Shown here: positions 1-64,000 of the stretch, in pieces | Layout: each line of letters starts with the position of its first letter | Position numbering within the stretch: position 1 is the stretch's first letter | From: Actinomycetota bacterium | GTDB lineage: Bacteria > Actinomycetota > Geothermincolia > Geothermincolales > RBG-13-55-18 | Length of the DNA: 64,000 bases | Reading direction: 5' to 3' | NCBI GenBank assembly: GCA_014360655.1 | Contig: JACIXC010000005.1 | Coordinates: forward strand, 124,001 to 188,000 | Notes under the pieces: generated by a model | What the model was told of the DNA's origin: nothing | What the model saw: the letters and a program-made list of their open reading frames with translations, nothing else | Database searches by the model: none | Position numbers and translations under genes: made by a program

Positions 1-1
1 C

Positions 2-2221
2 CAGGACCTCTTCGGTGGGACCGCCGAGGAACAGGTGATGCTCGAGGGGGAGGTGCTGAACGCGGCGGTCCTGCGCAAGGTGGCGGGATTCAAGGCCTAC
101 ATGCAGGAGAAACAGGGCGTCTGGGAAACCTTCGTCACCGATATCGTCACTCCCCTGGACGGGATGGCCTACTACGCCGACGTGCGGAGCGAGCTGCCGC
201 AACCCACCGACGAGCTTCTCGTGGAAAGGATGGGTTCCCTGGACGACGAGGAAGTCGTCCTGCAGGTGAAGGCCAACATCGCCGCGGCCGCCGAGAGGGC
301 CAGGCTGGCGGGGATGCCGGGCGGCGGCATCCATGGCATCTCCCAGGACGGGAGGGCTCTGCTCATCACGGCGCGCATCAACCCGAAGATGGACACCATG
401 GAGATGATAAAGGCGGTGACTCCCTTCGAGGAATATGCACGTGAGTACTTCCGCGACCTGCCGGGAACCACCTTCTACGAGAGCGGGGTGGCCTCGCAGA
501 ACCGGGACGCCAACCAGCAGACCATGAAGGAGACCCGCCTTCTTTTCAGCCTGGCCCTGGCCTTCATCCTGCTGGTCCTCTTCCTCACCTTCCGCCGCGT
601 CTCCGACGTCCTGCTCACCATGATGGTCATCATGGTCACCATCATCTGGGTCCTGGGCCTCTCCGGGTGGGCCGGCTTTCCCTTTTCCTACCAGAGCACG
701 GCCATCATGCCCCTCATGCTGGGGATCGACATCGCCTACGCCATCCACGTCATGTCCCGTTACTACGAGGAGCGGCGCCAGGGCAACGACCCCTACGCCT
801 CCTCAACCGCGGCCGTGGTGACCACCGGGGTGGCCGTGTTCCTCACCGCGGCCACCACCGCCTTCGGTTTCGCCTCCTTCGGCATCTCCAGCATGCCCCC
901 CATCGTGCAGTTCGGGATTCTGTGCGTGGCAGGCGTGCTCTTCAGCTTCCTACTCTCGGTCACCCTGCTGCCCGCCGCTATAGTGCTGCGCGACCGCAGC
1001 CCCAAGGCGCAGGAAAAGTGGGCGCGCAGGAACGCGAGACGCATCGAGCGCGCGGGGGAGACGTGGCTGGACCGCACGCTGTCCAGGGTGGCCGTGCTCT
1101 CCGAGCACCACCGCCTGGTGGTGGGCCTCGTCACCCTGCTCATCCTGGCGACCTGCGGGGTGCTGGCCTTCAACGTCTCCACCGAGGCGGACATCTCCAA
1201 GATGATGAAGGGGGATACGCCTTCCATGCGGGCCTCCGAGGTCATCCAGGGATATTTCGGCGGGCAGAACATCGCCTACGCCCTGGCGAAGGGGGATATC
1301 CTGGAGCCCGCCAACCTGGAATCCCTGCTGCGCTTCGAGGACGAGATCTCCTCCACGGGGCAGACCGACGAGCGCGGTGAACCGCTCATCGACCGCACCC
1401 GGGTGACCAGCATCGCCGACGTCGTGCGCAACGTCAACCGGGGCGCCGTGCCCGCTAGCAAGCAGGAGGTCGTCTCCCTGCTCATGAAGCTGAAGGGGAA
1501 CGGGGGGAATTCCGGCTCGCGGCTCATCAGCGAGGACGGCCAGGTGGCCATGGTCAGCGTGCGCGTGGCCTCGGGGACCCAGGGAGACATGGAAAATATT
1601 GCTAAGATAATGCGCGACGCCGGAGGGAGGGTGGTCGCGGACAACCCCGCCATGACCATGAGCTACAGCGGCATCCCGGTGCTCATGAGCGACCTGCTCA
1701 GCTCCATCCTCCCCACCCAGTTGAAGACCTCGGGGCTGGCCCTGCTCCTCTGCGCCCTCATCGTCACCCTGGTCTTCAGGTCGGTGTTCCTGGGGCTGGC
1801 GGCGACCAGCGTGGTATTCCTGGGCATCGCCCTGGAGATCGGGGCCCTGGTCGTCCTGGGTTGGTCCCTGGATTTCATGACCGTGATGATCTCCTCCCTG
1901 GTCATCGGGGCGGGCATCGACTTCGGCATCCATGTCACCCACCGTTTCCGGGAGGAATGGCACGGGGGAGCGGACGTCGACGAGGCCATCCGGAAGACCG
2001 TGGGCCACGTGGGGAAAGCGCTGGTGGCCGCGGCGGTGACCACGGCGGGCGCCTTCGCCATCATCGCCGTGAGCGACATTGTCCCCCTGCGGCGCTTCGG
2101 AGCGGTCACCGCCCTTTCCCTTACCTTCGCCCTGCTGGCCTCGTTGCTGGTGCTCCCGTCCATCCTGGCCTGGTACGCCAACCGGGTGGAGAGAAAAAGG
2201 GCGCGAAGCGCCGCGGTGTGA
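2..2221 (+). CDS. RND superfamily (MMPL/HAE3-type) exporter, 5' end outside window
   Basis: A proton-driven inner-membrane exporter, probably for lipids or other hydrophobic substrates. The reading frame is open to the left edge, so the first membrane helix and the start lie outside; the GTG at position 35 is only an internal codon. The frame carries two RND halves. The first has a helix bundle at about residues 165-325 with the motif GIDIAYAIHVMSR. The second has helices near residues 560-715 with GAGIDFGIHVTHR, the acidic-residue motif of RND helix 4/10. A periplasmic loop separates them. The length (about 740 residues visible) fits the two-fold HAE3/MMPL family. No periplasmic adaptor or outer-membrane gene follows, which suits a Gram-positive-type envelope. 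The substrate cannot be inferred. Confidence 0.85.
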   Translation, partial: QDLFGGTAEEQVMLEGEVLNAAVLRKVAGFKAYMQEKQGVWETFVTDIVTPLDGMAYYADVRSELPQPTDELLVERMGSLDDEEVVLQVKANIAAAAERARLAGMPGGGIHGISQDGRALLITARINPKMDTMEMIKAVTPFEEYAREYFRDLPGTTFYESGVASQNRDANQQTMKETRLLFSLALAFILLVLFLTFRRVSDVLLTMMVIMVTIIWVLGLSGWAGFPFSYQSTAIMPLMLGIDIAYAIHVMSRYYEERRQGNDPYASSTAAVVTTGVAVFLTAATTAFGFASFGISSMPPIVQFGILCVAGVLFSFLLSVTLLPAAIVLRDRSPKAQEKWARRNARRIERAGETWLDRTLSRVAVLSEHHRLVVGLVTLLILATCGVLAFNVSTEADISKMMKGDTPSMRASEVIQGYFGGQNIAYALAKGDILEPANLESLLRFEDEISSTGQTDERGEPLIDRTRVTSIADVVRNVNRGAVPASKQEVVSLLMKLKGNGGNSGSRLISEDGQVAMVSVRVASGTQGDMENIAKIMRDAGGRVVADNPAMTMSYSGIPVLMSDLLSSILPTQLKTSGLALLLCALIVTLVFRSVFLGLAATSVVFLGIALEIGALVVLGWSLDFMTVMISSLVIGAGIDFGIHVTHRFREEWHGGADVDEAIRKTVGHVGKALVAAAVTTAGAFAIIAVSDIVPLRRFGAVTALSLTFALLASLLVLPSILAWYANRVERKRARSAAV

Positions 2222-2479
2222 TGCTATCCGGAAGGGGTGTTCACGCCGGGCGGGGGCGGGACGCCTTCCCGGGCGAACCATCTCCGGGGCGAGATCCCGA
2301 CTGCGCCGGACTCCTGGCCATGGGCTTGCCGGAAGGGCCGCCGCGACCCGTGCACAACATGAGCCCTGACCCTCGCGCCCGCGGCGTTGTGGCCGCCTTC
2401 AACAAAACGGCAAACCCCACGAAAGTGAGTCCCGCTGCCCCGTGGCGTTCCATATATAATAGGTGAAAAACGAGGGGAG

Positions 2480-3436
2480 GTGGGGGAGATAGTCATCCTT
2501 GCGGTGATCATGGCCATGGTGGCCACCACCATGATCAACTACAGCGGCTACATGCAGAAGAGGGAGCTGGACAAGCTGCCCCTCATCGGTACCCAGAAGC
2601 CGCTGCAGACGGTCAAGGCCTTCCTTTCCTGCCGCCCCTGGCTGGAGGCGCAGGGGCTGCAGTTCGCCGGCACCTTCATCAAGGGCATCGCCGTGGGGCT
2701 GGCGCCGCTCTCGGTGGTGCAGCCCATCAACACCGCGGGGATCGCGGTCCTTGCCCTGCTGGCCATCACCAGGCTGGGAGAGCGACCTTCTCTCTCCGAC
2801 TGGCTGGGGATAGGCACCATCGTGGTGGGTTTGATAATGCTGGGGCGGAGCCTTATAGGCGTTCCCTCCAAGGCCTTCAGCTACAACCCCTTCGTGCTCT
2901 GGTTCTTCGTCCTCTTCTTTTTCGCCGTAGCGGGTTTCTCGCTCTTCAACGGCATAACCAGGAAGGGGGGGCAGGCGCCCAACCTCATCGCCGTGGCCTC
3001 CGGGGTGCTCATCGGCCTCACCGCGGTGCTCATCAAGCTCGCCTGGAACGACTTCGGCAGCCGCTTCTGGGCGCACGGCTTCCGCAATGCCCTCTGTTCG
3101 CCCTATATCTGGATGGTCCTCTTCCTCCCTTTCGTGACCCTGGTGCTGGACCAGGTGGCCATGCAGAGAGGCAAGGCCATCGTCGTGGTCCCCATCACCA
3201 CCGGCATGTCCAACCTCATCCCCATCATCATCGGCATCGTGGCCATGCACGAGCCCCTTCCCTCCACGGCGGGCATGTTCCTGCTCCGCCTGGGGTCCTT
3301 CGTCTTCATCATCGGGGGCGCCGTGATACTCTCCCTGCGCAAGGAAGAAGGGGGCGACGCGCGGCCGCGACGCGCGGCGGAACGGATGGCGGGGCGGCAT
3401 GAACCTCCCGCCGCAACGGGAAACGATTTTAGGTAA
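2480..3436 (+). CDS. DMT/EamA-like (NIPA-like) multi-helix membrane transporter
   Basis: A hydrophobic protein of about 318 residues with about nine to ten predicted helices and an internal two-fold arrangement typical of the drug/metabolite transporter superfamily. Residues 45-110 contain the QPINTAGIAVLALLA segment and residues 225-250 the VPITTGMSNLIPI segment, corresponding positions in the two halves. The substrate is unknown. The GTG at 2480 overlaps the purine-rich ribosome site (GAGGGGAGG, 2472-2480), so the true start may be a codon slightly downstream, such as the ATG at 2510. A TATAAT box at 2455-2460 lies just upstream, without a good -35. The gene ends 82 bp before the next start. 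Confidence 0.7.
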   Translation: MGEIVILAVIMAMVATTMINYSGYMQKRELDKLPLIGTQKPLQTVKAFLSCRPWLEAQGLQFAGTFIKGIAVGLAPLSVVQPINTAGIAVLALLAITRLGERPSLSDWLGIGTIVVGLIMLGRSLIGVPSKAFSYNPFVLWFFVLFFFAVAGFSLFNGITRKGGQAPNLIAVASGVLIGLTAVLIKLAWNDFGSRFWAHGFRNALCSPYIWMVLFLPFVTLVLDQVAMQRGKAIVVVPITTGMSNLIPIIIGIVAMHEPLPSTAGMFLLRLGSFVFIIGGAVILSLRKEEGGDARPRRAAERMAGRHEPPAATGNDFR

Positions 3437-3442
3437 AAAGAG

Positions 3443-3472
3443 TTTCCAAAGGGCGGCGGCTTATCCTATAAT
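3443..3472 (+). promoter_or_regulatory. possible promoter of the nitronate monooxygenase gene
   Basis: A perfect TATAAT at 3467-3472 is preceded 18 bp upstream by TTTCCA at 3443-3448, a weak -35. It lies about 47 bp before the chosen start codon and supports the shorter gene model, because the longer frame would begin upstream of this promoter. Confidence 0.35.
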
Positions 3473-3518
3473 GCATCTGTTGATCGGTCGGCATTCTCGA
3501 GGCAGAAAGGGGACGGAG

Positions 3519-4559
3519 ATGATACGGACCAAGTTAACGGACATGCTGGGCACAAGGTATCCCGTGATCCAGGCGGGCATGGGGCCCTGGAATACCGATA
3601 AGCTGTGCATAGCTGCCGCCAACGCCGGCGCCCTGGGTATCATCAGCACCGTCGGCATCGGCTACTTCTGGTCAAAGCCCGCGGAGGACATGCCGAAAAG
3701 CCCGTACGATTACCTGCGCAGGGTGATCTCCCAGGTGGGCGAGGCCACGGCGGAGAAGAAGGGCGTCTTCGGGTGCAACATCCCCCTCGCCATGGAATTC
3801 AGGGAGATGGTGGAGGGGTTGATCAGGGCTACGGGAGACGCGCGCAAGGAGGACCCGGACATCGCGGAGCGCCTCAAGGTCATCATCACCTCGGCCGGCA
3901 ACCCTACCCCCTGGACCGAGACCATCAAGGAGACGGGGTGCTACTGGTTCCACGTGGCCCCTTCCGTGTACCACGCCCAGAAGGCGGAAAAGGCCGGGGC
4001 CGACGTCATAATCGCCTCGGGGCGCGAGGGTGGAGGCCACGTCGCCTTCGAGCCCATCCACACCATGGTGCTCCTCCCCGCGGTGATCAAGGCGGTGAAC
4101 GTGCCGGTAGTGGGAGCGGGAGGATTCGCCGACGGCGCCGGCCTGGTGGCGGCCCTCGCCCTGGGTGCCATCGGGGTGCAGATGGGAACGCGCTTCATAG
4201 CCACCAAGGAGAGCGATTTCCACGACCTTTGGAAGAACAAGGTGGTGGAGAGCTCGGAGATGGACACCCTGGTAGGGATCTCCATCTTCGGGCCGGCGCG
4301 TTACCTGAAGAACACGGTTTCTGTCAGGCTGCACGAGCTCCTCAAGGAGGGCTTCGAGCAGGGCTACGACGAGGGCGTCATGCTGGAGACCAAGGGCATC
4401 GTCCTCTCCATGGAAGGCGGGGACCCCGAATGGTCCATCTACTTCGGCGGGGAGGTCGCCGGCAGGATCGACAGCATCATCAGCGTGGAGGAACTCCTGC
4501 AGGGCATCGAGGAACAAGCGGAGGCCATCATAAGAGACCTGCAGGTGACCCTCGGCTGA
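3519..4559 (+). CDS. nitronate monooxygenase / 2-nitropropane dioxygenase family flavoprotein
   Basis: An FMN-dependent TIM-barrel enzyme of 346 residues. Family signatures are visible in order: the N-terminal VIQAGMG substrate/FMN loop (about residue 15), GREGGGHV (about 170, matching the conserved AGGH phosphate-binding segment), GAGGFADG (about 200) and GVQMGTRF (about 220). The family includes nitroalkane-oxidising enzymes and FabK-type enoyl-ACP reductases, so the substrate is uncertain. An upstream in-frame ATG at 3399 would add 40 residues. I chose ATG 3519 because it follows a purine-rich site (AAGGGGACGG), starts the conserved barrel and lies downstream of a TATAAT. The 24-bp repeat array begins after the stop. 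Confidence 0.85.
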   Translation: MIRTKLTDMLGTRYPVIQAGMGPWNTDKLCIAAANAGALGIISTVGIGYFWSKPAEDMPKSPYDYLRRVISQVGEATAEKKGVFGCNIPLAMEFREMVEGLIRATGDARKEDPDIAERLKVIITSAGNPTPWTETIKETGCYWFHVAPSVYHAQKAEKAGADVIIASGREGGGHVAFEPIHTMVLLPAVIKAVNVPVVGAGGFADGAGLVAALALGAIGVQMGTRFIATKESDFHDLWKNKVVESSEMDTLVGISIFGPARYLKNTVSVRLHELLKEGFEQGYDEGVMLETKGIVLSMEGGDPEWSIYFGGEVAGRIDSIISVEELLQGIEEQAEAIIRDLQVTLG

Positions 4560-4608
4560 GCGGCGGGTCTCTAACCGGGAACGCCCCCCCGTGGCGTACC
4601 CTTTCCGG

Positions 4609-4690
4609 GAGGAGATTGCTTCGTCGGCGCTGGCGCGCCTCCTCGCAATGACAGGAAACCGGGCGCTTTGCGCCTTCTCGCGATGACGTT
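4609..4690. repeat. two inverted REP-type elements at the left edge of the array
   Basis: Read on the minus strand, 4609-4652 carries the element 'TGTCATTGCGAGGAGG ... GACGAAGCAATCTCC', a repeat type common in many bacterial genomes. A shorter relative with GCGCAAAGCGC-like symmetry follows at about 4662-4690. Both point opposite to the array and to the complete copy at its right end (5485-5524). The 24-bp array therefore sits between inverted REP-type elements. Confidence 0.7.
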
Positions 4691-4716
4691 CTTGGAACAC
4701 GCCTCCTCGCTGAAAC

Positions 4717-5524
4717 GTCATCGCGAGGGACCTCCGTAAGGTCATCGCGAGGGACCTCCGTAACGCCATCGCGAGGGACCTCCGTAAGGTCATCGCGAGG
4801 GACCTTTGAAACGTCATCGCGAGGGACCTCCGTAAGGTCATCGCGAGGGCCTTCTGAAACGTCATCGCGAGGGACCTCCGTAACGTCATCGCGAGGGACC
4901 TCCGTAACGTCATCGCGAGGGACCTCCGTAAGGTCATCGCGAGGGCCTTCCGTAAGGTCATCCCGAGGGACCTTTGAAACGTCATCGCGAGGGACCTCCG
5001 TAAGGTCATCCCGAGGGACTTTTGTAACGTCATCGCGAGGGACCTCTATAAGGTCATCGCGAGGGCCTCCCGTAAGGTCATCGCGAGGGACTTTTGAAAC
5101 GTCATCGCGAGGGACCTCCGTAAGGTCATCGCGAGGGACCTTTGAAACGTCATCGCGAGGGACCTTTGAAACGTCATCGCGAGGGACCTCTATAAGGTCA
5201 TCGCGAGGGCCTCCCGTAAGGTCATCGCGAGGGACCTTTGAAACGTCATCGCGAGGGACCTCCGTAAGGTCATCGCGAGGGACCTTTGAAACGTCATCGC
5301 GAGGGACCTCCGTAACGTCATCCCGAGGGACTTTTGAAACGTCATCGCGAGGGCCTCCCGTAAGGTCATCGCGAGGGACCTCTATAAGGTCATCGCGAGG
5401 GACTTTTGAAACGTCATCGCGAGGGACCTCCGTAAGGTCATCGCGAGGGACCTCCGTAACGTCATCGCGAGGGACCTCCGTAACGTCATCGCGAGGAGCG
5501 GAGCGACGAAGCGATCTCCTCCGG
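4717..5524. repeat. 33-unit tandem array of a 24-bp repeat ending in a full REP-type element
   Basis: Thirty-three units start at exact 24-bp steps from 4717 to 5485 with no insertion or deletion. Each unit is GTCATCGCGAGG followed by a variable 12-mer of the form GACCTCCGTAAG, GACCTTTGAAAC, GCCTCCCGTAAG or GACCTCTATAAG. The first 12 bases are the head of the flanking REP-type repeat, and the last unit continues into its tail (GACGAAGCGATCTCC). A six-unit (144-bp) block recurs, for example starting at 5041 and 5185, showing higher-order duplication. Because 24 is divisible by three, the minus strand stays open with an 8-residue period (MTLRRSLA). I regard that as a by-product. There are no spacers, so this is not a CRISPR. 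Confidence 0.95.
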
Positions 5525-5576
5525 ACCTTGCCGCCTCTCCCGTTCCCCGTGCCTGTTATAATTTAAGCTTGGGAGA

Positions 5577-5651
5577 GCCGGTGTAGCTCAATGGTAGAGC
5601 GTCCGCCTTGTAAGCGGTTGGTTGGAGGTTCGATTCCTCTCACCGGCTCCA
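5577..5651 (+). tRNA. tRNA-Thr (anticodon TGT)
   Basis: A cloverleaf can be drawn: acceptor GCCGGTG/CACCGGC, D-stem GCTC/GAGC, anticodon loop CTTGTAA (anticodon TGT, reading ACA) closed by CCGC/GCGG, T-stem GGAGG/CCTCT with loop TTCGATT, discriminator T and an encoded CCA. The 27-43 pair is a T-T mismatch. A TATAAT at 5557-5562 just upstream is a likely -10. The remaining 216 bp to the next gene show nothing recognisable. Confidence 0.95.
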
Positions 5652-5867
5652 CTTCCTCACCCCATGGCAGGTCGTCTGCCACCCTCCAGGGAAACCGGTG
5701 CCAGGCAGTAAAACCAGGCGGTGCAACCGGGGTTCCCGCCATTGCCTCGAGCATCCGCACCTTCGAAAGCCGGTGGCCAGGCAGGAAAACCGGGTAGCGC
5801 AACGGCACGGCCGCAAAGGCAGGGTGAAACGGGTGGGGTTTTCGTCTCCGGAGGCGCGCATCCGGGA

Positions 5868-6407
5868 TCACCCGTAACGCATGCGGTCCAGGAGCTCCCT
5901 TATCTCGTCGCTCAACCTCTCCTCGAGGGGGCGGCGGCGGGGCCCCGCCAACCTCCTCATCTCCTCCCGCGTCCGCTCCCTCTCCTCTCGCGCGCGGGAG
6001 AAGAGGGATTCCCCGTCCAGCCCCCTCGCCCCGAACCCCTCCACCACGCCGCGCAGGATACGGTCCGAGGTGGCCACCACCACCTCACCCCGCGCCGACA
6101 TGCGGCGGGCCGCCGCCTCGATGAAGGAATCAGCCGTCTGAAGCCGGCGCGTGAACACCACCGCCATCCCGCCACGCTCCTCCCACGCCGGCTCGGCGCC
6201 GCCGGAGCGCGCGGCGTCGAACACCACCATCACCAGGTCGTAAGCGTCCGGGGAAGCCAGCGGCGCCAGCTCCCGCAGCAATCCCTCCCTGGCATCTTCC
6301 AGGTTTTTCCTCAGCAGAACCTGGAGCGCGGGGTGGCGATGAATGACGTTGTAGCCGTCCACCAGCAGGGCTCTCACTTCCGTCCTTCCCTTCCCCGATC
6401 GCCGCAC
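5868..6407 (-). CDS. YacP-like NYN-domain ribonuclease
   Basis: A 179-residue protein of the NYN (PIN-like) family that includes B. subtilis YacP/Rae1, a ribosome-associated endoribonuclease. The N-terminal strand VDGYNVIHRHP (about residues 16-26) holds the first catalytic aspartate. Further acidic positions are in VVFDAARS (about 65) and TADSFIEAAARR (about 92), and VATSDRILRG (about 115) is the expected core. The C-terminus is a charged helix. It ends the cluster 18 bp after rlmB, the same neighbour as in Firmicutes. The start may be the GTG at 6407 or an internal GTG about ten codons later (VRALLVDGYN), which has its own purine-rich site. Confidence 0.8.
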   Translation of the reverse strand: MRRSGKGRTEVRALLVDGYNVIHRHPALQVLLRKNLEDAREGLLRELAPLASPDAYDLVMVVFDAARSGGAEPAWEERGGMAVVFTRRLQTADSFIEAAARRMSARGEVVVATSDRILRGVVEGFGARGLDGESLFSRAREERERTREEMRRLAGPRRRPLEERLSDEIRELLDRMRYG

Positions 6408-6425
6408 GTCCCCTCGCGCGCCCGC

Positions 6426-7166
6426 TCACACCGCGCCGCGCTGGCGCATGATCTCGTAGAGGATGACCGCCGCGGCAACGGACACGTTGAGCGAAGACAC
6501 CCGCCCGAACATGGGCACGCTCACCAGGGCGTCGCACGTCTCCCTGGTCAGTCGGTGCAGCCCTTCCCCTTCCGAGCCCATGACCAGCGCCAGGGGGCCG
6601 GCGAGGTCCGCGCGGAAGCAGGAGGTTTCGGCCCGCGCATCCGCCCCCACCACCCAGATGCCCAGCTTCTTCAGCTCCTTCATCACGCTCACCAGGTTGG
6701 GCACCGTCGCCACGGCGAGGTTCTCCACCGCCCCGGAAGAGGTGTGAAATACCGCCGGCGTCACCGGGGCTGAGCGGCTGCGCGGCAGGAGGAGGGCGTC
6801 CACTCCCACCGCCTCGCAGGTCCGCGCCACGCTCCCCAGGTTGCGGGGATCGGTCACCCCGTCCAGGAGCACCACCAGCGGCTCGTCCTTCTCGGCCAGC
6901 CTCTGGTAGACCTGCTTGAAGGTGGCATAACGGTAGGGCTCAACCCTCAGGACGACTCCCTGGTGGTTCTCGGAAACGGCGAGCCTGTCCAGCTCACGGC
7001 GGGGAAGGGTGGTCACCGGCACCTTCCTGCGGCGGGCGGCGGCCAGGATCTCCTCCAGGGCCGGCCCCGTTTTCAGGCCCTCGGCAAGCAGCAACTCGTA
7101 GGCGGAACGCGCCCCGCGCAGCGCCTCGAGGACCGCCCGCTTCCCCTCCACCTGCTCGTACCTCAC
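6426..7166 (-). CDS. rlmB: 23S rRNA (guanosine-2'-O-) methyltransferase RlmB, SpoU family
   Basis: A 246-residue SPOUT methyltransferase that methylates the 2'-OH of G2251-type positions in the 23S rRNA P-loop. The N-terminal substrate-binding domain (about residues 1-75) is followed by the knotted domain with DGVTDPRNLGSVART (motif 1, about 100-115), LVMGSEGEGLHRLT (motif 2, about 190-205) and VPMFGRVSSLNVSVAAAV (motif 3, about 215-232). Its start overlaps the cysS stop by 4 bp, indicating translational coupling. The next gene, a YacP-like nuclease, follows after 18 bp. Confidence 0.93.
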   Translation of the reverse strand: MRYEQVEGKRAVLEALRGARSAYELLLAEGLKTGPALEEILAAARRRKVPVTTLPRRELDRLAVSENHQGVVLRVEPYRYATFKQVYQRLAEKDEPLVVLLDGVTDPRNLGSVARTCEAVGVDALLLPRSRSAPVTPAVFHTSSGAVENLAVATVPNLVSVMKELKKLGIWVVGADARAETSCFRADLAGPLALVMGSEGEGLHRLTRETCDALVSVPMFGRVSSLNVSVAAAVILYEIMRQRGAV

Positions 7167-8683
7167 GCGGGCGGCTCCTCCTCGCTTTTTCCCACAAATT
7201 TCCAGCGCTGTCCCTCGCGCAGGTCATCCACGCGGATGCCCATCTCCCTCAGGCGCGAGCGTATGAAGTCCGCGGTCTCGTACTGTTTCCTGTCGCGCGC
7301 CATCGCCCTCACCTCGAGGAGCAACTCCACCAGTCTCTGCGGCGAGGGCATGCCCTCACCGCCCTTCGCGCCGGCCTCCGGCCCCACCTCTTCGCATTCT
7401 TCCTCCCCCTCCTCGCGCTGCTGGAAGAGCCCCAGGACGCGGCACAGCTTGAGCAGCAGGTCCCTTCCCAGGCTGGCGACGATGGGGGCCGCCGGGGTGG
7501 GAAAGCGCTCCTGCTCGCCCAGGTAGGCGTTGAGCTCCTTGACCAGCTCGAAGATGACGGCCAGCGCCCGCGCCGTGTTGAAATCGTCATCCATGGCCTC
7601 CTCGAAGCGCCGCTCGAAGTCGAAGAAGGAATCGGAGAGCTCCACCTCCCTCTGGGTGCGCGCGGGCGCGGCCCGCTGGGAGGGGCGGGCCAGGAACTCG
7701 TCCAGCGCGAAGCGGCAGTTCTCCAGGCGCTCGTAGGCCTTCCGCGCCTCCTCCAGCGCTTCCGGCCCGAAATCGATGGGGCTGCGATAGTGGGTCTGCA
7801 GCGCCAGCATCCTCACCACGTCCGCCTCGTACTTCTTCAATATCTCCCGTACCAGGATGATATTGCCCAGCGACTTCGACATCTTCTCCTCGCGTATGTT
7901 GACGAAGCCGTTGTGCACCCAGTAGCGGACGAAGGGCTCCCTGCCGGTATAGGCCTCCGCCTGGGCGATCTCGTTCTCGTGGTGGGGGAAGATGAGGTCC
8001 TGTCCCCCGCCGTGGATGTCGAAGCCCATGCCCAGGAACTGGAGGGACATGGCGGAGCACTCGATGTGCCATCCGGGGCGGCCCTTTCCCCAGGGCGAAT
8101 CCCAGGCCGGTTCCCCTTCCCGGGAGGACTTCCACAGCGCGAAATCCATGGGATGACGCTTGCGCTCGTCCACCTCCACGCGCTCACCGGCGCGCATCTC
8201 GTCGAGGGAGCGTCCGGATAACTTACCATATCCTGGAAACTTCTCCACGCTGAAATACACGTCGCCGTCCACCGCGTAGGCGAAGCCCCTGTCCACCAGG
8301 CCTCCTATCATCTCCAGCATGCGCGGGATGGTCTCCGTTGCGCGGGGGGTCACGTCGGGAGGCATCACCCCCAGGGCTCGCATGTCCTCGAGAAAGGCCC
8401 GCTCGTAGAAGCGCGCCACCTCCTCCGGCGTCTTCCCTTCCTCTCGCGCGCGGTTGATGATCTTGTCGTCGACGTCGGTGAAGTTCTGCACGTATAACAC
8501 CCGGTAGCCCTTGTAGAGGAGGTACCTCCGTATGACGTCGAACACCAGGTAGGCGCGCCCGTTCCCCACGTGTATGTAGTTGTAAACGGTGGGCCCGCAG
8601 ACGTACATGCCCACCTTGCCCTCCTCGCGGGGGACGAATTCTTCCTTTCTACGGGTGATGGTGTTGTAGATCATCAAGGTCAT
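7163..8683 (-). CDS. cysS: cysteinyl-tRNA synthetase
   Basis: A class I synthetase that charges tRNA-Cys. The N-terminal [13 protein letters not shown] (residues 29-41) contains a zinc-ligand cysteine and the HIGH-type motif [13 protein letters not shown] near residue 205 and [14 protein letters not shown] (about 220-235) supply the other zinc ligands, and [10 protein letters not shown] lies near residue 266. It has 506 residues against about 465 for most bacterial CysRS; the excess is a charged, glutamate-rich insertion (about residues 410-450) before the C-terminal anticodon-binding part. It overlaps rlmB downstream and lies 18 bp after cysE. The cysE-cysS pairing links cysteine synthesis to its use. 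Confidence 0.96.
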
Positions 8684-8701
8684 GGGGGTTCTTACCTTTC
8701 G

Positions 8702-9640
8702 TCAACCGCTCTCCTCGCCGCTCTCCTCGCCGCTCTCCCCGGCGCCTTTCTCCGTGACGCCCCTCCCTGCTTCCTCCGTGACCGCTCGCCCTCCTTCCTT
8801 ACCACCGGCCCGCCTGCCTGCGGCGCCGCCGGCCCGCCCGCTTCCCTTCCTGCCGGCCGGCTTGCCCCCCTTCCCTCCGACCGCTCCGGCCGCGCCCGCC
8901 CTGCCGCCGCCCGGCGCATCCGCGACCCCCTGGGTCAGGCCTACCTTCTCCTCCACCATCTTCAGCTCGTCGTAGGCGCGGCGCAGCTTTTCCTCCGCTT
9001 TCGTCAGCTCCCGGTGAGTCTTCTCCAGTCTTTCCTCCATCCCGCGGATGAGCGCGTCCAGGGCCTCTATGCGGTCCATCACCGGGTCGGGTATGGCCTC
9101 GTGGTGCAGGTCTATGACCGGTTCGCCCTCGCGCACCACCACCTTTCCGGGAACGCCGACCACCGTGCAGCGCGGAGGGACGTCGCGGATGACCACCGCG
9201 CCCGCTCCCACCTTGGAATCCTCGCCTATGGTGATGGGGCCCAGCACCTTGGCCCCCGCGGCGATGACCACGTTCCTCCCCACCGTGGGGTGACGCTTTC
9301 CCTTCTCCTTTCCCGTACCCCCCAGGGTCACGCCCTGGTAGAGGGTGACGTTATCGCCCACCTCGGCCGTTTCCCCGATGACCACCCCCATGCCGTGGTC
9401 GATGAAGACGCCCCTGCCGATGCTGGCGCCGGGGTGGATCTCGATCCCCGTAAGCCAGCGGTTGAGATGCGAGATGAGGCGGGGGAGCACCGGCACTCCC
9501 CGCTTCCACAATCGGTGAGCCAGGCGGTGCATCCAGAGGGCGTGCAGCCCGGGATAGGCGAGCAGGATCTCCAGGACGTTGCGGGCCGCCGGGTCGCGTT
9601 CCCGCGCCGCCTGGATATCCCGCTTCAGGTTTTCGAACAC
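8702..9640 (-). CDS. cysE: serine O-acetyltransferase with long low-complexity tail
   Basis: Makes O-acetylserine from serine and acetyl-CoA, the first step of cysteine synthesis. The left-handed beta-helix core shows hexapeptide repeats around residues 65-165 ([48 protein letters not shown]). The catalytic His/Asp region is FIDHGMG. The enzyme part ends near residue 180. A predicted coiled coil (about 190-235) follows, then about 70 residues rich in Gly, Ala, Arg, Lys and Glu. The tail makes it 312 residues instead of the about 220 of the short CysE class and may be disordered. It lies between gltX and cysS, as in Firmicutes. Confidence 0.93.
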
Positions 9641-9737
9641 GCCTTTTACCTCCTCCGCTTCATACAGGTTAGATTATAAAGAACGGCGGCGTAAGTTATA
9701 AGGGCGGTCGCCATGGGGGTCTCCCGACCTCTTTAAG

Positions 9738-9832
9738 ACGGAAAGCGCCCACCAAAGAGATACGCCTGGCGAAAGGGTGTTCGATTTAGTTTTCAGCCTT
9801 TTCCAAAACGGAAAGCGCCCACCAAAGAGATA
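9738..9832. repeat. 25-bp direct repeat with 70-bp period in the gltX-cysE spacer
   Basis: The sequence ACGGAAAGCGCCCACCAAAG plus AGATA occurs at 9738-9762 and again at 9808-9832, identical. It lies in the 246-bp spacer between the gltX stop and the cysE start. No T-box core or other riboswitch sequence is visible here. Confidence 0.9.
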
Positions 9833-9886
9833 TAGCATCCGTCATGGGAGGGCGGTCTCCCCGGGGCGGTCATCACGGATGCCGCG

Positions 9887-11356
9887 TCAGCGGTCCGCGC
9901 CTCCGCCCAGCGCCCTCCGCAGCCGCCGCAGGCATTCCTCCTTCCCGAGCACGTAAAGGAGGTAATGGAGGGCGGGGCCGTGTTCCCTCCCGGTGAGCGC
10001 CACCCGCACGGGCATGAGCACTTCCCTGGGCGCGATGTCCCGGTCCGCGAATGCGCCCTTGAGTAGCGCCACCATGTCCTTTGCGTCCTCCAGTCCACGC
10101 ATCTCCCCCGCTTCCAGGATATCCATGGCCTTCCGCAGGGACCTTTCGGCCACCTCCCCGTGCAGCCACCCCGATGCATGTTCGTCCGGGACCACGGCCT
10201 CACCGTAGGGCTCCAGGTAGCGCGGGAGCTCGCCAAGGGTGGTGACGTTATCGAGCACGGACTCCACCATCAACGGGAAATGGGGGTGCCGCGACCACGC
10301 CGGCGCGAAGCTTTTTGCCGCCTCCACCACCTCGTGCCGGGGCATGCGGCGGAGATGTTTTCCGTTCAGCCAGTCCAGCCTCTCCCGGTCGAAGACGGCC
10401 GGGCTGGACGAAAGATCGCCGATATCGAACATGCGCACCAGGTCCCGCAGGTCGAGGACCTCCCTACCCTGTGGGGGCGACCAGGAGAGCAGCGCCAGGT
10501 AGTTGGCCAGCGCCTGGGGAAGGTAGCCCATCTCCCGGTACTCGCGCACGGAGGTGGCGCCGTGCCGCTTGCTCATCTTTCCCCCGTCGGGTCCCAGGAG
10601 GAGGGAATGGTGCAGGTACATGGGCGCGGGGTAGCCCAGCGCGTCGAAGAGCAGCAGGTGCCGCGCGGTGTTGGTGAGATGGTCCTCGCCCCGTATGACG
10701 TGGGTTATGCCCATGACGGCGTCGTCCACCACCACCGAGAAGTTGAACCCGGCTCGGCCATCGGAGCGCAGGATGATGAAGTCGCCGAAGGAACCCGCGG
10801 GAAAGCGCACGAAGCCGTGCAGGAGGTCCTGGAATATTATTTCCCTCTCCGGGACACGGAAACGCAGTGCGGGCCGTTCACCCGCAGCCTCGCGCTCCTT
10901 GACCTCCCGGGCCGAGAGGTCGCGGCAGGCACCGTCGTAGAGGGGAGGACGACCCTCCTCTATCGCCCTGCGCTTCTTCTCTTCCAGCACGGCGGGAGGA
11001 CAGAAGCAGGGGTACGCCCAGCCTTTCTCCACCAGCAGCCGCGCGTGTTCGCGGTAGATCTCCCCGCGCTCGCTCTGGCGGTAGGGAGAATGCGGCCCGC
11101 CCAGGTCGGGACCCTCGTCCCAGTCCAGCCCCAGCCAGCGCAGGTCGTCGAGAATGGCCTCTTCCCACTCCTTGCGGGACCGCTCCACGTCGGTATCCTC
11201 GATGCGCAGGACCATCCTTCCTCCCTGGCCGCGCGCGAAAAGCCAGTTGAAAAGCGCGGTGCGCGCCGATCCCAGGTGAAGGTGGCCGGTGGGCGAGGGA
11301 GCGAACCTCACCCTGGCCGGCACGGCCGACTCGTTCGCGTGATCACCGCCATCCAT
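9887..11356 (-). CDS. gltX: glutamyl-tRNA synthetase
   Basis: A class I synthetase of 489 residues that attaches glutamate to tRNA-Glu. APSPTGHLHLGSARTAL (about residues 19-35) holds the HIGH-type motif HLGS, and GKMSKRHGAT lies near residue 260. The intervening Rossmann insertion contains RGEDHLTNTARHLLLFDALG. The C-terminal helical anticodon-binding cage is complete. No clear Shine-Dalgarno precedes ATG 11356. A GTG about 13 codons later (VPARVRFAPSPTG) is an alternative that keeps the whole catalytic fold. The 240 bp to the next gene hold only pyrimidine-rich short repeats. Confidence 0.95.
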   Translation of the reverse strand: MDGGDHANESAVPARVRFAPSPTGHLHLGSARTALFNWLFARGQGGRMVLRIEDTDVERSRKEWEEAILDDLRWLGLDWDEGPDLGGPHSPYRQSERGEIYREHARLLVEKGWAYPCFCPPAVLEEKKRRAIEEGRPPLYDGACRDLSAREVKEREAAGERPALRFRVPEREIIFQDLLHGFVRFPAGSFGDFIILRSDGRAGFNFSVVVDDAVMGITHVIRGEDHLTNTARHLLLFDALGYPAPMYLHHSLLLGPDGGKMSKRHGATSVREYREMGYLPQALANYLALLSWSPPQGREVLDLRDLVRMFDIGDLSSSPAVFDRERLDWLNGKHLRRMPRHEVVEAAKSFAPAWSRHPHFPLMVESVLDNVTTLGELPRYLEPYGEAVVPDEHASGWLHGEVAERSLRKAMDILEAGEMRGLEDAKDMVALLKGAFADRDIAPREVLMPVRVALTGREHGPALHYLLYVLGKEECLRRLRRALGGGADR

Positions 11357-11596
11357 GAGGGAATCTTATCACAACGCCCTTTACCCATCCCTTTTCCCCG
11401 GGATTTTTCCATCCCTTTCACCCGGGTTTCCCTTTCCCCGTTGGCATTTCCTCCCAGGCATATCTTCCCTGGCCCTTCCCCCGGGGACGTCCACGCAACG
11501 GGGCGCGCCACGACGCGGCAACGCGTGAAAACACCCGGGAGCATCGGGCCCGCAAGGATGTGCGAGCGCCACATCCCCGGCTCGCGCGGGAAAGGC

Positions 11597-14194
11597 TCAA
11601 TGCCTCCTTCTCAGGAACGCCTTTTCCGCCTCCGCCACGATCAGTACCAGGAAGAAAAGCGCGCAGGAGAGCGCGAACTCGGCGAGGGTAAGGGGTTCCG
11701 TGAGGAACACCCCGTGGCAGAAGGGAAGGTACACGACGCCCGCCTGCAGGGCGACGATGAGCAGGGCGGCGCCCAGGAGTGGTGGGTTGCTGAACAGCCC
11801 CAGCCTGAAGAGCGACTCCTTTTCGGAACGGACCACCATGGCCACGGCCATCCTGCCCACCAGCAGCGAGGTGAATACCATCGTCTGCCAGTGCATGCCC
11901 TCACCGTGCGCCCATGCCTGCAAGAGCAGGGTCAAGGCGCCGATGAGCATCCCGTACCTCAGCATAAAAAAGGCGCGGCCCTTCGACAGCACCTGTTCGC
12001 CCGGGAGCACCGGCGGCCGTGTCATGACGTCCTCCTCCGCCCTCTCCACGGTGAGGGCAAGGCCGGGAAGGCTGTCGCAGAGCAGGTTCATCCACAGTAT
12101 CTGCACCGGTCGCAGCGGGAGGGGCAGGGCGAAGAAGGGCGCCACGAAGACGGCCAGGAGCGTGCCGGCGTTGGAGGCCATGGTGTATTTAAGGAATTTG
12201 AGGATGTTGTCGTAGATGCGCCTCCCCTCCCTGACCGCCCTCACGATGGTGGCGAAGTTGTCGTCGAGGAGGATCATGTCCGACGCCTCCTTGGCCACGT
12301 CCGTGCCGGCCACGCCCATGGCCACACCGATATCCGCCGCCTTCAGGGCGGGGGCGTCGTTGACCCCGTCCCCGGTCATGGCCACCACCTGGCCCCGGTC
12401 CTTGAGGGCCCTGACGATCTTCAGCTTCTGTTCGGGAGCGACCCTGGCGTAGACCTGCACGTGCTCCACCCGCGCCTCGAACTCCTCCATGGAAATCGCT
12501 TCCAGCTCATCCCCGGTCATCAGGGCTTCCCCGCCGTCGTCCAGGATGCCCAGCCTGCGGGCCACGGCCGCGGCCGTCACGGGGTGATCGCCGGTTATCA
12601 TGACCGGCCTTATGCCTGCCGTCCTGCATAGGGACACCGCCTCCAGCGCTTCCTCGCGCGGAGGGTCGATGATGCCCACCAGCCCGAGGAGGGTGAGATC
12701 CGACTCTATCTCTTCCGGGTCCATCGTCCCGGGGAAGCTTTCCCACTCCTTCATGCCGATGCCCAGCACCCGCAGCCCTTCCCGCGCCATCTTCTCCGTT
12801 ACCTCGTGCATCTCGTCGGCATCCAGTCTCTTCCTGACGCCGTCCACGAGCACCGTGCTCGAGAGGCCCACCATCACCTCGGCCGCTCCCTTGGTAAAGG
12901 TGATGACCCTGCCTTCGGGCGAGCGGTGGAAGGTGGTCATGCACTTCCTCTCCGCCTCGAAGGGGATCTCCGCCAGGCGAGGGAACATTCTCTCCTGCTC
13001 CGCCCTGTCGAAGCCGTTTATCTCCGCCAGGGAGAGAAGCGCAGCCTCGGTGGGGTCGCCGATGACCTCTCCGCGGCTGTCCAGGCGGGCGTCGTTGCAC
13101 AGGGCGAGGGCCCTGAGGAATTCCTCTCCGCGCCCCGCCAGGTCGCTCTCGCGCAGGAGTTCCCCCTCGAGGTACACCGCCTCCACCACCATGCGGTTCA
13201 AGGTCAGGGTTCCCGTCTTGTCGCTGCAGATGAAGGTCACCGAGCCCAGCGTCTCCACGGCGGGAAGCCTGCGCACCAGGGCGTTCTGCCTCGTCATCCT
13301 CTTCGCCCCCAGGGCGAGGGTTATGGTGACTACGGCGGGCAGGGCTTCGGGGATGGCGGCCACCGCCAGGGCGATGGCGGTGAGAAACATGAGCAGCCAT
13401 GCTTCGCCGCGCACGACCCCCGCCACGAGATAGGCGATGCAGGCAGCCAGGATGGCCAGGGTGAGTGTTCTGCCGAAGCCTGCCAGGCGCTTCTGCAGGG
13501 GCGTCCTTCCCTCCCCTTCCCCCTGCAGCATGGCCGCGATGCGCCCCAGTTCCGTGTCCATGCCCGTGGCCACCACCACGCCGAGGGCGCGCCCGTAGGT
13601 CACGAAGGTGCCCAGGTAGGCCATGTTTCTGCGGTCTCCGAGGGGAAGGCTATCGCCGTGCAGCGGCCGCGCCTGTTTCTCCGCCGGCACCGACTCGCCG
13701 GTGAGGGCCGATTCGTCCACGCGCAGGTGGGTGGTCTCCAGGAGCCTGAGGTCGGCGGGGACCACCCTTCCCGTGTCCAGGAGTACGATGTCGCCGGGCA
13801 CGAGTTGGGAGGCGGGCACGCTGCCCAGCATGCGGTCCCTGATCACCACCGCGGTGGGCTCCGCCATCTTCTTCAACGCCTGCACCGCCTTCTCCGCCCG
13901 GTACTCCTGAACGAACCCGGTGACGGCGTTGAGTACCACGATGGTCGCTATGGCCAGGGAGTCCGTGACCTCTCCGATGGCCCCCGCGACGACCGCGGCG
14001 GCGATAAGGACGAGGATCATGAAGTCGCTGAACTGCGCCAGGAGCATGGCGAGGGGGGTTTTACCGCCCGTTTCCTCCAGCTCGTTGGGACCGTACCTTT
14101 CCAGCCGCTCCCGCGCCTCCTGCGAGGAAAGCCCCCGGTGAGACGAGGCCAACTCCCGCAGGACCTCTTCTCCCTCCATAAGATGCCAGTGCAT
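11597..14194 (-). CDS. P-type (P2A-like) cation-transporting ATPase, calcium-pump type
   Basis: An ATP-driven membrane cation pump of about 865 residues. In order: an N-terminal cation-ATPase domain ([17 protein letters not shown]), TGES of the actuator domain (about 168), an M4 helix with [16 protein letters not shown] (the PEGLP-type ion site), CSDKTGTLT with the phosphorylated Asp at about 324, [13 protein letters not shown] (about 608), and a C-terminal four-helix segment with [16 protein letters not shown]. These features fit the SERCA/PMR1-like P2A group, so Ca2+ is the likeliest ion. The frame opens at 14260, but ATG 14194 follows AAGGAAGGAAG and starts the conserved domain, so I prefer it. 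It stands alone, with no regulator adjacent. Confidence 0.88.
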
Positions 14195-14483
14195 GTGACC
14201 GTCTCTTCCTTCCTTTGCGCAGTCGCGCCGGCACTCTCGCAGTTCCGCGGCTGTCACCACACCCCTGTCAACACATCCCTGGTCTCTTTATATCTGGATC
14301 TACTTCGGCGAGCGGCGGTTAACCTTCCGGGTGCTTTCGTCTTCATTCCGGTCGCACGCCGATCGCAGGTTACCGCATATCTGATCATGTTTTCCTCATT
14401 TTATCTGGAGCGTACTCATGTTCCCGTCATTCTGATTGGAAAGTCGGTGCTTCTCCGGAGAGACAGGGAGGTAGCGCGGGCGC

Positions 14484-15566
14484 TCAGGAGGTGACGGGCA
14501 TGACCTCGATGTGCAGGTCCCCCTCGGGGGTGAGCTCCCATTCCACCCTGCTCTCGACGTTGAAGGCCTTCTCGAAAAGCCCCTGGGCGAGACCCACGCC
14601 CAGCAGGGGCAGGGCGACGTTGACCATCTTCAGCTCCACGCCCCTCCTGCCCATGCGCAGGTACTCCAGGTATCCCAGTCCCCGTACGGCCAGCTTCTCG
14701 CGCATGCCCTCCTCGGTGGTCACCTCCTCCACCGCGAAGAAACCGGATTTGACGAAGCGCCTCTGGGCCTCCACCACCACGCGGGGGATCTCCTCTCCCA
14801 GCTCGTTCTCCAGCTCCTCGAACACGGGATCCACCATGGCTGGTCCCGTCATGACCATGCGCCTGCCCGTGAGAGAGCTCCTGATGGAACCGTTGGCCAG
14901 GTCCCACTTGAACTCCTGCAGCGCAAGGGGCGCCTCGCAGTGCGGACACTTTTCCAGGCTGCATTTGCCCGGCCTGGGCTCCTGGGCGTAGTCCTTCCAC
15001 CGTAACCTGCTCTTCAACTCAGAGGGGTTCTCGGCCTCGAAGATGGTTATGCGGTAGACACCGGGCGAGGTCTCCTCGTATCTTATGCCCGGCTCCCTCC
15101 CCACCACGGCCTCTATGGCGCCCGCGAAGTTGCCTACCGCCAGGGGCACGGAGTAGGGCCTCTCGGCCAGCACGGTTATGTAATCGTCTTTCGTTCCCTC
15201 GTATCTCACGTCCGCCAGCGTGAGCTTCCCGTATCCCATGGCCTTCCAGATGACGAAGGTCGAGTCGAAAACGACCTGCAGGTCTATTTCCCTTTTCCTG
15301 ATCATCTCGATGACGTCTTCCGGCAAGACGTAACGCATGTACTCCCGGGTATATCTGCGCGAGGCGTCGATGACCAGGTGTTGCACGGACGTGCCTATGA
15401 TCTCCTCGATCCCCCGGTAAACGGGATCGAGGTTGCCGCATTCGAACAACACCAGCCTCTGGCGTTCGTCGCGCCGGGGCCGGATCACCCCTTCCTCCGT
15501 CCAGACATGCTGGCTGCTGACATAGAAGGGAGTTCCGCAATCGGGACAGGTGTCTATTTCCGCCAT
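14484..15566 (-). CDS. zinc-ribbon protein with two V4R-like modules (copy 1)
   Basis: A 360-residue soluble protein not assigned to a named family by me. It has an internal two-fold repeat. Residues 47-71 (DPVYRGIEEIIG ... IDASRR) align with 246-270 (DPVFEELENELG ... VEAQRR), and residues 138-178 (YSVPLAVGNFAGAIEAVVG...) align with the C-terminal GVGLAQGLFEKAFNVE...VEWEL. The pattern (long helix with LGEE, then a glycine-led helix followed by a C-terminal beta strand) resembles the V4R small-ligand domain. Cysteines C7/C10 at the N-terminus and C202/C207/C210 between the modules look like metal ligands. A full-length paralogue is encoded at 28963-30051. A V4R-type sensor or ligand carrier is inference. 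Confidence 0.75.
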   Translation of the reverse strand: MAEIDTCPDCGTPFYVSSQHVWTEEGVIRPRRDERQRLVLFECGNLDPVYRGIEEIIGTSVQHLVIDASRRYTREYMRYVLPEDVIEMIRKREIDLQVVFDSTFVIWKAMGYGKLTLADVRYEGTKDDYITVLAERPYSVPLAVGNFAGAIEAVVGREPGIRYEETSPGVYRITIFEAENPSELKSRLRWKDYAQEPRPGKCSLEKCPHCEAPLALQEFKWDLANGSIRSSLTGRRMVMTGPAMVDPVFEELENELGEEIPRVVVEAQRRFVKSGFFAVEEVTTEEGMREKLAVRGLGYLEYLRMGRRGVELKMVNVALPLLGVGLAQGLFEKAFNVESRVEWELTPEGDLHIEVMPVTS

Positions 15567-15825
15567 ATTTGCTCCCTCTTGATATCTACTTCGTCAATCC
15601 GGGAGAAACGATAAAGTCGCCCGCCGCGATCTCACCGGCACGCAGCAGCAGGCATTTGCATGTCCCGATATCCTGAAGGTCGTTCGCCCTTTGATCTCGC
15701 CGGCAAAACAGCGGTTAGGCTGTCTTATTATATTTAGGGCGAAGATCCATGGCAAGCGAGTAGACGAAGCAGCATCAAGGATACGGCATCAAGGATGGAA
15801 CGGCGATCAAGCGGTGCAGCGTTTC

Positions 15826-16461
15826 CTAGGATCCCTCCACCATGAAACGCACGTGTTCCCCGATATCCACGGCATGGTCGGCGATGCGCTCGAAGAAGCG
15901 GGCGATCATGACGACGCGCACGGCCACCTCCAGCTCCTCCTCGCGCCCGCTGTCGAACTCCTTGAAGAAGCCGCGGTAGAGGCGGTCCACGGCGTCGTCC
16001 ATGGCGTCCAGCTCCCTGGCCATCTCCACGTTGCGCTCCTTGAAACAATCCATGGCCCGTTCCACCAGCCGCATGGCCCGCCGGGCCATCTCGTCTATGG
16101 CCTCCCTCATCCAGGAGCGTACGGCAGCGGCGTGGATGTTCTTCACCGCCACCGCGATGTCCTCGCAGAGGTCGGCCATGCGCTCGAACTTCTGGGCGAT
16201 GCGCATGATGACGATGATGAGCCTCAGGTCCACGGCCACCGGAGCCTGCCTTGCAAGCAGCTCCAGGCCACCCTCCTCCAGCCGGTTGCGGTAAGCGTCG
16301 AAGAGGTCGTCGCCGGCTATTATCTCGTCGGCGGCCCGGTGGTCCAGCTCCAGGAAACAGAGCCGCGTCCTCTCTATGGTCTGCAGGAGCTCGCTCCCCA
16401 TGCGCAGCGTCTCCGCGTACAGCTCTTCCAGCTGCTCGTGAAAGTCCTTCCTGGCCTCCAA
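15826..16461 (-). CDS. phoU: phosphate-signalling protein PhoU
   Basis: A 211-residue all-helical protein made of two PhoU repeats. The metal-binding signatures are the related segments MRIAQKFERMADLCEDIA (about residues 85-103) and MIARFFERIADHAVDIG (about 185-201), each with the E..D pattern. PhoU links PstSCAB transport activity to PhoR, keeping the kinase in its phosphatase state when phosphate is plentiful. It lies 12 bp after pstB, so it is the last gene of the pst operon. The 259 bp downstream contain no clear terminator. Confidence 0.95.
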   Translation of the reverse strand: MEARKDFHEQLEELYAETLRMGSELLQTIERTRLCFLELDHRAADEIIAGDDLFDAYRNRLEEGGLELLARQAPVAVDLRLIIVIMRIAQKFERMADLCEDIAVAVKNIHAAAVRSWMREAIDEMARRAMRLVERAMDCFKERNVEMARELDAMDDAVDRLYRGFFKEFDSGREEELEVAVRVVMIARFFERIADHAVDIGEHVRFMVEGS

Positions 16462-16473
16462 AATCGCCCTCCC

Positions 16474-17415
16474 CTACCCGAATCTCCCCGTTATGTACCT
16501 CTCCGTCCTCTCGTCCGAGGGGTTGGTGAAGATGGTACCCGTTTCTCCGAACTCGATCATCCGCCCCGGCTCCCCCTGTCTCTCGATGAGGAAGAAGGCG
16601 GTGTAGTCGCTCACCCGTGCAGCCTGCTGCATGTTGTGGGTGACGATGACGATGGTATAGCGCTCCTTCAGCTCCACCAGCAGGTCCTCGATGCGCTGCG
16701 TGGCGATGGGATCGAGCGCCGAACAGGGCTCGTCGAGGAGGATGACCTCCGGCTCCACCGCCAGCACGCGGGCGATGCACAGGCGCTGCTGCTGTCCGCC
16801 GGAGAGGGCCATAGCCGGCTCGCGCAGCTTGTCCTTGACCTCTTCCCATAATGCCGCCTTCCTCAGGCTGGCCTCCACTATATCCTGCAAGGCAACGCGG
16901 TCCTTTATGCCGAGAACACGCGGGCCGAAGGCGACGTTCTCGAAGACCGTCTTCGGGAAGGGGTTGGGCTTCTGGAAAACCATGCCCACCTTCTGGCGCA
17001 GGGCGATGGGGTCGCAGTAGCGATCGTAGATGTCCACGCCGTCCAACAGCACCCTGCCCTCCACGCGGCACCCCTCTACAAGGTCGTTCATGCGATTGAG
17101 GCAGCGCAAAAACGACGACTTGCCGCACCCGGAAGGGCCGATGACCGCGGTTATGCTGCGTTCCTTCACTTCCAGGCCGATGTCCTCGAGTATCTTCTGT
17201 TTTCCATAGAAAAGGCTCATACCCTCCAGGACGAACTTCGCGCCCCCCGTTTCACGCAAGCCCGTTTCCCCCCCGACGAAGGGCTCCGCATGCTCACCCT
17301 CCCGGAGGCCACCTGGAGCGCCGACCTCCGCGCTCATCTCAACGCCGGTAGGGTTATCCATCCCCGTGTCTTCACGATCCACGCCGGTAACCTCGCTAGT
17401 CATGCCGCCACCCAT
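16474..17415 (-). CDS. pstB: phosphate ABC transporter ATP-binding protein
   Basis: The cytoplasmic ATPase of the high-affinity phosphate importer. Walker [10 protein letters not shown] (about residues 92-100), [15 protein letters not shown] signature, Walker [13 protein letters not shown] and the switch histidine in VTHNMQQA are all present. The PstB-specific [11 protein letters not shown] follows Walker A. The conserved domain starts near residue 60 ([12 protein letters not shown]). The first about 60 residues are a low-complexity acidic extension not usual in PstB, so translation may begin inside it. A 176-bp gap separates it from pstA. phoU follows closely. Confidence 0.95.
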
Positions 17416-17591
17416 CCTCGCTTCGCTCCTCTCGCCATGCCGTTCTTGCTAGAGGCGCTTTCGATCAGCGCTTTCGTCGCATCTCTCTCCCGTTCGCTCC
17501 GCGGAGGGACATCCTAAAACATTCCGCACCGTGCACTTCCCCGACATGCATCAACCGGAAAAGCCGCACCCCATCCAGATCCTTACTCTGC

Positions 17592-18524
17592 TCATACCCT
17601 GTAACCCATCTTTTTCCTCAGGATCCCCGCCGACATTCTCGCCAGCAGATTGAGGACGAGGACCGTCAGGAGCAAGAAGGCCGCCTCTCCGCTGGCCACG
17701 CGAAGCCAGTCCGGGACCAGCGCCCCCTCGGTGTACATGTGCCAGATATTGGCTGCCATGGGGGCGGCCGGATCCAGGGGAGACCAGGGGACCTTGCGCA
17801 CGAAAAGGCCGACGGTGTAAACGACGGCCGCGCTTTCCCCTATGATCCTCCCCACGCAAAGCACGGCTCCCGTGGTTATCCCGGGCAGCGCCGCCGGCAG
17901 CACGACCTTCTTGGCCGTTTCCCAGCGCGTGCATCCCATGGCGAAGGCCGCCTCACGATATGAGCGGGGGACCGCCAGGAGGGCTTCCTCCGAAGAGCGC
18001 ATGACGGTGGGCAGGTTGAGCAAAGCGAGTGTCAAGGCCCCCGCAAGCAAAGAATACCCCAGCCCCAGGTAGATGACGAAGATCACCATGCCGAAAATTC
18101 CGAAGACCACCGAGGGCACCGCCGACAGGGAATCCGCGCCGAATCGGATAAGGCGGGTAAGGCGGCCCTCGCGGGCGAACTCGGCCATGTAAACGGCGGC
18201 CCCCACTCCCAGGGGGACGACCATCAGCAGGGTGAGCAACGCCAGGTAAGAGGAGGAGACTATCATGGGCCAGATGCCTCCTCCCTCGCGCATGGCCTGC
18301 GGTTTACCGAAAACAAAGGAGGGCGAGAGAGCCGTGCCGAGTCCGTTCCACAGTATGGTCCCGATGATGAAGGCGAGCACGAGCAACGCCGTCACGGCGG
18401 AAACCCAGACAAGCGTTGTGGCAGCGCGGTCGGCCGCAAGGGCCGCCCTCTTACCGCGGCCGGTGCCGCTCATTAACAGGGTGTTGCACGCGGCCGACCG
18501 CAACGGTGCCCCTGCCCCGTTCAT
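17592..18524 (-). CDS. pstA: phosphate ABC transporter permease PstA
   Basis: An inner-membrane permease of 310 residues with six helices. The ABC-permease EAA loop is near residues 205-225 (VPRSYREAAFAMGCTRWETAKKVVLPAALPGI). The frame is open to 18578, but ATG 18524 shares the sequence ATGA with the pstC stop, a classic coupling junction, and the residues before it are not membrane-like. With PstC it forms the heterodimeric channel. The first about 30 residues are a polar cytoplasmic leader. Confidence 0.94.
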   Translation of the reverse strand: MNGAGAPLRSAACNTLLMSGTGRGKRAALAADRAATTLVWVSAVTALLVLAFIIGTILWNGLGTALSPSFVFGKPQAMREGGGIWPMIVSSSYLALLTLLMVVPLGVGAAVYMAEFAREGRLTRLIRFGADSLSAVPSVVFGIFGMVIFVIYLGLGYSLLAGALTLALLNLPTVMRSSEEALLAVPRSYREAAFAMGCTRWETAKKVVLPAALPGITTGAVLCVGRIIGESAAVVYTVGLFVRKVPWSPLDPAAPMAANIWHMYTEGALVPDWLRVASGEAAFLLLTVLVLNLLARMSAGILRKKMGYRV

Positions 18525-19390
18525 TCCGCCCACCTCACGGCCACCCGCTGCTTCCTGCTGACCCAACGCACCAGGCACACCATGATCATGGCCAGGACAA
18601 GGAGCACCAACCCCATGGCGAAGAGTGACGACCTCTGCACTCCGGTGGATTCACCCATCTCCATGAGGATCTTGGTGGTCAAGGTGTGGGTGGGGGAGGT
18701 GAGCGAGCTGGGGAACACGGAAGCGGGCCCGATGACCATGGCCACCGCCATGGTCTCGCCTATCGCCCTACCCATACCCAGGATAACGGCGGCCAGTATG
18801 CCCGGGCCGGCCGCCGGGATGAGTACGCGGCGGATGGTCTGCCAGCGCGTCGCCCCCAGGGAAAGCGACGCGTGCAGATAGGAAGAGGGAACCGCTTCCA
18901 GGGCGTCCTTGGCGATGGCGGTGATGGTGGGTAGTGCCATGACGGATAGGATGATCGAGGCCGCCAGGATCCCGCTCCCCGAGCTTCCCGTCACCTTCCT
19001 TATCCACGGCACAAGGATGGTGAAACCGAGCCAGCCCAGCACTATGGAGGGTATACCGGCCAGCAATTCCACGCCGCGGGTGAAAAGTGACCGGGAACGC
19101 CGGGGAGCGACCTGGGTGAGGAAAAGGGCCAAGCCCAGGGCTAGGGGGGTGCCCAGGAGAAGCCCCCCGGCGGTGGTAGCAAGCGTCCCGGTCAGGAATA
19201 CCAGCATCCCGTAGCGGCCGTCCCCGGGACTCCAGGCGGAGCTGAAGAGATTGGCGGGACCCACCCGGGTGAAGGCGGGCACGGATTCCCTGGCCACGAA
19301 GAAGACGACCAGTGCCAACCCGAGCACCGTCATCAGCGCCATGACCATCAGTATCTTCTTGATCAGCCATTCCCTGCCGATCGACGACAT
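18521..19390 (-). CDS. pstC: phosphate ABC transporter permease PstC
   Basis: A 289-residue six-helix permease with helix 1 at about residues 12-32 and the EAA loop at about 180-210 (VPSSYLHASLSLGATRWQTIRRVLIPAAGPGI). A second conserved segment, GRAIGETMAVAMVIG, follows, as in PstC proteins. It lies 86 bp after pstS and overlaps pstA by 4 bp. It is the partner of PstA in the phosphate channel. Confidence 0.95.
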   Translation of the reverse strand: MSSIGREWLIKKILMVMALMTVLGLALVVFFVARESVPAFTRVGPANLFSSAWSPGDGRYGMLVFLTGTLATTAGGLLLGTPLALGLALFLTQVAPRRSRSLFTRGVELLAGIPSIVLGWLGFTILVPWIRKVTGSSGSGILAASIILSVMALPTITAIAKDALEAVPSSYLHASLSLGATRWQTIRRVLIPAAGPGILAAVILGMGRAIGETMAVAMVIGPASVFPSSLTSPTHTLTTKILMEMGESTGVQRSSLFAMGLVLLVLAMIMVCLVRWVSRKQRVAVRWAE

Positions 19391-19476
19391 CGCCGTCTTC
19401 CCCGCTTTCTCTCCCGCTCATTTCATCCAGAAAAAGGCCTTATCGGAGTCCCTTCATGCAGGGCCGCACCTGGATG

Positions 19477-20340
19477 TCATATCTTGGTCATGGGGATATA
19501 TTCCTTGGCCACCACCTCGTTCTGGAAACGGTCCGAGAGTATGAAATCGATGAACTCCTTGGCCAGCCCGGTGGCCTCTCCCTTGGTGAACATGTGCAGG
19601 TAACGGGAGAGAGGGTAGGTCTTGTTGACCGCGTTCTCCTTGTTGGCCGCCACCCCGTCATACTTCAGACCTTTCACCGAATTATCGAGGTAGCCATACG
19701 AGATGTACCCGATGGAGTACGGAGTCGAGGAAACCGTCTGGCGCACGATCCCGTTGCTGTTGCACTCGATGGCGCCGGCCACGGGCTTCTCCTTCTTCAG
19801 GGCCTTCTCGTCGAACATCTCGCGCGTCCCGGACGCCTCGTCGCGTACCACCACCACGATGGCCTGATCCGGACCCCCCACTTCCTTCCAGTTCTTCACC
19901 TTGCCGGTGAAGATGTTGAAGACCTGGTCCTTGGTGAGGTTGTCCAGGGGGATGTCCTTGTGGGCGATGACCACGATGATGTCGAGGGCTATCTTGTGGT
20001 CGACCAGGCCCTTGTCTTTCTCCTCGTCCTTAAGATCCCGGGAGGAGTTGCCGATGTCCACCACCCCCTCGGAGACGTTGGAAATGCCCACGCTGGAACC
20101 CCCACCCTGCACGTTGACCGTGACGTCCGGGTTTTCGTCCATGAACATCTCCGCGGCCTCCTGGGCCAGCGGGAGCACGGTCGTGGACCCGGAAAGGTTC
20201 AGGGTGCCCGAAAGCTTGGGCTTCTCCTCCTTGCCCTCTCCCTCGCTTTTCCCCTCGCCGCCGCAACCCACGGCCGCCGCCACGAGGACAACCGCCAGTA
20301 GGGCGACGAACACGGGGGGGAAGAGCTTCCTTGCCTTCAT
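19477..20340 (-). CDS. pstS: phosphate-binding lipoprotein PstS
   Basis: The extracytoplasmic phosphate receptor of the Pst importer, 287 residues. A lipoprotein signal peptide ends in VAAAVGCGG, placing the lipidated cysteine near residue 27. A charged linker leads into the periplasmic-binding fold. Phosphate-contact segments are LSGSTTVLPLAQ (about 48-59), GGGSSVGI (about 80), DIGNSSRDL (about 96) and RDEASGTREMF (about 167-177), matching the T/S, D and R-x-x-S-G-T ligands of the family. A PHO-box-like repeat lies about 170 bp upstream, in the gap after phoR. Confidence 0.96.
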   Translation of the reverse strand: MKARKLFPPVFVALLAVVLVAAAVGCGGEGKSEGEGKEEKPKLSGTLNLSGSTTVLPLAQEAAEMFMDENPDVTVNVQGGGSSVGISNVSEGVVDIGNSSRDLKDEEKDKGLVDHKIALDIIVVIAHKDIPLDNLTKDQVFNIFTGKVKNWKEVGGPDQAIVVVVRDEASGTREMFDEKALKKEKPVAGAIECNSNGIVRQTVSSTPYSIGYISYGYLDNSVKGLKYDGVAANKENAVNKTYPLSRYLHMFTKGEATGLAKEFIDFILSDRFQNEVVAKEYIPMTKI

Positions 20341-20510
20341 TCCCTACCTCCTTCTTCTCTATCGCACCTTATCTTTGCCTGAGCACGAGCTTTCGCCCGT
20401 GCTCCCCGGAACGTAGGAGGAACCCTGCCGATCCCTTTTCCCTACGGGTTTATTTGGCCGGATGTCGTTTAAGCGCGGGTTGAAACGAGGTAAATTCTTT
20501 TGGAAGGAAA

Positions 20511-20527
20511 GTTTAAAACCAGTTTAA
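20511..20527 (-). promoter_or_regulatory. predicted Pho box upstream of pstS
   Basis: On the coding strand TTAAAC occurs twice, separated by TGGTT, an exact 11-bp period. This matches the direct-repeat layout (TTAACA-like hexamers spaced by 5 bp) bound by PhoP/PhoB-type regulators. Another TTAAAC lies at 20467-20472 in the same gap. The site sits between the phoR stop and pstS and is about 170 bp from the pstS start, so PhoB control of pstSCAB-phoU is the natural reading. Confidence 0.6.
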
Positions 20528-20551
20528 CGGCCCGGGTGACCTTCTGCGGAA

Positions 20552-22333
20552 CTACGTATCCTCGGCACCGGGAGCAGGCCTTTCAATGCGGACGAAAAAG
20601 GCGGAGCCTTCTCCGGGCACACTCTCCACGCTTACCGCCCACCCGTGAAGCTCGGCGATGTGCTTAACGATGGAAAGCCCCAGGCCGGTGCCTCCCGTCT
20701 CCCGGGAGCGGGCGCGGTCCAGCCGGTAGAACCGCTCGAAAATGCGGGGGAGCTCCTCCCTGGGAATACCCACCCCCGTGTCCCGCACCTCCAGGACCAC
20801 GTCTTCGCCCTCCCTGGAGAAGCTCACCCGCACGCTCCCTCCCGGCTGGTTGTACTTTACCGCGTTGTCCAGCAGGTTGTTGAGAAGCGTGGCCAGGAGG
20901 CGCCGGTCCGCCTCCACCATCACTTCGCCGCCTCCCGCCGCCTTCATCTCCACCCCGTACCTGGCGGCCAGCTTGCCCTTCCCCTCCAGGCATTCGGCTA
21001 CCAGCTCCGCCAGGGGGAATCTCTCCACCCTCAGGATCGTCTCCCCGGCCTCCAGCCTGCTCAGTGTGAGCAGGTCCTCCACGAGCTGCGCCAGACGGGC
21101 CGTCTCGCGGTCAAGGTCGCGCAGGAAACGCTCCGCCGTATCCCGGCTCTCCAGCGCGCCCCCCGCCAGGGACTCGACCAGGGCGCGGATGGTGGCCACC
21201 GGGGTGCGCAGCTCGTGGGAGACGTTGGCCACGAAATCCTGCCGGACGCGGTCCACGCGCTTCAGTGCGGTTACGTCCTCCAGGGTGCTCACCGTCGCCA
21301 GGATCCTGCCGTCCGCGGTCTCGACCGGGCTGGACTTCAGGCGCAGGGTCATGTTCCAGGGATAGAGGAGCTCTATCTCCTCCTCCACCCTCGCCCCCCC
21401 CGCGGCGCGCCTTACCGCCTCCTCCAGCTCCGCGCTGGAGAATGCCTCGATGAGACGGCGGCCAATGACCGTATCCGCTTCCACTCCCAGGATGCGCTCC
21501 GCGGCCGGGTTGAGGAGCATGATGCGCTCCCCTTCTCCCGTCACCAGCACGCCCGTGGATACGCTTTCCAGGATGGCTTCCAGCTTCTTCCTCTCAGTAT
21601 CGACTTCCTCCACGCGCCGGCGTACCTCCCCGGCCATGGCGTTGAAGTTCTCCGCCAGCTTCGAGAAATCGGAGATGTTTGAGGCCTCCACCTTCCTTCG
21701 CATATCGCCGGTCGCCACGTCGGCCACCGCTTCCCGTAACCCGTCCAGGGCACCCACCACCGTCCTCTCCGTCCATACGCTTGCCGCCACGATCACGAGG
21801 AGAAGTAGCCCGGATGCGGCCAGAAATATCCACCATACACGCAAGATAACCGGCATGATGTCCTCTTCCTTTACGGATACCCTGGCCACTCCAACGATCC
21901 TTCCGTCCACCACCACCGGTGCGGCAGCATAGATGAAAGTCCTGTCCAGGGTGCGTGATTCCCGGCTTATGGAAAAGACTTCCCCCCGCAAAGCCGCCGC
22001 CACTTCCGGCCTGCCGGCATGGTTTTCCATCTCCTCGGCAGGGTATTCCGAGTCCCCGAGGACCACGCCTTCGGCATCGATGACCGTCAGCCTGGTCGGC
22101 AGGTCGCCCGCCAGCTCCTCGAGATAGCGGTCCACCTCACGGGGAGCCATCTCCCCGCTGAAGAAGCGGCCTGCCTGGCCGGCGAAAAGTTGGGCCTGTT
22201 CCTCCAGGCTCCTCCTCTCGCGGGAAAGGGTGTAACTTCGTATGGGAATTATTACCAGAAGGGACAGGAGGGCCAGGATCGCGGCCACCAGGGCGGTGTA
22301 GCGGGCGATCAGGATGCGCCTCAGGCTTTTCAA
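20552..22333 (-). CDS. phoR: phosphate-regulon sensor histidine kinase PhoR
   Basis: A 593-residue membrane kinase. Helix 1 (about residues 10-30) and helix 2 (about 165-187) flank an extracytoplasmic domain. A HAMP segment (about 190-240), a PAS domain (about 250-350) and the dimerisation helix with the H-box VANVSHELRTP (His at about 373) follow. The ATPase domain has the N-box LLNNLLDNAVKYN, the G1 box VRDTGVGIP, the F region IFERFYRLDRARS and the G2 box GTGLGLSIVK. The start overlaps the phoB stop by 4 bp. With pst genes directly downstream, the PhoR assignment is firm. Confidence 0.94.
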   Translation of the reverse strand: MKSLRRILIARYTALVAAILALLSLLVIIPIRSYTLSRERRSLEEQAQLFAGQAGRFFSGEMAPREVDRYLEELAGDLPTRLTVIDAEGVVLGDSEYPAEEMENHAGRPEVAAALRGEVFSISRESRTLDRTFIYAAAPVVVDGRIVGVARVSVKEEDIMPVILRVWWIFLAASGLLLLVIVAASVWTERTVVGALDGLREAVADVATGDMRRKVEASNISDFSKLAENFNAMAGEVRRRVEEVDTERKKLEAILESVSTGVLVTGEGERIMLLNPAAERILGVEADTVIGRRLIEAFSSAELEEAVRRAAGGARVEEEIELLYPWNMTLRLKSSPVETADGRILATVSTLEDVTALKRVDRVRQDFVANVSHELRTPVATIRALVESLAGGALESRDTAERFLRDLDRETARLAQLVEDLLTLSRLEAGETILRVERFPLAELVAECLEGKGKLAARYGVEMKAAGGGEVMVEADRRLLATLLNNLLDNAVKYNQPGGSVRVSFSREGEDVVLEVRDTGVGIPREELPRIFERFYRLDRARSRETGGTGLGLSIVKHIAELHGWAVSVESVPGEGSAFFVRIERPAPGAEDT

Positions 22334-23028
22334 GCTTCCTCCCCGGGCGCCTCGAAGCGGTAACCCACTCCGCGCACGGTGACGATGCGGCGGGGGTTTG
22401 CCGGATCCTCCTCCACCTTCTCGCGGAGGCGCCGGATGTGCACGTCAAGGGTCTTGCTCTGCCCGTAATAATCTCCCTCCCACGCCTGGCTTATCAGGTA
22501 TTCGCGCGGGAGAGCCTTGCCCGGGTGGCGGAGGAACAGTTCCAGCAGCCGGTATTCCATGAGCGGCATCTCCACCACCTGCCCCCTCACCGTAACCTCG
22601 TGCCGCTCCCTGTCCAGCGCGATGTCGCCTGCGCGCAGCGTTCCCTCCTCCTTCCCGGCCCGCTTTTCCCCGGAACGCCGCAGCACGGCCCTCACCCGGG
22701 CCACCAGTTCCCGCATGTTGAAGGGCTTGGTGACGTAGTCGTCGGCGCCCAGCTCCAGGCCCAGGATCTTGTCCAGGTCGGAATCCTTGGCCGTGAGCAT
22801 GATCACGGGAAGGTCGCCCTCGCGCCGCAGCCGCCGGCAGATCTCCATGCCGTCGACGCCCGGGAGCATGAGGTCCAGGAGCACCAGGTCGTAGCCGCCC
22901 TCCCGGCACCTGCGCCAGCCGCTCTCACCGTCCAGGGCTATATCCACTCGGAATCCTTCTTTTTCCAGGTTGAAGGCCACCGCCTCCGCCAGGGGCCTTT
23001 CGTCCTCGATGATCAGGATCTTTTTCAG
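22330..23028 (-). CDS. phoB: phosphate-regulon response regulator PhoB/PhoP, probable CTG start
   Basis: An OmpR-type regulator: receiver domain (about residues 1-118) and a winged-helix DNA-binding domain (about 135-228, with YLISQAWEGDYYGQSKTLDVHIRRLREK). The phosphorylated Asp is D52 in LVLLDLMLPG, and the conserved Lys lies in YVTKPF. A conventional start (GTG 22980) would delete beta-strand 1 and the acidic pocket. Reading back in frame gives KKILIIEDERPLAEA directly after a CTG at 23026-23028, preceded by GGTGA, and an in-frame TGA stands two codons further up. CTG 23028 is therefore the only start that yields a complete receiver (232 residues), unless there is a one-base indel. Coupled to phoR. 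Confidence 0.92.
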   Translation of the reverse strand: MKKILIIEDERPLAEAVAFNLEKEGFRVDIALDGESGWRRCREGGYDLVLLDLMLPGVDGMEICRRLRREGDLPVIMLTAKDSDLDKILGLELGADDYVTKPFNMRELVARVRAVLRRSGEKRAGKEEGTLRAGDIALDRERHEVTVRGQVVEMPLMEYRLLELFLRHPGKALPREYLISQAWEGDYYGQSKTLDVHIRRLREKVEEDPANPRRIVTVRGVGYRFEAPGEEA

Positions 23029-23095
23029 GGCCGCTCACCATCCTTCTTCACGCGATCACTTCCCGACTGCGGTCACGTTCCCCTCTTCCTTAAGG

Positions 23096-23122
23096 ATATA
23101 CACGTTTCAATATACACGTTTC
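23096..23122. repeat. paired 13-bp direct repeat, possible operator
   Basis: ATATACACGTTTC occurs at 23096-23108 and 23110-23122, a 14-bp period, in the divergent spacer between phoB (minus) and the small plus-strand gene at 23236. Its position would suit a regulator-binding site. I do not recognise the factor. Confidence 0.5.
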
Positions 23123-23235
23123 CGAAAAACACGGGCAGTCTTTACGCATTGTTCAACGAAAACGAACCCGCCCTTAAACTCCATCCCTTTCGATGTAAGG
23201 GAAGGAACGTGCGACGCAAAGGAAAGGAGGTGAAA

Positions 23236-23427
23236 ATGGACAAGATGAAGGACTACCTGGACGACAACCTTTACGTCCCGGCGCCGGAAAACGGGGACAT
23301 AACGCCGCCCTCCACGGATCCCTCGTGCTGGATGGAGGGTGTAGAGGTCACGGGGAGGAAGGGTATGGCGATCTCCCGTGGGCGTAGTCCATGCCCCCGG
23401 ACGGCGCCAGGTGGCACAAGGGTATAA
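23236..23427 (+). CDS. small protein of unknown function upstream of the MgtA-like ATPase
   Basis: A 63-codon frame starting at ATG 23236 behind a near-perfect ribosome site (AAAGGAGGTG, 23223-23232). The N-terminal half is acidic (MDKMKDYLDDNLYVPAPENG), then comes a proline/threonine-rich piece (ITPPSTDPSCW) and a basic C-terminus. No homologue is recognised. The stop overlaps a TATAAT (23422-23427), and the ATPase start follows 73 bp later on the same strand. It could be a true small protein or a translated leader that senses ribosome progress, by analogy with proline-rich mgtL leaders. That analogy is speculative. Confidence 0.5.
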   Translation: MDKMKDYLDDNLYVPAPENGDITPPSTDPSCWMEGVEVTGRKGMAISRGRSPCPRTAPGGTRV

Positions 23428-23500
23428 TAAGAAGCGTTCCGTGGCAGCGATATCGGATAGCCTTGCTGCCGGCCGGGCGGAAAAGCGTACGGACAAGCAC

Positions 23501-26026
23501 ATGGTCGATGAAAGCCTTACGGAGTTCTGGTCCCTTTCCCCGGAGGAAGCGTTAAGACGTCTTGGTTCCTCGTCCGCCGGCTTGAGCTCCGGGGAAGCGC
23601 GGTCCCGGCTCAACAGGTACGGACCAAATCTCCTCAGGCCGGAGAAAAGGAAGGGAAAGTTCTCCCTTCTGGTCAACCAGTTCAGGAGCCCCATCATCCT
23701 CATTCTGGCTTTCGCCGCCTCGGTATCTTTCTTCCTTCATGATCCTACCGACGGGATGATCATCCTCTCCATCATCCTGGTGAGCGGAATGCTGGGGTTC
23801 TGGCAGGAAAAGGGAGCCGCCGACGCCGTGGCCGGATTGCTCTCCCTGGTAAGGATAAAGGCCCTGGTGCTGCGGGACGGGAAAGCGGTGGAGAGCGACG
23901 TGGAGGAGCTGGTGCCCGGCGACGTGGTCCTTCTGTCCGCCGGCTCCTCCATCCCCGGCGATTGCCTGCTCCTGGAATCCACCGACCTCTTCGTGGACGA
24001 GGCCGTGCTCACCGGGGAGACCTTCCCGGTGGAGAAGAACCCCGGAGCGGTGCCCGCGGACACTCCGCTCTCGGGCAGGGAGAACGCCCTTTTCATGGGC
24101 ACGCACGTGATCAGCGGCGAAGCGCGGGCGGTGGTTGTCCTCACCGGCCGGGACACCGAGTTCGGGAAGATCTCCCACCGCCTGCAGCTCAAGCCGGCGG
24201 AAACGGAGTTCGAGCGCGGCGTACGTCACTTCGGCTTCCTGCTCATGGAGGCTACCCTGGTACTTGTAATCTTCATCTTCGCGGTGAACGTGGCCTTCCA
24301 CCGACCCATCCTGGATTCCCTGCTCTTCTCCCTGGCCCTGGCGGTGGGCCTTACCCCCCAACTGCTGCCCGCCATCATCAGCGTCAACCTCTCCCACGGA
24401 GCACGGCGCATGGCCCAAAGCAAGGTCATCGTGAAGGTCCTGGCCTCCATCGAAAACTTCGGCAGCATGAACGTGCTCTGCTCGGACAAGACGGGTACCA
24501 TCACTCGTGGCGAGGTGAACCTTTCCTCGGCGCTGGGCCCGCGAGGCGAAGCCTCCTCCAGGGCCATGCGCCTGGGGTGCCTGAACGCCGCCATGGAAAC
24601 CGGGTTCTCCAATCCCATAGACGAGGCGCTGCGACGGGAATGCGCCCTTGACCCCGGCGGCTTCCGGAAGCTGGACGAGATTCCCTACGACTTCGTCCGC
24701 AAGCGCCTTACCGTGCTGGTCGCCGCAAAGGAAGGAACCCTGATGGTGACCAAGGGCGCGCTGGACAAGGTGCTGGAAGTCTGCACGCAGGCGGAGGTTG
24801 CGGAGGGAAAGCTGGTGAGCCTGGAGTCCCTCGCCGGGGACATCGACCGGGTCTTCCGGGAACAGAGCGCGCAGGGCTTACGCGTGCTGGGCGTGGCTTA
24901 TCGCCTGTTGGACGGCAGGGATTCCATATCCCGCGAGGACGAGCGTGAGATGATTTTTTCCGGCATGCTCACCTTTTTCGATCCTCCCAAACCGGGAGTC
25001 CGGGAAACGGTGCAACGCCTGGAAAATCTTGGGGTTAAACTCAAGGTGATCACCGGGGACAATCGCCTGGCGGCCGGGCGGCTGGCAGAGGAGGTGGGTC
25101 TTCAGCGACCCGTGCTGCTCGCGGGACCCGAGATGCGCCGCATGAGCGACGAGGCCCTCCTGGGCCGGGTGAGGGAAGTTGACGTCTTCGCCGAGATCGA
25201 TCCCAACCAGAAGGAGCGCATCATCCTGGCCCTGAAGAAGGCGGGCAACGTGGTGGGTTTCCTGGGCGACGGGATAAACGACGCTCCCGCCCTCCACGCC
25301 GCGGACGTGGGAATCTCCGTGGACGGCGCGGTGGACGCGGCTAAGGACGCGGCGCAGATCGTCCTCCTGGAGAGGGACCTTGACGTCCTGGTACAGGGAG
25401 TGGCGGAAGGGAGGAGGACTTTCAACAACACCCTGAAGTACGTGTTCATGGCCACCAGCGCCAATTTCGGGAACATGTTCAGCATGGCCGGCGCCTCCCT
25501 TTTTCTTTCCTTCCTGCCCATGCTTCCCGGGCAGATACTGCTTACCAACCTCCTGACCGATTTTCCGGAGATGGGTATCGCCACCGACAACGTGGACGAA
25601 GACTTGGTGGAAAGACCCCGGCGTTGGGATATCGGGTTCATACGCCGCTTCATGCTGGTTTTCGGTCCCCTGAGCTCCCTTTTCGACTTCCTGACCTTCG
25701 GCGCCCTTCTCCTGCTGCTGCACGCCGATGCGCGCCAATTCCGCACCGGCTGGTTCATGGAATCGGTGGTCTCAGCTTCCCTGATCGTCCTGGTCGTACG
25801 CACCCGCAAGCCCTTCTTCCGCAGCCGGCCGGGAAAGTTCCTGGCCGTGGCCACCCTGCTGGTGGTTCTGACGGCTCTCTCCCTGCCTTTCTTTCCGCTG
25901 GGCGAGGTCTTCGGGTTCCAGAGACTTCCTCTCGCCTTCTTTCCCGTGCTGGCCCTCATAGTCTGCCTTTACGTGCTGGGCGCAGAGGTGACCAAGCGCG
26001 CCTTCTACCGACGCTTTCCCTCCTGA
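23501..26026 (+). CDS. mgtA: magnesium-transporting P-type ATPase, MgtA-like (P3B)
   Basis: An ATP-driven Mg2+ importer of about 840 residues. It shows an N-terminal cation-ATPase domain, LTGETFPVEK of the actuator, VGLTPQLLPAIISVNL in M4 (typical of MgtA), LCSDKTGTIT with the phosphorylated Asp at about 328, FLGDGINDAPALHAADVGISVD (about 587-608) and TSANFGNMFSMAGASLFLSFLPMLPGQ near the first C-terminal helices, the MgtA hallmark. The open frame extends back to 23378 and overlaps the small gene, but ATG 23501 begins the conserved domain; it lacks a good ribosome site. A TATAAT lies 74 bp upstream. No M-box riboswitch is seen. Confidence 0.85.
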   Translation: MVDESLTEFWSLSPEEALRRLGSSSAGLSSGEARSRLNRYGPNLLRPEKRKGKFSLLVNQFRSPIILILAFAASVSFFLHDPTDGMIILSIILVSGMLGFWQEKGAADAVAGLLSLVRIKALVLRDGKAVESDVEELVPGDVVLLSAGSSIPGDCLLLESTDLFVDEAVLTGETFPVEKNPGAVPADTPLSGRENALFMGTHVISGEARAVVVLTGRDTEFGKISHRLQLKPAETEFERGVRHFGFLLMEATLVLVIFIFAVNVAFHRPILDSLLFSLALAVGLTPQLLPAIISVNLSHGARRMAQSKVIVKVLASIENFGSMNVLCSDKTGTITRGEVNLSSALGPRGEASSRAMRLGCLNAAMETGFSNPIDEALRRECALDPGGFRKLDEIPYDFVRKRLTVLVAAKEGTLMVTKGALDKVLEVCTQAEVAEGKLVSLESLAGDIDRVFREQSAQGLRVLGVAYRLLDGRDSISREDEREMIFSGMLTFFDPPKPGVRETVQRLENLGVKLKVITGDNRLAAGRLAEEVGLQRPVLLAGPEMRRMSDEALLGRVREVDVFAEIDPNQKERIILALKKAGNVVGFLGDGINDAPALHAADVGISVDGAVDAAKDAAQIVLLERDLDVLVQGVAEGRRTFNNTLKYVFMATSANFGNMFSMAGASLFLSFLPMLPGQILLTNLLTDFPEMGIATDNVDEDLVERPRRWDIGFIRRFMLVFGPLSSLFDFLTFGALLLLLHADARQFRTGWFMESVVSASLIVLVVRTRKPFFRSRPGKFLAVATLLVVLTALSLPFFPLGEVFGFQRLPLAFFPVLALIVCLYVLGAEVTKRAFYRRFPS

Positions 26027-26174
26027 CAACAAGAGATCCCCGTGAAACCGTGGTGACCCCCATATTAACGAGTAAACAAGGTGTTCTTGCGGGCGATCCC
26101 TCTCGGTTCCCGGGGACATATTGAAGTTCTCAAGGCGGAAAACCCTTTCCTTGACACAACAAGCGCTCCTTCCG

Positions 26175-26657
26175 TCATGCCCGCGGAGGCGGCACGGTAG
26201 GGGGCTCGCCGCCCGCCCGCAGGGCATGCAGGGCCTCCGTCCACCATTCCGGGGAGGGGACCAGCCAGGCGCAGGCATCCTCCCGACCTTCATCGTCCGC
26301 AAAATCGACGCGCAGCAGCTCTCCCGCCCTCGTCTTTCCCAGGAAGGAGCGCGGCCGTGAGACGGCGCGTACGGAAGCAAGGGGGATAAACAGGTACCGG
26401 CGGGGAAGCAGCATGCGGAAATGGATGCCCCTGTCAGTAAGGGCAAGGATTCCGTTTCCCCTGAGCTGGGCATAACCCCTCGAGAGCGTGCCGAAGTAGT
26501 TGCAGTCCTCCACGTGATAGACCTTCTCGCCGTCCACGGTTTCCCGCAGGGACTCGACGGCCTCGACCCTCAGGCGCTTTATCCACCAGGAAAGGACACA
26601 GACGTCGGCCGTTATGCTCGCGAGCACCGCCAGGATAACGATTATCGCCACGGTCAT
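26175..26657 (-). CDS. single-pass membrane protein with a PH/GRAM-like cytoplasmic domain, unknown function
   Basis: 160 residues. A single N-terminal membrane helix (about residues 3-25) is followed by a short helical linker and a beta-rich domain (about 45-150). The pattern GILALTDRGIHFRMLLPRRY then IPLASVRAVSRPRSF resembles the strand order of bacterial PH/GRAM-type domains, in which a protein reads a lipid or surface signal. The C-terminus is proline-rich. I do not recognise a named family. It converges with the MgtA-like gene, with 148 bp between, and is not part of an operon. Confidence 0.6.
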   Translation of the reverse strand: MTVAIIVILAVLASITADVCVLSWWIKRLRVEAVESLRETVDGEKVYHVEDCNYFGTLSRGYAQLRGNGILALTDRGIHFRMLLPRRYLFIPLASVRAVSRPRSFLGKTRAGELLRVDFADDEGREDACAWLVPSPEWWTEALHALRAGGEPPTVPPPRA

Positions 26658-26782
26658 CGGTCATCGCCCTCCGTCTTCCACGCACCAAGAGACAGGGAGA
26701 TGCTCCGGGCCGAAAGATAACCCCGGGCTTCGGGAAAGGCGCCGGATTCCGCACAGCTCTACCCGGGCTATCTTCAACCTGA

Positions 26783-26838
26783 TTCATCTTACTTCAGCCG
26801 GGCACAATCTTTCATCTTACTTCAGCCGGGCACAATCT
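26783..26838. repeat. two perfect tandem copies of a 28-bp unit
   Basis: The unit beginning TTCATCTTACTTCAGCCGGG is present at 26783-26810 and 26811-26838 without mismatch, in the 372-bp space between the PH-like gene and the thiolase gene. It reads on neither side as a gene. It could be replication slippage or a paired binding site upstream of the minus-strand gene. Confidence 0.9.
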
Positions 26839-26860
26839 TTCGCAGATAGACGAAGACAAG

Positions 26861-26886
26861 GGGAGGCGTGAAGTACCGCGCCTCCC
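26861..26886. repeat. hairpin copy related to the thiolase terminator, lacking a T tract
   Basis: GGGAGGCGTG-AAGTAC-CGCGCCTCCC forms a 10-bp stem (one G-T pair) and is a close copy of the hairpin 120 bp away at 26981. It has no adjoining T run on either strand. It may be a decayed second terminator or the product of a duplication. Confidence 0.6.
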
Positions 26887-26975
26887 GGCCCCGCCCGGTC
26901 CCGCAGCTTCGGAGGCGAGCGGGCGCCGCAAACCCATCCCTAAAAACCCATCCCGCATAGCAAGCCGAATAGCAG

Positions 26976-27006
26976 AAAAAGGGAGGCGCGAAGTATCGCG
27001 CCTCCC
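26976..27006 (-). terminator. intrinsic terminator of the thiolase gene
   Basis: On the minus strand GGGAGGCGCG pairs with CGCGCCTCCC around a 6-nt loop, and the stem is followed directly by TTTTT (26980-26976). It lies 24 bp after the thiolase stop. This is the clearest rho-independent terminator in the window. Confidence 0.9.
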
Positions 27007-27029
27007 GGCTTTAAGGACCGCTTAGCCGT

Positions 27030-28214
27030 TTATTCCACTTTCTCCCAGAGGGACGCGTTGGCGTTGCCGAAGCCGCCGCAGAGGGTAGCGATGCCGCGCT
27101 TGGCCTCCGGGAAGTCCTTCTTCATGATGTTGTTCAGGGTGATGACGATACGCAGGCCGGACTCGCCCAGCGGATGGCCCAGGGCCAGCGCCCCGCCCCA
27201 CACGTTGATGTTGTCGAAGGGGGCGTTGTGCCCGATGCCCAGCTCGCGGATGACCGCCAGGGACTGGGTGCCGAAGGCCTCGTTGAGCTCCCAGAGGTCG
27301 ATGTCCTCCACCGTCAGCCCCTTGCGGGCCAGTAGCTTGCGCACCGCGGGAACGGGACCGATGCCCATGACCGTGGGGTCGCAACCGGCCATGCAACCGC
27401 CGCCGTAGCGCAGATGGTAGGTGAGCCCCAGCTCGTCGGCCTTCTCCCTGCTCATGAAGATCGCGGCGCAGGCGCCCACGGTGAGGGGGGAGCTGATGGC
27501 CGCGGTGACCACGCCGTCCGGCTTGAAGGCCGGCTTCATCTGGGCCATCTGCTCCAGGCTGGGGTTGTCGCGTATCCACTGGTCGCGGTCGCACATGAAC
27601 TCATTGCCGTCGTCGTCCAGGGCGGGGATGGGCACGATCTCGTCCTTGAACTTGCCGGCGTCGCGCGCGTCGCGGGCCTTGATGTGGCTCCAGTAGGCCA
27701 TGAGCTCGGCATCCTCGCGGGAGATGTTGTAAAGCTCGGCGATCTTTTCCGCCGTGGCCCCCATGGGGAGCTCCAGGGGGTTGTAGTACTGGGCGATGCG
27801 CGGGGGGATGTCCATGTTCATGGCCATGGGGACGTTCATCATGTCCTCCACGCCGGAAGCGATGAAGATGTCGCCCTCCCCGGCCATGATGGCCCGGCAG
27901 GCATGCTCGAGGGCGGACATCCCCGAGGGGCACTGCTGGTTGATGCCGTTGGTGGGCACGCTCTCCGGCAGGCCCGAGGCCAGCCAGCCCAGGCGGGCGA
28001 TGTCGTTCTGCATGCCGGTCTGGTTGGCGGTGCCGCAGAAGACCGCCTCCACGTCCTCCGGCTTCACCTTGGGGTTGCGCTCGAAGAGCGCCTTGTACAC
28101 GTAGGTGAGGAGTTCGTCCGGCCGCAGGTGACGGGCCCAGCCTTTCTCCGCGTGGGCTCTGAAGTTGGGGGTCCTTACCCCGTCCACCAGGACAGCTTCC
28201 TTCACTTCTGCCAT
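27030..28214 (-). CDS. thiolase family protein (acetyl-CoA acetyltransferase type)
   Basis: A 394-residue thiolase, condensing or cleaving acyl-CoAs. The nucleophile Cys is near residue 91 in GINQQCPSGMSALEHA. WELNEAFGTQ (about 308) and GGALALGHPLGESG (His at about 344) are canonical. The second catalytic Cys region reads TLCGGFGNANA (about 377) instead of the common CIGGGQG, but keeps the Cys. Biosynthetic and degradative forms cannot be told apart. It stands alone, ending in a strong terminator, with no beta-oxidation neighbours. The start is ATG 28214. Confidence 0.9.
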   Translation of the reverse strand: MAEVKEAVLVDGVRTPNFRAHAEKGWARHLRPDELLTYVYKALFERNPKVKPEDVEAVFCGTANQTGMQNDIARLGWLASGLPESVPTNGINQQCPSGMSALEHACRAIMAGEGDIFIASGVEDMMNVPMAMNMDIPPRIAQYYNPLELPMGATAEKIAELYNISREDAELMAYWSHIKARDARDAGKFKDEIVPIPALDDDGNEFMCDRDQWIRDNPSLEQMAQMKPAFKPDGVVTAAISSPLTVGACAAIFMSREKADELGLTYHLRYGGGCMAGCDPTVMGIGPVPAVRKLLARKGLTVEDIDLWELNEAFGTQSLAVIRELGIGHNAPFDNINVWGGALALGHPLGESGLRIVITLNNIMKKDFPEAKRGIATLCGGFGNANASLWEKVE

Positions 28215-28899
28215 GTCTCTTACCTCGCTTTCCTCTTCTCTGACGCTTTATTCCGACGTGTCGTCGTTTCCCGGTGAGGTCCGTTTCGGATCCGGCCCAT
28301 ATCTTCAATCCCCGCCCTGCATCGGCTTTTCGGCCTTACCAGGGCCCGGGAACCCGCGCTCCTCCAGCGCCGCGCAGGGGTTATTATATCAAATATACAT
28401 CCGCAGGGTACCCGGTCCGTACTCGCCGGACCGGCGATCCGCGAGGCATGCCGGCCTACCTGCATCCGGGCGCGCTGCCGCAACGCGGCGTGCCACGCAC
28501 GATACGATAGGAGAGCAGGGCGTCACGCACCCGTCCATGCATCGCTTGACCCCTCCCCCCATCGTACCCAACCACCGTGCCTCGGCAGCCGTCGTTCAGC
28601 GCGCCCCTCTTTTCTGGGAATGGAGGGGAGCGAAGGGGTAGTTGTCTCTTTCCTCCCTCTCGTCGTTATTCAGCGCGCCCCACTTTTCAAGGAAGGGAGC
28701 CCGGACTTTCCCCGGCTTTACGACCCTTGCAGGGAGGCAGGGCTTCTTTCCCGCGCGTGAAACCCGAAATGGGGAGGGATCGAATCGGTTCACCAGGCGG
28801 TTAAGGGATGCAGCGACGGCAAGGCGATCTTGTGCGTCAAAGTACCAAACCGCATCCGTGTTCGGTAAAATACCTGATGATTAGGGAAAGGAGGAAAGA
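28215..28899. other. long divergent intergenic region with a 20-bp direct repeat
   Basis: About 690 bp between the divergently transcribed thiolase and V4R-like genes. TTCAGCGCGCCCC(T/A)CTTTTC occurs at 28595-28614 and 28669-28688, a 74-bp period with one mismatch. No convincing gene or RNA was found; the small open frames on both strands lack ribosome sites and family resemblance. Any promoters for the two flanking genes must lie here. Confidence 0.6.
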
Positions 28900-28962
28900 C
28901 TGGCGGGAGGGGATGCGGCAAGCGCCCGTTCCGTCGACCTCACCGGCCTGGACCGGGTATCG

Positions 28963-30051
28963 ATGAAGGGGGTTGTCGTGAAGGGAGTCGAGAGGTGCCC
29001 CGAAGGCGGAGTCCCCAGGCAATTCGCGGATAATCACGTCTGGGCGGGTGGGGGTTTCATCGTGCAGTCCAGCGATACCTCGCACCGCATGGCGTTGATC
29101 GAAAGCGATAACCTGGACGTCCTCTTCAAGGGGATCGAGGATATCCTGGGCCTGCCCATCGAGCGCATCGTCATCGAGACCAAGCGGCGTGCCACGCGCC
29201 AGTATATCGACCGCCTGGTTCCCGACGAGATCAAGGAAAAAGCCATCAACAAGGAGCTGGACATGCAGATCCTGATCGACGCCAACAATGCTGTGGCGCG
29301 CATCATGGGCTACGGGGATGTCTCGCCGGTTGGGTACCGTTACGAGCGTGATGACGACGATTATCTCAGGCAGAGGGTGCGCGAACCCTACTCGGTCCCC
29401 TTGTGGTGCGGGGACATGACAGGCGCGGTGGAGGCCATAACGCGCAGGGACAACGACGTGAAGTACGAGTTCTTGGCAGAGGACACCATCGAGATACTCT
29501 GCATCCCGTGCGAGCATCCCCCGCAGTTCCAGGGCAGGTTACGGCTCAGGGAGTACCACCTGCACGAGGGTGACGTGGAGCTGGAACGTTGCGCCGGTTG
29601 CGGTGGACCTGCCGCCCTCTCCGCTTTCCGGTGGTACCCGGAGCGGGGGGTCATCCGGGACGAGGTCACGGGCCGCCGTGTCGCCATGCTGGGACCTTCC
29701 TACCTGGAGGCGGTATTCGACGAGCTGGAAAGGGAGCTCGGTGAGGAGATACCCCTTGTCGTCGTGGAGGCCCAGCGCCGCTTCGTCAAGTCCGGCTTTT
29801 TCGGGGCTTCGGAGATAGAGAGCGAGGAGCAGTTCCGCAAGCTCCTCGCGCTGCGCGGCCTGGGTAACCTCCGCTCTCTCCAGGTAGGGAGGAACAAACT
29901 GCGCATGGTCATGGAAAATACTGCCATGTACCTCATGCTCGTCGGCCTCATGCAAGGATACTTCGAGACTGTCGTCGGGGGGGAATCCAGGGCGGAATGG
30001 GAATTCTCGGAAGAGGGAGAACTGACCCTGGAGATACACGCCGTCGCCTAG
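28963..30051 (+). CDS. zinc-ribbon protein with two V4R-like modules (copy 2)
   Basis: A paralogue of the protein at 14484-15566, aligning over its whole length. Shared are the N-terminal CP-x-x-G, the HVW motif, the first module (NLDVLFKGIEDILG), REPYSVPLWCGDMTGAVEA, a mid-protein CAGCGG cysteine pair, EEIPLVVVEAQRRFVKSGFF and the C-terminal GLMQGYFETVVGGESRAEWEF. The start is uncertain. ATG 28963 overlaps (ATGA) the stop of a 17-codon leader frame (28913-28966). A CTG at 28900 sits 5 nt after AAAGGAGG in the same frame. GTG 28978 follows AAGGGGG and matches the paralogue's N-terminus best. Function unknown; see the first copy. Confidence 0.75.
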   Translation: MKGVVVKGVERCPEGGVPRQFADNHVWAGGGFIVQSSDTSHRMALIESDNLDVLFKGIEDILGLPIERIVIETKRRATRQYIDRLVPDEIKEKAINKELDMQILIDANNAVARIMGYGDVSPVGYRYERDDDDYLRQRVREPYSVPLWCGDMTGAVEAITRRDNDVKYEFLAEDTIEILCIPCEHPPQFQGRLRLREYHLHEGDVELERCAGCGGPAALSAFRWYPERGVIRDEVTGRRVAMLGPSYLEAVFDELERELGEEIPLVVVEAQRRFVKSGFFGASEIESEEQFRKLLALRGLGNLRSLQVGRNKLRMVMENTAMYLMLVGLMQGYFETVVGGESRAEWEFSEEGELTLEIHAVA

Positions 30052-30084
30052 CTCGTTCCCCCTGCCCATAACCGCGGTGCCCCA

Positions 30085-31581
30085 TCATCCCCGGGAAGCG
30101 GCGCGCATGGGCAGGGGCAAAGCCGAGCGGAAGATGCGCAGGTCGGTCGCATCGAAAGTGCGCAGCGCGAAAAGCGCGCCCAGGTAGCAGGCCACGAAGG
30201 TCAGGACCAGCCCGTGGAAGGGGAGGGCGCCGCGCAGCGGCAGGCATAACAGGGCTCCCGCGGCGGCGGCCAGCGCCGGTTTCCAGTTACCCAGCAGGCG
30301 CGGGTCGATGCGCATGTGCTTCCAGGAGAAGAAGAGGGTGATGCAGAGAAGGCACACCTCGGACACCAGCGTGCTCACGGCCGCTCCCACGAACCCCATC
30401 AAGGGCGCCAGGACCAGGCAGAGCGCCACGTTGATCCCCGCGCAGGTGAGGATGGCGCAGACGCTCAAGCGGTGCCGGTAACGCGCGTTCATGAGCTCGA
30501 TGAGGGGTATGTAGGTGAAGCTGAAGAGGGGTAAGGCGGCCAGTATCCACAGGGCGGGCCGCGCTTCCAGGTATGATTCTCCGTAGACGGCGGAGAGCAG
30601 CTGCGGGGTGAAGAGGAACAACATGGCGCAGAAGGGGAGGCTCACGCACGCCAGGTACTTCACCACCCTGCGGATGACCTCCCGGTGTCGATCGTCGGCG
30701 GACCTGCCCATCCTGGCAAGAAACGGGAAAACGGCGGTCATGCAGGTGGCCGGCACCACCGCCATGGCCCACACGATACGGTAGGCGGAGCTGAAGAGGC
30801 CCGCCTGGTGATCGCCCTTGAAGGCCGAGACCATCACCGTGTTGGTGTAGCCGAAGAGGAAGGTCACCAGGCCGATGACGCCGAAGGGAAGGGCGCCGAC
30901 CGCCATCCTCTTCCAGAAGGTCAGGTCGAAGGAGAAGGCGGGCCGACCTATCCTGCGGGTCAGGATCATGAAATCCACCCCCATGGAGACCACGGCTCCC
31001 ACCATGAGGGCGTAGGAGATGCCCACCAGGCCGAAGCCGCGGAAAAGGAGCAGGGTGCCCACACCGAAGGTGAGCAGGATGTCCACCAGGTCCGCTATCG
31101 CCTGGTACTTCATCACCTCGAAGGCCTGGAATATGGCGTCGAAGAAGCGCCGGAGCCCCGTGAAGACCACGTAGCTGAGACCGACGAGGAAAAGGGGGAG
31201 GCGCGTATCGGGGGAACGCGCGGTTACGGCTATGATGGCGTAGATGATGCCCATGCTGGCCAGCCCGGTGACGAGCCTGAGCACGGCGAGGTCACCCATG
31301 TAGCGGGCCACCTGCTCCCGGTCCGCGGCGAGCTCCCTCACCACCAGCTTGGGCAGCCCCATCTCGCCCACGATGAGGAGGATGTAGGCCAGCGAGAGGG
31401 CGAAGGAATACGCCCCGAACCCCTCCGTGCCCAACTTGCGAGCCACGAGCACGGTGAAGAGGGGCATGAGCACGGCGCGGAAGGTCCCGCCTCCCATGAT
31501 CACCATTATGTTCCGGGCTATCCTCTTCGCGTCGTTCAATGCTTCTTGCCTCCGTCCTGCAACCTGCGTCCTCTGCGGCAT
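30085..31581 (-). CDS. polysaccharide/oligosaccharide flippase (MATE/MVF-like, Wzx type)
   Basis: A 498-residue integral membrane protein with about 14 predicted helices. The N-terminal pattern NIMVIMGGGTFRAVLMP...VARKLGTEGFGAYSFALS is characteristic of the polysaccharide-biosynthesis flippase family that moves lipid-linked sugars across the membrane. The C-terminal region has the paired helices of that family. No glycosyltransferase genes are adjacent, so the substrate cannot be assigned. It converges on the V4R-like gene with 33 bp between stops. Confidence 0.85.
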   Translation of the reverse strand: MPQRTQVAGRRQEALNDAKRIARNIMVIMGGGTFRAVLMPLFTVLVARKLGTEGFGAYSFALSLAYILLIVGEMGLPKLVVRELAADREQVARYMGDLAVLRLVTGLASMGIIYAIIAVTARSPDTRLPLFLVGLSYVVFTGLRRFFDAIFQAFEVMKYQAIADLVDILLTFGVGTLLLFRGFGLVGISYALMVGAVVSMGVDFMILTRRIGRPAFSFDLTFWKRMAVGALPFGVIGLVTFLFGYTNTVMVSAFKGDHQAGLFSSAYRIVWAMAVVPATCMTAVFPFLARMGRSADDRHREVIRRVVKYLACVSLPFCAMLFLFTPQLLSAVYGESYLEARPALWILAALPLFSFTYIPLIELMNARYRHRLSVCAILTCAGINVALCLVLAPLMGFVGAAVSTLVSEVCLLCITLFFSWKHMRIDPRLLGNWKPALAAAAGALLCLPLRGALPFHGLVLTFVACYLGALFALRTFDATDLRIFRSALPLPMRAASRG

Positions 31582-31862
31582 GCGGGAACCTTACCGTGAA
31601 AAGACCGACCCTTGTTCTCGTCCTCCTTCCCCGTGCGGGCCAAGGGTCAAGTATGGAGCCCCGGACCTAAGATGTCAATCGGATCTATCGCAGCGTACTT
31701 TAAGCAGACCTTGCTTTTGAACGCCGATTTCGCTCGCCTGGCGGACGTTTCGGGAAAGCTTCCCGCTCGCTCCCATCTCGCTCTCCCCTAAAGACGTTGA
31801 CCGATCGGCTATAATAGCTACGACGCTGCGGCGTGGACTACGAGCGGTGAGGAGGGGGTTGC

Positions 31863-32420
31863 ATGGACAGGGAAGAGGCACTCGCCCTCCTGCATGATAA
31901 CCTGAAGTCCGAGAACCTGCGCAAGCACTGCTACGCCACGGAGGCGGTGATGCGGCGGCTGGCGCGCGAGCTTGGCGAGGACGAGGAGACATGGGGACTC
32001 GCGGGCCTGCTCCACGACATCGACCTGGAGATCACCGGCAACGACATGTCGCTGCACGCGGAGAAGGCCGCCTGCATGCTGGCGGAAAGGGACGCGCCCG
32101 CCGAGATGGTGGACGCCGTGCGCATGCACAATGCCGAGGGGCTGGGCCTGGGCGAGAGGAACACCGCCTTCCAGCATGCCCTCGCCGCCGCGGAAACGGT
32201 GACCGGCCTCATCGTGGCCGCCGCCCTGGTGCTGCCCGACAGGAAACTCGCGGGGGTCAAGGTGAGCTCGCTGCGCAAGCGCATGAGGGAGAAGGCCTTC
32301 GCGCGGGGCGCCCGCCGGGAGGTCATCCTCGAATGCGAGAAGGCCGGCCTCCCGCTGGACGACTTCCTGGCGCTGGCCCTGGAGGCCATGCAGGGAATAG
32401 CGGGCCGCCTGGGCCTTTGA
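31863..32420 (+). CDS. HD-domain phosphohydrolase-like protein
   Basis: A 185-residue protein with the HD superfamily metal-binding pattern: H in KHCYATEAVMRR (about residue 20), the HD pair in GLLHDIDLE (about 52), a histidine in SLHAEKA (about 65) and MHNAEG (about 86). Related stand-alone HD proteins hydrolyse nucleotides or cyclic nucleotides; the substrate is unknown. A GGAGGGGG site precedes the ATG, and a TATAAT at 31810-31815 lies about 50 bp upstream. It is a single gene between the flippase and ispF. Confidence 0.85.
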   Translation: MDREEALALLHDNLKSENLRKHCYATEAVMRRLARELGEDEETWGLAGLLHDIDLEITGNDMSLHAEKAACMLAERDAPAEMVDAVRMHNAEGLGLGERNTAFQHALAAAETVTGLIVAAALVLPDRKLAGVKVSSLRKRMREKAFARGARREVILECEKAGLPLDDFLALALEAMQGIAGRLGL

Positions 32421-32735
32421 CGGGGCGCGTGCCGCGACTCGCCCTCCCGCTGCATCCTTCACCGGAAGAACCGGCCGTGGTCACCGGAAAGGCCGCGCCC
32501 GCAGCCATGCGCGCGCTCCCCCCCACACGCCCGGGGCCATAAGGGGATCGTCGACGCCACGCGGTCCGGGCAGAGATCCGCGCGTTTTTCAGATAGAGAT
32601 ATAGGTGAAGCAGATAGAGGTGAAGCGAGGCTTGTGCGAAGACGAGGCAAGAGGCCCCGCCGTGACGCCATGCGGCTCAGACGGAGACGCGAGTTGCGTC
32701 AAGAGCGGCATGGCCGCGAGACGGGCGCGGTACGC
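32421..32735. other. intergenic spacer without recognisable gene
   Basis: 315 bp between the convergent HD-protein and ispF genes. I see a short near-repeat (GATATAGGTGAAG / GATAGAGGTGAAG, about 32596-32626) but no gene, RNA or clear terminator. Confidence 0.6.
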
Positions 32736-33221
32736 TCAGGGCTCCTTTTTCGCCAGGAGCGCGGTGGCCATGGCCGCTATTCCCTCTCCCCGCCCCGTAA
32801 ACCCCATGCCCTCCGTCGTGGTCACCTGCACCCCCACCTGCTCCGCGGAGATGCCGAGAACGGCCGAGATGCGGGAACGCATCTCATCGACATACGGCGA
32901 CAGGCGCGGTTCCTGGGCCACTATCACGCAGTCGACGTTCACGACGCGGAAGCCCCTCTCCAGGACGAGACCCGTCACCTCCTCCAGGAGAACCATGCTC
33001 GATATGCCCAGGTACGCGTCATCGCCGTCCGGGAATCTCACCCCTATGTCCCTCTCCCCGCAGGCGCCAAGCAGGGCGTCCATGAGGGCGTGCACGAGGA
33101 CGTCGGCGTCGGAATGGCCGGCCAGCCCACGGTCGTGCCTGATCTCCACCCCTCCCAGTATCAGCTTCCGCCCTTCCTGGAAGGCGTGGGCGTCAAACCC
33201 CAGTCCCACCCGGTAGGGCAA
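32736..33221 (-). CDS. ispF: 2-C-methyl-D-erythritol 2,4-cyclodiphosphate synthase
   Basis: Fifth enzyme of the non-mevalonate isoprenoid pathway, forming the cyclic diphosphate. 161 residues. Metal ligands are D10 and H12 in GFDAHAF and the His in GLAGHSDADVLVHA (about residue 44). FPDGDDAYLGISS and TTTEGMGFTGRGEGIAAMA complete the active-site set. The start is TTG 33221, 8 nt after AAAGGAGG and inside the ispD 3' end (29-bp overlap). This strongly suggests coupled translation of ispD and ispF. Confidence 0.96.
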   Translation of the reverse strand: MPYRVGLGFDAHAFQEGRKLILGGVEIRHDRGLAGHSDADVLVHALMDALLGACGERDIGVRFPDGDDAYLGISSMVLLEEVTGLVLERGFRVVNVDCVIVAQEPRLSPYVDEMRSRISAVLGISAEQVGVQVTTTEGMGFTGRGEGIAAMATALLAKKEP

Positions 33222-33924
33222 TTTCCAGGCCTCCTTTCTCCAGGAGCGCCTCGGCCAGGATGAGGTCGCTCGCGTAGGTTATCTTTATGTTGGTCAACTC
33301 ACCTTCCACCACCCGCACCCGGTAACGGTATCTCTCCAGGAGGGCCGCGTCGTCCGTGGCCCACACCCCCTCCCGGTACGCGCGCTCGTGCGCGTCCAGC
33401 AGGGCCGCGGCGCGGAAGCACTGGGGAGTCTGCACCGCCCACAGGCGCCTCCTGTCCGGGGTGCGCAGCACCCAGCCCCCCTCGACCTCCTTCACCGTGT
33501 CCACCACGGGTACGGCGGAGATGACCCCCTCGCAATCCGCGTCCCTCAGGGCTTTCAGGACCCTTTGGAAGAGCGCTGGTGTCGCGAGCGGGCGCGCGCC
33601 GTCGTGCACCACGATGTAATCCGCCCGGGTGGAAAGGGTGCGCAGGGCGTTGCAAACGGATTCCTGCCTCCACTCTCCTCCCGCCACCACCGCCGTAACC
33701 CTGCGCAAGCCGTACGCCTCGATTATCTCCCGCTCCGCCCTGCGTATTTCCTCCGGGTTCACCACCAGGATGATCTCGTCTATCTCTCCCACGGCCTCCA
33801 GGTTGAGGAGGGAGCGCGCGAGCACGGGTATGCCGGACAGCCTCAGGAATTGCTTTCCCTCCGGCGCGCCGACTCTCTCGCCGCGCCCCGCTCCGGCCAC
33901 CACCGCCGCAGTCCCGGAGCTCAT
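33193..33924 (-). CDS. ispD: 2-C-methyl-D-erythritol 4-phosphate cytidylyltransferase
   Basis: Transfers CMP to methylerythritol phosphate. 243 residues. The nucleotide-binding loop AGAGRGERVGAPEGKQFL (about residues 10-27) has the conserved Lys, and DYIVVHDGARPL (about 98-109) and AVPVVDTVKEVE (about 135-146) are canonical. FRAAALLDAHERA and EGELTNIKIT form the C-terminal part. It overlaps the PIN/TRAM gene by 4 bp upstream and ispF by 29 bp downstream. Confidence 0.96.
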   Translation of the reverse strand: MSSGTAAVVAGAGRGERVGAPEGKQFLRLSGIPVLARSLLNLEAVGEIDEIILVVNPEEIRRAEREIIEAYGLRRVTAVVAGGEWRQESVCNALRTLSTRADYIVVHDGARPLATPALFQRVLKALRDADCEGVISAVPVVDTVKEVEGGWVLRTPDRRRLWAVQTPQCFRAAALLDAHERAYREGVWATDDAALLERYRYRVRVVEGELTNIKITYASDLILAEALLEKGGLEIALPGGTGV

Positions 33925-34988
33925 CCGCCCCTCCCTTTCAAGGCGGCGAAGATCATCCTTCCGGCCGGTGTCTGGAGAATACTGGTAACAGTCGCGTTCA
34001 CCTCTTCGCCGATGAACTTCTTGCCTCCCTCCACCACCACCATGGTTCCGTCATCCAGGTAACCGACCCCCTGGCCCGCTTCCTTCCCTTCCCTGATGAT
34101 GGAAACGGTCAGCGGCTCTCCGGGCAAAACAACCGGCTTAAGGGCGTTGGACAGCTCGTTGATGTTCATGACCCGCACGCCCTGCAGCTCGGCGATCTTG
34201 TTCAGGTTGAAGTCGGTGGTCATCACGGGCAGGTTCATGGCCTTGGCGAGGGCCACCAGCTTGGAATCCACGCCCGCCAGCTCCGGAAAATCCTGTTCCT
34301 CGATGCGCACCTCCACGCGGTCCTGCCTCTGCAGGGCGTTGAGGACCTCGAGGCCTCTCCGTCCGCGATTGCGCTTCAGCGGGTCCTCGGAATCTGCTAT
34401 GACCTGGAGCTCGTTGAGCACGAAGCGCGGCACCACCAGCTCGCCCTCCAGGAAACCGGAATAGCAGATGTCGCTTATGCGCCCGTCCACGATAACGCTG
34501 GTATCCAGGATGCGCGATGCCGCTGGCCGGGAGCCCCTTTCCACCACTTGCGGCGACCGCGACGGCCGGAAGAAATTGAGGAGGTCATCCTTCTTCTGCA
34601 CCGCCACGATATACCCTATCACGCCGCAGAACGCGTACAGGACGAGCGCGAAGACCCAACCCGGGTACGTTCGGAAGAGGATCATCGAGGGCAGGAACGC
34701 TATGAGGAACCCGGCGATGATGCCAACGGCTCCCATAAGGAGATCGGTTCCGGGAATGTCCTGGATGGCGACCTCGAAACGGTTGAGGAGCTTCGCGGTA
34801 TACCTTCCCGCGGCCCCGCCGATCACGAAACCGAGTCCCACGCAGACCATGATGGATATGATGAAGCCGATGATCGAATACGTGGGGTCCATCTTCTGCA
34901 GGTAGGACCGCTCCATCAGCTCCCCGAGCTCGTAGCCCCCGATGCCTCCGACGAACATGAAGATCAGCCGGACGACCAGGACTACCAT
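33921..34988 (-). CDS. PIN/TRAM-domain membrane protein (YacL family)
   Basis: 355 residues. Four N-terminal helices (about residues 1-125) are followed by a PIN nuclease domain (about 150-280; acidic residues in LDTSVIVDGR and TTDFNLNKIA) and a TRAM RNA-binding domain (about 285-345; GEPLTVSIIREGKEAGQGVG). This is the architecture of B. subtilis YacL, encoded next to disA and ispD. Its RNA target is unknown. Translational overlap with ispD downstream. Confidence 0.92.
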   Translation of the reverse strand: MVVLVVRLIFMFVGGIGGYELGELMERSYLQKMDPTYSIIGFIISIMVCVGLGFVIGGAAGRYTAKLLNRFEVAIQDIPGTDLLMGAVGIIAGFLIAFLPSMILFRTYPGWVFALVLYAFCGVIGYIVAVQKKDDLLNFFRPSRSPQVVERGSRPAASRILDTSVIVDGRISDICYSGFLEGELVVPRFVLNELQVIADSEDPLKRNRGRRGLEVLNALQRQDRVEVRIEEQDFPELAGVDSKLVALAKAMNLPVMTTDFNLNKIAELQGVRVMNINELSNALKPVVLPGEPLTVSIIREGKEAGQGVGYLDDGTMVVVEGGKKFIGEEVNATVTSILQTPAGRMIFAALKGRGG

Positions 34989-35185
34989 CGATTCTCTCTA
35001 CCCTTCCGGGCTCGGCAACCCTCCTTTCGCCTTTCCCGACCCTCCTTCACGGGGGTGAACCCGCGGCCGCCGCTTATGATGACGATGATGAGCGCGGCGC
35101 CGTCTGCCCCTTGTCATCTCCTCCTTATGATAACCCTACGATCAGATTAAGCGAGAGCGCGTTCCTCGGCAAGGCCGGAGGCAGG

Positions 35186-35665
35186 TTAAGAGGTGAAGAC
35201 CTCCTCTATCATGCGCAGGGCTTCCTCCACTTCCACCTCGACCGCGTACATCAACTCGCTGGCCAGTATCTCCCGCGCCTGGCTCAGCATGCGCTTTTCT
35301 CCCGACGAGAGGCCCCTCTCCATGTCCCTCACGGTGAGGTTTCTCACCACCTCAGCCACCTGGAAAATGTCGCCGCTCTTCAGCTTATCCCGGTTCTTCT
35401 TGTAGCGGTGGTTCCAGTTGCTGGGCATCGGGGTACATTCCGCCCCGAGCACCTCGAACACCTTTTCCACCTCTTCCTTCCCTATCACCCGTCGCAGGCC
35501 GACCTCCTCCGTGCTGTCGGCGGGCACCATGACCTTCAGGTTTCCCTGGCACATGCGGAGAACGAAATATTCCCGTGTCTCACCGCCCACGCTCGACTCG
35601 GAGATCTCCTCGATCACCCCCGCCCCATGTTGAGGATAGACTACGACGTCTCCGACATTAAACAT
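35186..35665 (-). CDS. carD: CarD-family transcriptional regulator
   Basis: An RNA-polymerase-binding protein that stabilises open promoter complexes in actinobacteria. The N-terminal Tudor-like domain (MFNVGDVVVYPQHGAGVIEEI) contacts the polymerase beta lobe, and the C-terminal helical domain binds DNA at the promoter fork; the usual Trp is present in PSNWNHRYKKN. 159 residues from ATG 35665, which has GAGGTG at good distance; a start three codons earlier is possible. It takes the place between PIN/TRAM and disA that is empty in Bacillus. An inverted repeat lies upstream. Confidence 0.94.
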   Translation of the reverse strand: MFNVGDVVVYPQHGAGVIEEISESSVGGETREYFVLRMCQGNLKVMVPADSTEEVGLRRVIGKEEVEKVFEVLGAECTPMPSNWNHRYKKNRDKLKSGDIFQVAEVVRNLTVRDMERGLSSGEKRMLSQAREILASELMYAVEVEVEEALRMIEEVFTS

Positions 35666-35735
35666 CCTCATCACCTCTTCAGACTACCCAGGTGGCTACA
35701 ACCCGCTCCTACAAGCGCCGTAAACAGGGGTCTTA

Positions 35736-35756
35736 TTGTGAGGCCAGTTCTCACAA
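35736..35756. promoter_or_regulatory. perfect inverted repeat upstream of carD
   Basis: TTGTGA and TCACAA flank a 9-bp centre, about 70 bp before the carD start. The half-sites resemble those of CRP/FNR-type regulators, but the centre is longer than their usual 6 bp. A related TTGTGA half-site lies about 26 bp further upstream. The binding factor is unknown. Confidence 0.4.
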
Positions 35757-35837
35757 CGCCACTATCGTCACAATTTTCACGTTCGTTCCCGCATGTAGTT
35801 TTCGCCCTGTGCAGGATCGTGCATCGCGCTTCGCCAC

Positions 35838-36233
35838 TCAGGTCAGGCTGAAAACACCCAGGGTGCGTATGCGGTCGTTTTCCCTTTCCAGGACGCTCTT
35901 GAAGTCCAGGTCAAGGAGACAGCATATCGCCGCCAGGTAGAAGAGGGCGTTTCCGAGCTCCGTCTCTATCACGTCTGCGCAATTCTGGCAGAGGCTGCCC
36001 TCTATATGGCTCTTCACGTAATCGGCCACGTGGGAAAAACTTATGTCCTCGGGTAGTTCCTGCTTGCTGGCCTCGATTCGCAGACACCCGCAATTGGTGA
36101 CCGTCTTGGCCAGGGCGCGGTTCACGCGGGTTGCGGCATCCTGGAGCTTGGTCATGACATCGAGGATGCTCCTATTGCGGACGAGGTATTCCGACACCGT
36201 CTTCTGGAACTCGGCGCAATCCGCTTCCCTCAT
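35838..36233 (-). CDS. small MazG-like helical protein with paired cysteines, unknown function
   Basis: 131 residues, mostly helical. The C-terminal ELGNALFYLAAICCLLDLD resembles the MazG nucleotide pyrophosphohydrolase helix pair, but the usual EExxE metal-binding set is only partly visible. Two cysteine pairs (TNCGCLRI and LCQNCADV) could bind metal. Similar small proteins occur beside disA/radA in Firmicutes, to my recollection. The frame opens at GTG 36260, but a strong promoter ends at 36265. ATG 36233 with GGAGGT 8 nt upstream is the start consistent with both. Confidence 0.65.
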   Translation of the reverse strand: MREADCAEFQKTVSEYLVRNRSILDVMTKLQDAATRVNRALAKTVTNCGCLRIEASKQELPEDISFSHVADYVKSHIEGSLCQNCADVIETELGNALFYLAAICCLLDLDFKSVLERENDRIRTLGVFSLT

Positions 36234-36565
36234 GTTCACGACCTCCGTCTTTCCGCTCACGACTATTATAGGTTCGCGCTTTCAGGGGTGTCAAATTGAC
36301 GTTAATAATGGTAAAATATACCATCTATTTCCTGTCATGCCCCGAGGAGCTCCCGTGCAATGCACGGTAGCTTCGTGCGCTCCATCCCGTCCCGACCGTT
36401 TGCGCGATTTCTCGCCTGCGGCCTGCCTGCGCGCGCCTCCCGGCCCATGGCGTGCCGGCTCGTCCATTCGCGGCCTTTTTTCCAGCAGCAAGGCCCGCAG
36501 TAACGTGACGGCAACGTGGCCACTGGGAGCCCCCCACCCTCAGCAAGTCTCGCCTTGAAGCCCGC
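36234..36565. other. spacer between disA and the MazG-like gene
   Basis: About 330 bp. Apart from the promoter at 36265-36294 and a short palindrome (CGTGCAATGCACG, about 36353-36365), I see no gene, RNA or terminator. Confidence 0.55.
36265..36294 (-). promoter_or_regulatory. sigma-70-type promoter of the MazG-like gene
   Basis: On the minus strand TTGACA (36294-36289) is followed after 18 bp by TATAAT (36270-36265), a perfect match to both hexamers. Transcription should start near 36258. This rules out the GTG at 36260 as the start codon. Confidence 0.85.
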
Positions 36566-37642
36566 CTACATGTACCTCTCGACCAGCGAGGCCTCCGCGA
36601 TACGTCGCAGCCCCTCCTTTATGGCCCGCGCCCTGGCCCTGCCCACTCCCTCCACGCCTTCCAGCATCTTTTCCGAAGCCTGCATGATGCTGTGCATGTT
36701 CCCGAAGTTCTTGACAAGTTTTTCCACCACCGACGCCGGCAGGCGCGGTATGCGCTCCAGGATGCGGTAACCGCGCGGGCTCAACGGCCTGTCCAGCTCG
36801 TCGTGCGCACCCGAATAGCCGATGGCCTGCGCTATATTGGTGAGCTGCAGCAGTTCCTCGTCGCTCAGGCTGGCCAGGCTCTTCTCCGCGGCCTCGGGCG
36901 TTTTTCCCCTTTCCTCCACCATGTAATCCCGTATTATGTTCCTTTTTTCCCTCTCCACCCCGGTCATCAGCTCTTCCAGCTGTAGCTCTATGAGGCGGCC
37001 TTCCCTTCCCAGCTCCGCGAGGTAGACCTGGATCTCGTCCGCTATCCTCTGCATCATCTCCGCCCTCTGCAGCACGCTCACCACGTCCTGCAGGGTCACC
37101 AGGTCCTCGAACTCCAACGCGCTCAGGGTGGCGGACACCTGGTCCAGGCGCGCCTTGTATTTCTCCATGGTCTGCAACGCCTGGTTGGCCTTGCTGATAA
37201 GGACCCGCACCGGCACGATGACGTGACTCCAATCGCCCTTGTACATGGTAACTCTTTCCATGCGCTCCGAAACGGCGATGACCAGTTTCCCGGTCTGGCG
37301 GGCCACCCTCTCGGCGGTACGATGACGGGTCCCGCTCTCGGAGGTGGGGATGGAGGGGTCCGGAACCAGGTGCACGTTGGCCAACCTGATGCGCGAGAGG
37401 TCCTCGTCCACGATCACCGCCCCGTCCATCTTGGCCACCTGGTACAGGTTGGCGGCGCTGAAATCGCAGTCGATATTCACGCCTCCGTTGACGACCTCCA
37501 TCACCTCCTCGCTGTCCCCCACCACGATCAGGGCGCCGAGGTGCGAGGCGATGATGCGTGCCAGTGCCTCCCTGAGCTCGGTCCCCGGGGCTATTCTCCT
37601 GAGCAATGCAATCTGATCGCGGTCTTTGCGCTGCCTTTCCAT
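36566..37642 (-). CDS. disA: diadenylate cyclase DisA
   Basis: Makes cyclic di-AMP from ATP and scans DNA for branched structures. 358 residues. The N-terminal DAC domain has the DGA motif (about residue 71, MDGAVIVDEDL) and the RHR motif (about 107, SGTRHRTAERVARQT). A helical linker with TLQDVVSVLQRAEMM follows, and the C-terminal helix-hairpin-helix DNA-binding region has PRLPASVVEKLVKNFGN and VEGVGRARARAIKEGL. The frame extends to 37738, but ATG 37642 matches the family N-terminus. radA lies 193 bp upstream. Confidence 0.96.
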   Translation of the reverse strand: MERQRKDRDQIALLRRIAPGTELREALARIIASHLGALIVVGDSEEVMEVVNGGVNIDCDFSAANLYQVAKMDGAVIVDEDLSRIRLANVHLVPDPSIPTSESGTRHRTAERVARQTGKLVIAVSERMERVTMYKGDWSHVIVPVRVLISKANQALQTMEKYKARLDQVSATLSALEFEDLVTLQDVVSVLQRAEMMQRIADEIQVYLAELGREGRLIELQLEELMTGVEREKRNIIRDYMVEERGKTPEAAEKSLASLSDEELLQLTNIAQAIGYSGAHDELDRPLSPRGYRILERIPRLPASVVEKLVKNFGNMHSIMQASEKMLEGVEGVGRARARAIKEGLRRIAEASLVERYM

Positions 37643-37835
37643 GTCCCTATCGCCACGCCTTTTTACCGGAGAGCATCGACCACCAGGTGCCGGGTGCTGG
37701 CACGCCTGTAACACACCTATAGACAGTTTATACCACATGCGTTTTGCGCCGGAAACACGCCGAGCCCTGAAGCGCCTGCTGGAACGTTAAAACGCCGCCT
37801 GCACGGGAGGAAAACGCGGGTGAACGACGCAGCCC

Positions 37836-39185
37836 TCACGCCACCTCGAAAGCGGCCAATGCCTGGCGGACGTCTCTAACCCTGACCAGCTCCAGGGAAG
37901 GAGGGGAGGGCTCCGGGTTCGCACCGTCCGACAACACGAGCGAGCGGAAACCGAGACGCGCCGCTTCCCGGATGCGATCGGTAAGCCTGGAAACGGGCCT
38001 CACCTCCCCGGTAAGGCCGACCTCGCCGATGAAAACGGCCTCCCGGGGAAGGGTGCGCTCCTGCCGCGACGAGGCGATGGCCATGCAGACCCCCAGGTCC
38101 AGCCCCGGCTCATCGACTTTCAGCCCTCCCGAGAGGCCCACGTAGACGTCCCGGTCCGCCAGCCTGATCCTGGCCTTGCGCTCGAGCACCGCCACGTCTA
38201 TGGCCAGCCGCCGCTGGTCCATGCCGGTGCATACCCGCTTCGGCATCGGCAGCCTCGTGGGGACGACCAGCGCCTGCACCTCCACCACCAACGGGCGCCT
38301 TCCCTCCACGATAACCGCCGCCGCCGTCCCGGACACGGGTTCATCCCTCCGGTCCAGGAAACGCCGGGAGGGGTCCTCCACCTCGCGCAGGCCGCCGTCC
38401 GTCATCTCGTATATCCCCACCTCGCTCACGGAGCCGAAGCGGTTCTTCACCGCCCGCAGCACGCGCAGGGCGTCGAACCTCTCCCCCTCGAAGTAGAGCA
38501 CGCAGTCCACCATGTGCTCCACCAGCCTTGGTCCAGCCAGTATGCCCTCCTTGGTCACGTGACCCACGAGAAAGACCACCGTCCCCGTTTCCTTCGCCAG
38601 GGCCTGGAAGCGGAAGACCACCTCCCTCATCTGGTTCAATGCGCCCGGGGTTGAATCGAGGTCGGGGCAGCGCATGGTCTGGATGGAATCGACCACCATG
38701 ACCTGGGGGGACGTCCTGCGCGCCGCCTCCACCACCTTTTCCGCGTCCGTCTCGCACAGAAGGTAGAGGTCCGGATGCAGTCTCCCGATCCTCCTGGCGC
38801 GCGAGGCTATCTGCGCCGCCGATTCCTCGCCGCTGACCAGGAGCACCTTCGCCCCGCCCGCGGCGAGCGAAAAGGCCGCCTGGAGAAGCAGGGTCGATTT
38901 ACCGATGCCCGGCTCTCCCCCCAGCAGGACCAGCGAGCCGGGCACGGCGCCTCCCCCAAGCACGCGGTCGAACTCGCGCATGCCCACCACCAGGCGGGGG
39001 TTTTCTCCCCCCACCTCGTCCATGCGCATCGGCTCCACGCCGTGGGCGGGGTATGCGGCACCCGCATGCTGCCCCCGCTCCTTCGCCATGGTCCCGAAAC
39101 TGCCGCACGCGGGACACCTTCCCAACCACTGCACGGAACCTTCACCGCACTCGGAGCACACGTACACGGACCTTTCCGCCTTCAA
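37836..39185 (-). CDS. radA: DNA repair protein RadA (Sms)
   Basis: A RecA-like branch-migration helicase, 449 residues. The zinc finger is C10/C13 and C24/C27 (CSECG...CPACG). Walker A GGEPGIGKSTLL is near 95, Walker B VMVVDSIQT near 160 and the RadA-specific KNRFG near 246. A Lon-protease-like C-terminal domain contains GLSGGLKVDEPGLDLGV. The open frame runs to 39413, but TTG 39185 lies 5 nt after AAGGAGG and exactly precedes the conserved N-terminus, so the extra 76 codons are not coding. Confidence 0.95.
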   Translation of the reverse strand: MKAERSVYVCSECGEGSVQWLGRCPACGSFGTMAKERGQHAGAAYPAHGVEPMRMDEVGGENPRLVVGMREFDRVLGGGAVPGSLVLLGGEPGIGKSTLLLQAAFSLAAGGAKVLLVSGEESAAQIASRARRIGRLHPDLYLLCETDAEKVVEAARRTSPQVMVVDSIQTMRCPDLDSTPGALNQMREVVFRFQALAKETGTVVFLVGHVTKEGILAGPRLVEHMVDCVLYFEGERFDALRVLRAVKNRFGSVSEVGIYEMTDGGLREVEDPSRRFLDRRDEPVSGTAAAVIVEGRRPLVVEVQALVVPTRLPMPKRVCTGMDQRRLAIDVAVLERKARIRLADRDVYVGLSGGLKVDEPGLDLGVCMAIASSRQERTLPREAVFIGEVGLTGEVRPVSRLTDRIREAARLGFRSLVLSDGANPEPSPPSLELVRVRDVRQALAAFEVA

Positions 39186-39476
39186 GCCCGCCTCCTTCCT
39201 TCCCGTCCGATGCAGCCTCTTTCCGCACATGATTATACAGGCGGGCAGTGTCAGATCCCGTGCGGCTCCGATCCGGGGTGTCGCGGGAAAGCCGTTGCTT
39301 TCAACTCTCTCCGGCGCTTTCCCCCTACGCCGGCGAGGAAACGGGGGCTCCGCTTGGGATGGGAGCGGAAACCCACGAAAGAACGCGGGCTTTATGCGGC
39401 CCCTCGGGGCCATGCGAGGGTACAGGAGAATCCCGTCGCGGTATTTTCGTCGCGTCGTTCCGGCAGCGCGCCGCCA

Positions 39477-39920
39477 TTACCCGCCGATGGCCTCCAGGTC
39501 CGCGAGATCCCTCTTCCTGCCCAGGGCGCGCTTGTTCGCCACCAGTTGTTCCCTGCCCAGGAAACTCACGGGAACATCGCCATAGGTCCCGCTCACCTTA
39601 CCGGCGTCGGCCTCCTCCCATGTCACCCCCGTCAGGGAGGTAAGAAAATCGACACGGACGGGTGCCACCCCCAGTTGGACCACGTAATCGGACTTCTGGA
39701 AATCCTCCGGCGACAGGCCCAGGGAGCCGAAGCCGAAATCGCGCAAAGCCGACATGATCTTCTGCGCGTTTTCCCGAGAGGGGTGCACCAGGATGTCCAG
39801 GTCGCCGGTGAAACGCGGGGCGCCGTGAAAGGCCAGGGCGTACGCCCCCACGATCACGTATTCGACCTCATGTTCGTTCAACAACGCGAGCAACTCTTTG
39901 AAGTCTTGCTGCACTTCCAT
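39477..39920 (-). CDS. MNT/AbiEii-like nucleotidyltransferase
   Basis: 147 residues of the small DNA polymerase-beta-like nucleotidyltransferase superfamily. The motif GAYALAFHGAPRFTGDLDILV (about residues 25-45) has the two acidic metal ligands (DLD), and VRVDFLTSLTGV holds the third acidic residue. A family-typical FLGREQLVANKRALGRKRDLADL ends the protein. It overlaps the small gene upstream by 53 bp. Such pairs can be toxin-antitoxin or phage-defence modules, but some are housekeeping, so a defence role is inference. Confidence 0.8.
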   Translation of the reverse strand: MEVQQDFKELLALLNEHEVEYVIVGAYALAFHGAPRFTGDLDILVHPSRENAQKIMSALRDFGFGSLGLSPEDFQKSDYVVQLGVAPVRVDFLTSLTGVTWEEADAGKVSGTYGDVPVSFLGREQLVANKRALGRKRDLADLEAIGG

Positions 39921-40077
39921 GGTATCGCCTTCTCAGGTGATCGACGGCGGCGACACGTTCCTGCGGGGGACGGCTCAGCCAGTAGCGAAGCTCCTCTTCC
40001 GCCGTCTTCAGTCGCGAGATCTTGCCCTTGCGTATCTTTTTTTCCATCACAAGTAGAAAAATATCATACAATCCCAT
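39868..40077 (-). CDS. small basic partner of the nucleotidyltransferase
   Basis: 69 codons from ATG 40077 or 60 from ATG 40050 (MEKKIRKGKISRLK); no clear ribosome site decides. The protein is basic and helical, with ELRYWLSRPPQERVAAVDHLRRRYHGSAARLQRVARVVER. This resembles a short family often found just upstream of nucleotidyltransferase genes of the neighbouring type, with the pattern RVAAVxxLRRxYxGS. The 53-bp overlap indicates coupled expression. The frame upstream runs into the 227-bp repeats, which are not part of the gene. Confidence 0.65.
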   Translation of the reverse strand: MGLYDIFLLVMEKKIRKGKISRLKTAEEELRYWLSRPPQERVAAVDHLRRRYHGSAARLQRVARVVERT

Positions 40078-40136
40078 CTCTTGATACAGGAGCCTTAACG
40101 GCAACACCCTGTATCCAACCGAACTGCCCCCGGGCC

Positions 40137-40880
40137 GTGTCCGGGGGTCGGGCGAGCGACATCGCAAGCGGCCTCCGCATTTCCACTCCACCGAGGCCGG
40201 GAACGACCGGGTCGGTCGCAGCAAGCCTCTACTGAACCACCACACAGGCCGGGACCGGGGGTCGGGCGAGCGACATCGCAAGCGGCCTCCGGACAAGGAA
40301 GGTATATGATAAACCCTTGCATGGATGGAGCCCCTGAATGAAAAGGGGGAACCATCGTGAGGCCGCGCGTCGCGGAGCGAGCACGAGCCCCGGCCCAGCC
40401 TCCTTATACGCACCCAACCAGCCCGGGGAACTACAGGGTCGGTCGCAGCAAGCCTCTACTGAACCACCACACAGGCCGGGACCGGGGGTCGGGCGAGCGA
40501 CATCGCAAGCGGCCTCCGGACAAGGAAGGTATATGATAAACCCTTGCATGGATGGAGCCCCTGAATGAAAAGGGGGAACCATCGTGAGGCCGCGCGTCGC
40601 GGAGCGAGCACGAGCCCCGGCCCGGCCTCCTTATACGCACCCAACCAGCCCGGGGAACTACAGGGTCGGTCGCAGCAAGCCTCTACTGAACCACCACACA
40701 GGCCGGGACCGGGGGTCGGGCGAGCGACATCGCAAGCGGCCTCCGGACAAGGAAGGTATATGATAAACCCTTGCATGGATGGAGCCCCTGAATGAAAAGG
40801 GGGAACCATCGTGAGGCCGCGCGTCGCGGAGCGAGCACGAGCCCCGGCCCGGTCTCCTTATACGCACCCGACCAAGGCCG
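40137..40880. repeat. 227-bp tandem repeat, about three copies plus a left fragment
   Basis: Copies start at 40211, 40438 and 40665. The first two are nearly identical (a single A/G difference seen near 40395/40622), and the third diverges near 40870. A fragment of the unit (CGGGGGTCGGGCGAGCGACA onward) also lies at about 40140-40177. The unit contains an ATGAAAAGGGGGAACCAT stretch with matching CCCCTTTTC-like complement and a TATATGATAAA. Open frames exist on both strands in every copy because the sequence is GC-rich; none resembles a protein family. The block fills the space between the clpC stop and the nucleotidyltransferase pair. Confidence 0.93.
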
Positions 40881-40938
40881 GGAAGCCATGCGGACTGGGG
40901 AACGTGATCCCACCCCACCCGTGACCGGGGGCCAGGCA

Positions 40939-43413
40939 TCATGTCGGCTGCAGGATGTCCGCGCCGCTCTCGGGAGCCTGCACCTTCTCGAAGGTGATGC
41001 GGCCCTCATCGTCGGTGGCGATGAGCACGGTGGAGCCCGCCTCGAACTCCTTGGCGAGTATCTTCTCCGATAAGGGGTCCTCGATGAGTTTCTGGATGGC
41101 GCGGCGCAGGGGCCTCGCGCCGTAGACGGGGTCATACCCCTCCTTGACCAGGAGCTCCTTGGCGCCGTCGGAGAGGATGATCTCGATGTCCTGCTCCGCC
41201 ATCTGGTCCTTGACGCGCTTCATGAGCAGGTCCACGATCTGCTTGATCTCCTCGTGGCTCAGCTCGTGGAAGACGATGACGTCGTCGATGCGGTTGAGCA
41301 GCTCCGGCCGGAAGGTCCTCTTCAGCTCCGAGAGCACCCGGTCCTTCATCTTCTCGTAGTCCAGCCCTCCCTCCTTCTTGGCGGTGAAGCCGAGGGAGGT
41401 TCCCTTGCTGATGTCCCTTGCCCCCAGGTTGGAGGTCATGATGACGATGGTGTTGCGGAAGTCCACCTTGTGGCCCTGGGAGTCGGTGAGGCGCCCGTCC
41501 TCCAGTATCTGCAGGAGCATGTTGAAGGCGTCGGGGTGGGCCTTCTCGATCTCGTCCAGGAGCACCACGCTGAAGGGCTTGCGGCGCACCGCCTCGGTGA
41601 GCTGGCCGCCCTCCTCGTATCCCACGTAACCGGGTGGGGAGCCCACCAGCCGCGACACGGCGTGCTTCTCCATGTACTCCGACATGTCTATCTGGATGAG
41701 GGCGGACTCGTCGCCGAAGAGGAACTCGGCCAGGGTGCGCGCCAGCTCCGTCTTCCCCACCCCCGAGGGCCCCAGGAAGATGAAGGAGCCGCCGGGCCGC
41801 TTGGGGTCCTTGAGGCCGGAGCGCGTGCGCCTGATGGAGCGCGAGACAGCGCGCACCGCCTCGTCCTGTCCCACGATGCGCTTGTGCAGTTCCTCCTCCA
41901 TGCGCAGCAGCTTGCTGCTCTCCTCCTCAGTCAGCTGGCTCACCGGGATGCCCGTCCAGGAGGAGAGTATGTCCGCGATGTCGTCCTCGGTCACCTGCAA
42001 CTGGTGGGAGCCCAGGGGGATCTTCCAGTCCTCCTCCAGCTGCTCCATCTCGCTCAATATCTCCTTTTCCCTGTCCCGCAGCCCGGCCGCCTTCTCGAAC
42101 TCCTGCGCCGCGATGGCCGCCTGCTTCTCCTGGCGCACCTTCTGCAGCTTCTCCTCCAGCTCACGGAAATCGGGTGGCGCGGTCATGGCCCTTATGCGCA
42201 ACCTGGAGGCCGCCTCGTCGATGAGGTCGATGGCCTTGTCGGGAAGGAAGCGGTCGGTGATGTAACGGCTGGCCAGCCTGGCCGCCGCCACCAGCGCCCC
42301 GTCCGTGATGGCCACGCGGTGATGGGCCTCGTAGCGGTCGCGCAACCCCTTCAGGATCTCGATGGTCTCCTCGACCGTGGGCTCCTCCACCAGGATGGGC
42401 TGGAAGCGGCGCTCCAGGGCCGCGTCCTTCTCCAGGTGCTTGCGGTACTCGTCCAGCGTGGTGGCGCCGATGGTCTGCAGCTCACCCCTCGCCAGGGCGG
42501 GCTTGAGGATGGAGGCGGCGTCGATGGCGCCTTCCGCGGCCCCCGCGCCCACCAGGTTGTGCAGCTCGTCGATGAAGAGGATGATGTCGCCGCGGCTGCG
42601 TATCTCCTTGACCACCTTCTTAAGGCGCTCCTCGAAATCACCGCGGTAGCGCGAGCCGGCCACCAGGGCTCCCAGGTCCAGGGTGTAGAGCTGCTTGCCC
42701 GCCAGTATCTGCGGCACCTCGTTGCTCACTATGCGCTGCGCGAATCCCTCCACCACGGCCGTCTTGCCCACTCCCGGCTCGCCGATGAGAACGGGGTTGT
42801 TCTTGGTGCGGCGGGAGAGGACCTGCATGACTCTCTCGATCTCCTTTTCGCGGCCGATCACCGGGTCCAGCTTGTTCTGCACGGCCAGCTGCGTGAGGTT
42901 GCGTCCGAACTGGTCGAGCAGCAGGTTCCCCTGCGGCTGCGCCTCGCCGGCCTGCGCCGTCTCCTTCGGCCCCGCCGAGGCGCCCGTCAGGAGCTGCACC
43001 ACCTGGTTGCGCACGCGGTCCAGGTCCGCCCCCAGCTTGGTGAGCACCTGCGCGGCCACGCCCTCCCCTTCGCGGATAAGGCCGAGGAGTATATGTTCGG
43101 TCCCGATGTAGTTGTGCCCGAGCTGCAGGGCTTCCCGCAGGGAGAGTTCCAGCACCTTCTTCGCCCTGGGGGTGAAGGGGATGTGACCGGTGGGGGCGGT
43201 GCTGCCCCTCCCGATGATCTCCTCCACCTGGTTGCGTACCGCTTCCAGGCTTATACCCATCGATTCCAGGGCCTTTGCGGCCACGCCCTCGCCCTCCTGG
43301 ATCAAGCCCAGGAGAAGGTGTTCCGTCCCGATATAATTATGGTTGAGCATGCGGGCTTCTTCCTGGGCCAGGACCACCACCCGCCGCGCTCTGTCCGAAA
43401 ACCTTTGAAACAC
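40939..43413 (-). CDS. clpC: ATP-dependent Clp protease ATPase subunit ClpC
   Basis: A double-AAA+ unfoldase of 824 residues that feeds substrates to ClpP. The N-terminal domain is a two-fold repeat ([20 protein letters not shown] and [20 protein letters not shown]). AAA-1 has GEPGVGKTA (about 210) and AAA-2 GPSGVGKTE (about 550). A middle domain with a UVR-like segment ([16 protein letters not shown]) identifies ClpC rather than ClpB. The LGF tripeptide (about 670) is the ClpP-docking loop. Start GTG 43413 follows GGAGGGGGAAA. ctsR and mcsAB, usual neighbours in Firmicutes, are absent here. Confidence 0.96.
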
Positions 43414-43640
43414 TCTCTTTTCCCCCTCCGCTATGTATTATCCACGCCTCTATTATCACATCTTTCATACCCTTTTCAAAGAAGGCCCGCCATGGCGCAT
43501 GTCATGTCCCATGCCCGCAGGCACCGCCGCCCTCCTGCCGCAGGCCGCAGGCCTTCCTTAGACCTCATCGACAAGGGAGTGCCCGCCCTTGAAACCCCCC
43601 CGTGTACCGCGGCCTTTACATCATGGTATTCTCGCTTACG

Positions 43641-43742
43641 GGGGACGCTCGCGCCACGCGCGCAAGAGGTGACCTGGGCGTATTCCTGTAGGCGGTTGAA
43701 CCGCTCAAGGGGACGCTTGCGCCACGCGCGCAAGAGGTGACC
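43641..43742. repeat. 34-bp direct repeat with 68-bp period upstream of clpC
   Basis: GGGGACGCTCGCGCCACGCG and the following CGCAAGAGGTGACC occur at 43641-43674 and, with one change, at 43709-43742. They lie in the 524-bp space between lysS and clpC, 228 bp before the clpC start. No other gene or RNA is recognisable in this space. Confidence 0.88.
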
Positions 43743-43937
43743 GGGCCATCGTCACGTCGTGGTCGCCCCGCCTCTGGTGGGATACGGCGCGGTGAGGGGG
43801 TTGTTCCCGCGGCACCTTCGGGGCGTTTGCGCGCCGCCGCCCGGGTGTTCGCGCGCCGACGTCAGCCGTCCTCGAAGCCTCTCCGCGCCACCGCCGATGC
43901 GTCTCCGCGCCTACGGCCACCGCGCGCGGCAGCGCCA

Positions 43938-45449
43938 TCACTCCTCCGAGCGCAGGTGGGGAAAGAGGATCACCTCGCGGATGGAGTGGGCGTCGGTGAG
44001 CAGCATGACCAGGCGGTCTATCCCCAGCCCCAGCCCCCCGGTGGGCGGCATGCCGTACTCCAGGGCCCGCAGGTAGTCATGGTCAAGCAGGTGCGCCTCA
44101 TCGTCCCCGCTCTCCCTCTGGCGCGCCTGCTCCTCGAAACGACGCCTCTGGTCCAGCGGATCGATGAGCTCGGAGAAGGCGTTGGCGATCTCCCTTCCCG
44201 CCACGATGAGCTCGAACCTCTCGGTGAGGAAGGGGTCGTCGCGGTGGAGGCGCGCCAGCGGGGACACCTCGCGCGGATAGTCCATGACCAGGGTGGGTTG
44301 CCGGAGCTCCGGCTCCACCAGCTTCTCGAAGATCTCCGTGATGATCTTGCCGGCGCCCCATCCCTCCTCCAGGGGTACGTCGCGGCGGGCGGCCTGCTCC
44401 CTCAACTCCTCCTCGGGTGTCGCGGAGGTGACCGGCCTTCCCAGCGCCTCGGACACGGCCTGCAGCATGGTCACGCGCCGCCAGGGCGGCGTAAGGTCGA
44501 GCTCCAGTCCCTGGTATGTGAAGCGCAGGTCCCCTTTGACCTCCCTAACCACCTGCGCGAGCATCTCCTCCAGGAAGTCCGCCAGCGCCAGGTAATCCAC
44601 GTAGGCCCAGTAGAACTCGAGCATGGTGAACTCCGGGTTGTGCTTGTAGGAGATGCCCTCGTTGCGGAAATTGCGGTTGATCTCGTAAACCCTCTCCAGG
44701 CCTCCCACCACGCAGCGCTTCAGGTAGAGCTCGGGCGCGATGCGCAGGTAAAGGTTCTCGCCCAGAGCCTGGTGATAGGTGACGAAGGGGCGGGCGGTCG
44801 CGCCGCCGGGGATGGGCTGGAGCATGGGGGTCTCCACCTCGATGAAGTCCCTCTCGTCCAGGAAGCGCCGCAGCTCGCGTATGGTCTTCACTCGTACCAG
44901 CAGGTTCCGCTTCACCTCCGGGTTCACCAGGAGATCCAGGTACCTCTGCCGGTAACGAAGCTCCACGTCCTTCAGGCCATGCCATTTCTCGGGCAGCGGC
45001 CGCAGGCTCTTGGAGAGCAGCCGGAAACGCGAAACGCGCACGGTGAGCTCGCCGCGCCGGGAGCGGAAGACCCTCCCCTCCACCCCGATCCAGTCTCCTA
45101 TATCCAGTTCCTGGAAAAGCCCGTACCCCTCCTCGCCCAGGGAATCGACCGCCGCCAGCAGCTGCAGCCTTCCCCAGCCGTCCTCCAGGTCTGCGAAAGA
45201 GGCCCTGCCGTGCCTGCGCATGCCCATCAGCCTGCCCGCCAGGGAGGCGTCATAATCGCTCTCTTCGCCATTTTCCAGTTCATGGAAACGGGCGCGGATG
45301 CCCGCCGTGGTGTCTCCGTGCGGATATGCGACGGCGTAGGGCTCGATGCCGCGCGCCCTCCACTCCTCGAGCTTCTCCAGGCGCCTTTTCACCAGCTCGC
45401 TTTCCTCGCGGAAAGCGGGGGGGATGCCGTTCCCTTCCAAGTGGCACAC
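43938..45449 (-). CDS. lysS: lysyl-tRNA synthetase, class II
   Basis: 503 residues. The N-terminal OB-fold anticodon domain (about 50-150) is followed by the class II core: motif 1 with FIEVETPMLQ (about 190), motif 2 with INRNFRNEGISYKHNPEFTMLE (about 250-272) and motif 3 GGLGLGIDRLVMLL (about 470-483). The GTG at 45449 has no room for its ribosome site, whereas TTG 45440 lies 9 nt after GGAG and may be the real start. It follows greA by 22 bp, the common greA-lysS pairing. Confidence 0.96.
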   Translation of the reverse strand: MCHLEGNGIPPAFREESELVKRRLEKLEEWRARGIEPYAVAYPHGDTTAGIRARFHELENGEESDYDASLAGRLMGMRRHGRASFADLEDGWGRLQLLAAVDSLGEEGYGLFQELDIGDWIGVEGRVFRSRRGELTVRVSRFRLLSKSLRPLPEKWHGLKDVELRYRQRYLDLLVNPEVKRNLLVRVKTIRELRRFLDERDFIEVETPMLQPIPGGATARPFVTYHQALGENLYLRIAPELYLKRCVVGGLERVYEINRNFRNEGISYKHNPEFTMLEFYWAYVDYLALADFLEEMLAQVVREVKGDLRFTYQGLELDLTPPWRRVTMLQAVSEALGRPVTSATPEEELREQAARRDVPLEEGWGAGKIITEIFEKLVEPELRQPTLVMDYPREVSPLARLHRDDPFLTERFELIVAGREIANAFSELIDPLDQRRRFEEQARQRESGDDEAHLLDHDYLRALEYGMPPTGGLGLGIDRLVMLLTDAHSIREVILFPHLRSEE

Positions 45450-45471
45450 GCTCCGAAATCTCGCCGGCGTA

Positions 45472-45996
45472 TCAGCGCTCGATGCGCCGGATGCGGTACT
45501 GCATGGTGCCCGAGGGGACCTGCACGTCCACCACCTCGCCGGCCTTGCGTCCCAGTATGGCCTTCCCCACGGGGGACTGGTCGGAGATGCATTCCCGGTT
45601 CCCGCGCGCCTCGGCTGCGCTCACCAGCCGCAGGCGCATCTCCTCGCCCCTCTCCATGTCCTCGAGGATAACCAGGGAACCTATGGTCACCTCGGAGAGG
45701 TCGATCTCCTCCTCGCGGATGATGCGGGCGTTGTCCAGTATGCGCTCTATCTCCACGATGCGGCCCTGCACGAAGGCCTGTTCGTGCTTGGCGTCCTCGT
45801 ATTCCGAGTTCTCCATGATGTCGCCGAAGGAACGGGCCTGCTCCAGGCGCTTGGCCACCTCCCAGCGCTTGACGTTCTTGAGGTACTCCAGCTCCTCCTG
45901 CAGCTTGCGCAGTCCCTGCTCCGTGAGGACGATGTCGTCCTCCTTCTCCTCGCGGTAATCTCCCGGGATGACAGGCCGAAAATCATCGTTTTCCAT
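45472..45996 (-). CDS. greA: transcription elongation factor GreA
   Basis: Rescues backtracked RNA polymerase by stimulating transcript cleavage. 174 residues. The N-terminal coiled coil (about 23-95) carries the acidic tip (SFGDIMENSEYEDAK, the D/E residues that reach the active site). The C-terminal FKBP-like domain ends with SPVGKAILGRKAGEVVDVQVPSG. An N-terminal stretch of about 20 acidic residues before VLTEQGLRKL is unusual. Its first 6 codons and ribosome site are duplicated 70 bp upstream. Confidence 0.95.
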   Translation of the reverse strand: MENDDFRPVIPGDYREEKEDDIVLTEQGLRKLQEELEYLKNVKRWEVAKRLEQARSFGDIMENSEYEDAKHEQAFVQGRIVEIERILDNARIIREEEIDLSEVTIGSLVILEDMERGEEMRLRLVSAAEARGNRECISDQSPVGKAILGRKAGEVVDVQVPSGTMQYRIRRIER

Positions 45997-46083
45997 CTTG
46001 AGAACCTCGCTACATCATGTTCCCGGTAGCAGACCAGGAGCAGATTGAAAAATCATCGTTTTCCATCTTGAGAACCTCGCTAC
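45979..46083. repeat. 35-bp direct repeat (70-bp period) duplicating the greA start region
   Basis: Positions 45979-46013 and 46049-46083 are identical. Each copy contains the ribosome site, the ATG and the first six codons of greA on the minus strand. This places a second start signal upstream of the real one. The rest of the 360-bp region up to the transposase remnant shows nothing recognisable. Confidence 0.93.
46010..46066 (-). CDS. possible leader peptide of greA created by duplication
   Basis: From the upstream ATG copy the frame reads MENDDFSICSWSATGNMM and stops, 18 codons, ending 13 bp before the greA start. It has the same ribosome site as greA because the region is duplicated. It would be translated if the transcript begins upstream, and could influence greA translation. 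It may equally be a neutral by-product. Confidence 0.35.
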   Translation of the reverse strand: MENDDFSICSWSATGNMM

Positions 46084-46356
46084 GGCCGATAATGCCGCTT
46101 CCCTCTCGCCAACGGATAACAGAATGGTATTATAGGACAGCCCCGTATGCCAGTCAAAAAGTCGCGTGCCGCGGTTGCGCTACATTGCCCCGGGATGCGA
46201 TGAAAACGGGAGCGCGCATGATGCCCCCAGGGAATGCGATACGGTAACCCCCATTTCTCATATCAAAACGGAAGGATTCCTTACTTGTATTGCTGAAATA
46301 TGCATCATAACAGAACTAGCGGTGATGCAGGAAGGGAAGACACGGGAACCTTGCGG

Positions 46357-47682
46357 GTGAAGCAGAAAACGGGGGTCTGAAGCTCGATTTCGACTCACGT
46401 CTAAGCCTGGAATTCAGGGGGGCGAAGGTGACGACGGACGCCGGCCTTCTCGCTGTTCGGGAGCTCGACGACGCGCTTGGATTAACCGGGATGGCGGGGG
46501 TCATGATACAGGATGGAAGAACGGGCAGAAACATCAGGCATGAGATTACGGGGCTGCCGCGTCAGTCAGTTTATGCCAGGCTAGCCGGCTACGAGGACGT
46601 CAACGACCAGGAATTGCTCCTGCGTGACCCCGCCATGCGGGCTGTTGTAGGGAAGAAGGCCCTGGAGAGGAACGCGGCCGGCTCCCAGACCTTATCCAGG
46701 TTCGAGACCGAGACCCTTGCCGCGGATGAGAACCTGGCGGCCCTCTCATCCATCAACCATGCCTGGGCGGGAAAGGCGATGCGTGTGACGGGGGCCAGGA
46801 GAATTATCCTGGACATGGATTCCTCGGAGTCACCCGTACACGGAAACCAGGAGGGATCGGAATACGACGGGCATTTCTGCTCCCGCCGCTACCATCCCCT
46901 CTTCGTCTTCAATCAATATGGAGATTGCGAGGGGGCTCACTTGCGACCGGCAACGTCCATTCCGCCGATGGCTGGAGGGACCTGCTGGAGCCCATGGTGG
47001 ACAGGTACATGGCTGCAGGCAAGGAGCTCTACTTCCGGGGAGACGCCGCCTTCGCCTCGCCCGAGGTCTACTAATACCTGGAGGAGGAGGGCATCCTCTA
47101 CGCCATAAGAATCAAGGCCAACGGCAGGCTGTACGGTCACATAGAACATCTCATGACAAGACCGGCAGGAAGGCCTTCCGCCAAGCCTAAGGTGCTCTAC
47201 CATGACTTCAGCTACCGTGCGGGCTCCCGGGACAGGGCAAGGAGGGTGGTCGCCAAGGTGGAGCGGCACCAGGGGGAACTCTTCCCACGCATAGGCTTCA
47301 TCGTCACCAACCTGAGCAGGATGGCGAAGAACGTGGTGAGGTTCTACAACAAGCGGAAAGACTGCGAAAATCACATCAAGGAGGGCAAGTACGCCCGGCC
47401 TGGACCCGCCTCTCCTGCTCTCGCTTCATCTCCAACCAGGTGAGGCTGGCCCTCTTCGTCCTGGCCTACAACCTGGGCAACCTCCTCCGGCGCCTCGCCC
47501 TTCCCGCAAAGATATCCCACTGGTCGCTCTCGAGCGTGCAGCTCAAGCTGATCAAGATAGGGGCCAAGGTCGTAAGTCACGCAAGGAGGACGGTGTTCCA
47601 GATGGCGGAGGTGGCAGTACCTGGGTCGCTTTTCGCTGAGGTCCTTTCCCGCATCGGGTCCCTAGCCATCGCTCCCACCTGA
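46357..47682 (+). pseudogene. decayed IS1380-family transposase
   Basis: The segments match an IS1380-type DDE transposase in order: MKQKTGV, then LKLDFDSRLSLEFRGAKV, TTDAGLLAVRELDDALGL, RQSVYARLAGYEDVNDQ, ILDMDSSESPVHGNQEG (first Asp), YFRGDAAFASPEVY (second Asp), ENHIKEGKYA (Glu) and RLALFVLAYNLGNLLRRLAL. They lie in different frames. A TGA at 46378 follows the first seven codons, a one-base loss occurs near 46950, an in-frame TAA is at 47072 and another shift lies near 47400. The element is dead. I could not find convincing terminal inverted repeats, so its borders are unknown. Confidence 0.88.
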
Positions 47683-47734
47683 TGCAGCAGACAACGAAAG
47701 GCAACTGCACATTCTGCACGCTGCGAATAGTCAG

Positions 47735-47767
47735 GCTTCTCCGGATATCGGCGGAGCGGGCTTTTTT
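47735..47767 (+). terminator. hairpin with T tract after the transposase remnant
   Basis: GCTTCTCCG pairs with CGGCGGAGC (two G-T pairs) around GATAT, followed by GGGC and six T residues. It lies 52 bp after the transposase stop and may belong to the insertion element or to its insertion site. Confidence 0.65.
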
Positions 47768-48267
47768 CGACCAATGGGAAGGCGACTAATCGATGCAAGG
47801 AAGGCAATCGCCTCCCGGGAGGAGATAACCGCTTGAACTGTGGTAAAATCATGGCATCAGGATGTGCCTATGGGAAATGTCGATTCTATGTTGTATAGGG
47901 GCGTTTTCCTCGGGCACCTCGCGGACCACTTCCTTTCTTTTATCACCATACCAGAACCGCTTCACTTCGTCCCGTCGGACGGTCCGGCCCCGGCCGCCAC
48001 ACACCTCGGGAAGGGGGTAGTCGCGCCGCGGCAATCCAGCACCAAGCGTGGCACTGGACCGCGGGTCCCCAGGAAGGCCGGTGGCTTGAAACGGGCGGGG
48101 CAGAACCCATAAGATAGTAGGCGGTTCGCGCGGCGTGGCGCGCAAAGGGGCGCGCGCATCGCCGGCCACATGGACGCGCGCATCCTCCGGCATCCCGCCG
48201 AGCGGCAGACCGCCGTATTCCAGCTAGGAGCGGAAGGGATCGGAAGATGACACAGCGGAGGTGGACG
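47768..48267. other. intergenic region, no supported gene
   Basis: About 500 bp between the transposase remnant and the BAAT-type gene. Small open frames on both strands (for example plus 47840-48112) have neither ribosome sites nor family resemblance. The strong ribosome site GGAGGTGG at 48258-48265 belongs to the next gene. Confidence 0.6.
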
Positions 48268-49716
48268 ATGGGAAGAAGGTGCTTGCCGGGGAAGGGACGC
48301 ATGCCGCGCTCCCGGCGCGGGCGCGCCGGCGATGGAGGCACCCGCGCGGCACGCGGGGGAAGGCGGCTTTTCGTCAGCATGCTTCTGGCGGCAAGCCTGG
48401 TGGCGGGCGCGCCGGGCTGCGCCGGCAAGAAAGGGGGTCGGGATATGCAACCCGCTTTGGAGGTATCGCCCCAGCAGGTGCTCGTGGGCGACCCCATCAG
48501 CATCAAGGTAACGGGGCTGTCGCCGGGCGAGATGGCCTCGCTCCGGGTCTCCGGCCAGGACCAGTTCGGCAACTCCTGGTCCTCGCAGGCGTCCTTCCAA
48601 GCGGACGCGGCCGGCACCGTGGACACCTCTCGGGACGCCCCCACGGACGGATCCTACCAGGGAGTGGACCAAGCCGGGCTCTTCTGGTCCATGGTCTGCA
48701 CTCCGGCGAGCGAGATGGTCTCGCCCTTCGCGGTGATGAATTACACCGTGTCCCTGTTCGTGGGGGGCGAGGAGGTGGACAGCCTGGAGGTGCAGCGGTT
48801 GGCCGAAGTCGACCTGGAGAAGGAGAACCTGAGCGACCCCGTGGTGGGTGTTTTCATAACGCCGAAGGAGGTAAATGAACCCACGCCGGCGCTGATCGTC
48901 CTGGGCGGGTCCGAGGGCGGTTACAACGAGGGCTGGGCGAGGGTCATCGCCTCCAAGACGCGCATGCCCACGCTGGCCCTGGCCTACTTCGGGGCCCCGG
49001 GACTCTCCCAGACCCTGGAGAACATCCCCCTGGAGATCATTGAGAAGGCCATAGCGTGGCTCAACCAGCAAGAGGTCGTCGCCAAGGACAGGATCGGCGT
49101 CGTCGGAGCATCGCGGGGAGGGGAGCTGGCCATGCTGGCCGCCTCGCTCTTCCCCCAGGTGAAGGCGGTAGTGGGATACACGCCCAGCGGCGTCATCTGG
49201 GGAGGGATCGGCGAGGGGGACTCCCCGGCGTGGACCTACCGCGGCGAGGCCTTTCCCTACCTCAGGATGATGGTAAGCGAGGAGCAGCAGAGGCTGTTCC
49301 TCGAGGCCCAGAAGAACGGCACGCCCTACCTCGACGCGCCCTCCTTCGAGTACAGCCTGGAGCAGCAGAGCTCGCTTGTCGAGAAGGCCACCATACCCGT
49401 GGAGCGCTCGCAAGCGGCGTTCCTGCTCATCGGAAACCCCGGGGACGGGGTGTGGCCGTCCGACAAGCTATCACGCATAGCCATCGACCGCCTGGACGCT
49501 CACGGTCACCCGCGCACCCACCGGCTGCTCTCCTACGAGGACGGTGGGCACATGCTCATCGCCTACCCTTTCTTCCCCACCACCATGCGCCAGTTCTACC
49601 TGCCCACCGTGAACGTCTGGGAGGGGCTGGGAGGCACGGCGGAGGGCGCCGCCAGGGCCGCGGAGGATTCCTGGCCCAAGGTAGTTGAGTTCCTCCGGGA
49701 CGAGCTGGGGATTTGA
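48268..49716 (+). CDS. BAAT-type acyl-CoA thioester hydrolase/acyltransferase-like lipoprotein
   Basis: 482 residues. A basic N-terminus is followed by a lipoprotein signal peptide (VSMLLAASLVAGAPGCAG). An immunoglobulin-like domain (about 65-190, as in the N-terminal part of acyl-CoA thioesterase/BAAT) precedes an alpha/beta-hydrolase domain. The nucleophile elbow is GASRGG with Ser at about 282. The acid is in GNPGDGVW (Asp at about 393) and the base in GGHMLIA (His at about 428), so the triad is complete. Mammalian BAAT uses Cys; the Ser form suggests a hydrolase. Secretion outside the cell makes acyl-CoA an unlikely substrate. Start ATG 48268 follows GGAGGTGG. Confidence 0.82.
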   Translation: MGRRCLPGKGRMPRSRRGRAGDGGTRAARGGRRLFVSMLLAASLVAGAPGCAGKKGGRDMQPALEVSPQQVLVGDPISIKVTGLSPGEMASLRVSGQDQFGNSWSSQASFQADAAGTVDTSRDAPTDGSYQGVDQAGLFWSMVCTPASEMVSPFAVMNYTVSLFVGGEEVDSLEVQRLAEVDLEKENLSDPVVGVFITPKEVNEPTPALIVLGGSEGGYNEGWARVIASKTRMPTLALAYFGAPGLSQTLENIPLEIIEKAIAWLNQQEVVAKDRIGVVGASRGGELAMLAASLFPQVKAVVGYTPSGVIWGGIGEGDSPAWTYRGEAFPYLRMMVSEEQQRLFLEAQKNGTPYLDAPSFEYSLEQQSSLVEKATIPVERSQAAFLLIGNPGDGVWPSDKLSRIAIDRLDAHGHPRTHRLLSYEDGGHMLIAYPFFPTTMRQFYLPTVNVWEGLGGTAEGAARAAEDSWPKVVEFLRDELGI

Positions 49717-49827
49717 AGCATGGTTCGTGCACCTTCGGGGTGAACAAGCCGACGCCCCGGGTGCCGGTTTATAATGCGTTCCCAGGTCTTGAAGTGTGAT
49801 GCGTGCACCTTCGGGGTGAACAAGCCG
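49713..49827. repeat. 39-bp imperfect direct repeat (76-bp period) with a UUCG hairpin
   Basis: TTGAAG...CGTGCACCTTCGGGGTG...AACAAGCCG occurs at 49713-49751 and 49789-49827, the first copy overlapping the last codon and stop of the BAAT-type gene. Each holds a small CACC-TTCGG-GGTG hairpin with a UUCG-type loop. The remaining 200 bp to the next gene show nothing else. Confidence 0.85.
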
Positions 49828-50023
49828 TGCCGTCGTTTGGCGGAAGAGGTTAATTTCCATATATCGGTTATCTTCCGCCATGAAGCCGAGGGCTTCATTC
49901 TCCTCGGCTCAGCGTGGGTGAATATCCCGTTATAGATAACCCGTACGATATTTCCGGCGAAGTACGTTTACATCTTCGCTGGAATATATACCTGGTAATA
50001 TTGGTACATGGCCGCGCTAACAT

Positions 50024-51244
50024 ATGGCCGCGCCAATCACAGGAAGCCGCAGGCACAGGATGTTTATGGAAAATGACTCGGGTGACGGGAAGATGCGATC
50101 TAAATCGGACTACGGGAAGAGACGATCGAGGGTGCCCTTTCTTCGCCACCGCCTGCTGGCCATGATGGCGCTTTTCCTGCCGCTCGCCGTCTGCCTGGCC
50201 CTCCCGTGCGGATGCGGCGCCGGGGAACCCGGTCCGGCGGTCGGGCCGGGACCCGGAACGGCGGGGGAGATGCATTTCTATTTCGGGAACCTGCACGGCC
50301 ACACGGAGTACTCGGACGGCGCGGGCACGCCCGCGGAAGCTTACGCCTGGGCGCGTGACGTCGTGGGTTTCGATTTCTTCGCCGTGACCGACCACGGGGA
50401 GAGGCTTTCCCAAGCGGAGTGGGAGGAAACGGGGGTCCAGGCGGACGCCTTCGACAGCCCCGGTGAGTTCACGGCCCTGCGTGGTTTTGAGTGGAGCCGC
50501 CCGGAGCTGGGGCACGTCGTCGTCCTGGGCACCGAGGATTTCACCGGTTCGCAGACGGAAGGCGACCTGCCTTCCCTCTACGCGTGGATCGCCGCCCGGG
50601 ACGCCACGGCACAGTTCAACCATCCCGGGGAACCGGTGGGTTGCTTCGACGCCTTCGCCTTCCACCCCGAGGCGGAGGGCTGCATGTGCCTCCTGGAGAC
50701 GGGGAACAAGGACGAGGGGAACAACGACGACGTCTACTACCCCTATTACCACCAGGCCCTGGACCGGGGATGGAGGGTGGCCCCCGCCGCCAACCAGGAC
50801 AACCACCGCCTCTCGGCCAACAGCCACCGCACGGTGATCGTCGCCCCCGAGCTTACACGCGGGGCGCTTCTCGACGCGCTGCGTGCGCGCCGGGCGTACG
50901 CTACGGACGACCCCGACATGCGCGTGACCTTCAGGCTTGGGGAGGAGTGGATGGGGTCCACGGTAACCGTTTCCTCGCCGGCCGTCTCATTCCTGGTGGA
51001 GGTGGAGGACGACGAGAGTATAGCTTACCTGGAACTGTTTACCAATGGGGGCCGTGTCGTTGCCCGCCTGGGCCCGGAAGCGGCCGGGAACGGGCGGGTC
51101 ACCTGGAACCCGGAAGTCCCCGTGAGCGGGGACTGCTACTTCTACCTGCGGGTGACGGAAAGGGACGAGGACGGGGACGACGACTCCGGCAGCGGGTTCC
51201 AGGTGGCCGTCACCGCCCCCATCTGGCTCCGCCTCGACGATTGA
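50024..51244 (+). CDS. CehA/McbA-family (PHP-like) metallohydrolase lipoprotein
   Basis: About 406 residues. A basic stretch and a signal peptide (MMALFLPLAVCLALPCGCGAG) end in a lipobox-like cysteine. The PHP metal-binding motifs are in order: NLHGHTEYSDG (about 88), AVTDHGE (about 120), QFNHPGEP (about 200) and ANQDNH (about 258). A C-terminal beta-sandwich (about 300-400) follows. Family members include CehA carbaryl hydrolase and other secreted metallohydrolases. The substrate is not predictable. The start is uncertain: ATG 50024, 50060 or 50093 (MRSKSDYGKRR), the last giving a normal signal-peptide length. Confidence 0.82.
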   Translation: MAAPITGSRRHRMFMENDSGDGKMRSKSDYGKRRSRVPFLRHRLLAMMALFLPLAVCLALPCGCGAGEPGPAVGPGPGTAGEMHFYFGNLHGHTEYSDGAGTPAEAYAWARDVVGFDFFAVTDHGERLSQAEWEETGVQADAFDSPGEFTALRGFEWSRPELGHVVVLGTEDFTGSQTEGDLPSLYAWIAARDATAQFNHPGEPVGCFDAFAFHPEAEGCMCLLETGNKDEGNNDDVYYPYYHQALDRGWRVAPAANQDNHRLSANSHRTVIVAPELTRGALLDALRARRAYATDDPDMRVTFRLGEEWMGSTVTVSSPAVSFLVEVEDDESIAYLELFTNGGRVVARLGPEAAGNGRVTWNPEVPVSGDCYFYLRVTERDEDGDDDSGSGFQVAVTAPIWLRLDD

Positions 51245-51525
51245 ACGGGGCCCATTCAACCGTGTTCCGCCCCGCCGGCGCCATCGGGTAACGCCGTGCC
51301 CTGCCGCCGGCGAGGGCCTCCGTACACAATCCCCCCTTCCGCAAGACCGCGTATCCCCCCCGTTTACCTGCGCCACCCCCGCCCGTCATCCATCGACGAC
51401 AATATCCACCCCGGACGGCGGAGCGGTCCCCGGGGACCTGCCCCGCGGGAAAGGGCGAGCGGGTATAATAAACGCGGCGTTAAAAGCAGTGTTCCGCAAG
51501 CATGCGCTGACGCAAGGAGGAGATC

Positions 51526-53616
51526 CTGGACGCGCTTTTCCGTCCCTCCGCGGTAGCGGTGATCGGGGCCTCCGAGAAGCCGGGCAAGGTGGGCAGGGTG
51601 GTCCTCGAGAACATCCTGCGTTCCGGCTTCCCGGGCAGGGTCTACCCGGTGAACCCCTCGCACGAAACCGTCCTCGACCTTGAATGCTATCCCTCCGTGT
51701 CCGCCCTCCCGGAGGCACCGGACCTGGCGGTGATCATCGTTCCGGCCCCCGCCGTGCGCGACGTCCTCGAGGAATGCGGCTCCCGCGGCGTGAAGGCGGC
51801 GGTGATCATCTCCGCCGGCTTCAAGGAATCCGGGCGGGATGGCTACCGCCGGGAAAGCGAGCTGCGGGAAACGGCGCGCCGCCACGGCATCCGGGTGCTG
51901 GGCCCCAACTGCCTGGGGCTGGCCGACACCGCCACCCCCCTCAACGCCACCTTCGCCACCCGGGCCCCGCAGCCGGGCAAGGTGGCCTTCATGTCCCAGT
52001 CCGGAGCCCTGTGCACCGCGGTGCTGGGCTGGTCGCAGGAGAACCACCTGGGCTTCTCGCGCTTCATCAGCCTGGGCAACAAGATGGACCTGGACGAGAG
52101 TGACTTCCTTGAGGCCCTGGAAAGAGACGGCAACACCTCCGTGATCGCCGCTTACCTGGAGGGCGTTTCCGACGGCGAGAGATTCCTGCAGGTCGCCGAG
52201 AAGGTCAGCCGCAGCAAGCCGGTGGTCATCTTCAAGGCGGGCGTGACGCAGGCGGGAGCGCGCGCCGTCTCGTCCCACACCGGGACCCTGGCGGGGTCGG
52301 AGAACGCCTACGCGGCCGCCTTCCGCCGCTGCGGCGCCCTGCGCGCCGAGACGGTGGAGGACCTTTTCCTCCTCGCGCGCGCCTTCTCGCTGCAGCCGCC
52401 GCCGCGGGGGCCGCGGGTGGCGGTGATCACCAACGCGGGGGGCCCCGGCATCATCGCCTCCGACGCGCTGGAGCGGAGCGGCCTGCTCCTGGCTTCCCTG
52501 CAGGATGAGACGACGCGCGCGCTGCGGGAGGGCCTGCCCGAGGCGGCCAGCGTCTACAACCCCGTGGACGTCCTGGGCGACGCGAGCGCGGAGCGTTACC
52601 GCCTGGCCCTTAAACACGTGCTTCCCGACCCGGAAAACGATGCGGTGCTGGTCATCCTCACCCCCCAGGCCATGACCGAGATAAGGGAGACCGCCGTCGC
52701 CCTCGCTGAGGAGGCGCGGAAGGCCGAGAAGACCGTTTTCGCCGTCTTCATGGGCGGCGAGGAGGTGGCCGAGGCCGAGAGGATACTGCGGGAGGCGGGA
52801 ATACCCAACTTCCGCTTTCCCGAGGAAGCGGTGAGGACCCTGCGCGGCATGAAGGCCCACACGGACTTCCTGGCGCGCCCGCGACTCACGCGCGTCCGCT
52901 TCGAGGTGGACGCGGGCAGGGTGCGCGAGGTCTTCGACTCCGTGCGCGCCCAGGGGCGCAAGGAGCTGGTGGAGGTGGAGGCGCGGGAGGTGCTCCACGC
53001 CTACGGCCTCCCCGTCGCCCGCACCGTCCTCGCCACAAACCTCGAGGAGTGCATCCGGGCGGCCCGCGAGATCGGCTACCCGGTGGTGGTGAAGATCGCC
53101 TCTCCGCTCATCCTGCACAAGACGGACATCGGGGGGGTGGTGGTGGGCATCGGCAACACCGACGACCTCGTCTCCGCCTACGAGGCGGTCACCAGCAACG
53201 CCCGCAAGTTCGTGCCCGCCGCCTCCATCTGGGGCGTGCTGGTGCAGGAGATGCTCCCTCCCTCCCGCGAGCTCATCGTGGGCATGAGCCGCGACAGCCA
53301 GTTCGGGCCCCTGCTCATGGCGGGCCTGGGAGGGGTTTACGTGGAGGTGCTGAAGGACGTCAGCTTCCGCATCGCGCCCCTGAGCGAGGAGGAGGCCAGG
53401 GAGATGCTGCGGGAGCTGAAGAGCTACTGGCTGCTGCAGGGGGCCAGGGGCGAAAGGCCCGCGGACATCGACGCGGTCATCGAGTGCATACTGCGCGTCT
53501 CCCAGCTGGTCACCGACTTCGCGGAGATAACCGAGCTGGACATCAACCCCCTGCGGGTCATGGAGGACGGTAAGGGTTGCCTGGCCGCCGACGCCAGGAT
53601 CGTCTTGGAGGAGTGA
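51526..53616 (+). CDS. acetate-CoA ligase (ADP-forming), fused alpha-beta subunits, CTG start
   Basis: Converts acetyl-CoA, ADP and phosphate to acetate, CoA and ATP, the energy-conserving reaction of acetate-forming anaerobes. 696 residues. The N-terminal CoA-binding domain (SAVAVIGASEKPGKVGR) leads to the catalytic-His flavodoxin-like domain (GVSDGE..., SSHTGTLAGSENAY), a second domain with TNAGGPGIIASDALE, and an ATP-grasp beta domain (YPVVVKIASPLILHKTDIGGV). The only in-frame start that preserves the Rossmann strand is CTG 51526, 5 nt after AAGGAGG, with an in-frame TGA at 51508. A TATAAT lies at 51464-51469. The next gene follows after 5 bp. Confidence 0.92.
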   Translation: MDALFRPSAVAVIGASEKPGKVGRVVLENILRSGFPGRVYPVNPSHETVLDLECYPSVSALPEAPDLAVIIVPAPAVRDVLEECGSRGVKAAVIISAGFKESGRDGYRRESELRETARRHGIRVLGPNCLGLADTATPLNATFATRAPQPGKVAFMSQSGALCTAVLGWSQENHLGFSRFISLGNKMDLDESDFLEALERDGNTSVIAAYLEGVSDGERFLQVAEKVSRSKPVVIFKAGVTQAGARAVSSHTGTLAGSENAYAAAFRRCGALRAETVEDLFLLARAFSLQPPPRGPRVAVITNAGGPGIIASDALERSGLLLASLQDETTRALREGLPEAASVYNPVDVLGDASAERYRLALKHVLPDPENDAVLVILTPQAMTEIRETAVALAEEARKAEKTVFAVFMGGEEVAEAERILREAGIPNFRFPEEAVRTLRGMKAHTDFLARPRLTRVRFEVDAGRVREVFDSVRAQGRKELVEVEAREVLHAYGLPVARTVLATNLEECIRAAREIGYPVVVKIASPLILHKTDIGGVVVGIGNTDDLVSAYEAVTSNARKFVPAASIWGVLVQEMLPPSRELIVGMSRDSQFGPLLMAGLGGVYVEVLKDVSFRIAPLSEEEAREMLRELKSYWLLQGARGERPADIDAVIECILRVSQLVTDFAEITELDINPLRVMEDGKGCLAADARIVLEE

Positions 53617-53621
53617 TTCCT

Positions 53622-54689
53622 ATGGTGCATATCTACCTGACCTCGCAGCAGGGCCTCGCGGGCCTGCACACCATGTGCATCGGCCTGGGGTTGCGCTTCC
53701 AGGAAGACGGCCTCAGGGTAGGGTACATGAAACCCCTGGGCCACCGCTTCCACCAGGAGGAGGGCAGGGTCACCGACGAGGACGCCGCCTTCATGCGCAG
53801 GACCCTTTCGCTGCGGGAGGACCTGGAGGACATCTGCCCCGTGGTGCTCACGCCCAAGCTGGTGAACGAGGCCCTCAAGGACGGGGTGGAGGACTTACTC
53901 CCGCGCATCCGCGATGCCCTCGCCCGCGTCGGCGAAGGGAAGGACCTGATTATCCTCCAGGGCGCCTACACCTCGCAGCAGGGAAGGATGCTGGGGCTCT
54001 CGGCCTTCCGGCTGGCACCGGCCCTGCAGGCCCGCGTTATACTGGTGGAGCGTTTCAACGACGCCTACCTGGCGGACAACGTCCTTGAGGCCTGGGACCG
54101 CCTGGGGCAGTCCCTGCTGGGGGTGATCTACAACATGGTACCCGCCAACCGGGAGAGCTTCGTGAAGGAGATGCTCGCCCCCTACCTGGAAAGAAATGGC
54201 ATATGCGTGTTGGGGGTGCTCCCGCACGAGCGCCTCCTCACTTCCATCAACATCGGGGACCTAGCCAGGCTGCTCGACGGGAAGATACTCTGCGCAGAGG
54301 AAGGGAAGGACGCGCTGGTGGAGGACATCGTGGTGGGAGCCATGAGCCAGGAGCACGCCCTCTCCATCTTCCGCAAGCGCAGCAACTTCTGCGTGGTCAC
54401 GGGCGGCGACCGCAGCGACATACAGCTCGCGGCCATGGAAGCCAAGGCGCGCTGCATAATACTATCCGGCAACCTCTATCCCTCGAGCATCGTCCTGGGG
54501 AAGGCGGACGAGCTGGGCATCCCCGTGATCCTGGTGGCCACGGACACCTTCACCACGGCGGAACGGGCGGAGATGATCATCCGCAGCGCGCGCACCCACG
54601 AGGCGAGCAAGATCGCGAGGCTGCGCGAGCTCATAGACGGCTGCGTCGACCTGCCCCGCCTCTACGGTCTGGCGGGCATCCGGCGGTAG
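53622..54689 (+). CDS. phosphotransacetylase-like regulatory protein (AAA_26 + DRTGG), no catalytic domain
   Basis: 355 residues. The N-terminal half is a dethiobiotin-synthetase/CobB-like nucleotide-binding fold (about 1-205; VGYMKPLGHRF, ILQGAYTSQQGRMLG). A DRTGG domain (about 215-330) follows, with VVGAMSQEHALSIFR and VVTGGDRSDIQLAAMEA. This is the N-terminal regulatory architecture of long bacterial Pta, but the phosphate-acetyltransferase domain is missing. It sits 5 bp after the ADP-forming ligase with GGAGGAG before ATG 53622, so they form an operon. A regulatory role in acetyl-CoA/acetate flux is inferred. Confidence 0.85.
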   Translation: MVHIYLTSQQGLAGLHTMCIGLGLRFQEDGLRVGYMKPLGHRFHQEEGRVTDEDAAFMRRTLSLREDLEDICPVVLTPKLVNEALKDGVEDLLPRIRDALARVGEGKDLIILQGAYTSQQGRMLGLSAFRLAPALQARVILVERFNDAYLADNVLEAWDRLGQSLLGVIYNMVPANRESFVKEMLAPYLERNGICVLGVLPHERLLTSINIGDLARLLDGKILCAEEGKDALVEDIVVGAMSQEHALSIFRKRSNFCVVTGGDRSDIQLAAMEAKARCIILSGNLYPSSIVLGKADELGIPVILVATDTFTTAERAEMIIRSARTHEASKIARLRELIDGCVDLPRLYGLAGIRR

Positions 54690-54776
54690 AAGAAGGCCGC
54701 CCGCCCGAAAACGCGTCGCCGCATGACGGTTAAAGGCGGAACGCCCGCGTGTCCGTCACCGCTCCTCGCGCGTCGC

Positions 54777-55865
54777 TCAGCGGTCGATGGCCACGAGGAG
54801 GGGATAGGGATTGACCGCGGGCCCGTGGTTGGGATGCCACTCGAAGTGCAGGTGGGGGCAGCCGCGCGCGTTGCCCGTATCTCCCACGTAACCGATCACC
54901 TGTCCCGCGCTCACCCGGCCCGAGGCCGCAAAACCCTGCAGGTGCATGTAGTAATAGAGATGGCCGTTGTCTCCGTGCAGGAAGATGTAGAGACCGGCGT
55001 TGCCGCCGCTTCTCTGCTCCACCGTCCCGCTGGTGATGGCCACGCAGGGAGTTCCATAATTCGCCATGATGTCGCACCCCTTGTGGGTGCGCCCCACGGA
55101 GCGCGGGGCACCCCAGTCGTTGACGTAGCTGTGGGGGCCCGCGACGGGGAAGTAGAGCCCGTTCACCGGGCCGATGTTCCAGGTGACGGCGCTTCCGCCC
55201 CCGCTCCTGCTCCCCCCGCCGTAGCGCGCGCTGAGAAGCGCCGCCACCTCGCGGTCCAGTCCCGCCAGGATGGCCTTCTGCTCGTTGAGCTTGCTCTGGA
55301 TGGAGGCGCGCTGCTTCTGCAGGCTGGCGCTGTAGGCCTGGTACTCCGCCCTGTCGCTCTCCAGCTCCGCCCGGCGCGCCCGGATGTCCGCCATGAGGCG
55401 GCGGGCGGCGTCTATGGCCTCGGCATCATGGTCGCCGATGCGCGACATGTAGTCGTAGGAGTTGATGAAGGTGTCGAAGTCCTCGCACTCGAGGAGCACG
55501 TCCAGGGCGGCCACGCTCCCCTCCTTGTACATGGCCACCACGCGGTTGGAGAGGATGCCCTTCCAGCGCTCGTACTCCGCTTCCGCCGCAACGAGCTGCC
55601 TCTGGTTGGCCTCGATCCTGGCCTCCACGGCGGCCAGCTTGGACTGCGTCTGGTTGAGCTCGGAGGTGAGGCGGTTCAGCTCCGCCTGCAGCGCTTTCAG
55701 CTTGCTCTCGGCCGCCCTGGCCTGTTCCCTCTTCTCGCTGACGGCGTCCGCGGCAGCAGGCGGCGGGGTCCAGCAGGCCGCCACGGCGAAGGACAGCGTC
55801 AAGGCGAGGGTTGCATGGACTGCCCTGGTAAATATTCCCGTTCTCCGCCGGGCGATCTTCTCCAT
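54777..55865 (-). CDS. secreted M23 metallopeptidase with coiled-coil stalk
   Basis: 362 residues. A signal peptide (about 1-40) precedes a long coiled coil (about 42-115 and 150-215), as in EnvC/CwlM-type murein hydrolase regulators. The M23 (LytM) peptidase domain is at about 240-355. Zinc ligands are visible: the His and Asp of THKGCDIM and the HLH of CPHLHFE. The second His is in the MHLQG segment. It cleaves peptide cross-links of peptidoglycan, probably at cell division. It is transcribed toward the plus-strand acetate genes and is the last gene before prmC on the minus strand. Confidence 0.93.
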   Translation of the reverse strand: MEKIARRRTGIFTRAVHATLALTLSFAVAACWTPPPAAADAVSEKREQARAAESKLKALQAELNRLTSELNQTQSKLAAVEARIEANQRQLVAAEAEYERWKGILSNRVVAMYKEGSVAALDVLLECEDFDTFINSYDYMSRIGDHDAEAIDAARRLMADIRARRAELESDRAEYQAYSASLQKQRASIQSKLNEQKAILAGLDREVAALLSARYGGGSRSGGGSAVTWNIGPVNGLYFPVAGPHSYVNDWGAPRSVGRTHKGCDIMANYGTPCVAITSGTVEQRSGGNAGLYIFLHGDNGHLYYYMHLQGFAASGRVSAGQVIGYVGDTGNARGCPHLHFEWHPNHGPAVNPYPLLVAIDR

Positions 55866-56022
55866 ACGTTTACCGCCTTCCTCATCCTTCCCATAATTTT
55901 AGAGAAGCGCGCGCGCAAAGGTCAAATCAACGCATGGAGATACCATAATATGGCATAAGAAGGGCCGCGCAACCTGCCCGCAAAGGTGCCGCGTTCGGTG
56001 GCGCCGACCCGAAAGGCGGCGC

Positions 56023-56943
56023 TCATCCCGGCGCCGCGCGGGGCGCACGCCTCCCTTCCACCATGCGGGGGCGGCCGGTGAGGTCATCTCCCTTTCTCAC
56101 CGCCGCGTAACCAAGGTTTTCCAGCATACGGCACAGCTCCTCCGCCTGGTCTTCCCCGCATTCCATGAGCAGGCACCCTCCGGGCGCAAGCCAGGACAGG
56201 GCCTGCTCCGCAAGGCGGGCGTGCACCTCGGTGCCCCCGGGACCCGCCACCAGGGCCACGCGCGGTTCGTGTTCCCTCACCTCCGGGGGCAACAGCGGGA
56301 AGTCCGCCTCGCGCACGTAGGGAGGGTTGCTCACCACCAGGTCGATCCTCCCCTCGAGCCGCGGCGGCAGGGCCCGCAGGAGGTCACCGCGGTGGAAGTC
56401 CACCACGCCTTCCATGCCCAGGCGCGAGGCGTTCTCGCGCGCCGCCTGCAGCGCCTCCCCGCTGCCGTCCGTGGCGTGGACCACCGCCTGCGGGTGCTCC
56501 TTCGCCAGGGAAAGGGCGATGCAGCCCGAGCCGGTGCCCACGTCCACCACCAGCGGGTGCCCGCCTTCCCCGCGCAGGATCTCCAGCGCCCTTTCCACCA
56601 GCATCTCCGTCTCCGGCCGCGGTATGAGCACCCTCCCGTCCACCGCCAGTTCCAGGCGGCGGAAACCGCTGACGCCCGTCACGTACTGCAGGGGCTCTCG
56701 CCCCGCCCTCCGGCGCACGCAGCGGAAGAACGCGCGTCTCGCCGCGGCGGACATCTCCATCTCGGGACGGGCGTAGAGCTCCGCCCTGCCGCATCCCGCG
56801 CAGTGGGACAGGAGCAGCTCGGCATTGAGGCGGGGCTTGTAAATACCATATCTTTCCAGATACGCCTCGGCCCACTCGAGCAGCTCGCGGACCCGTCGCG
56901 GGGAAGCGCCGCGCGCGGAAGCCCGCCTGCCGTGTCGCTCCAC
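56023..56943 (-). CDS. prmC: peptide chain release factor N5-glutamine methyltransferase
   Basis: Methylates the GGQ glutamine of release factors. 306 residues. An N-terminal helical domain is followed by the methyltransferase: VVDVGTGSGCIALSLA (motif I, about 130), the catalytic NPPY in VVSNPPYVRE (about 203) and PGGCLLMECGEDQAEE (about 260). The start is a GTG 4 bp after the prfA stop. The adjacent gene encodes its substrate, so the pair is functionally linked. Confidence 0.95.
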   Translation of the reverse strand: MERHGRRASARGASPRRVRELLEWAEAYLERYGIYKPRLNAELLLSHCAGCGRAELYARPEMEMSAAARRAFFRCVRRRAGREPLQYVTGVSGFRRLELAVDGRVLIPRPETEMLVERALEILRGEGGHPLVVDVGTGSGCIALSLAKEHPQAVVHATDGSGEALQAARENASRLGMEGVVDFHRGDLLRALPPRLEGRIDLVVSNPPYVREADFPLLPPEVREHEPRVALVAGPGGTEVHARLAEQALSWLAPGGCLLMECGEDQAEELCRMLENLGYAAVRKGDDLTGRPRMVEGRRAPRAAPG

Positions 56944-56947
56944 GTCC

Positions 56948-58030
56948 TCATTCCCCCCCGGCCGCTTCCGCCAGCTTCCGCGCGCGGTCGGCAGCGGCCA
57001 GCGCCTCGATTATCTCGTCCAGGTCGCCGTCGAGGATCTCCTCCAGCCGGTACAGCGTAAGCCCTATGCGGTGGTCCGAGACGCGGCCCTGCGGGAAGTT
57101 GTAGGTGCGTATCCTCTCGGAACGGTCCCCGGTCCCCACCTGGGAACGCCTCTCCTCCGCCTGCTCCCGCTGCTGCCGTTCCTGTTCCATGCGCAGGAGG
57201 CGCGCGCGCAGGATGCGCAGGGCCTTCTCCCTGTTCTGAAGCTGGCTCTTCTCGTCCTGGCAGGATACCACCACCCCGGTGGGAAGGTGGGTGACGCGCA
57301 CCGCGGAGTCGGTGGTGTTCACCGACTGGCCGCCCGGACCCGTGGAACGGAAGACGTCGATGCGCAGGTCCGCGGGGTCGATCTCCACCTCCACCTCCTC
57401 CGCCTCGGGCAGGACGGCGACGGTGGCGGTGGAGGTATGGATGCGCCCCCCTGACTCGGTGACCGGTATGCGCTGCACGCGGTGCACGCCCGATTCGTAT
57501 TTCAGCCGGCTGAAAACACCCCTGCCCCGCACGGAGAAGATGATCTCCTTGAAACCCCCCAGCTCCGACGGGCTGGAAGAGAGGGTCTCCACGCTCCATC
57601 CCTTCCTGTCGGCGTAGCGCGTGTACATGCGGTAGAGGTCGCCCGCGAAAAGGCCGGCTTCCTCCCCGCCCGCTCCCGCGCGGATCTCCATGATGACGTC
57701 CTTGCTGTCCCGCGGATCGCGCGGGACGAGAAGCAGCTTTATCTTCCCTTCCAGGTCCCCCACCCGCTCCTCCGCCTCCCGCAGGGACTCGCGCAGGAAA
57801 GCGAGCATCTCCGGGTCGCTCTCCTCGCGGATGAGCTCCCGGGCCTCCTCCGCCTCCCGCAACGCCCGCCGGTATTCGCGGAGGTGGGAAACGATCTCGG
57901 CGAGCTCGGCGTGGCTCTTGGCCAGCTCCGCGTACTTCGCCCGGTCCTGGTAGACCTCCGGTTCCGCCAGCTGCCTCTCCAGCTCCCGGTAGGTCTCCTC
58001 TATCTCCTGCAGCCTGTCCATGAAGCCCAC
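56948..58030 (-). CDS. prfA: peptide chain release factor 1
   Basis: Reads UAA and UAG. 360 residues. The tripeptide that recognises the stop codon reads PVT (in [10 protein letters not shown], about residue 185), matching RF1's PxT rather than RF2's SPF. GGQ lies in [22 protein letters not shown] (about 230). The GTG at 58030 follows AGGAGGTGGG. A start at the ATG three codons later would change little. It lies between the DUF1385 gene and prmC. Confidence 0.96.
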
Positions 58031-58034
58031 GGCC

Positions 58035-58967
58035 TCATCCCACCTCCTGCCGTCCCTCCCCCTCCCTTTCCAGCAGCGCGCCCAGCGCCGCCAGGGCCAC
58101 CTCTACCTGCTCCCTTTCAGGCCGCCGCGTGGTCAGCCTCTGCAGGGCCAGGCCCGGCGCCACTAGCGCGGAGAGCCAGGGCGAACGGCTTCTTTCCGCA
58201 TATCTCATTATCTCATAAGAGGTCCCCGCCACCAGCGGGATGACCGCCAGCCTCTCCAGCACGCGCAGCCACAGCGCCGGCTTCCCCAGGAAGGAGTAGA
58301 CCAGGACGGTGAGCACGAGCACCAGGAGGATGAAGGAGGTCCCGCAGCGCAGGTGGTCGGTGCCCTCGCGCAGGGCCCTCTCCGGTTCCAGGGGATAACC
58401 CTTCTCCAGGAGATGGATGGACTGGTGCTCCGCCCCGTGATACTGGAAGACGCGCCGCATCTCCCGCGAAAGCGACACCAGGATAAGGTAGGCCACGAAG
58501 AAGGCCACGCGCATGCCGCCTTCCACCAGGTTCCAGAGCCACACGGGGCTGCCTTCCGGCAGGAGGCGGGGGGCCAGCCAGGTAGGCAGGGCGATGAAGA
58601 GACCCACGGCGAGGACCACGGCCAGCAGGAAGGAAAGGGCCTTGCTCCACCATCCCAGGGCCTCGCCGTCCTCCTCGCCCTCCAGCGCGAGATCCGCGGA
58701 GAGGGAAAGGGCGCGCCAGCCCAGGACCAGGCTCTCCGCCAGTACGAAAACGCCGCGCAGGAAAGGACGGTCCCAGGAGGGATGGCGCGACAGGAAGGAG
58801 CGCAGGGGTTCCACCTGGGAATATATGGTGCCGTCGGGCCTGCGCACCGCCAGCGACCAGAACCTCCTGCCGCGCATCATCACGCCTTCGATGAGGGCCT
58901 GGCCGCCGATGCGGGCGTCCCCTTCCGCGCAATTACCGCGGGAAGGGGAACGCGCGTGGGTTCTCAT
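58035..58967 (-). CDS. DUF1385-family membrane protein
   Basis: 310 residues. The N-terminal [24 protein letters not shown] (about 21-44) is the DUF1385 signature. Several membrane helices follow (about 95-115, 125-145, 160-180, 220-245). [16 protein letters not shown] (about 195) and [13 protein letters not shown] (about 220) are the other conserved blocks. The function is unknown. Orthologues commonly sit beside prfA and rpmE, as here, which suggests a role near translation or the envelope. Confidence 0.9.
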
Positions 58968-59114
58968 ATCCCTCTCCCTCGCGAAGCGCCGCCCGCCGCA
59001 GCCGCGAAAAGCCTTCCACCGCCTCCCTGCACGCGCGACACCCGTGCGCGGGACCGCGAAACGCGGAAGGTCAAGCGAGGTCGCGGTCGGGGATGGGCCC
59101 AGGCGCGGGCCGCA

Positions 59115-59357
59115 CTACTTCTCCGCCTTCTCCGGACCCTTCTTACGCCTCTGGGGCCTCGCCTTTCCGTAGCGGCGCTCGAAACGCTCCACCCTGCCGC
59201 CGGTGTCCACGAGTTTCTGTTTGCCCGAGTAAAAGGGGTGACATTGCGAACATATCTCCACCCGCAGCACCGGCTTCGTGGACCTCGTCCTGAAGGTGTT
59301 GCCGCAGGAACAGGTCACCGTGGCCTCCACGTAATCGGGATGAATCCCTTTCCTCAT
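59115..59357 (-). CDS. rpmE: ribosomal protein L31, zinc-binding form
   Basis: An 80-residue large-subunit protein. The start [20 protein letters not shown] contains the first cysteine pair, and [11 protein letters not shown] the second, so this is the zinc-dependent type A form. A basic C-terminal tail ([20 protein letters not shown]) is longer than usual. GGAGG lies 9 nt before ATG 59357; the frame upstream is not coding. It lies between rho and the DUF1385 gene. Non-zinc L31 forms are absent from the window. Confidence 0.96.
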
Positions 59358-59591
59358 CTCGACGTTCCTCCGTATTCCCAGGATATCTTTCCGATATAAC
59401 CAGACAAGTATAGCAACATGCCACTCCCTCGAACAGGCCGAAAGCCCCGGGGGACCCGGAAGGGCGCCCGCCCGGCGTGACCTGCCAGAACTGCCGGTCA
59501 CGCCCGTTTCCCGCAACGGGAAGCAGGGACGCTGGGGCACACCCTTGCGTACAGGTTCCCGGGCCCGGCGCCCCGCGTAGGGCGCCACGCC

Positions 59592-60857
59592 TCAGGAGAT
59601 GGGCGACCTGGCTATCTCGTTCAGGAACTCCTGGTTGTTCTTGGTGCTGCGTATCTTGTCTATGAGCAGCTCGATGGCCGCGCTGGGGTCGAGGGCGTGA
59701 AGCACACGACGCAGTTTCCAGACCACCTGCGCTTCCTCCGGCTCCATGATCAGCTCTTCCTTGCGTGTCCCGGACTTGTCGATCTCTATGGCCGGGAAGA
59801 TACGCTTGTCCGCCAGTTTGCGGTCCAGGTGCAGCTCCATGTTGCCGGTACCCTTGAACTCCTCGAAGATGACCTCGTCCATGCGGGACCCGGTCTCCAC
59901 CAGGGCGGTGGCGATGATGGTGAGGCTGCCCCCGTCCTCGATGTTCCTCGCCGCGCCGAAGAAGCGCTTGGGCGGGTAGAGGGCGGTGGAATCCACCCCT
60001 CCGGAGAGGATACGCCCGCTGGTGGGCGTGGCGAGGTTGTAAGCACGCGCCAGGCGGGTGATGCTGTCCAGGAGGATGACCACGTCGTGATTGTGTTCCA
60101 CCAGGCGCTTGGCCCTCTCCAGCACCAGCTCCGCCACCTGGATGTGGTTGTCGGACGGCTGGTCGAAGGTGGAGCTGATCACCTCGCCCTTCACGGAACG
60201 TTCCATGTCCGTGACCTCCTCGGGACGCTCGTCCACAAGGAGGACGATGAGCTTCACCTCCGGGTTGTTGTAGGTGATGCTGTTGGCGATCTGCTTCAGG
60301 ATGGTGGTCTTGCCCGCCTTGGGCGGGGAGACGATCAGCCCCCTCTGCCCCTTGCCGATGGGAGCGATGAGGTCGATGATCCTGGGCGCCGTGACCTCGT
60401 CGGGCGTCTCCAGGCGCAACCGCTGCAGCGGAAAGAGGGGCGTCAACTGCTCGAACTGCTTACGCTCGCGGCAGACTTCGGGGTTGTCCCCATTGACCTT
60501 CTCGATGCGCAGCAGGGCGTTGTACTTCTCGCTGTCCTTGGGCGGGCGCACCTGGCCCTGTATCTCGTCACCCCTCTTGAGGTGGAAGCGCCGTATCTGG
60601 GAGAGCGAGACGTAGATGTCCTCCTCGCTGGGAAGGTAACCGCGCGTGCGCAGGAAGCCGTAGCCCTCGGGAAGGATGTCCAGGATCCCCGTGCGGATGA
60701 AAAGCCCTTCCTCCTCCACGCGGCGGTTGAGGATGCTCTCGATGAGCTCCTGTTTGCGCATACCGGTGATGCCGGTCAGTCCCATCTCGCGCGCCATGCC
60801 CTGCAGGTCCACCAGGAGCATGGATTCCAGCTTGGCCCTGTCCATTGTCTGTTCCAA
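59592..60857 (-). CDS. rho: transcription termination factor Rho
   Basis: A hexameric RNA helicase that ends transcription. 421 residues. A short N-terminal helical domain and an OB-type primary RNA site (about 55-120, including EGYGFLRTR) precede the ATPase with [16 protein letters not shown] (Walker A, about 175-190), [27 protein letters not shown] (Walker B, about 258-273) and the [21 protein letters not shown]-loop. The start is TTG 60857 directly after AAAGGAGGTGAGAAC. It clusters with rpmE, prfA and prmC. Confidence 0.97.
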
Positions 60858-60953
60858 GTTCTCACCTCCTTTCCATTAATTTCCTATAAAAACCTCTTGC
60901 CGTGTTGCTGACGTGTTCTTGCCCGGGCCTTGCCCTTGCCCTGGCCGTTCCCT

Positions 60954-61601
60954 TCACAGGTCCTTGATCTTCTCATAATCCTCCAGGAACCTCTTGATGC
61001 CGATGTCCGTCAGGGGATGCTTCACCATCGCCACCATCACCTCGTAAGGGATGGTGGCTATGTGCGCGCCGGCCCGCGCCGCCTGCACCACGTGCATGGG
61101 ATGACGCAGGCTGGCCGCGATGACCTCGGTGGCCAGTCCATAGGTGTCGAAGATGTCCACTATCTCCTCCACCACCGCCATGCCGTTGTTGCCGATGTCG
61201 TCGAGGCGGCCCACGAAGGGGCTGACGAAGGTGGCCCCCGCCGCCGCCGCCAGCAGCGCCTGGTTGGCGGAAAATACCAGGGTGACGTTGGTCTTGATCC
61301 CTTCCCGCGCCAGGCGGCTGACCGCGGCCAGGCCCTGCGGGGTCATGGGTATCTTCACGTTGATGTTCTCGGCGATGGCCGCCAGCTCCCGCGCCTCGCG
61401 CACCATCCCCTCCGTGTCCATGCTCAAGGCCTCGGCGCTGACCGGGCCGCGCACGACCTCCGCGATCTCCCGCAGGCACTCCCGCATGCCGCGCCCCTCC
61501 TTGGAGACCAGCGAGGGGTTGGTGGTCACGCCGGAAAGCACTCCCCACCCGTTTATCTCCTTTATGTGCTCCACGTTTGCGGTGTCCAGGAAAAGCTTCA
61601 T
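60954..61601 (-). CDS. transaldolase, fructose-6-phosphate aldolase-like subfamily
   Basis: A 215-residue TIM-barrel enzyme of the short transaldolase subfamily. The Schiff-base lysine is K83 in [26 protein letters not shown] (about 21-33) and [15 protein letters not shown] (about 106-120) are typical active-site strands. Short members act either as transaldolases (pentose phosphate) or fructose-6-phosphate aldolases; the sequence alone does not decide. A GGAGGT lies before ATG 61601. It lies between rho and the cDPG genes. Confidence 0.93.
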
Positions 61602-61710
61602 CGCAAACCTCCGCTCGAATCGCCTTCCGTCGTCCCTGCATGCCGCGCCACCGCACGCGCGACAGTCCTTCGGGCATCCTCCTCCGTATCAGCCGGCCCG
61701 GTCGTGCCGC

Positions 61711-62682
61711 TCATATGAACAGCGCCGCCTCTTCCGGCAACTTCTCCTTGCGGGCCATCTCGTAGGCGGTGTTGATGATGTAATCGACTACATCGGACAC
61801 GGTGGAGTCCAGGTCCACGCACTCCACCGCCCTGACCCCGGTCACCTCGGCCATGTGCACGATATAATCCTGTATCTTGCGTATGTTGTCGAAATGCTTC
61901 ACGTACCTCTGGAAAGGCCTGGTGCCCTGCGTCTCCACCTCCCGGATGTAGAAGTGGCTGCGGTGCAGTTTCTCGTCCGTCACCTTGACGACCAGGGGGA
62001 CGATGAACGCGTCTGGGAACTGCTCGGCCGTTATGAAGCCGGGCACGATGTGCGCTCCCTCGATGATGATATGGGTGCCCTCGTTGAGGGCCCTCTTGAT
62101 GATCGCCCGCACTCCCACCAGCACGGAGAGGCTCTGCTCCCGGAACCCGGCCACCACCGGGTCCACGTGCGGCGGCAGGGGGTGGATAAGGGCGGACTCC
62201 GCGTCGAAGGAGGAGGTGTGGATGGTGGGCATGAGCTCGTGCGAGAAGAAAGCACGCATGACCTCGCGGATGGCATCGGTAGACACGATGCGCACGATGC
62301 TCAATCGGTTGGCGAGCATGGTGGCGATGGTCGACTTTCCCACGCCGGTGGTGCCGCCCATGAGCACCACCAGGGGCTTGTTCAGGCTGCTGAAACTCAC
62401 GTAGCGGCGGTAGTTGTCCGCGTACTTCTCGCCGATCTTTTCCAGGAGCACGTGGTAGATTATGCGGCGCAGCTCCTTCGCCTGTATCTCCAGCCTCCCC
62501 TCTCCCACCAGGTATTCCTCGATACCGGAGGCCACGTAATACGCGGGTCCCGGCGGCAGGCCGGAAGCCATGATGGCGTTGGCCGTCAGGCCCTTGGAGA
62601 AGGGCACGCGGTGATATTCCTCGTCGAGGATGGTTATCCTCTTGTTCTTGTTGTCGCTCTTCTTCTCGCCTTCGCTTCTCAT
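61711..62682 (-). CDS. 2-phosphoglycerate kinase (cDPG pathway)
   Basis: Predicted to phosphorylate 2-phosphoglycerate to 2,3-diphosphoglycerate. 323 residues. An N-terminal ATP-cone-like domain (about 15-95; VPFSKGLTANAIMASGL) precedes a P-loop kinase domain with MGGTTGVGKSTIATMLA (about 107-123) and RIVSTDAIREVMRAF (about 130-145). Lengthwise it matches archaeal 2PGK. Start ATG 62682 forms an ATGA overlap with the cpgS stop. A longer frame begins at 62706. Fructose aldolase/transaldolase and rho follow. The functional call comes from family resemblance together with its neighbour. Confidence 0.85.
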   Translation of the reverse strand: MRSEGEKKSDNKNKRITILDEEYHRVPFSKGLTANAIMASGLPPGPAYYVASGIEEYLVGEGRLEIQAKELRRIIYHVLLEKIGEKYADNYRRYVSFSSLNKPLVVLMGGTTGVGKSTIATMLANRLSIVRIVSTDAIREVMRAFFSHELMPTIHTSSFDAESALIHPLPPHVDPVVAGFREQSLSVLVGVRAIIKRALNEGTHIIIEGAHIVPGFITAEQFPDAFIVPLVVKVTDEKLHRSHFYIREVETQGTRPFQRYVKHFDNIRKIQDYIVHMAEVTGVRAVECVDLDSTVSDVVDYIINTAYEMARKEKLPEEAALFI

Positions 62683-64000
62683 GATCTCTCCGTGGCCTTC
62701 TCCCACATGGTGCGGAAGAAGCCTTCCAGCTCCCCCGCGCCGCCCGAGGGCACCGGCAGGTTATGGAAGTAGACTATCTCCTTCCCCCTCTCCCGAGCGT
62801 ACCTCGCCGCCACCTCGACCGCCGCAGCCTTGAGCTCCGTGAGGATGACCTCCGCTTCCCCCGCTCCCTCCAGGTCCCGCAGCAGCGCTTTCCTCTCCGC
62901 CAGCCTCGAGCTCATCCCCACCACCCGGCACCCCGTTTCCTCCTCCAGGTGCCTGCGCGCTAGGCCCGTGACCGCCTCCGGCGCGGTCATGGCAAGAAAC
63001 ACTTTCCTGCCGCTGATGGGTTGCAAGGGATGAGGCCTGAAAACCGTTTCTATGGTTATTATATCGCCTTTTATCCGTTTTATCCTATCGCGCAGCTCCT
63101 TTATCCTGCGGGGAGAAGCGAAAGGTTCTTCGCACATTGTAATGACAACCCCGTCCGAAATCAAGAGCCGGTAGGGGCCCAGGTAACCCAGGGCTTCCTC
63201 CATGTCCTGCGCCGCGCTGACGACGCAGACGGTCACCCGTGCGGCCACGGGGGGGATGCTCGACCCGCTGCCCTCCACGATGACCGCGTCCGCGGGAAGG
63301 GTTTCCGCCAGGCGGGCGGCCTGCGCGCAGTTGGTCACATACGGTTGCCCCGCCATCCCCCCGCCGCAGCGGCGGGAACCGACGGTGACCACGCCGGATA
63401 TCAGCGCGTCCTCGTAATGGTCGGAAGCGGCGTGCAGCCCCTTGTCCAGCTCGCCGAGGAGGAAATCCCCGTCGATCCCCTCCCGCACCAGGTACGGTTC
63501 CGGCGGCCCTCCTCTTCCCATGGCCACCACCACCGGGCGCAGCCCCGCGCGGTGCAGGAAACGCGCCATCTCCGCCGAGACGGCCGTCTTGCCGCACCTC
63601 TTGCCGGTCCCGATGACGGCGCAAGACGGCTTGCTCAGAACCTCCTCCCGCACGGGCGGCCGGAACTCGAAGTCGCCTCCCCGGTAGCATGCCCCCTCGG
63701 CCAGCGCCACCGCGGCGAGCTCCATCCTCAGCCGCGGACCGAGCACGGGCAGGTCGCTGAGGTCCACCACCACCCGCGGCCTCAACCTGCGCAGGAATTC
63801 TCCCAGGTCGCGCGCGGGGTCCTCCGCGACGAACAGCTCGTAACGCGGCGAAGAGAGTTCCCCCACGTCGACGATCTTCTCCGTGCCGCCCAGGAAAAAA
63901 AGCCCCACCGGCACCAGGCCCTCCCTTTCCGAGAGGGTGCGCAGCGCGGCGAGCACCGTGGCCGGATGGTGTTCGCCGTCCACCAGGAAAACCGCTTTCA
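62679..64000 (-). CDS. cpgS: cyclic 2,3-diphosphoglycerate synthetase, start codon at window edge
   Basis: Predicted to cyclise 2,3-diphosphoglycerate with ATP. About 440 residues. Bases 63999-64000 give TG of the first codon, so the protein begins (A/G)TG-AAA-GCG: MKAVFLVDGEHHPATV, the family's N-terminal nucleotide-interacting segment. One base of the start codon lies outside the window. The P-loop GTGKRCGKTAVS is at about 131-142. Further conserved blocks are MGRGGPPEP, SDHYEDALISGVVTVGSRRCGGG and VVEGSGSSIPPV, which is followed by a DRAGHPVR-type core. Overlaps the kinase by 4 bp (ATGA), so both are translated together. Confidence 0.88.
   Translation of the reverse strand, partial: KAVFLVDGEHHPATVLAALRTLSEREGLVPVGLFFLGGTEKIVDVGELSSPRYELFVAEDPARDLGEFLRRLRPRVVVDLSDLPVLGPRLRMELAAVALAEGACYRGGDFEFRPPVREEVLSKPSCAVIGTGKRCGKTAVSAEMARFLHRAGLRPVVVAMGRGGPPEPYLVREGIDGDFLLGELDKGLHAASDHYEDALISGVVTVGSRRCGGGMAGQPYVTNCAQAARLAETLPADAVIVEGSGSSIPPVAARVTVCVVSAAQDMEEALGYLGPYRLLISDGVVITMCEEPFASPRRIKELRDRIKRIKGDIITIETVFRPHPLQPISGRKVFLAMTAPEAVTGLARRHLEEETGCRVVGMSSRLAERKALLRDLEGAGEAEVILTELKAAAVEVAARYARERGKEIVYFHNLPVPSGGAGELEGFFRTMWEKATERS

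Follow-up and report, generated by a model that had tools for sequence, protein, structure and literature searches.

The window (the whole stretch of 64,000 nt that was analyzed) contains a tandem array of 32 units of 24 bp (positions 4717 to 5484, plus strand), located between a gene of the nitronate monooxygenase family (PF03060; 3399 to 4559, plus strand) and a tRNA-Thr(tgt) gene (5577 to 5651, plus strand; TATAAT at 5557). The true start of the nitronate monooxygenase family gene is probably later than 3399, because close relatives match from about residue 31. Each unit of the array is composed of a tag arm, GTCATCGCGAGG (the head), and a 12-bp linker. The array ends in element B (5485 to 5522, plus strand), a complete CGTC-tagged element (C = base 5484) with outer arms ATCGC/GCGAT, and the tRNA gene starts 54 bp past it. 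To the left of the array lies a flank (4691 to 4716, plus strand) whose final six bases, TGAAAC, are those that end the D- and K-type linkers; farther left are an inverted partial tag arm (4674 to 4690; GTCATCGCGAGA on the minus strand) and element A (4608 to 4652, minus strand), a complete inverted TGTC-tagged REP with the stem ATTGC/GCAAT and the inner stem GGCGC/GCGCC. The far end of element A and positions 5504 to 5522 form a 19-bp inverted repeat.

We counted 33 heads, from 4717 to 5485, and all 32 steps between them were exactly 24 bp; the 33rd head, after the 32 tandem units, is the opening of element B. The head was exact in 29 of the 33 cases and had one mismatch in the other four. 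Heads within one mismatch numbered 35 in the window, against a mean of 0.91 in shuffled sequences (largest value, 4), and TRF described the array with a period of 24, 32.6 copies, and a score of 1070. The 32 units represent 12 unit types, with 8 of 12 variable columns in the linker vs. 2 of 12 in the head, and TCGCGA occurs 29 times among them. A sequence-only reading of this DNA had described the unit as the first 12 bp of a REP-type element plus a variable 12-mer, repeated 33 times at an exact 24-bp step, with TCGCGA in most units, a complete element at the right end, and inverted copies at the left; this anatomy was borne out, the 33 repeats being 32 full units and the head of element B. 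The same reading had proposed that a six-unit block was itself duplicated, which did not exceed chance: unit similarity at a lag of six was not above that of shuffled orders (fraction 0.14), and 264 of 500 shuffles of the units gave an exact repeat at least as long as the longest one observed (73 bp). Units 14 to 18 and 20 to 24 differ by one base in total. Adjacent units shared 20.10 of 24 positions vs. 20.81 when shuffled (0.9976 of the shuffles were at or above the observed value), so that neighboring units were, if anything, less alike than under shuffled order. The imperfect heads were those of units 3, 11, 13, and 26, with no clear gradient. The first linker matched the left flank poorly, and only D and K linkers matched it. 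Elsewhere in the window (40199 to 40882), a 227-bp unit is present in three tandem copies with 98% matches.

Two of the six reading frames are without stop across all 32 units, and an ORF of 453 aa (3672 to 5033, minus strand), with repeats of LRRSLAMT, starts in the array and extends across the upstream gene on the opposite strand. An array coding for a protein of 8-residue repeats would agree with these open frames; nevertheless, this is exceedingly improbable, since 24 is a multiple of 3 and any stop-free unit gives open frames, the variable columns 16 to 21 are contiguous and without a third-position pattern, and the 453-aa ORF is antisense to a conserved gene. This ORF is probably spurious, and ORFs like it could be annotated as proteins. 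A CRISPR array was also rejected: the linkers themselves repeat (12 types in 32 units), and no CRISPR-family match from Rfam was found in the array, the one sub-threshold match being outside it (7508 to 7537).

The sister species (G001) has one degenerate hairpin and no array at the orthologous site; the interval that separates the gene alignment from the tRNA-side alignment measures 143 bp there and 988 bp here. This bears on the proposal that the repeated heads are selected binding sites of a regulator or architectural protein, for example, shaping tRNA-Thr expression. The heads of the window array are less variable than the linkers, and the tRNA-Thr gene begins close to element B, as binding sites there would predict; against them, the same site lacks the array in the sister species, no promoter or terminator consensus was found in 4500 to 5700, no RNA family other than the tRNA was found by Rfam between 4560 and 5700, and the 24-bp step is not helically phased, 24 bp not being a whole number of helical turns. 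We consider such selected sites improbable. Selection for phase, which the sequence-only reading had suggested, was not supported: a single step is usual in arrays of this kind (32 of 50 arrays with at least three units kept one step), and the lack of helical phasing applies here too.

The two complete elements were compared with the CGTC-tagged REP superfamily of Di Nocera, De Gregorio and Rocco (2013), which includes the dRS3 repeats of Neisseria and RPE-4 and RPE-6 of Rickettsia (PMC3733652). A CGTC, TGTC, or CCTC tag at one end, as in the definition given in that paper, is present in both elements (B, ACGTCATCGC; A, CTGTCATTGC), as is the complementary AT at stem positions 1 and 2 (ATTGC/GCAAT and ATCGC/GCGAT). 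In place of a stem of 8 to 9 bp with a loop of 4 to 5 nt, element A has a 5-bp outer stem, an internal loop, and a separate inner stem, and the lowest-energy RNA fold of element B pairs GAGGAG with CTCCTC instead. The unpaired CCA-like 3′ tail is replaced by CTC(C) in both. As to a transposase, the genome had no match to PF01797 (Y1_Tnp, RAYT), the sole family searched, and hence no RAYT gene flanked by REPs, the arrangement of a RAYT-mobilized REP (REPtron). Judged by its tag and AT stem, the element appears to fit the CGTC superfamily and none of its four described families.

The 12-mer head had 84 exact copies in the 2.97-Mb genome vs. 4 for the reversed control. Heads were searched in 20 stretches of the genome, where both kinds of element recurred: type A, with a TGTC tag and the stem ATTGC/GCAAT, and type B, with a CGTC tag and the arms ATCGC/GCGAT. 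The two often form inverted pairs with a similar spacer. Extra partial copies were found beside both types, mostly 24 to 27 bp apart for B and approximately 35 to 38 bp apart for A. Among the 73 complete elements of these 20 stretches and the window locus, 45 had an extra tag arm upstream and none had an extra closing arm downstream. Near-identical paralogous clusters (core identity, 0.96 to 1.0) formed four sets; partial units varied in number within three of them (3, 1, 1, 1; 1, 2, 2; and 3, 0, 3, 4) and were missing from the fourth (0, 0, 0). Together with the sister site without an array, these differences fit the copy-by-copy amplification that the sequence-only reading had suggested. A second large array was observed at L016 (G000:C7:92400-93700, minus strand), where approximately two dozen alternating units of 24, 25, and 37 bp sit in a higher-order repeat of roughly 86 to 147 bp. 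At L019 and L026 (G000:C8 and C19), whole A-B clusters recur within a few hundred bases, and the number of partial units varies per copy.

REP clusters are also located at contig ends (G000:C1:1-342 and the end of G000:C22), where they are the probable cause of the breaks in the assembly. An assembly artefact as the origin of the window array would be in keeping with such contig ends, with a genome in 35 contigs, and with the unavailability of reads. It is nonetheless very unlikely, because no exact repeat within the array exceeds 73 bp, the order of units is not periodic, and arrays of the same design are present in a complete chromosome (NZ_CP038159.1).

Among relatives, 3 of the 31 class genomes had two-head tandems (gap 11 to 14), and 5 of 396 in the phylum sample had three-head tandems (gap 5 to 35). 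One genome of the same phylum and another family (G265; 1.3 Mb) had 13 three-head matches, many of them with T-rich linkers.

A scan of bacteria with one genome per species returned at least 118 stretches, holding 119 distinct arrays (of 121) with 2 to 14 partial units each; the window array, with 32 partial units, is longer than all 119. By the titles of 80 listed loci, the arrays occur in at least 14 phyla: Pseudomonadota, Campylobacterota, Spirochaetota, Bacillota, Bacteroidota, Chloroflexota, Omnitrophota, Gemmatimonadota, Fibrobacterota, Nitrospirota, Acidobacteriota (Aminicenantes), Atribacterota, Latescibacterota, and Eremiobacterota. The 3′ end was a complete element with an exact 5-bp closing arm in 97 of the 119 listed arrays and one with a single stem mismatch in 14 more. 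The remaining 8 had no closing element (L089, L113, L163, L176, L177, L188, L200, and L202), several of them being cut by a contig end or Ns. A closing arm of its own was found inside only 3 of 364 partial units. In the terminal elements, once 14 arrays that lacked the motif and 3 that had a different head were set aside, a head with T was matched by A in 92 of 93 cases and a head with C by G in all 9; the stem is maintained through compensating change. The same tandem design, with variant heads, was present in three stretches of viral contigs: in L352 (GTCATTCC) it leads into an element closed by GGAAT, in L353 (GTCATCCT) into one whose closing arm, AGGAC, has a single mismatch, and in L354 the stretch is too short to show the closing element.

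Only the tag-bearing arm is multiplied, and on the tag side of a complete element, here and in distant bacteria. This one-sided rule had escaped the sequence-only reading, whose half-REP unit and amplification stand and whose selection for phase does not. In 50 array-bearing genomes, tag-arm triplets were found in all 50 (190 overlapping) and closing-arm triplets in none, using a closing-arm pattern that recognizes 67 of 69 single closing arms. These genomes were hand-picked, one locus each among the 80, for having tag-arm arrays, and the selection-free evidence is therefore that of this genome, the class survey, and the viral contigs. The class survey, which used a broad gap, gave 4 closing-arm triplet matches, spread over 3 of the 31 genomes, and this genome had none. 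Two of these three genomes were assessed (G001 and G014; the third is G020), and neither match was a one-arm REP array: the match at G001:C45 (L349/L351) belongs to an irregular, GC-rich minisatellite that carries GCGGCAATC motifs and, over the stretch read, lacks any complete REP element, and that of G014, judged from the printed text, contains a whole element. Among the viral contigs of IMG/VR, the tag-arm scan gave 11 stretches (7 distinct arrays by eye), each of two closing-arm variants gave none, and at least 120 stretches had complete elements.

The growth of the arrays was analyzed in the 80 listed loci (hairpin-midpoint, unit-length, first flank, and step tests) and, in later flank, gradient, and covariation tests, in all 118 stretches. 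In the 72 of 119 distinct arrays that were kept, the left flank resembled the first linker over the last 8 nt (4.18 matches vs. 2.13 at shifted places of the same locus, P = 8e-12), and the likeness was also found in a 46-array version with a shuffle control. The latter dropped 37 of 83 arrays for a contig edge, a duplicate linker, or a degenerate head upstream, and the 72-array version used a similar rule. This likeness between first linker and flank means that the units take in left-flank sequence. Imperfect heads in these other genomes were distal to the element, with a mean position of 0.19 vs. 0.46 ± 0.10 (9 of 5000; 14 informative arrays, ascertainment-corrected). This test replaced a crude comparison of first and last imperfect heads (24 vs. 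0), which was biased because the search pattern demands three perfect heads. The unit adjacent to the element was more like the element at positions 12 to 20 in 42 arrays vs. 22, with 54 ties (P = 0.017). Distal worn units, an element-like adjacent unit, and flank-derived linkers fit repeated local duplication beside an intact element. Unit length tracked element length (rho = 0.57). A breakpoint in the hairpin loop was rejected, as shared length did not follow the hairpin midpoint (rho = 0.03, P = 0.80, 69 elements).

The window array is a real minisatellite grown from one REP arm. As in the mycobacterial MIRU-VNTR and other minisatellites, an interspersed repeat has been expanded to a variable tandem array; unlike them, the unit is half a palindrome and is followed by the intact palindrome. 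The explanation that we favor, and hold to be reasonably probable, is that a CGTC-tagged REP hairpin seeded the minisatellite, which then grew by repeated tandem duplication beside the intact element. The duplicated stretch would comprise approximately 12 bp to the left of the element and the first 12 bp of the element (tag and 5′ arm), and duplications would have recurred beside the intact element until 32 units preceded it. Each step may have been a re-copying event (template slippage or nick-and-extend) triggered by the folded element, with the tag setting its direction, and the array would be tolerated, rather than used, by the cell. Plain slippage leaves the polarity unexplained, and simple unit-by-unit slippage is contradicted by the neighboring units of the window array, which are less alike than shuffled ones. 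Because this array also shows no evident gradient, later rearrangement inside it is likely.

Alternatively, a protein recognizing the tag end might nick or re-copy there; it could be a RAYT-like HUH enzyme or some other transposase or integrase. The arrays would then be what abortive rounds left behind, with one tag arm added next to the intact element each time. Such a protein would account for the polarity, the intact 3′ element, the flank-derived linkers, and the worn distal units, and PMC6006769 describes a 5′ tetranucleotide guide in GTAG-tagged REPs that is needed for cleavage by TnpAREP. Conversely, PF01797, the only family searched, was absent from this genome (0 matches) and from 18 of 50 array-bearing genomes, and CGTC REPs are not associated with transposase genes according to PMC3733652. 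We regard enzymatic nicking of this kind as unlikely. Of the 31 class genomes, 23 had PF01797, and the sister species G001 had it as well; its presence in 32 of 50 array-bearing vs. 5 of 14 control genomes gave no clear association. A RAYT as the necessary driver at this locus was ruled out, the genome itself lacking PF01797. A general form of the proposal, that across bacteria an orientation-sensing enzyme works on CGTC-type palindromes at their tag end and leaves one tag arm per round, is slightly more doubtful still. In each round the enzyme would open the tag strand a few bases upstream, and the intact hairpin would be rejoined after a short stretch had been re-copied.

The elements resemble the CGTC REPs characterized in PMC3733652 in their CGTC/TGTC tag, the complementary AT that opens the stem, their extragenic location, and their inverted pairs; they differ in a longer, two-part stem, in a tail that reads CTC instead of CCA, and in the tandem arrays, which repeat the tag arm only. 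In the same paper, head-tail dimers of CGTC REPs are negligible, clusters are rare, no transposase is linked to them, and whether such REPs still form is left open. GTAG-tagged REPs, REPINs, and BIMEs with their RAYTs are likewise small tagged palindromes occurring in inverted pairs (PMC3116915 and PMC6006769), and tandem repeats of whole REPINs with flanks are described in PMC3116915. In these systems, whole elements or doublets repeat with their flanks, whereas here one arm repeats in a genome without a RAYT gene. The neisserial intergenic mosaic elements (dRS3 plus RS repeats) are also large intergenic arrays built on a CGTC REP, and a filamentous phage uses dRS3 as its integration target (PMC3898611); the dRS3 copies there accompany RS elements of 30 to 160 bp, whereas the arrays here are of one arm. 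No description of tandem arrays of one REP arm was found, by sequence strings and terms, among the matches listed in the literature searched.

The window array is ordinary in being without demonstrated function and unusual in belonging to a one-sided pattern of distant bacteria. One-sided arrays in distant phyla suggest that something distinguishes the two ends of CGTC REPs, and the pattern hints at a copying process able to tell one end of a repeat from the other. If an orientation-sensing enzyme were at work, the arrays would record the missing mobilizing activity of the superfamily, as fossils and perhaps also as traces of present activity. The arrays provide a countable footprint of which genomes gain arrays, on which side, and beside which enzymes, and the 32-unit array of the window, being the longest when set against the 119 sampled, is a good locus for strain and long-read studies.

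Follow-up and report, generated by a model that had tools for sequence, protein, structure and literature searches.

The phenol sensors MopR and PoxR hold phenol by means of a conserved histidine and a conserved tryptophan. Sensors of the V4R type carry a metal site of three cysteines and one glutamate (PMC10715001), and cysteines are also found in MsvR (PMC3729527). Both V4R proteins and TRAPPC3 form homodimers, which accommodate phenol or palmitate in their cavities (PMC10933270). In the window, i.e. the whole stretch of 64,000 nucleotides from an Actinomycetota bacterium that was analyzed, the following gene was compared with these systems:

14484..15566, minus strand: gene for a two-module V4R-like protein (ATG start, 360 aa), with orthologs of 63-82% identity in 9 relatives

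Beyond doubt, the 360-aa protein consists of two homologous modules. The limits of the modules and of their V4R-like halves were assigned as follows:

15030..15560, minus strand: module 1 (residues 3-179), from hhalign against module 2 and the modelled secondary structure
14490..14960, minus strand: module 2 (residues 203-359), from hhalign against module 1, with the same order of elements as module 1
15033..15236, minus strand: V4R-like half of module 1 (residues 111-178), from the model, Foldseek and profile alignment
14493..14681, minus strand: V4R-like half of module 2 (residues 296-358), from the module-2 model, Foldseek and profile alignment

When the two halves of the single sequence were compared with each other they scored 83, a value reached by 0/1000 shuffles (mean 30, sd 5, maximum 59). 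With family profiles, hhalign aligned residues 3-179 with residues 203-359 over 157 columns (E 6.7e-25), and profiles of 127 members gave E 1.4e-26 for module 1 versus module 2. The initial annotation had already described two homologous halves, and its pairing of residues 47-71 (DPVYRGIEEIIGTSVQHLVIDASRR) with 246-270 (DPVFEELENELGEEIPRVVVEAQRR) was correct, but the repeat unit is larger than it had claimed and begins at the cysteines. Module 1 leads from a CxxC motif through a beta region and helices to a beta-beta-alpha-beta-beta arrangement, residues 111-178 being laid out as GxG, strands, a glycine-led helix and strands. Near-invariant residues recur in pairs across the modules (P13/P213, W22/W221, G26/G226, I28/I228, R37/R236 and G58/G257), and likewise G111 and G113 of module 1 recur as G296 and G298 in module 2.

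Every module opens with its own CxxC:

15537..15548, minus strand: CxxC of module 1 (C7, C10), each Cys present in 125/127 aligned members
14937..14948, minus strand: CxxC of module 2 (C207, C210), present in 127/127 members

C7/C10 are equivalent to C207/C210, so the second cysteine cluster, which had been assigned to the stretch joining the modules, in fact opens module 2. The three exceptions at C7/C10 comprised two sequences that are cut at the start and a paralog in the same window:

28978..30045, plus strand: the window's other family member (42% identity), in which a G takes the place of C10 (CPEGG)

This paralog was the only complete member seen with a broken CxxC. Across 127 members the four cysteines, two per module, are the only conserved ones; C43 is not conserved (Cys in 30/127), and neither is C202, position 202 being mostly I/V. 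The V4R-like halves of these members contain no conserved cysteine that could contribute to the three-Cys-plus-Glu metal site of V4R, the most frequent ones being found at positions 318 (55/127) and 144 (29/127), nor was there a conserved histidine for phenol or as proximal heme ligand, since the best histidine column reached 72/127 (57%). Coevolution analysis (114 effective sequences) recovered the 299-315 hairpin and a few pairs linking one CxxC region to the other (17-212 and 12-212), a signal that is at best weak and not clearly above chance. In the full-length AlphaFold model the CxxC regions had a pLDDT of about 30 or less.

As predicted from structure models and profiles, the modules very probably have a V4R/H-NOX/TRAPP-type fold. 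The full-length AlphaFold model, calculated from a three-sequence alignment (pLDDT 53, pTM 0.54), showed the same arrangement in both halves, i.e. helices followed by strand-strand-helix-strand-strand. With this model Foldseek retrieved PoxR 5frx (E 4e-4), H-NOX 3eee, MopR 5kbe, TRAPP 3kxc and YslB 3njc from the PDB. The model of module 2 alone (six module sequences, pLDDT 61.5) placed human TPC6 (a TRAPP subunit), H-NOX and YslB on top, with weaker matches (best E 5.8e-3). Foldseek TM-scores were low (0.2-0.5), as expected because the models are rough and the matches cover half of the query. When hhalign was run against true V4R proteins from this class, both modules aligned collinearly, with scores of 41.4 for module 2 (P 6.7e-6) and 30.1 for module 1 (P 6.7e-4), compared with best scores of 25.8 and 24.7, respectively, among 41 real protein-family decoys and of 16.4 and 19.6 after column shuffling. 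Module 1 is marginal by itself, and its V4R likeness is carried by its homology to module 2. Taken together, the low-to-medium-confidence AlphaFold models and the profile alignments make a V4R/H-NOX-type fold a well supported prediction.

The proposed resemblance to V4R was supported at the level of the fold, by Foldseek and by profile-profile alignment, and structure prediction returned V4R/H-NOX-type matches and similar halves instead of an unrelated fold. It did not extend to the sequence family, in that the V4R metal cysteines are absent and the halves do not score as V4R domains with the Pfam model: V4R (PF02830) had 0 matches in the genome, although this model detected true V4R proteins in 9 other genomes from the same taxonomic family, and V4R was absent among the 25 Pfam families listed for 40 family members. 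True V4R proteins of ~250 aa, often encoded as tandem pairs, were seen in relatives from the class (L100-L123) and not in this genome.

The initial annotation had suggested a new family, which agrees with the lack of a Pfam or NCBIfam model matching the 14484-15566 protein above its cut-off, and had missed the scale of this family, including the second window copy at 28978-30045. About 20 related copies are present in the genome, with 23 matching stretches in the protein search and 19 in the profile search. By profile search, all 31 of the 31 sampled genomes of the class carry the family (2-53 matches each), and none of the other 365 genomes sampled from the phylum does; within the phylum as sampled, the family is restricted to one bacterial class. 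A single-sequence scan of named bacterial genomes returned a match in the sister species only, no relative was found among viral contigs, plasmids and phages, and PADLOC and PDB sequence searches assigned no family. PDB chain FD15 was considered as a relative (module-profile E 0.0018) but rejected, as no stretch passes alone. In the same genome three tandem members on one strand lie beside a gene that was judged by eye to encode an EamA-like transporter (L041:6296-9841), and arrays of family copies were also seen in relatives (L134, L180). With about 19 genes in this genome, up to 53 matches per relative and a presence in every sampled member of the class, the family is likely to be important to the lifestyle of these organisms.

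On a tree of 253 modules, N and C modules split cleanly with 0 misplaced, one label change and a support of 0.94, which shows that one duplication preceded the expansion of the family. Single-module relatives were not detected by the module profile in the 365 other genomes of the phylum, and the short reading frames within the family proved to be frameshifted two-module genes (L196, L198) or to run off the contig end (L197). Together with the N/C split, the lack of a detected single-module form indicates that the two-module form is ancestral to the family as sampled. The frameshift-split members in relatives (L196:2946-4000 and L198:2016-3109) are possibly assembly errors or decaying copies.

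Since V4R and TRAPPC3 proteins are homodimeric, fusion of two such modules would amount to a pseudo-dimer in one chain, and by this analogy the protein is probably an intrachain pseudo-dimer. Two V4R/H-NOX/TRAPP-like modules, corresponding to the two chains of the homodimer in known relatives, would have been fused once in the ancestor of the class. As each module has exactly two conserved cysteines, and Cys and His are not conserved anywhere else, a single C4 site with two ligands from either module is the simplest arrangement, and it is rather likely that the two CxxC knuckles meet in one shared zinc site of four cysteines that would staple the modules together. The hydrophobic-cavity fold would be kept in each module, which makes small hydrophobic molecules, acyl or aromatic, the most likely ligands; we give such binding about an even chance. 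The bound state might then be relayed by contact with other proteins or with nucleic acid, and each of the ~20 diverged copies per genome might be devoted to a ligand or partner of its own. A role in sensing, rather than as carrier or scaffold, is conceivable at slightly less than an even chance. As a whole, an intrachain pseudo-dimer with a shared zinc site and a hydrophobic ligand is our tentative best explanation. Against it speak the low confidence of the models, in which neither a pocket nor a cluster of the cysteines was visible, the at best weak coevolution of the two CxxC regions, the absence of any enriched neighbor family that would point to a ligand or partner, and the absence of an attached DNA-binding or signalling domain in the members examined.

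Among the alternatives, a zinc-ribbon regulator of transcription or translation appears unlikely; here the CxxC pairs would make up a ribbon that binds nucleic acid, ligand sensing would fall to the V4R-like modules, and the family would be one of one-component regulators expanded in the manner of TetR/MarR. The genes are many, scattered and mostly single, with an unrelated same-strand gene at a distance of 60 bases or less in only 12 cases upstream and 7 downstream of the ~116 members with neighbors, among which tandem family copies were frequent. The protein weakly matches several zinc-ribbon models, and V4R domains do act as sensors in the MsvR and MopR/PoxR regulators. Against this reading, no zinc-ribbon model was matched at cut-off, the CxxC pairs are 196 residues apart, and neither an HTH nor any other attached DNA-binding or signalling domain was found in the members examined. 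The upstream region of the gene contains the following element:

15727..15755, minus strand: sigma-70-like promoter, TTGCCA-17-TATAAT (11/12 matches), ~160 bases upstream of the ATG

A TATAAT-like box was present at the equivalent position upstream of orthologs in 4 relatives, and this promoter-like box was all that the compared upstream regions had in common, with no evident operator, which also argues against a regulator. A search for structured RNA upstream of the gene found none.

An equally improbable reading is that of a ligand carrier, chaperone or assembly factor instead of a sensor, for example a TRAPPC3-like adaptor or a protein that delivers acyl or aromatic intermediates. The fold is that of TRAPP subunits, one of which holds palmitate, and several copies adjoin acyl-CoA dehydrogenase, thiolase or AMP-ligase-like genes (assigned by eye), but acyl-CoA families were not enriched among immediate neighbors relative to distal genes, as was true for every Pfam family in the comparison of 113 adjacent with 111 distal genes. 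One group of members repeatedly adjoins radical SAM/B12-binding and geranylgeranyl-reductase-like genes, again named by eye (L047, L067 and L143).

The gene is encoded alone beside pst, as the initial annotation had stated, with cation ATPase/gltX on one side and phoU on the other and with its own sigma-70-like promoter; the neighbors (pst, phoU, gltX, acyl-CoA dehydrogenase) were named by visual inspection of their sequences, independently of databases. In one relative the pst-phoU operon is duplicated in succession beside the ortholog (L059:1-7326). Nine relatives have the ortholog, often accompanied by a second tandem copy, between the pst-phoU operon and gltX, which would fit a protein that is related to phosphate and belongs to the pst regulon. 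This reading is highly improbable given the promoter-like site of the gene itself, the unrelated locations of other paralogs and a 47% identical copy that lies away from pst in a different family of this order (L063).

Returning to the fused pseudo-dimer, its separate features can each be set against a described system. The CPxCG knuckle is shared with C4 zinc ribbons (zf-Mss51, Zn_ribbon_5 and MJ0042), from which the protein differs in having one knuckle at the start of each module and in matching the ribbon models below their curated cut-offs. TRAPP Bet3/TPC6/TRAPPC3 and YslB are alike in their fold-level matches and as stand-alone small proteins, but have no match in sequence (no TRAPP family was among the Pfam matches listed), and here two modules are fused and carry CxxC pairs. 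H-NOX gave fold-level matches with similar E-values and differs in its heme-binding histidine, which is not conserved here. The XylR/DmpR-type sensory domain with V4R (PF02830), as in MopR, PoxR and CapR, shares the order of secondary structure elements, the best Foldseek matches and a collinear profile alignment; in contrast to these proteins, the family has two modules per chain and an extra CxxC at each module start, and it is without the 3-Cys+Glu zinc site, a conserved phenol-anchoring His and the sigma-54 activator domain. The family thus follows the V4R/H-NOX/TRAPP plan in its architecture while falling outside Pfam V4R. That it represents a class-wide set of fused V4R-like pseudo-dimers, each with one zinc site contributed half by either module, which together form a large private repertoire of small-molecule receptors (~20, up to 53 per genome), is a possibility that we put forward with some doubt. 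A V4R/TRAPP dimer built into a single chain would bear on the evolution of the TRAPP fold.
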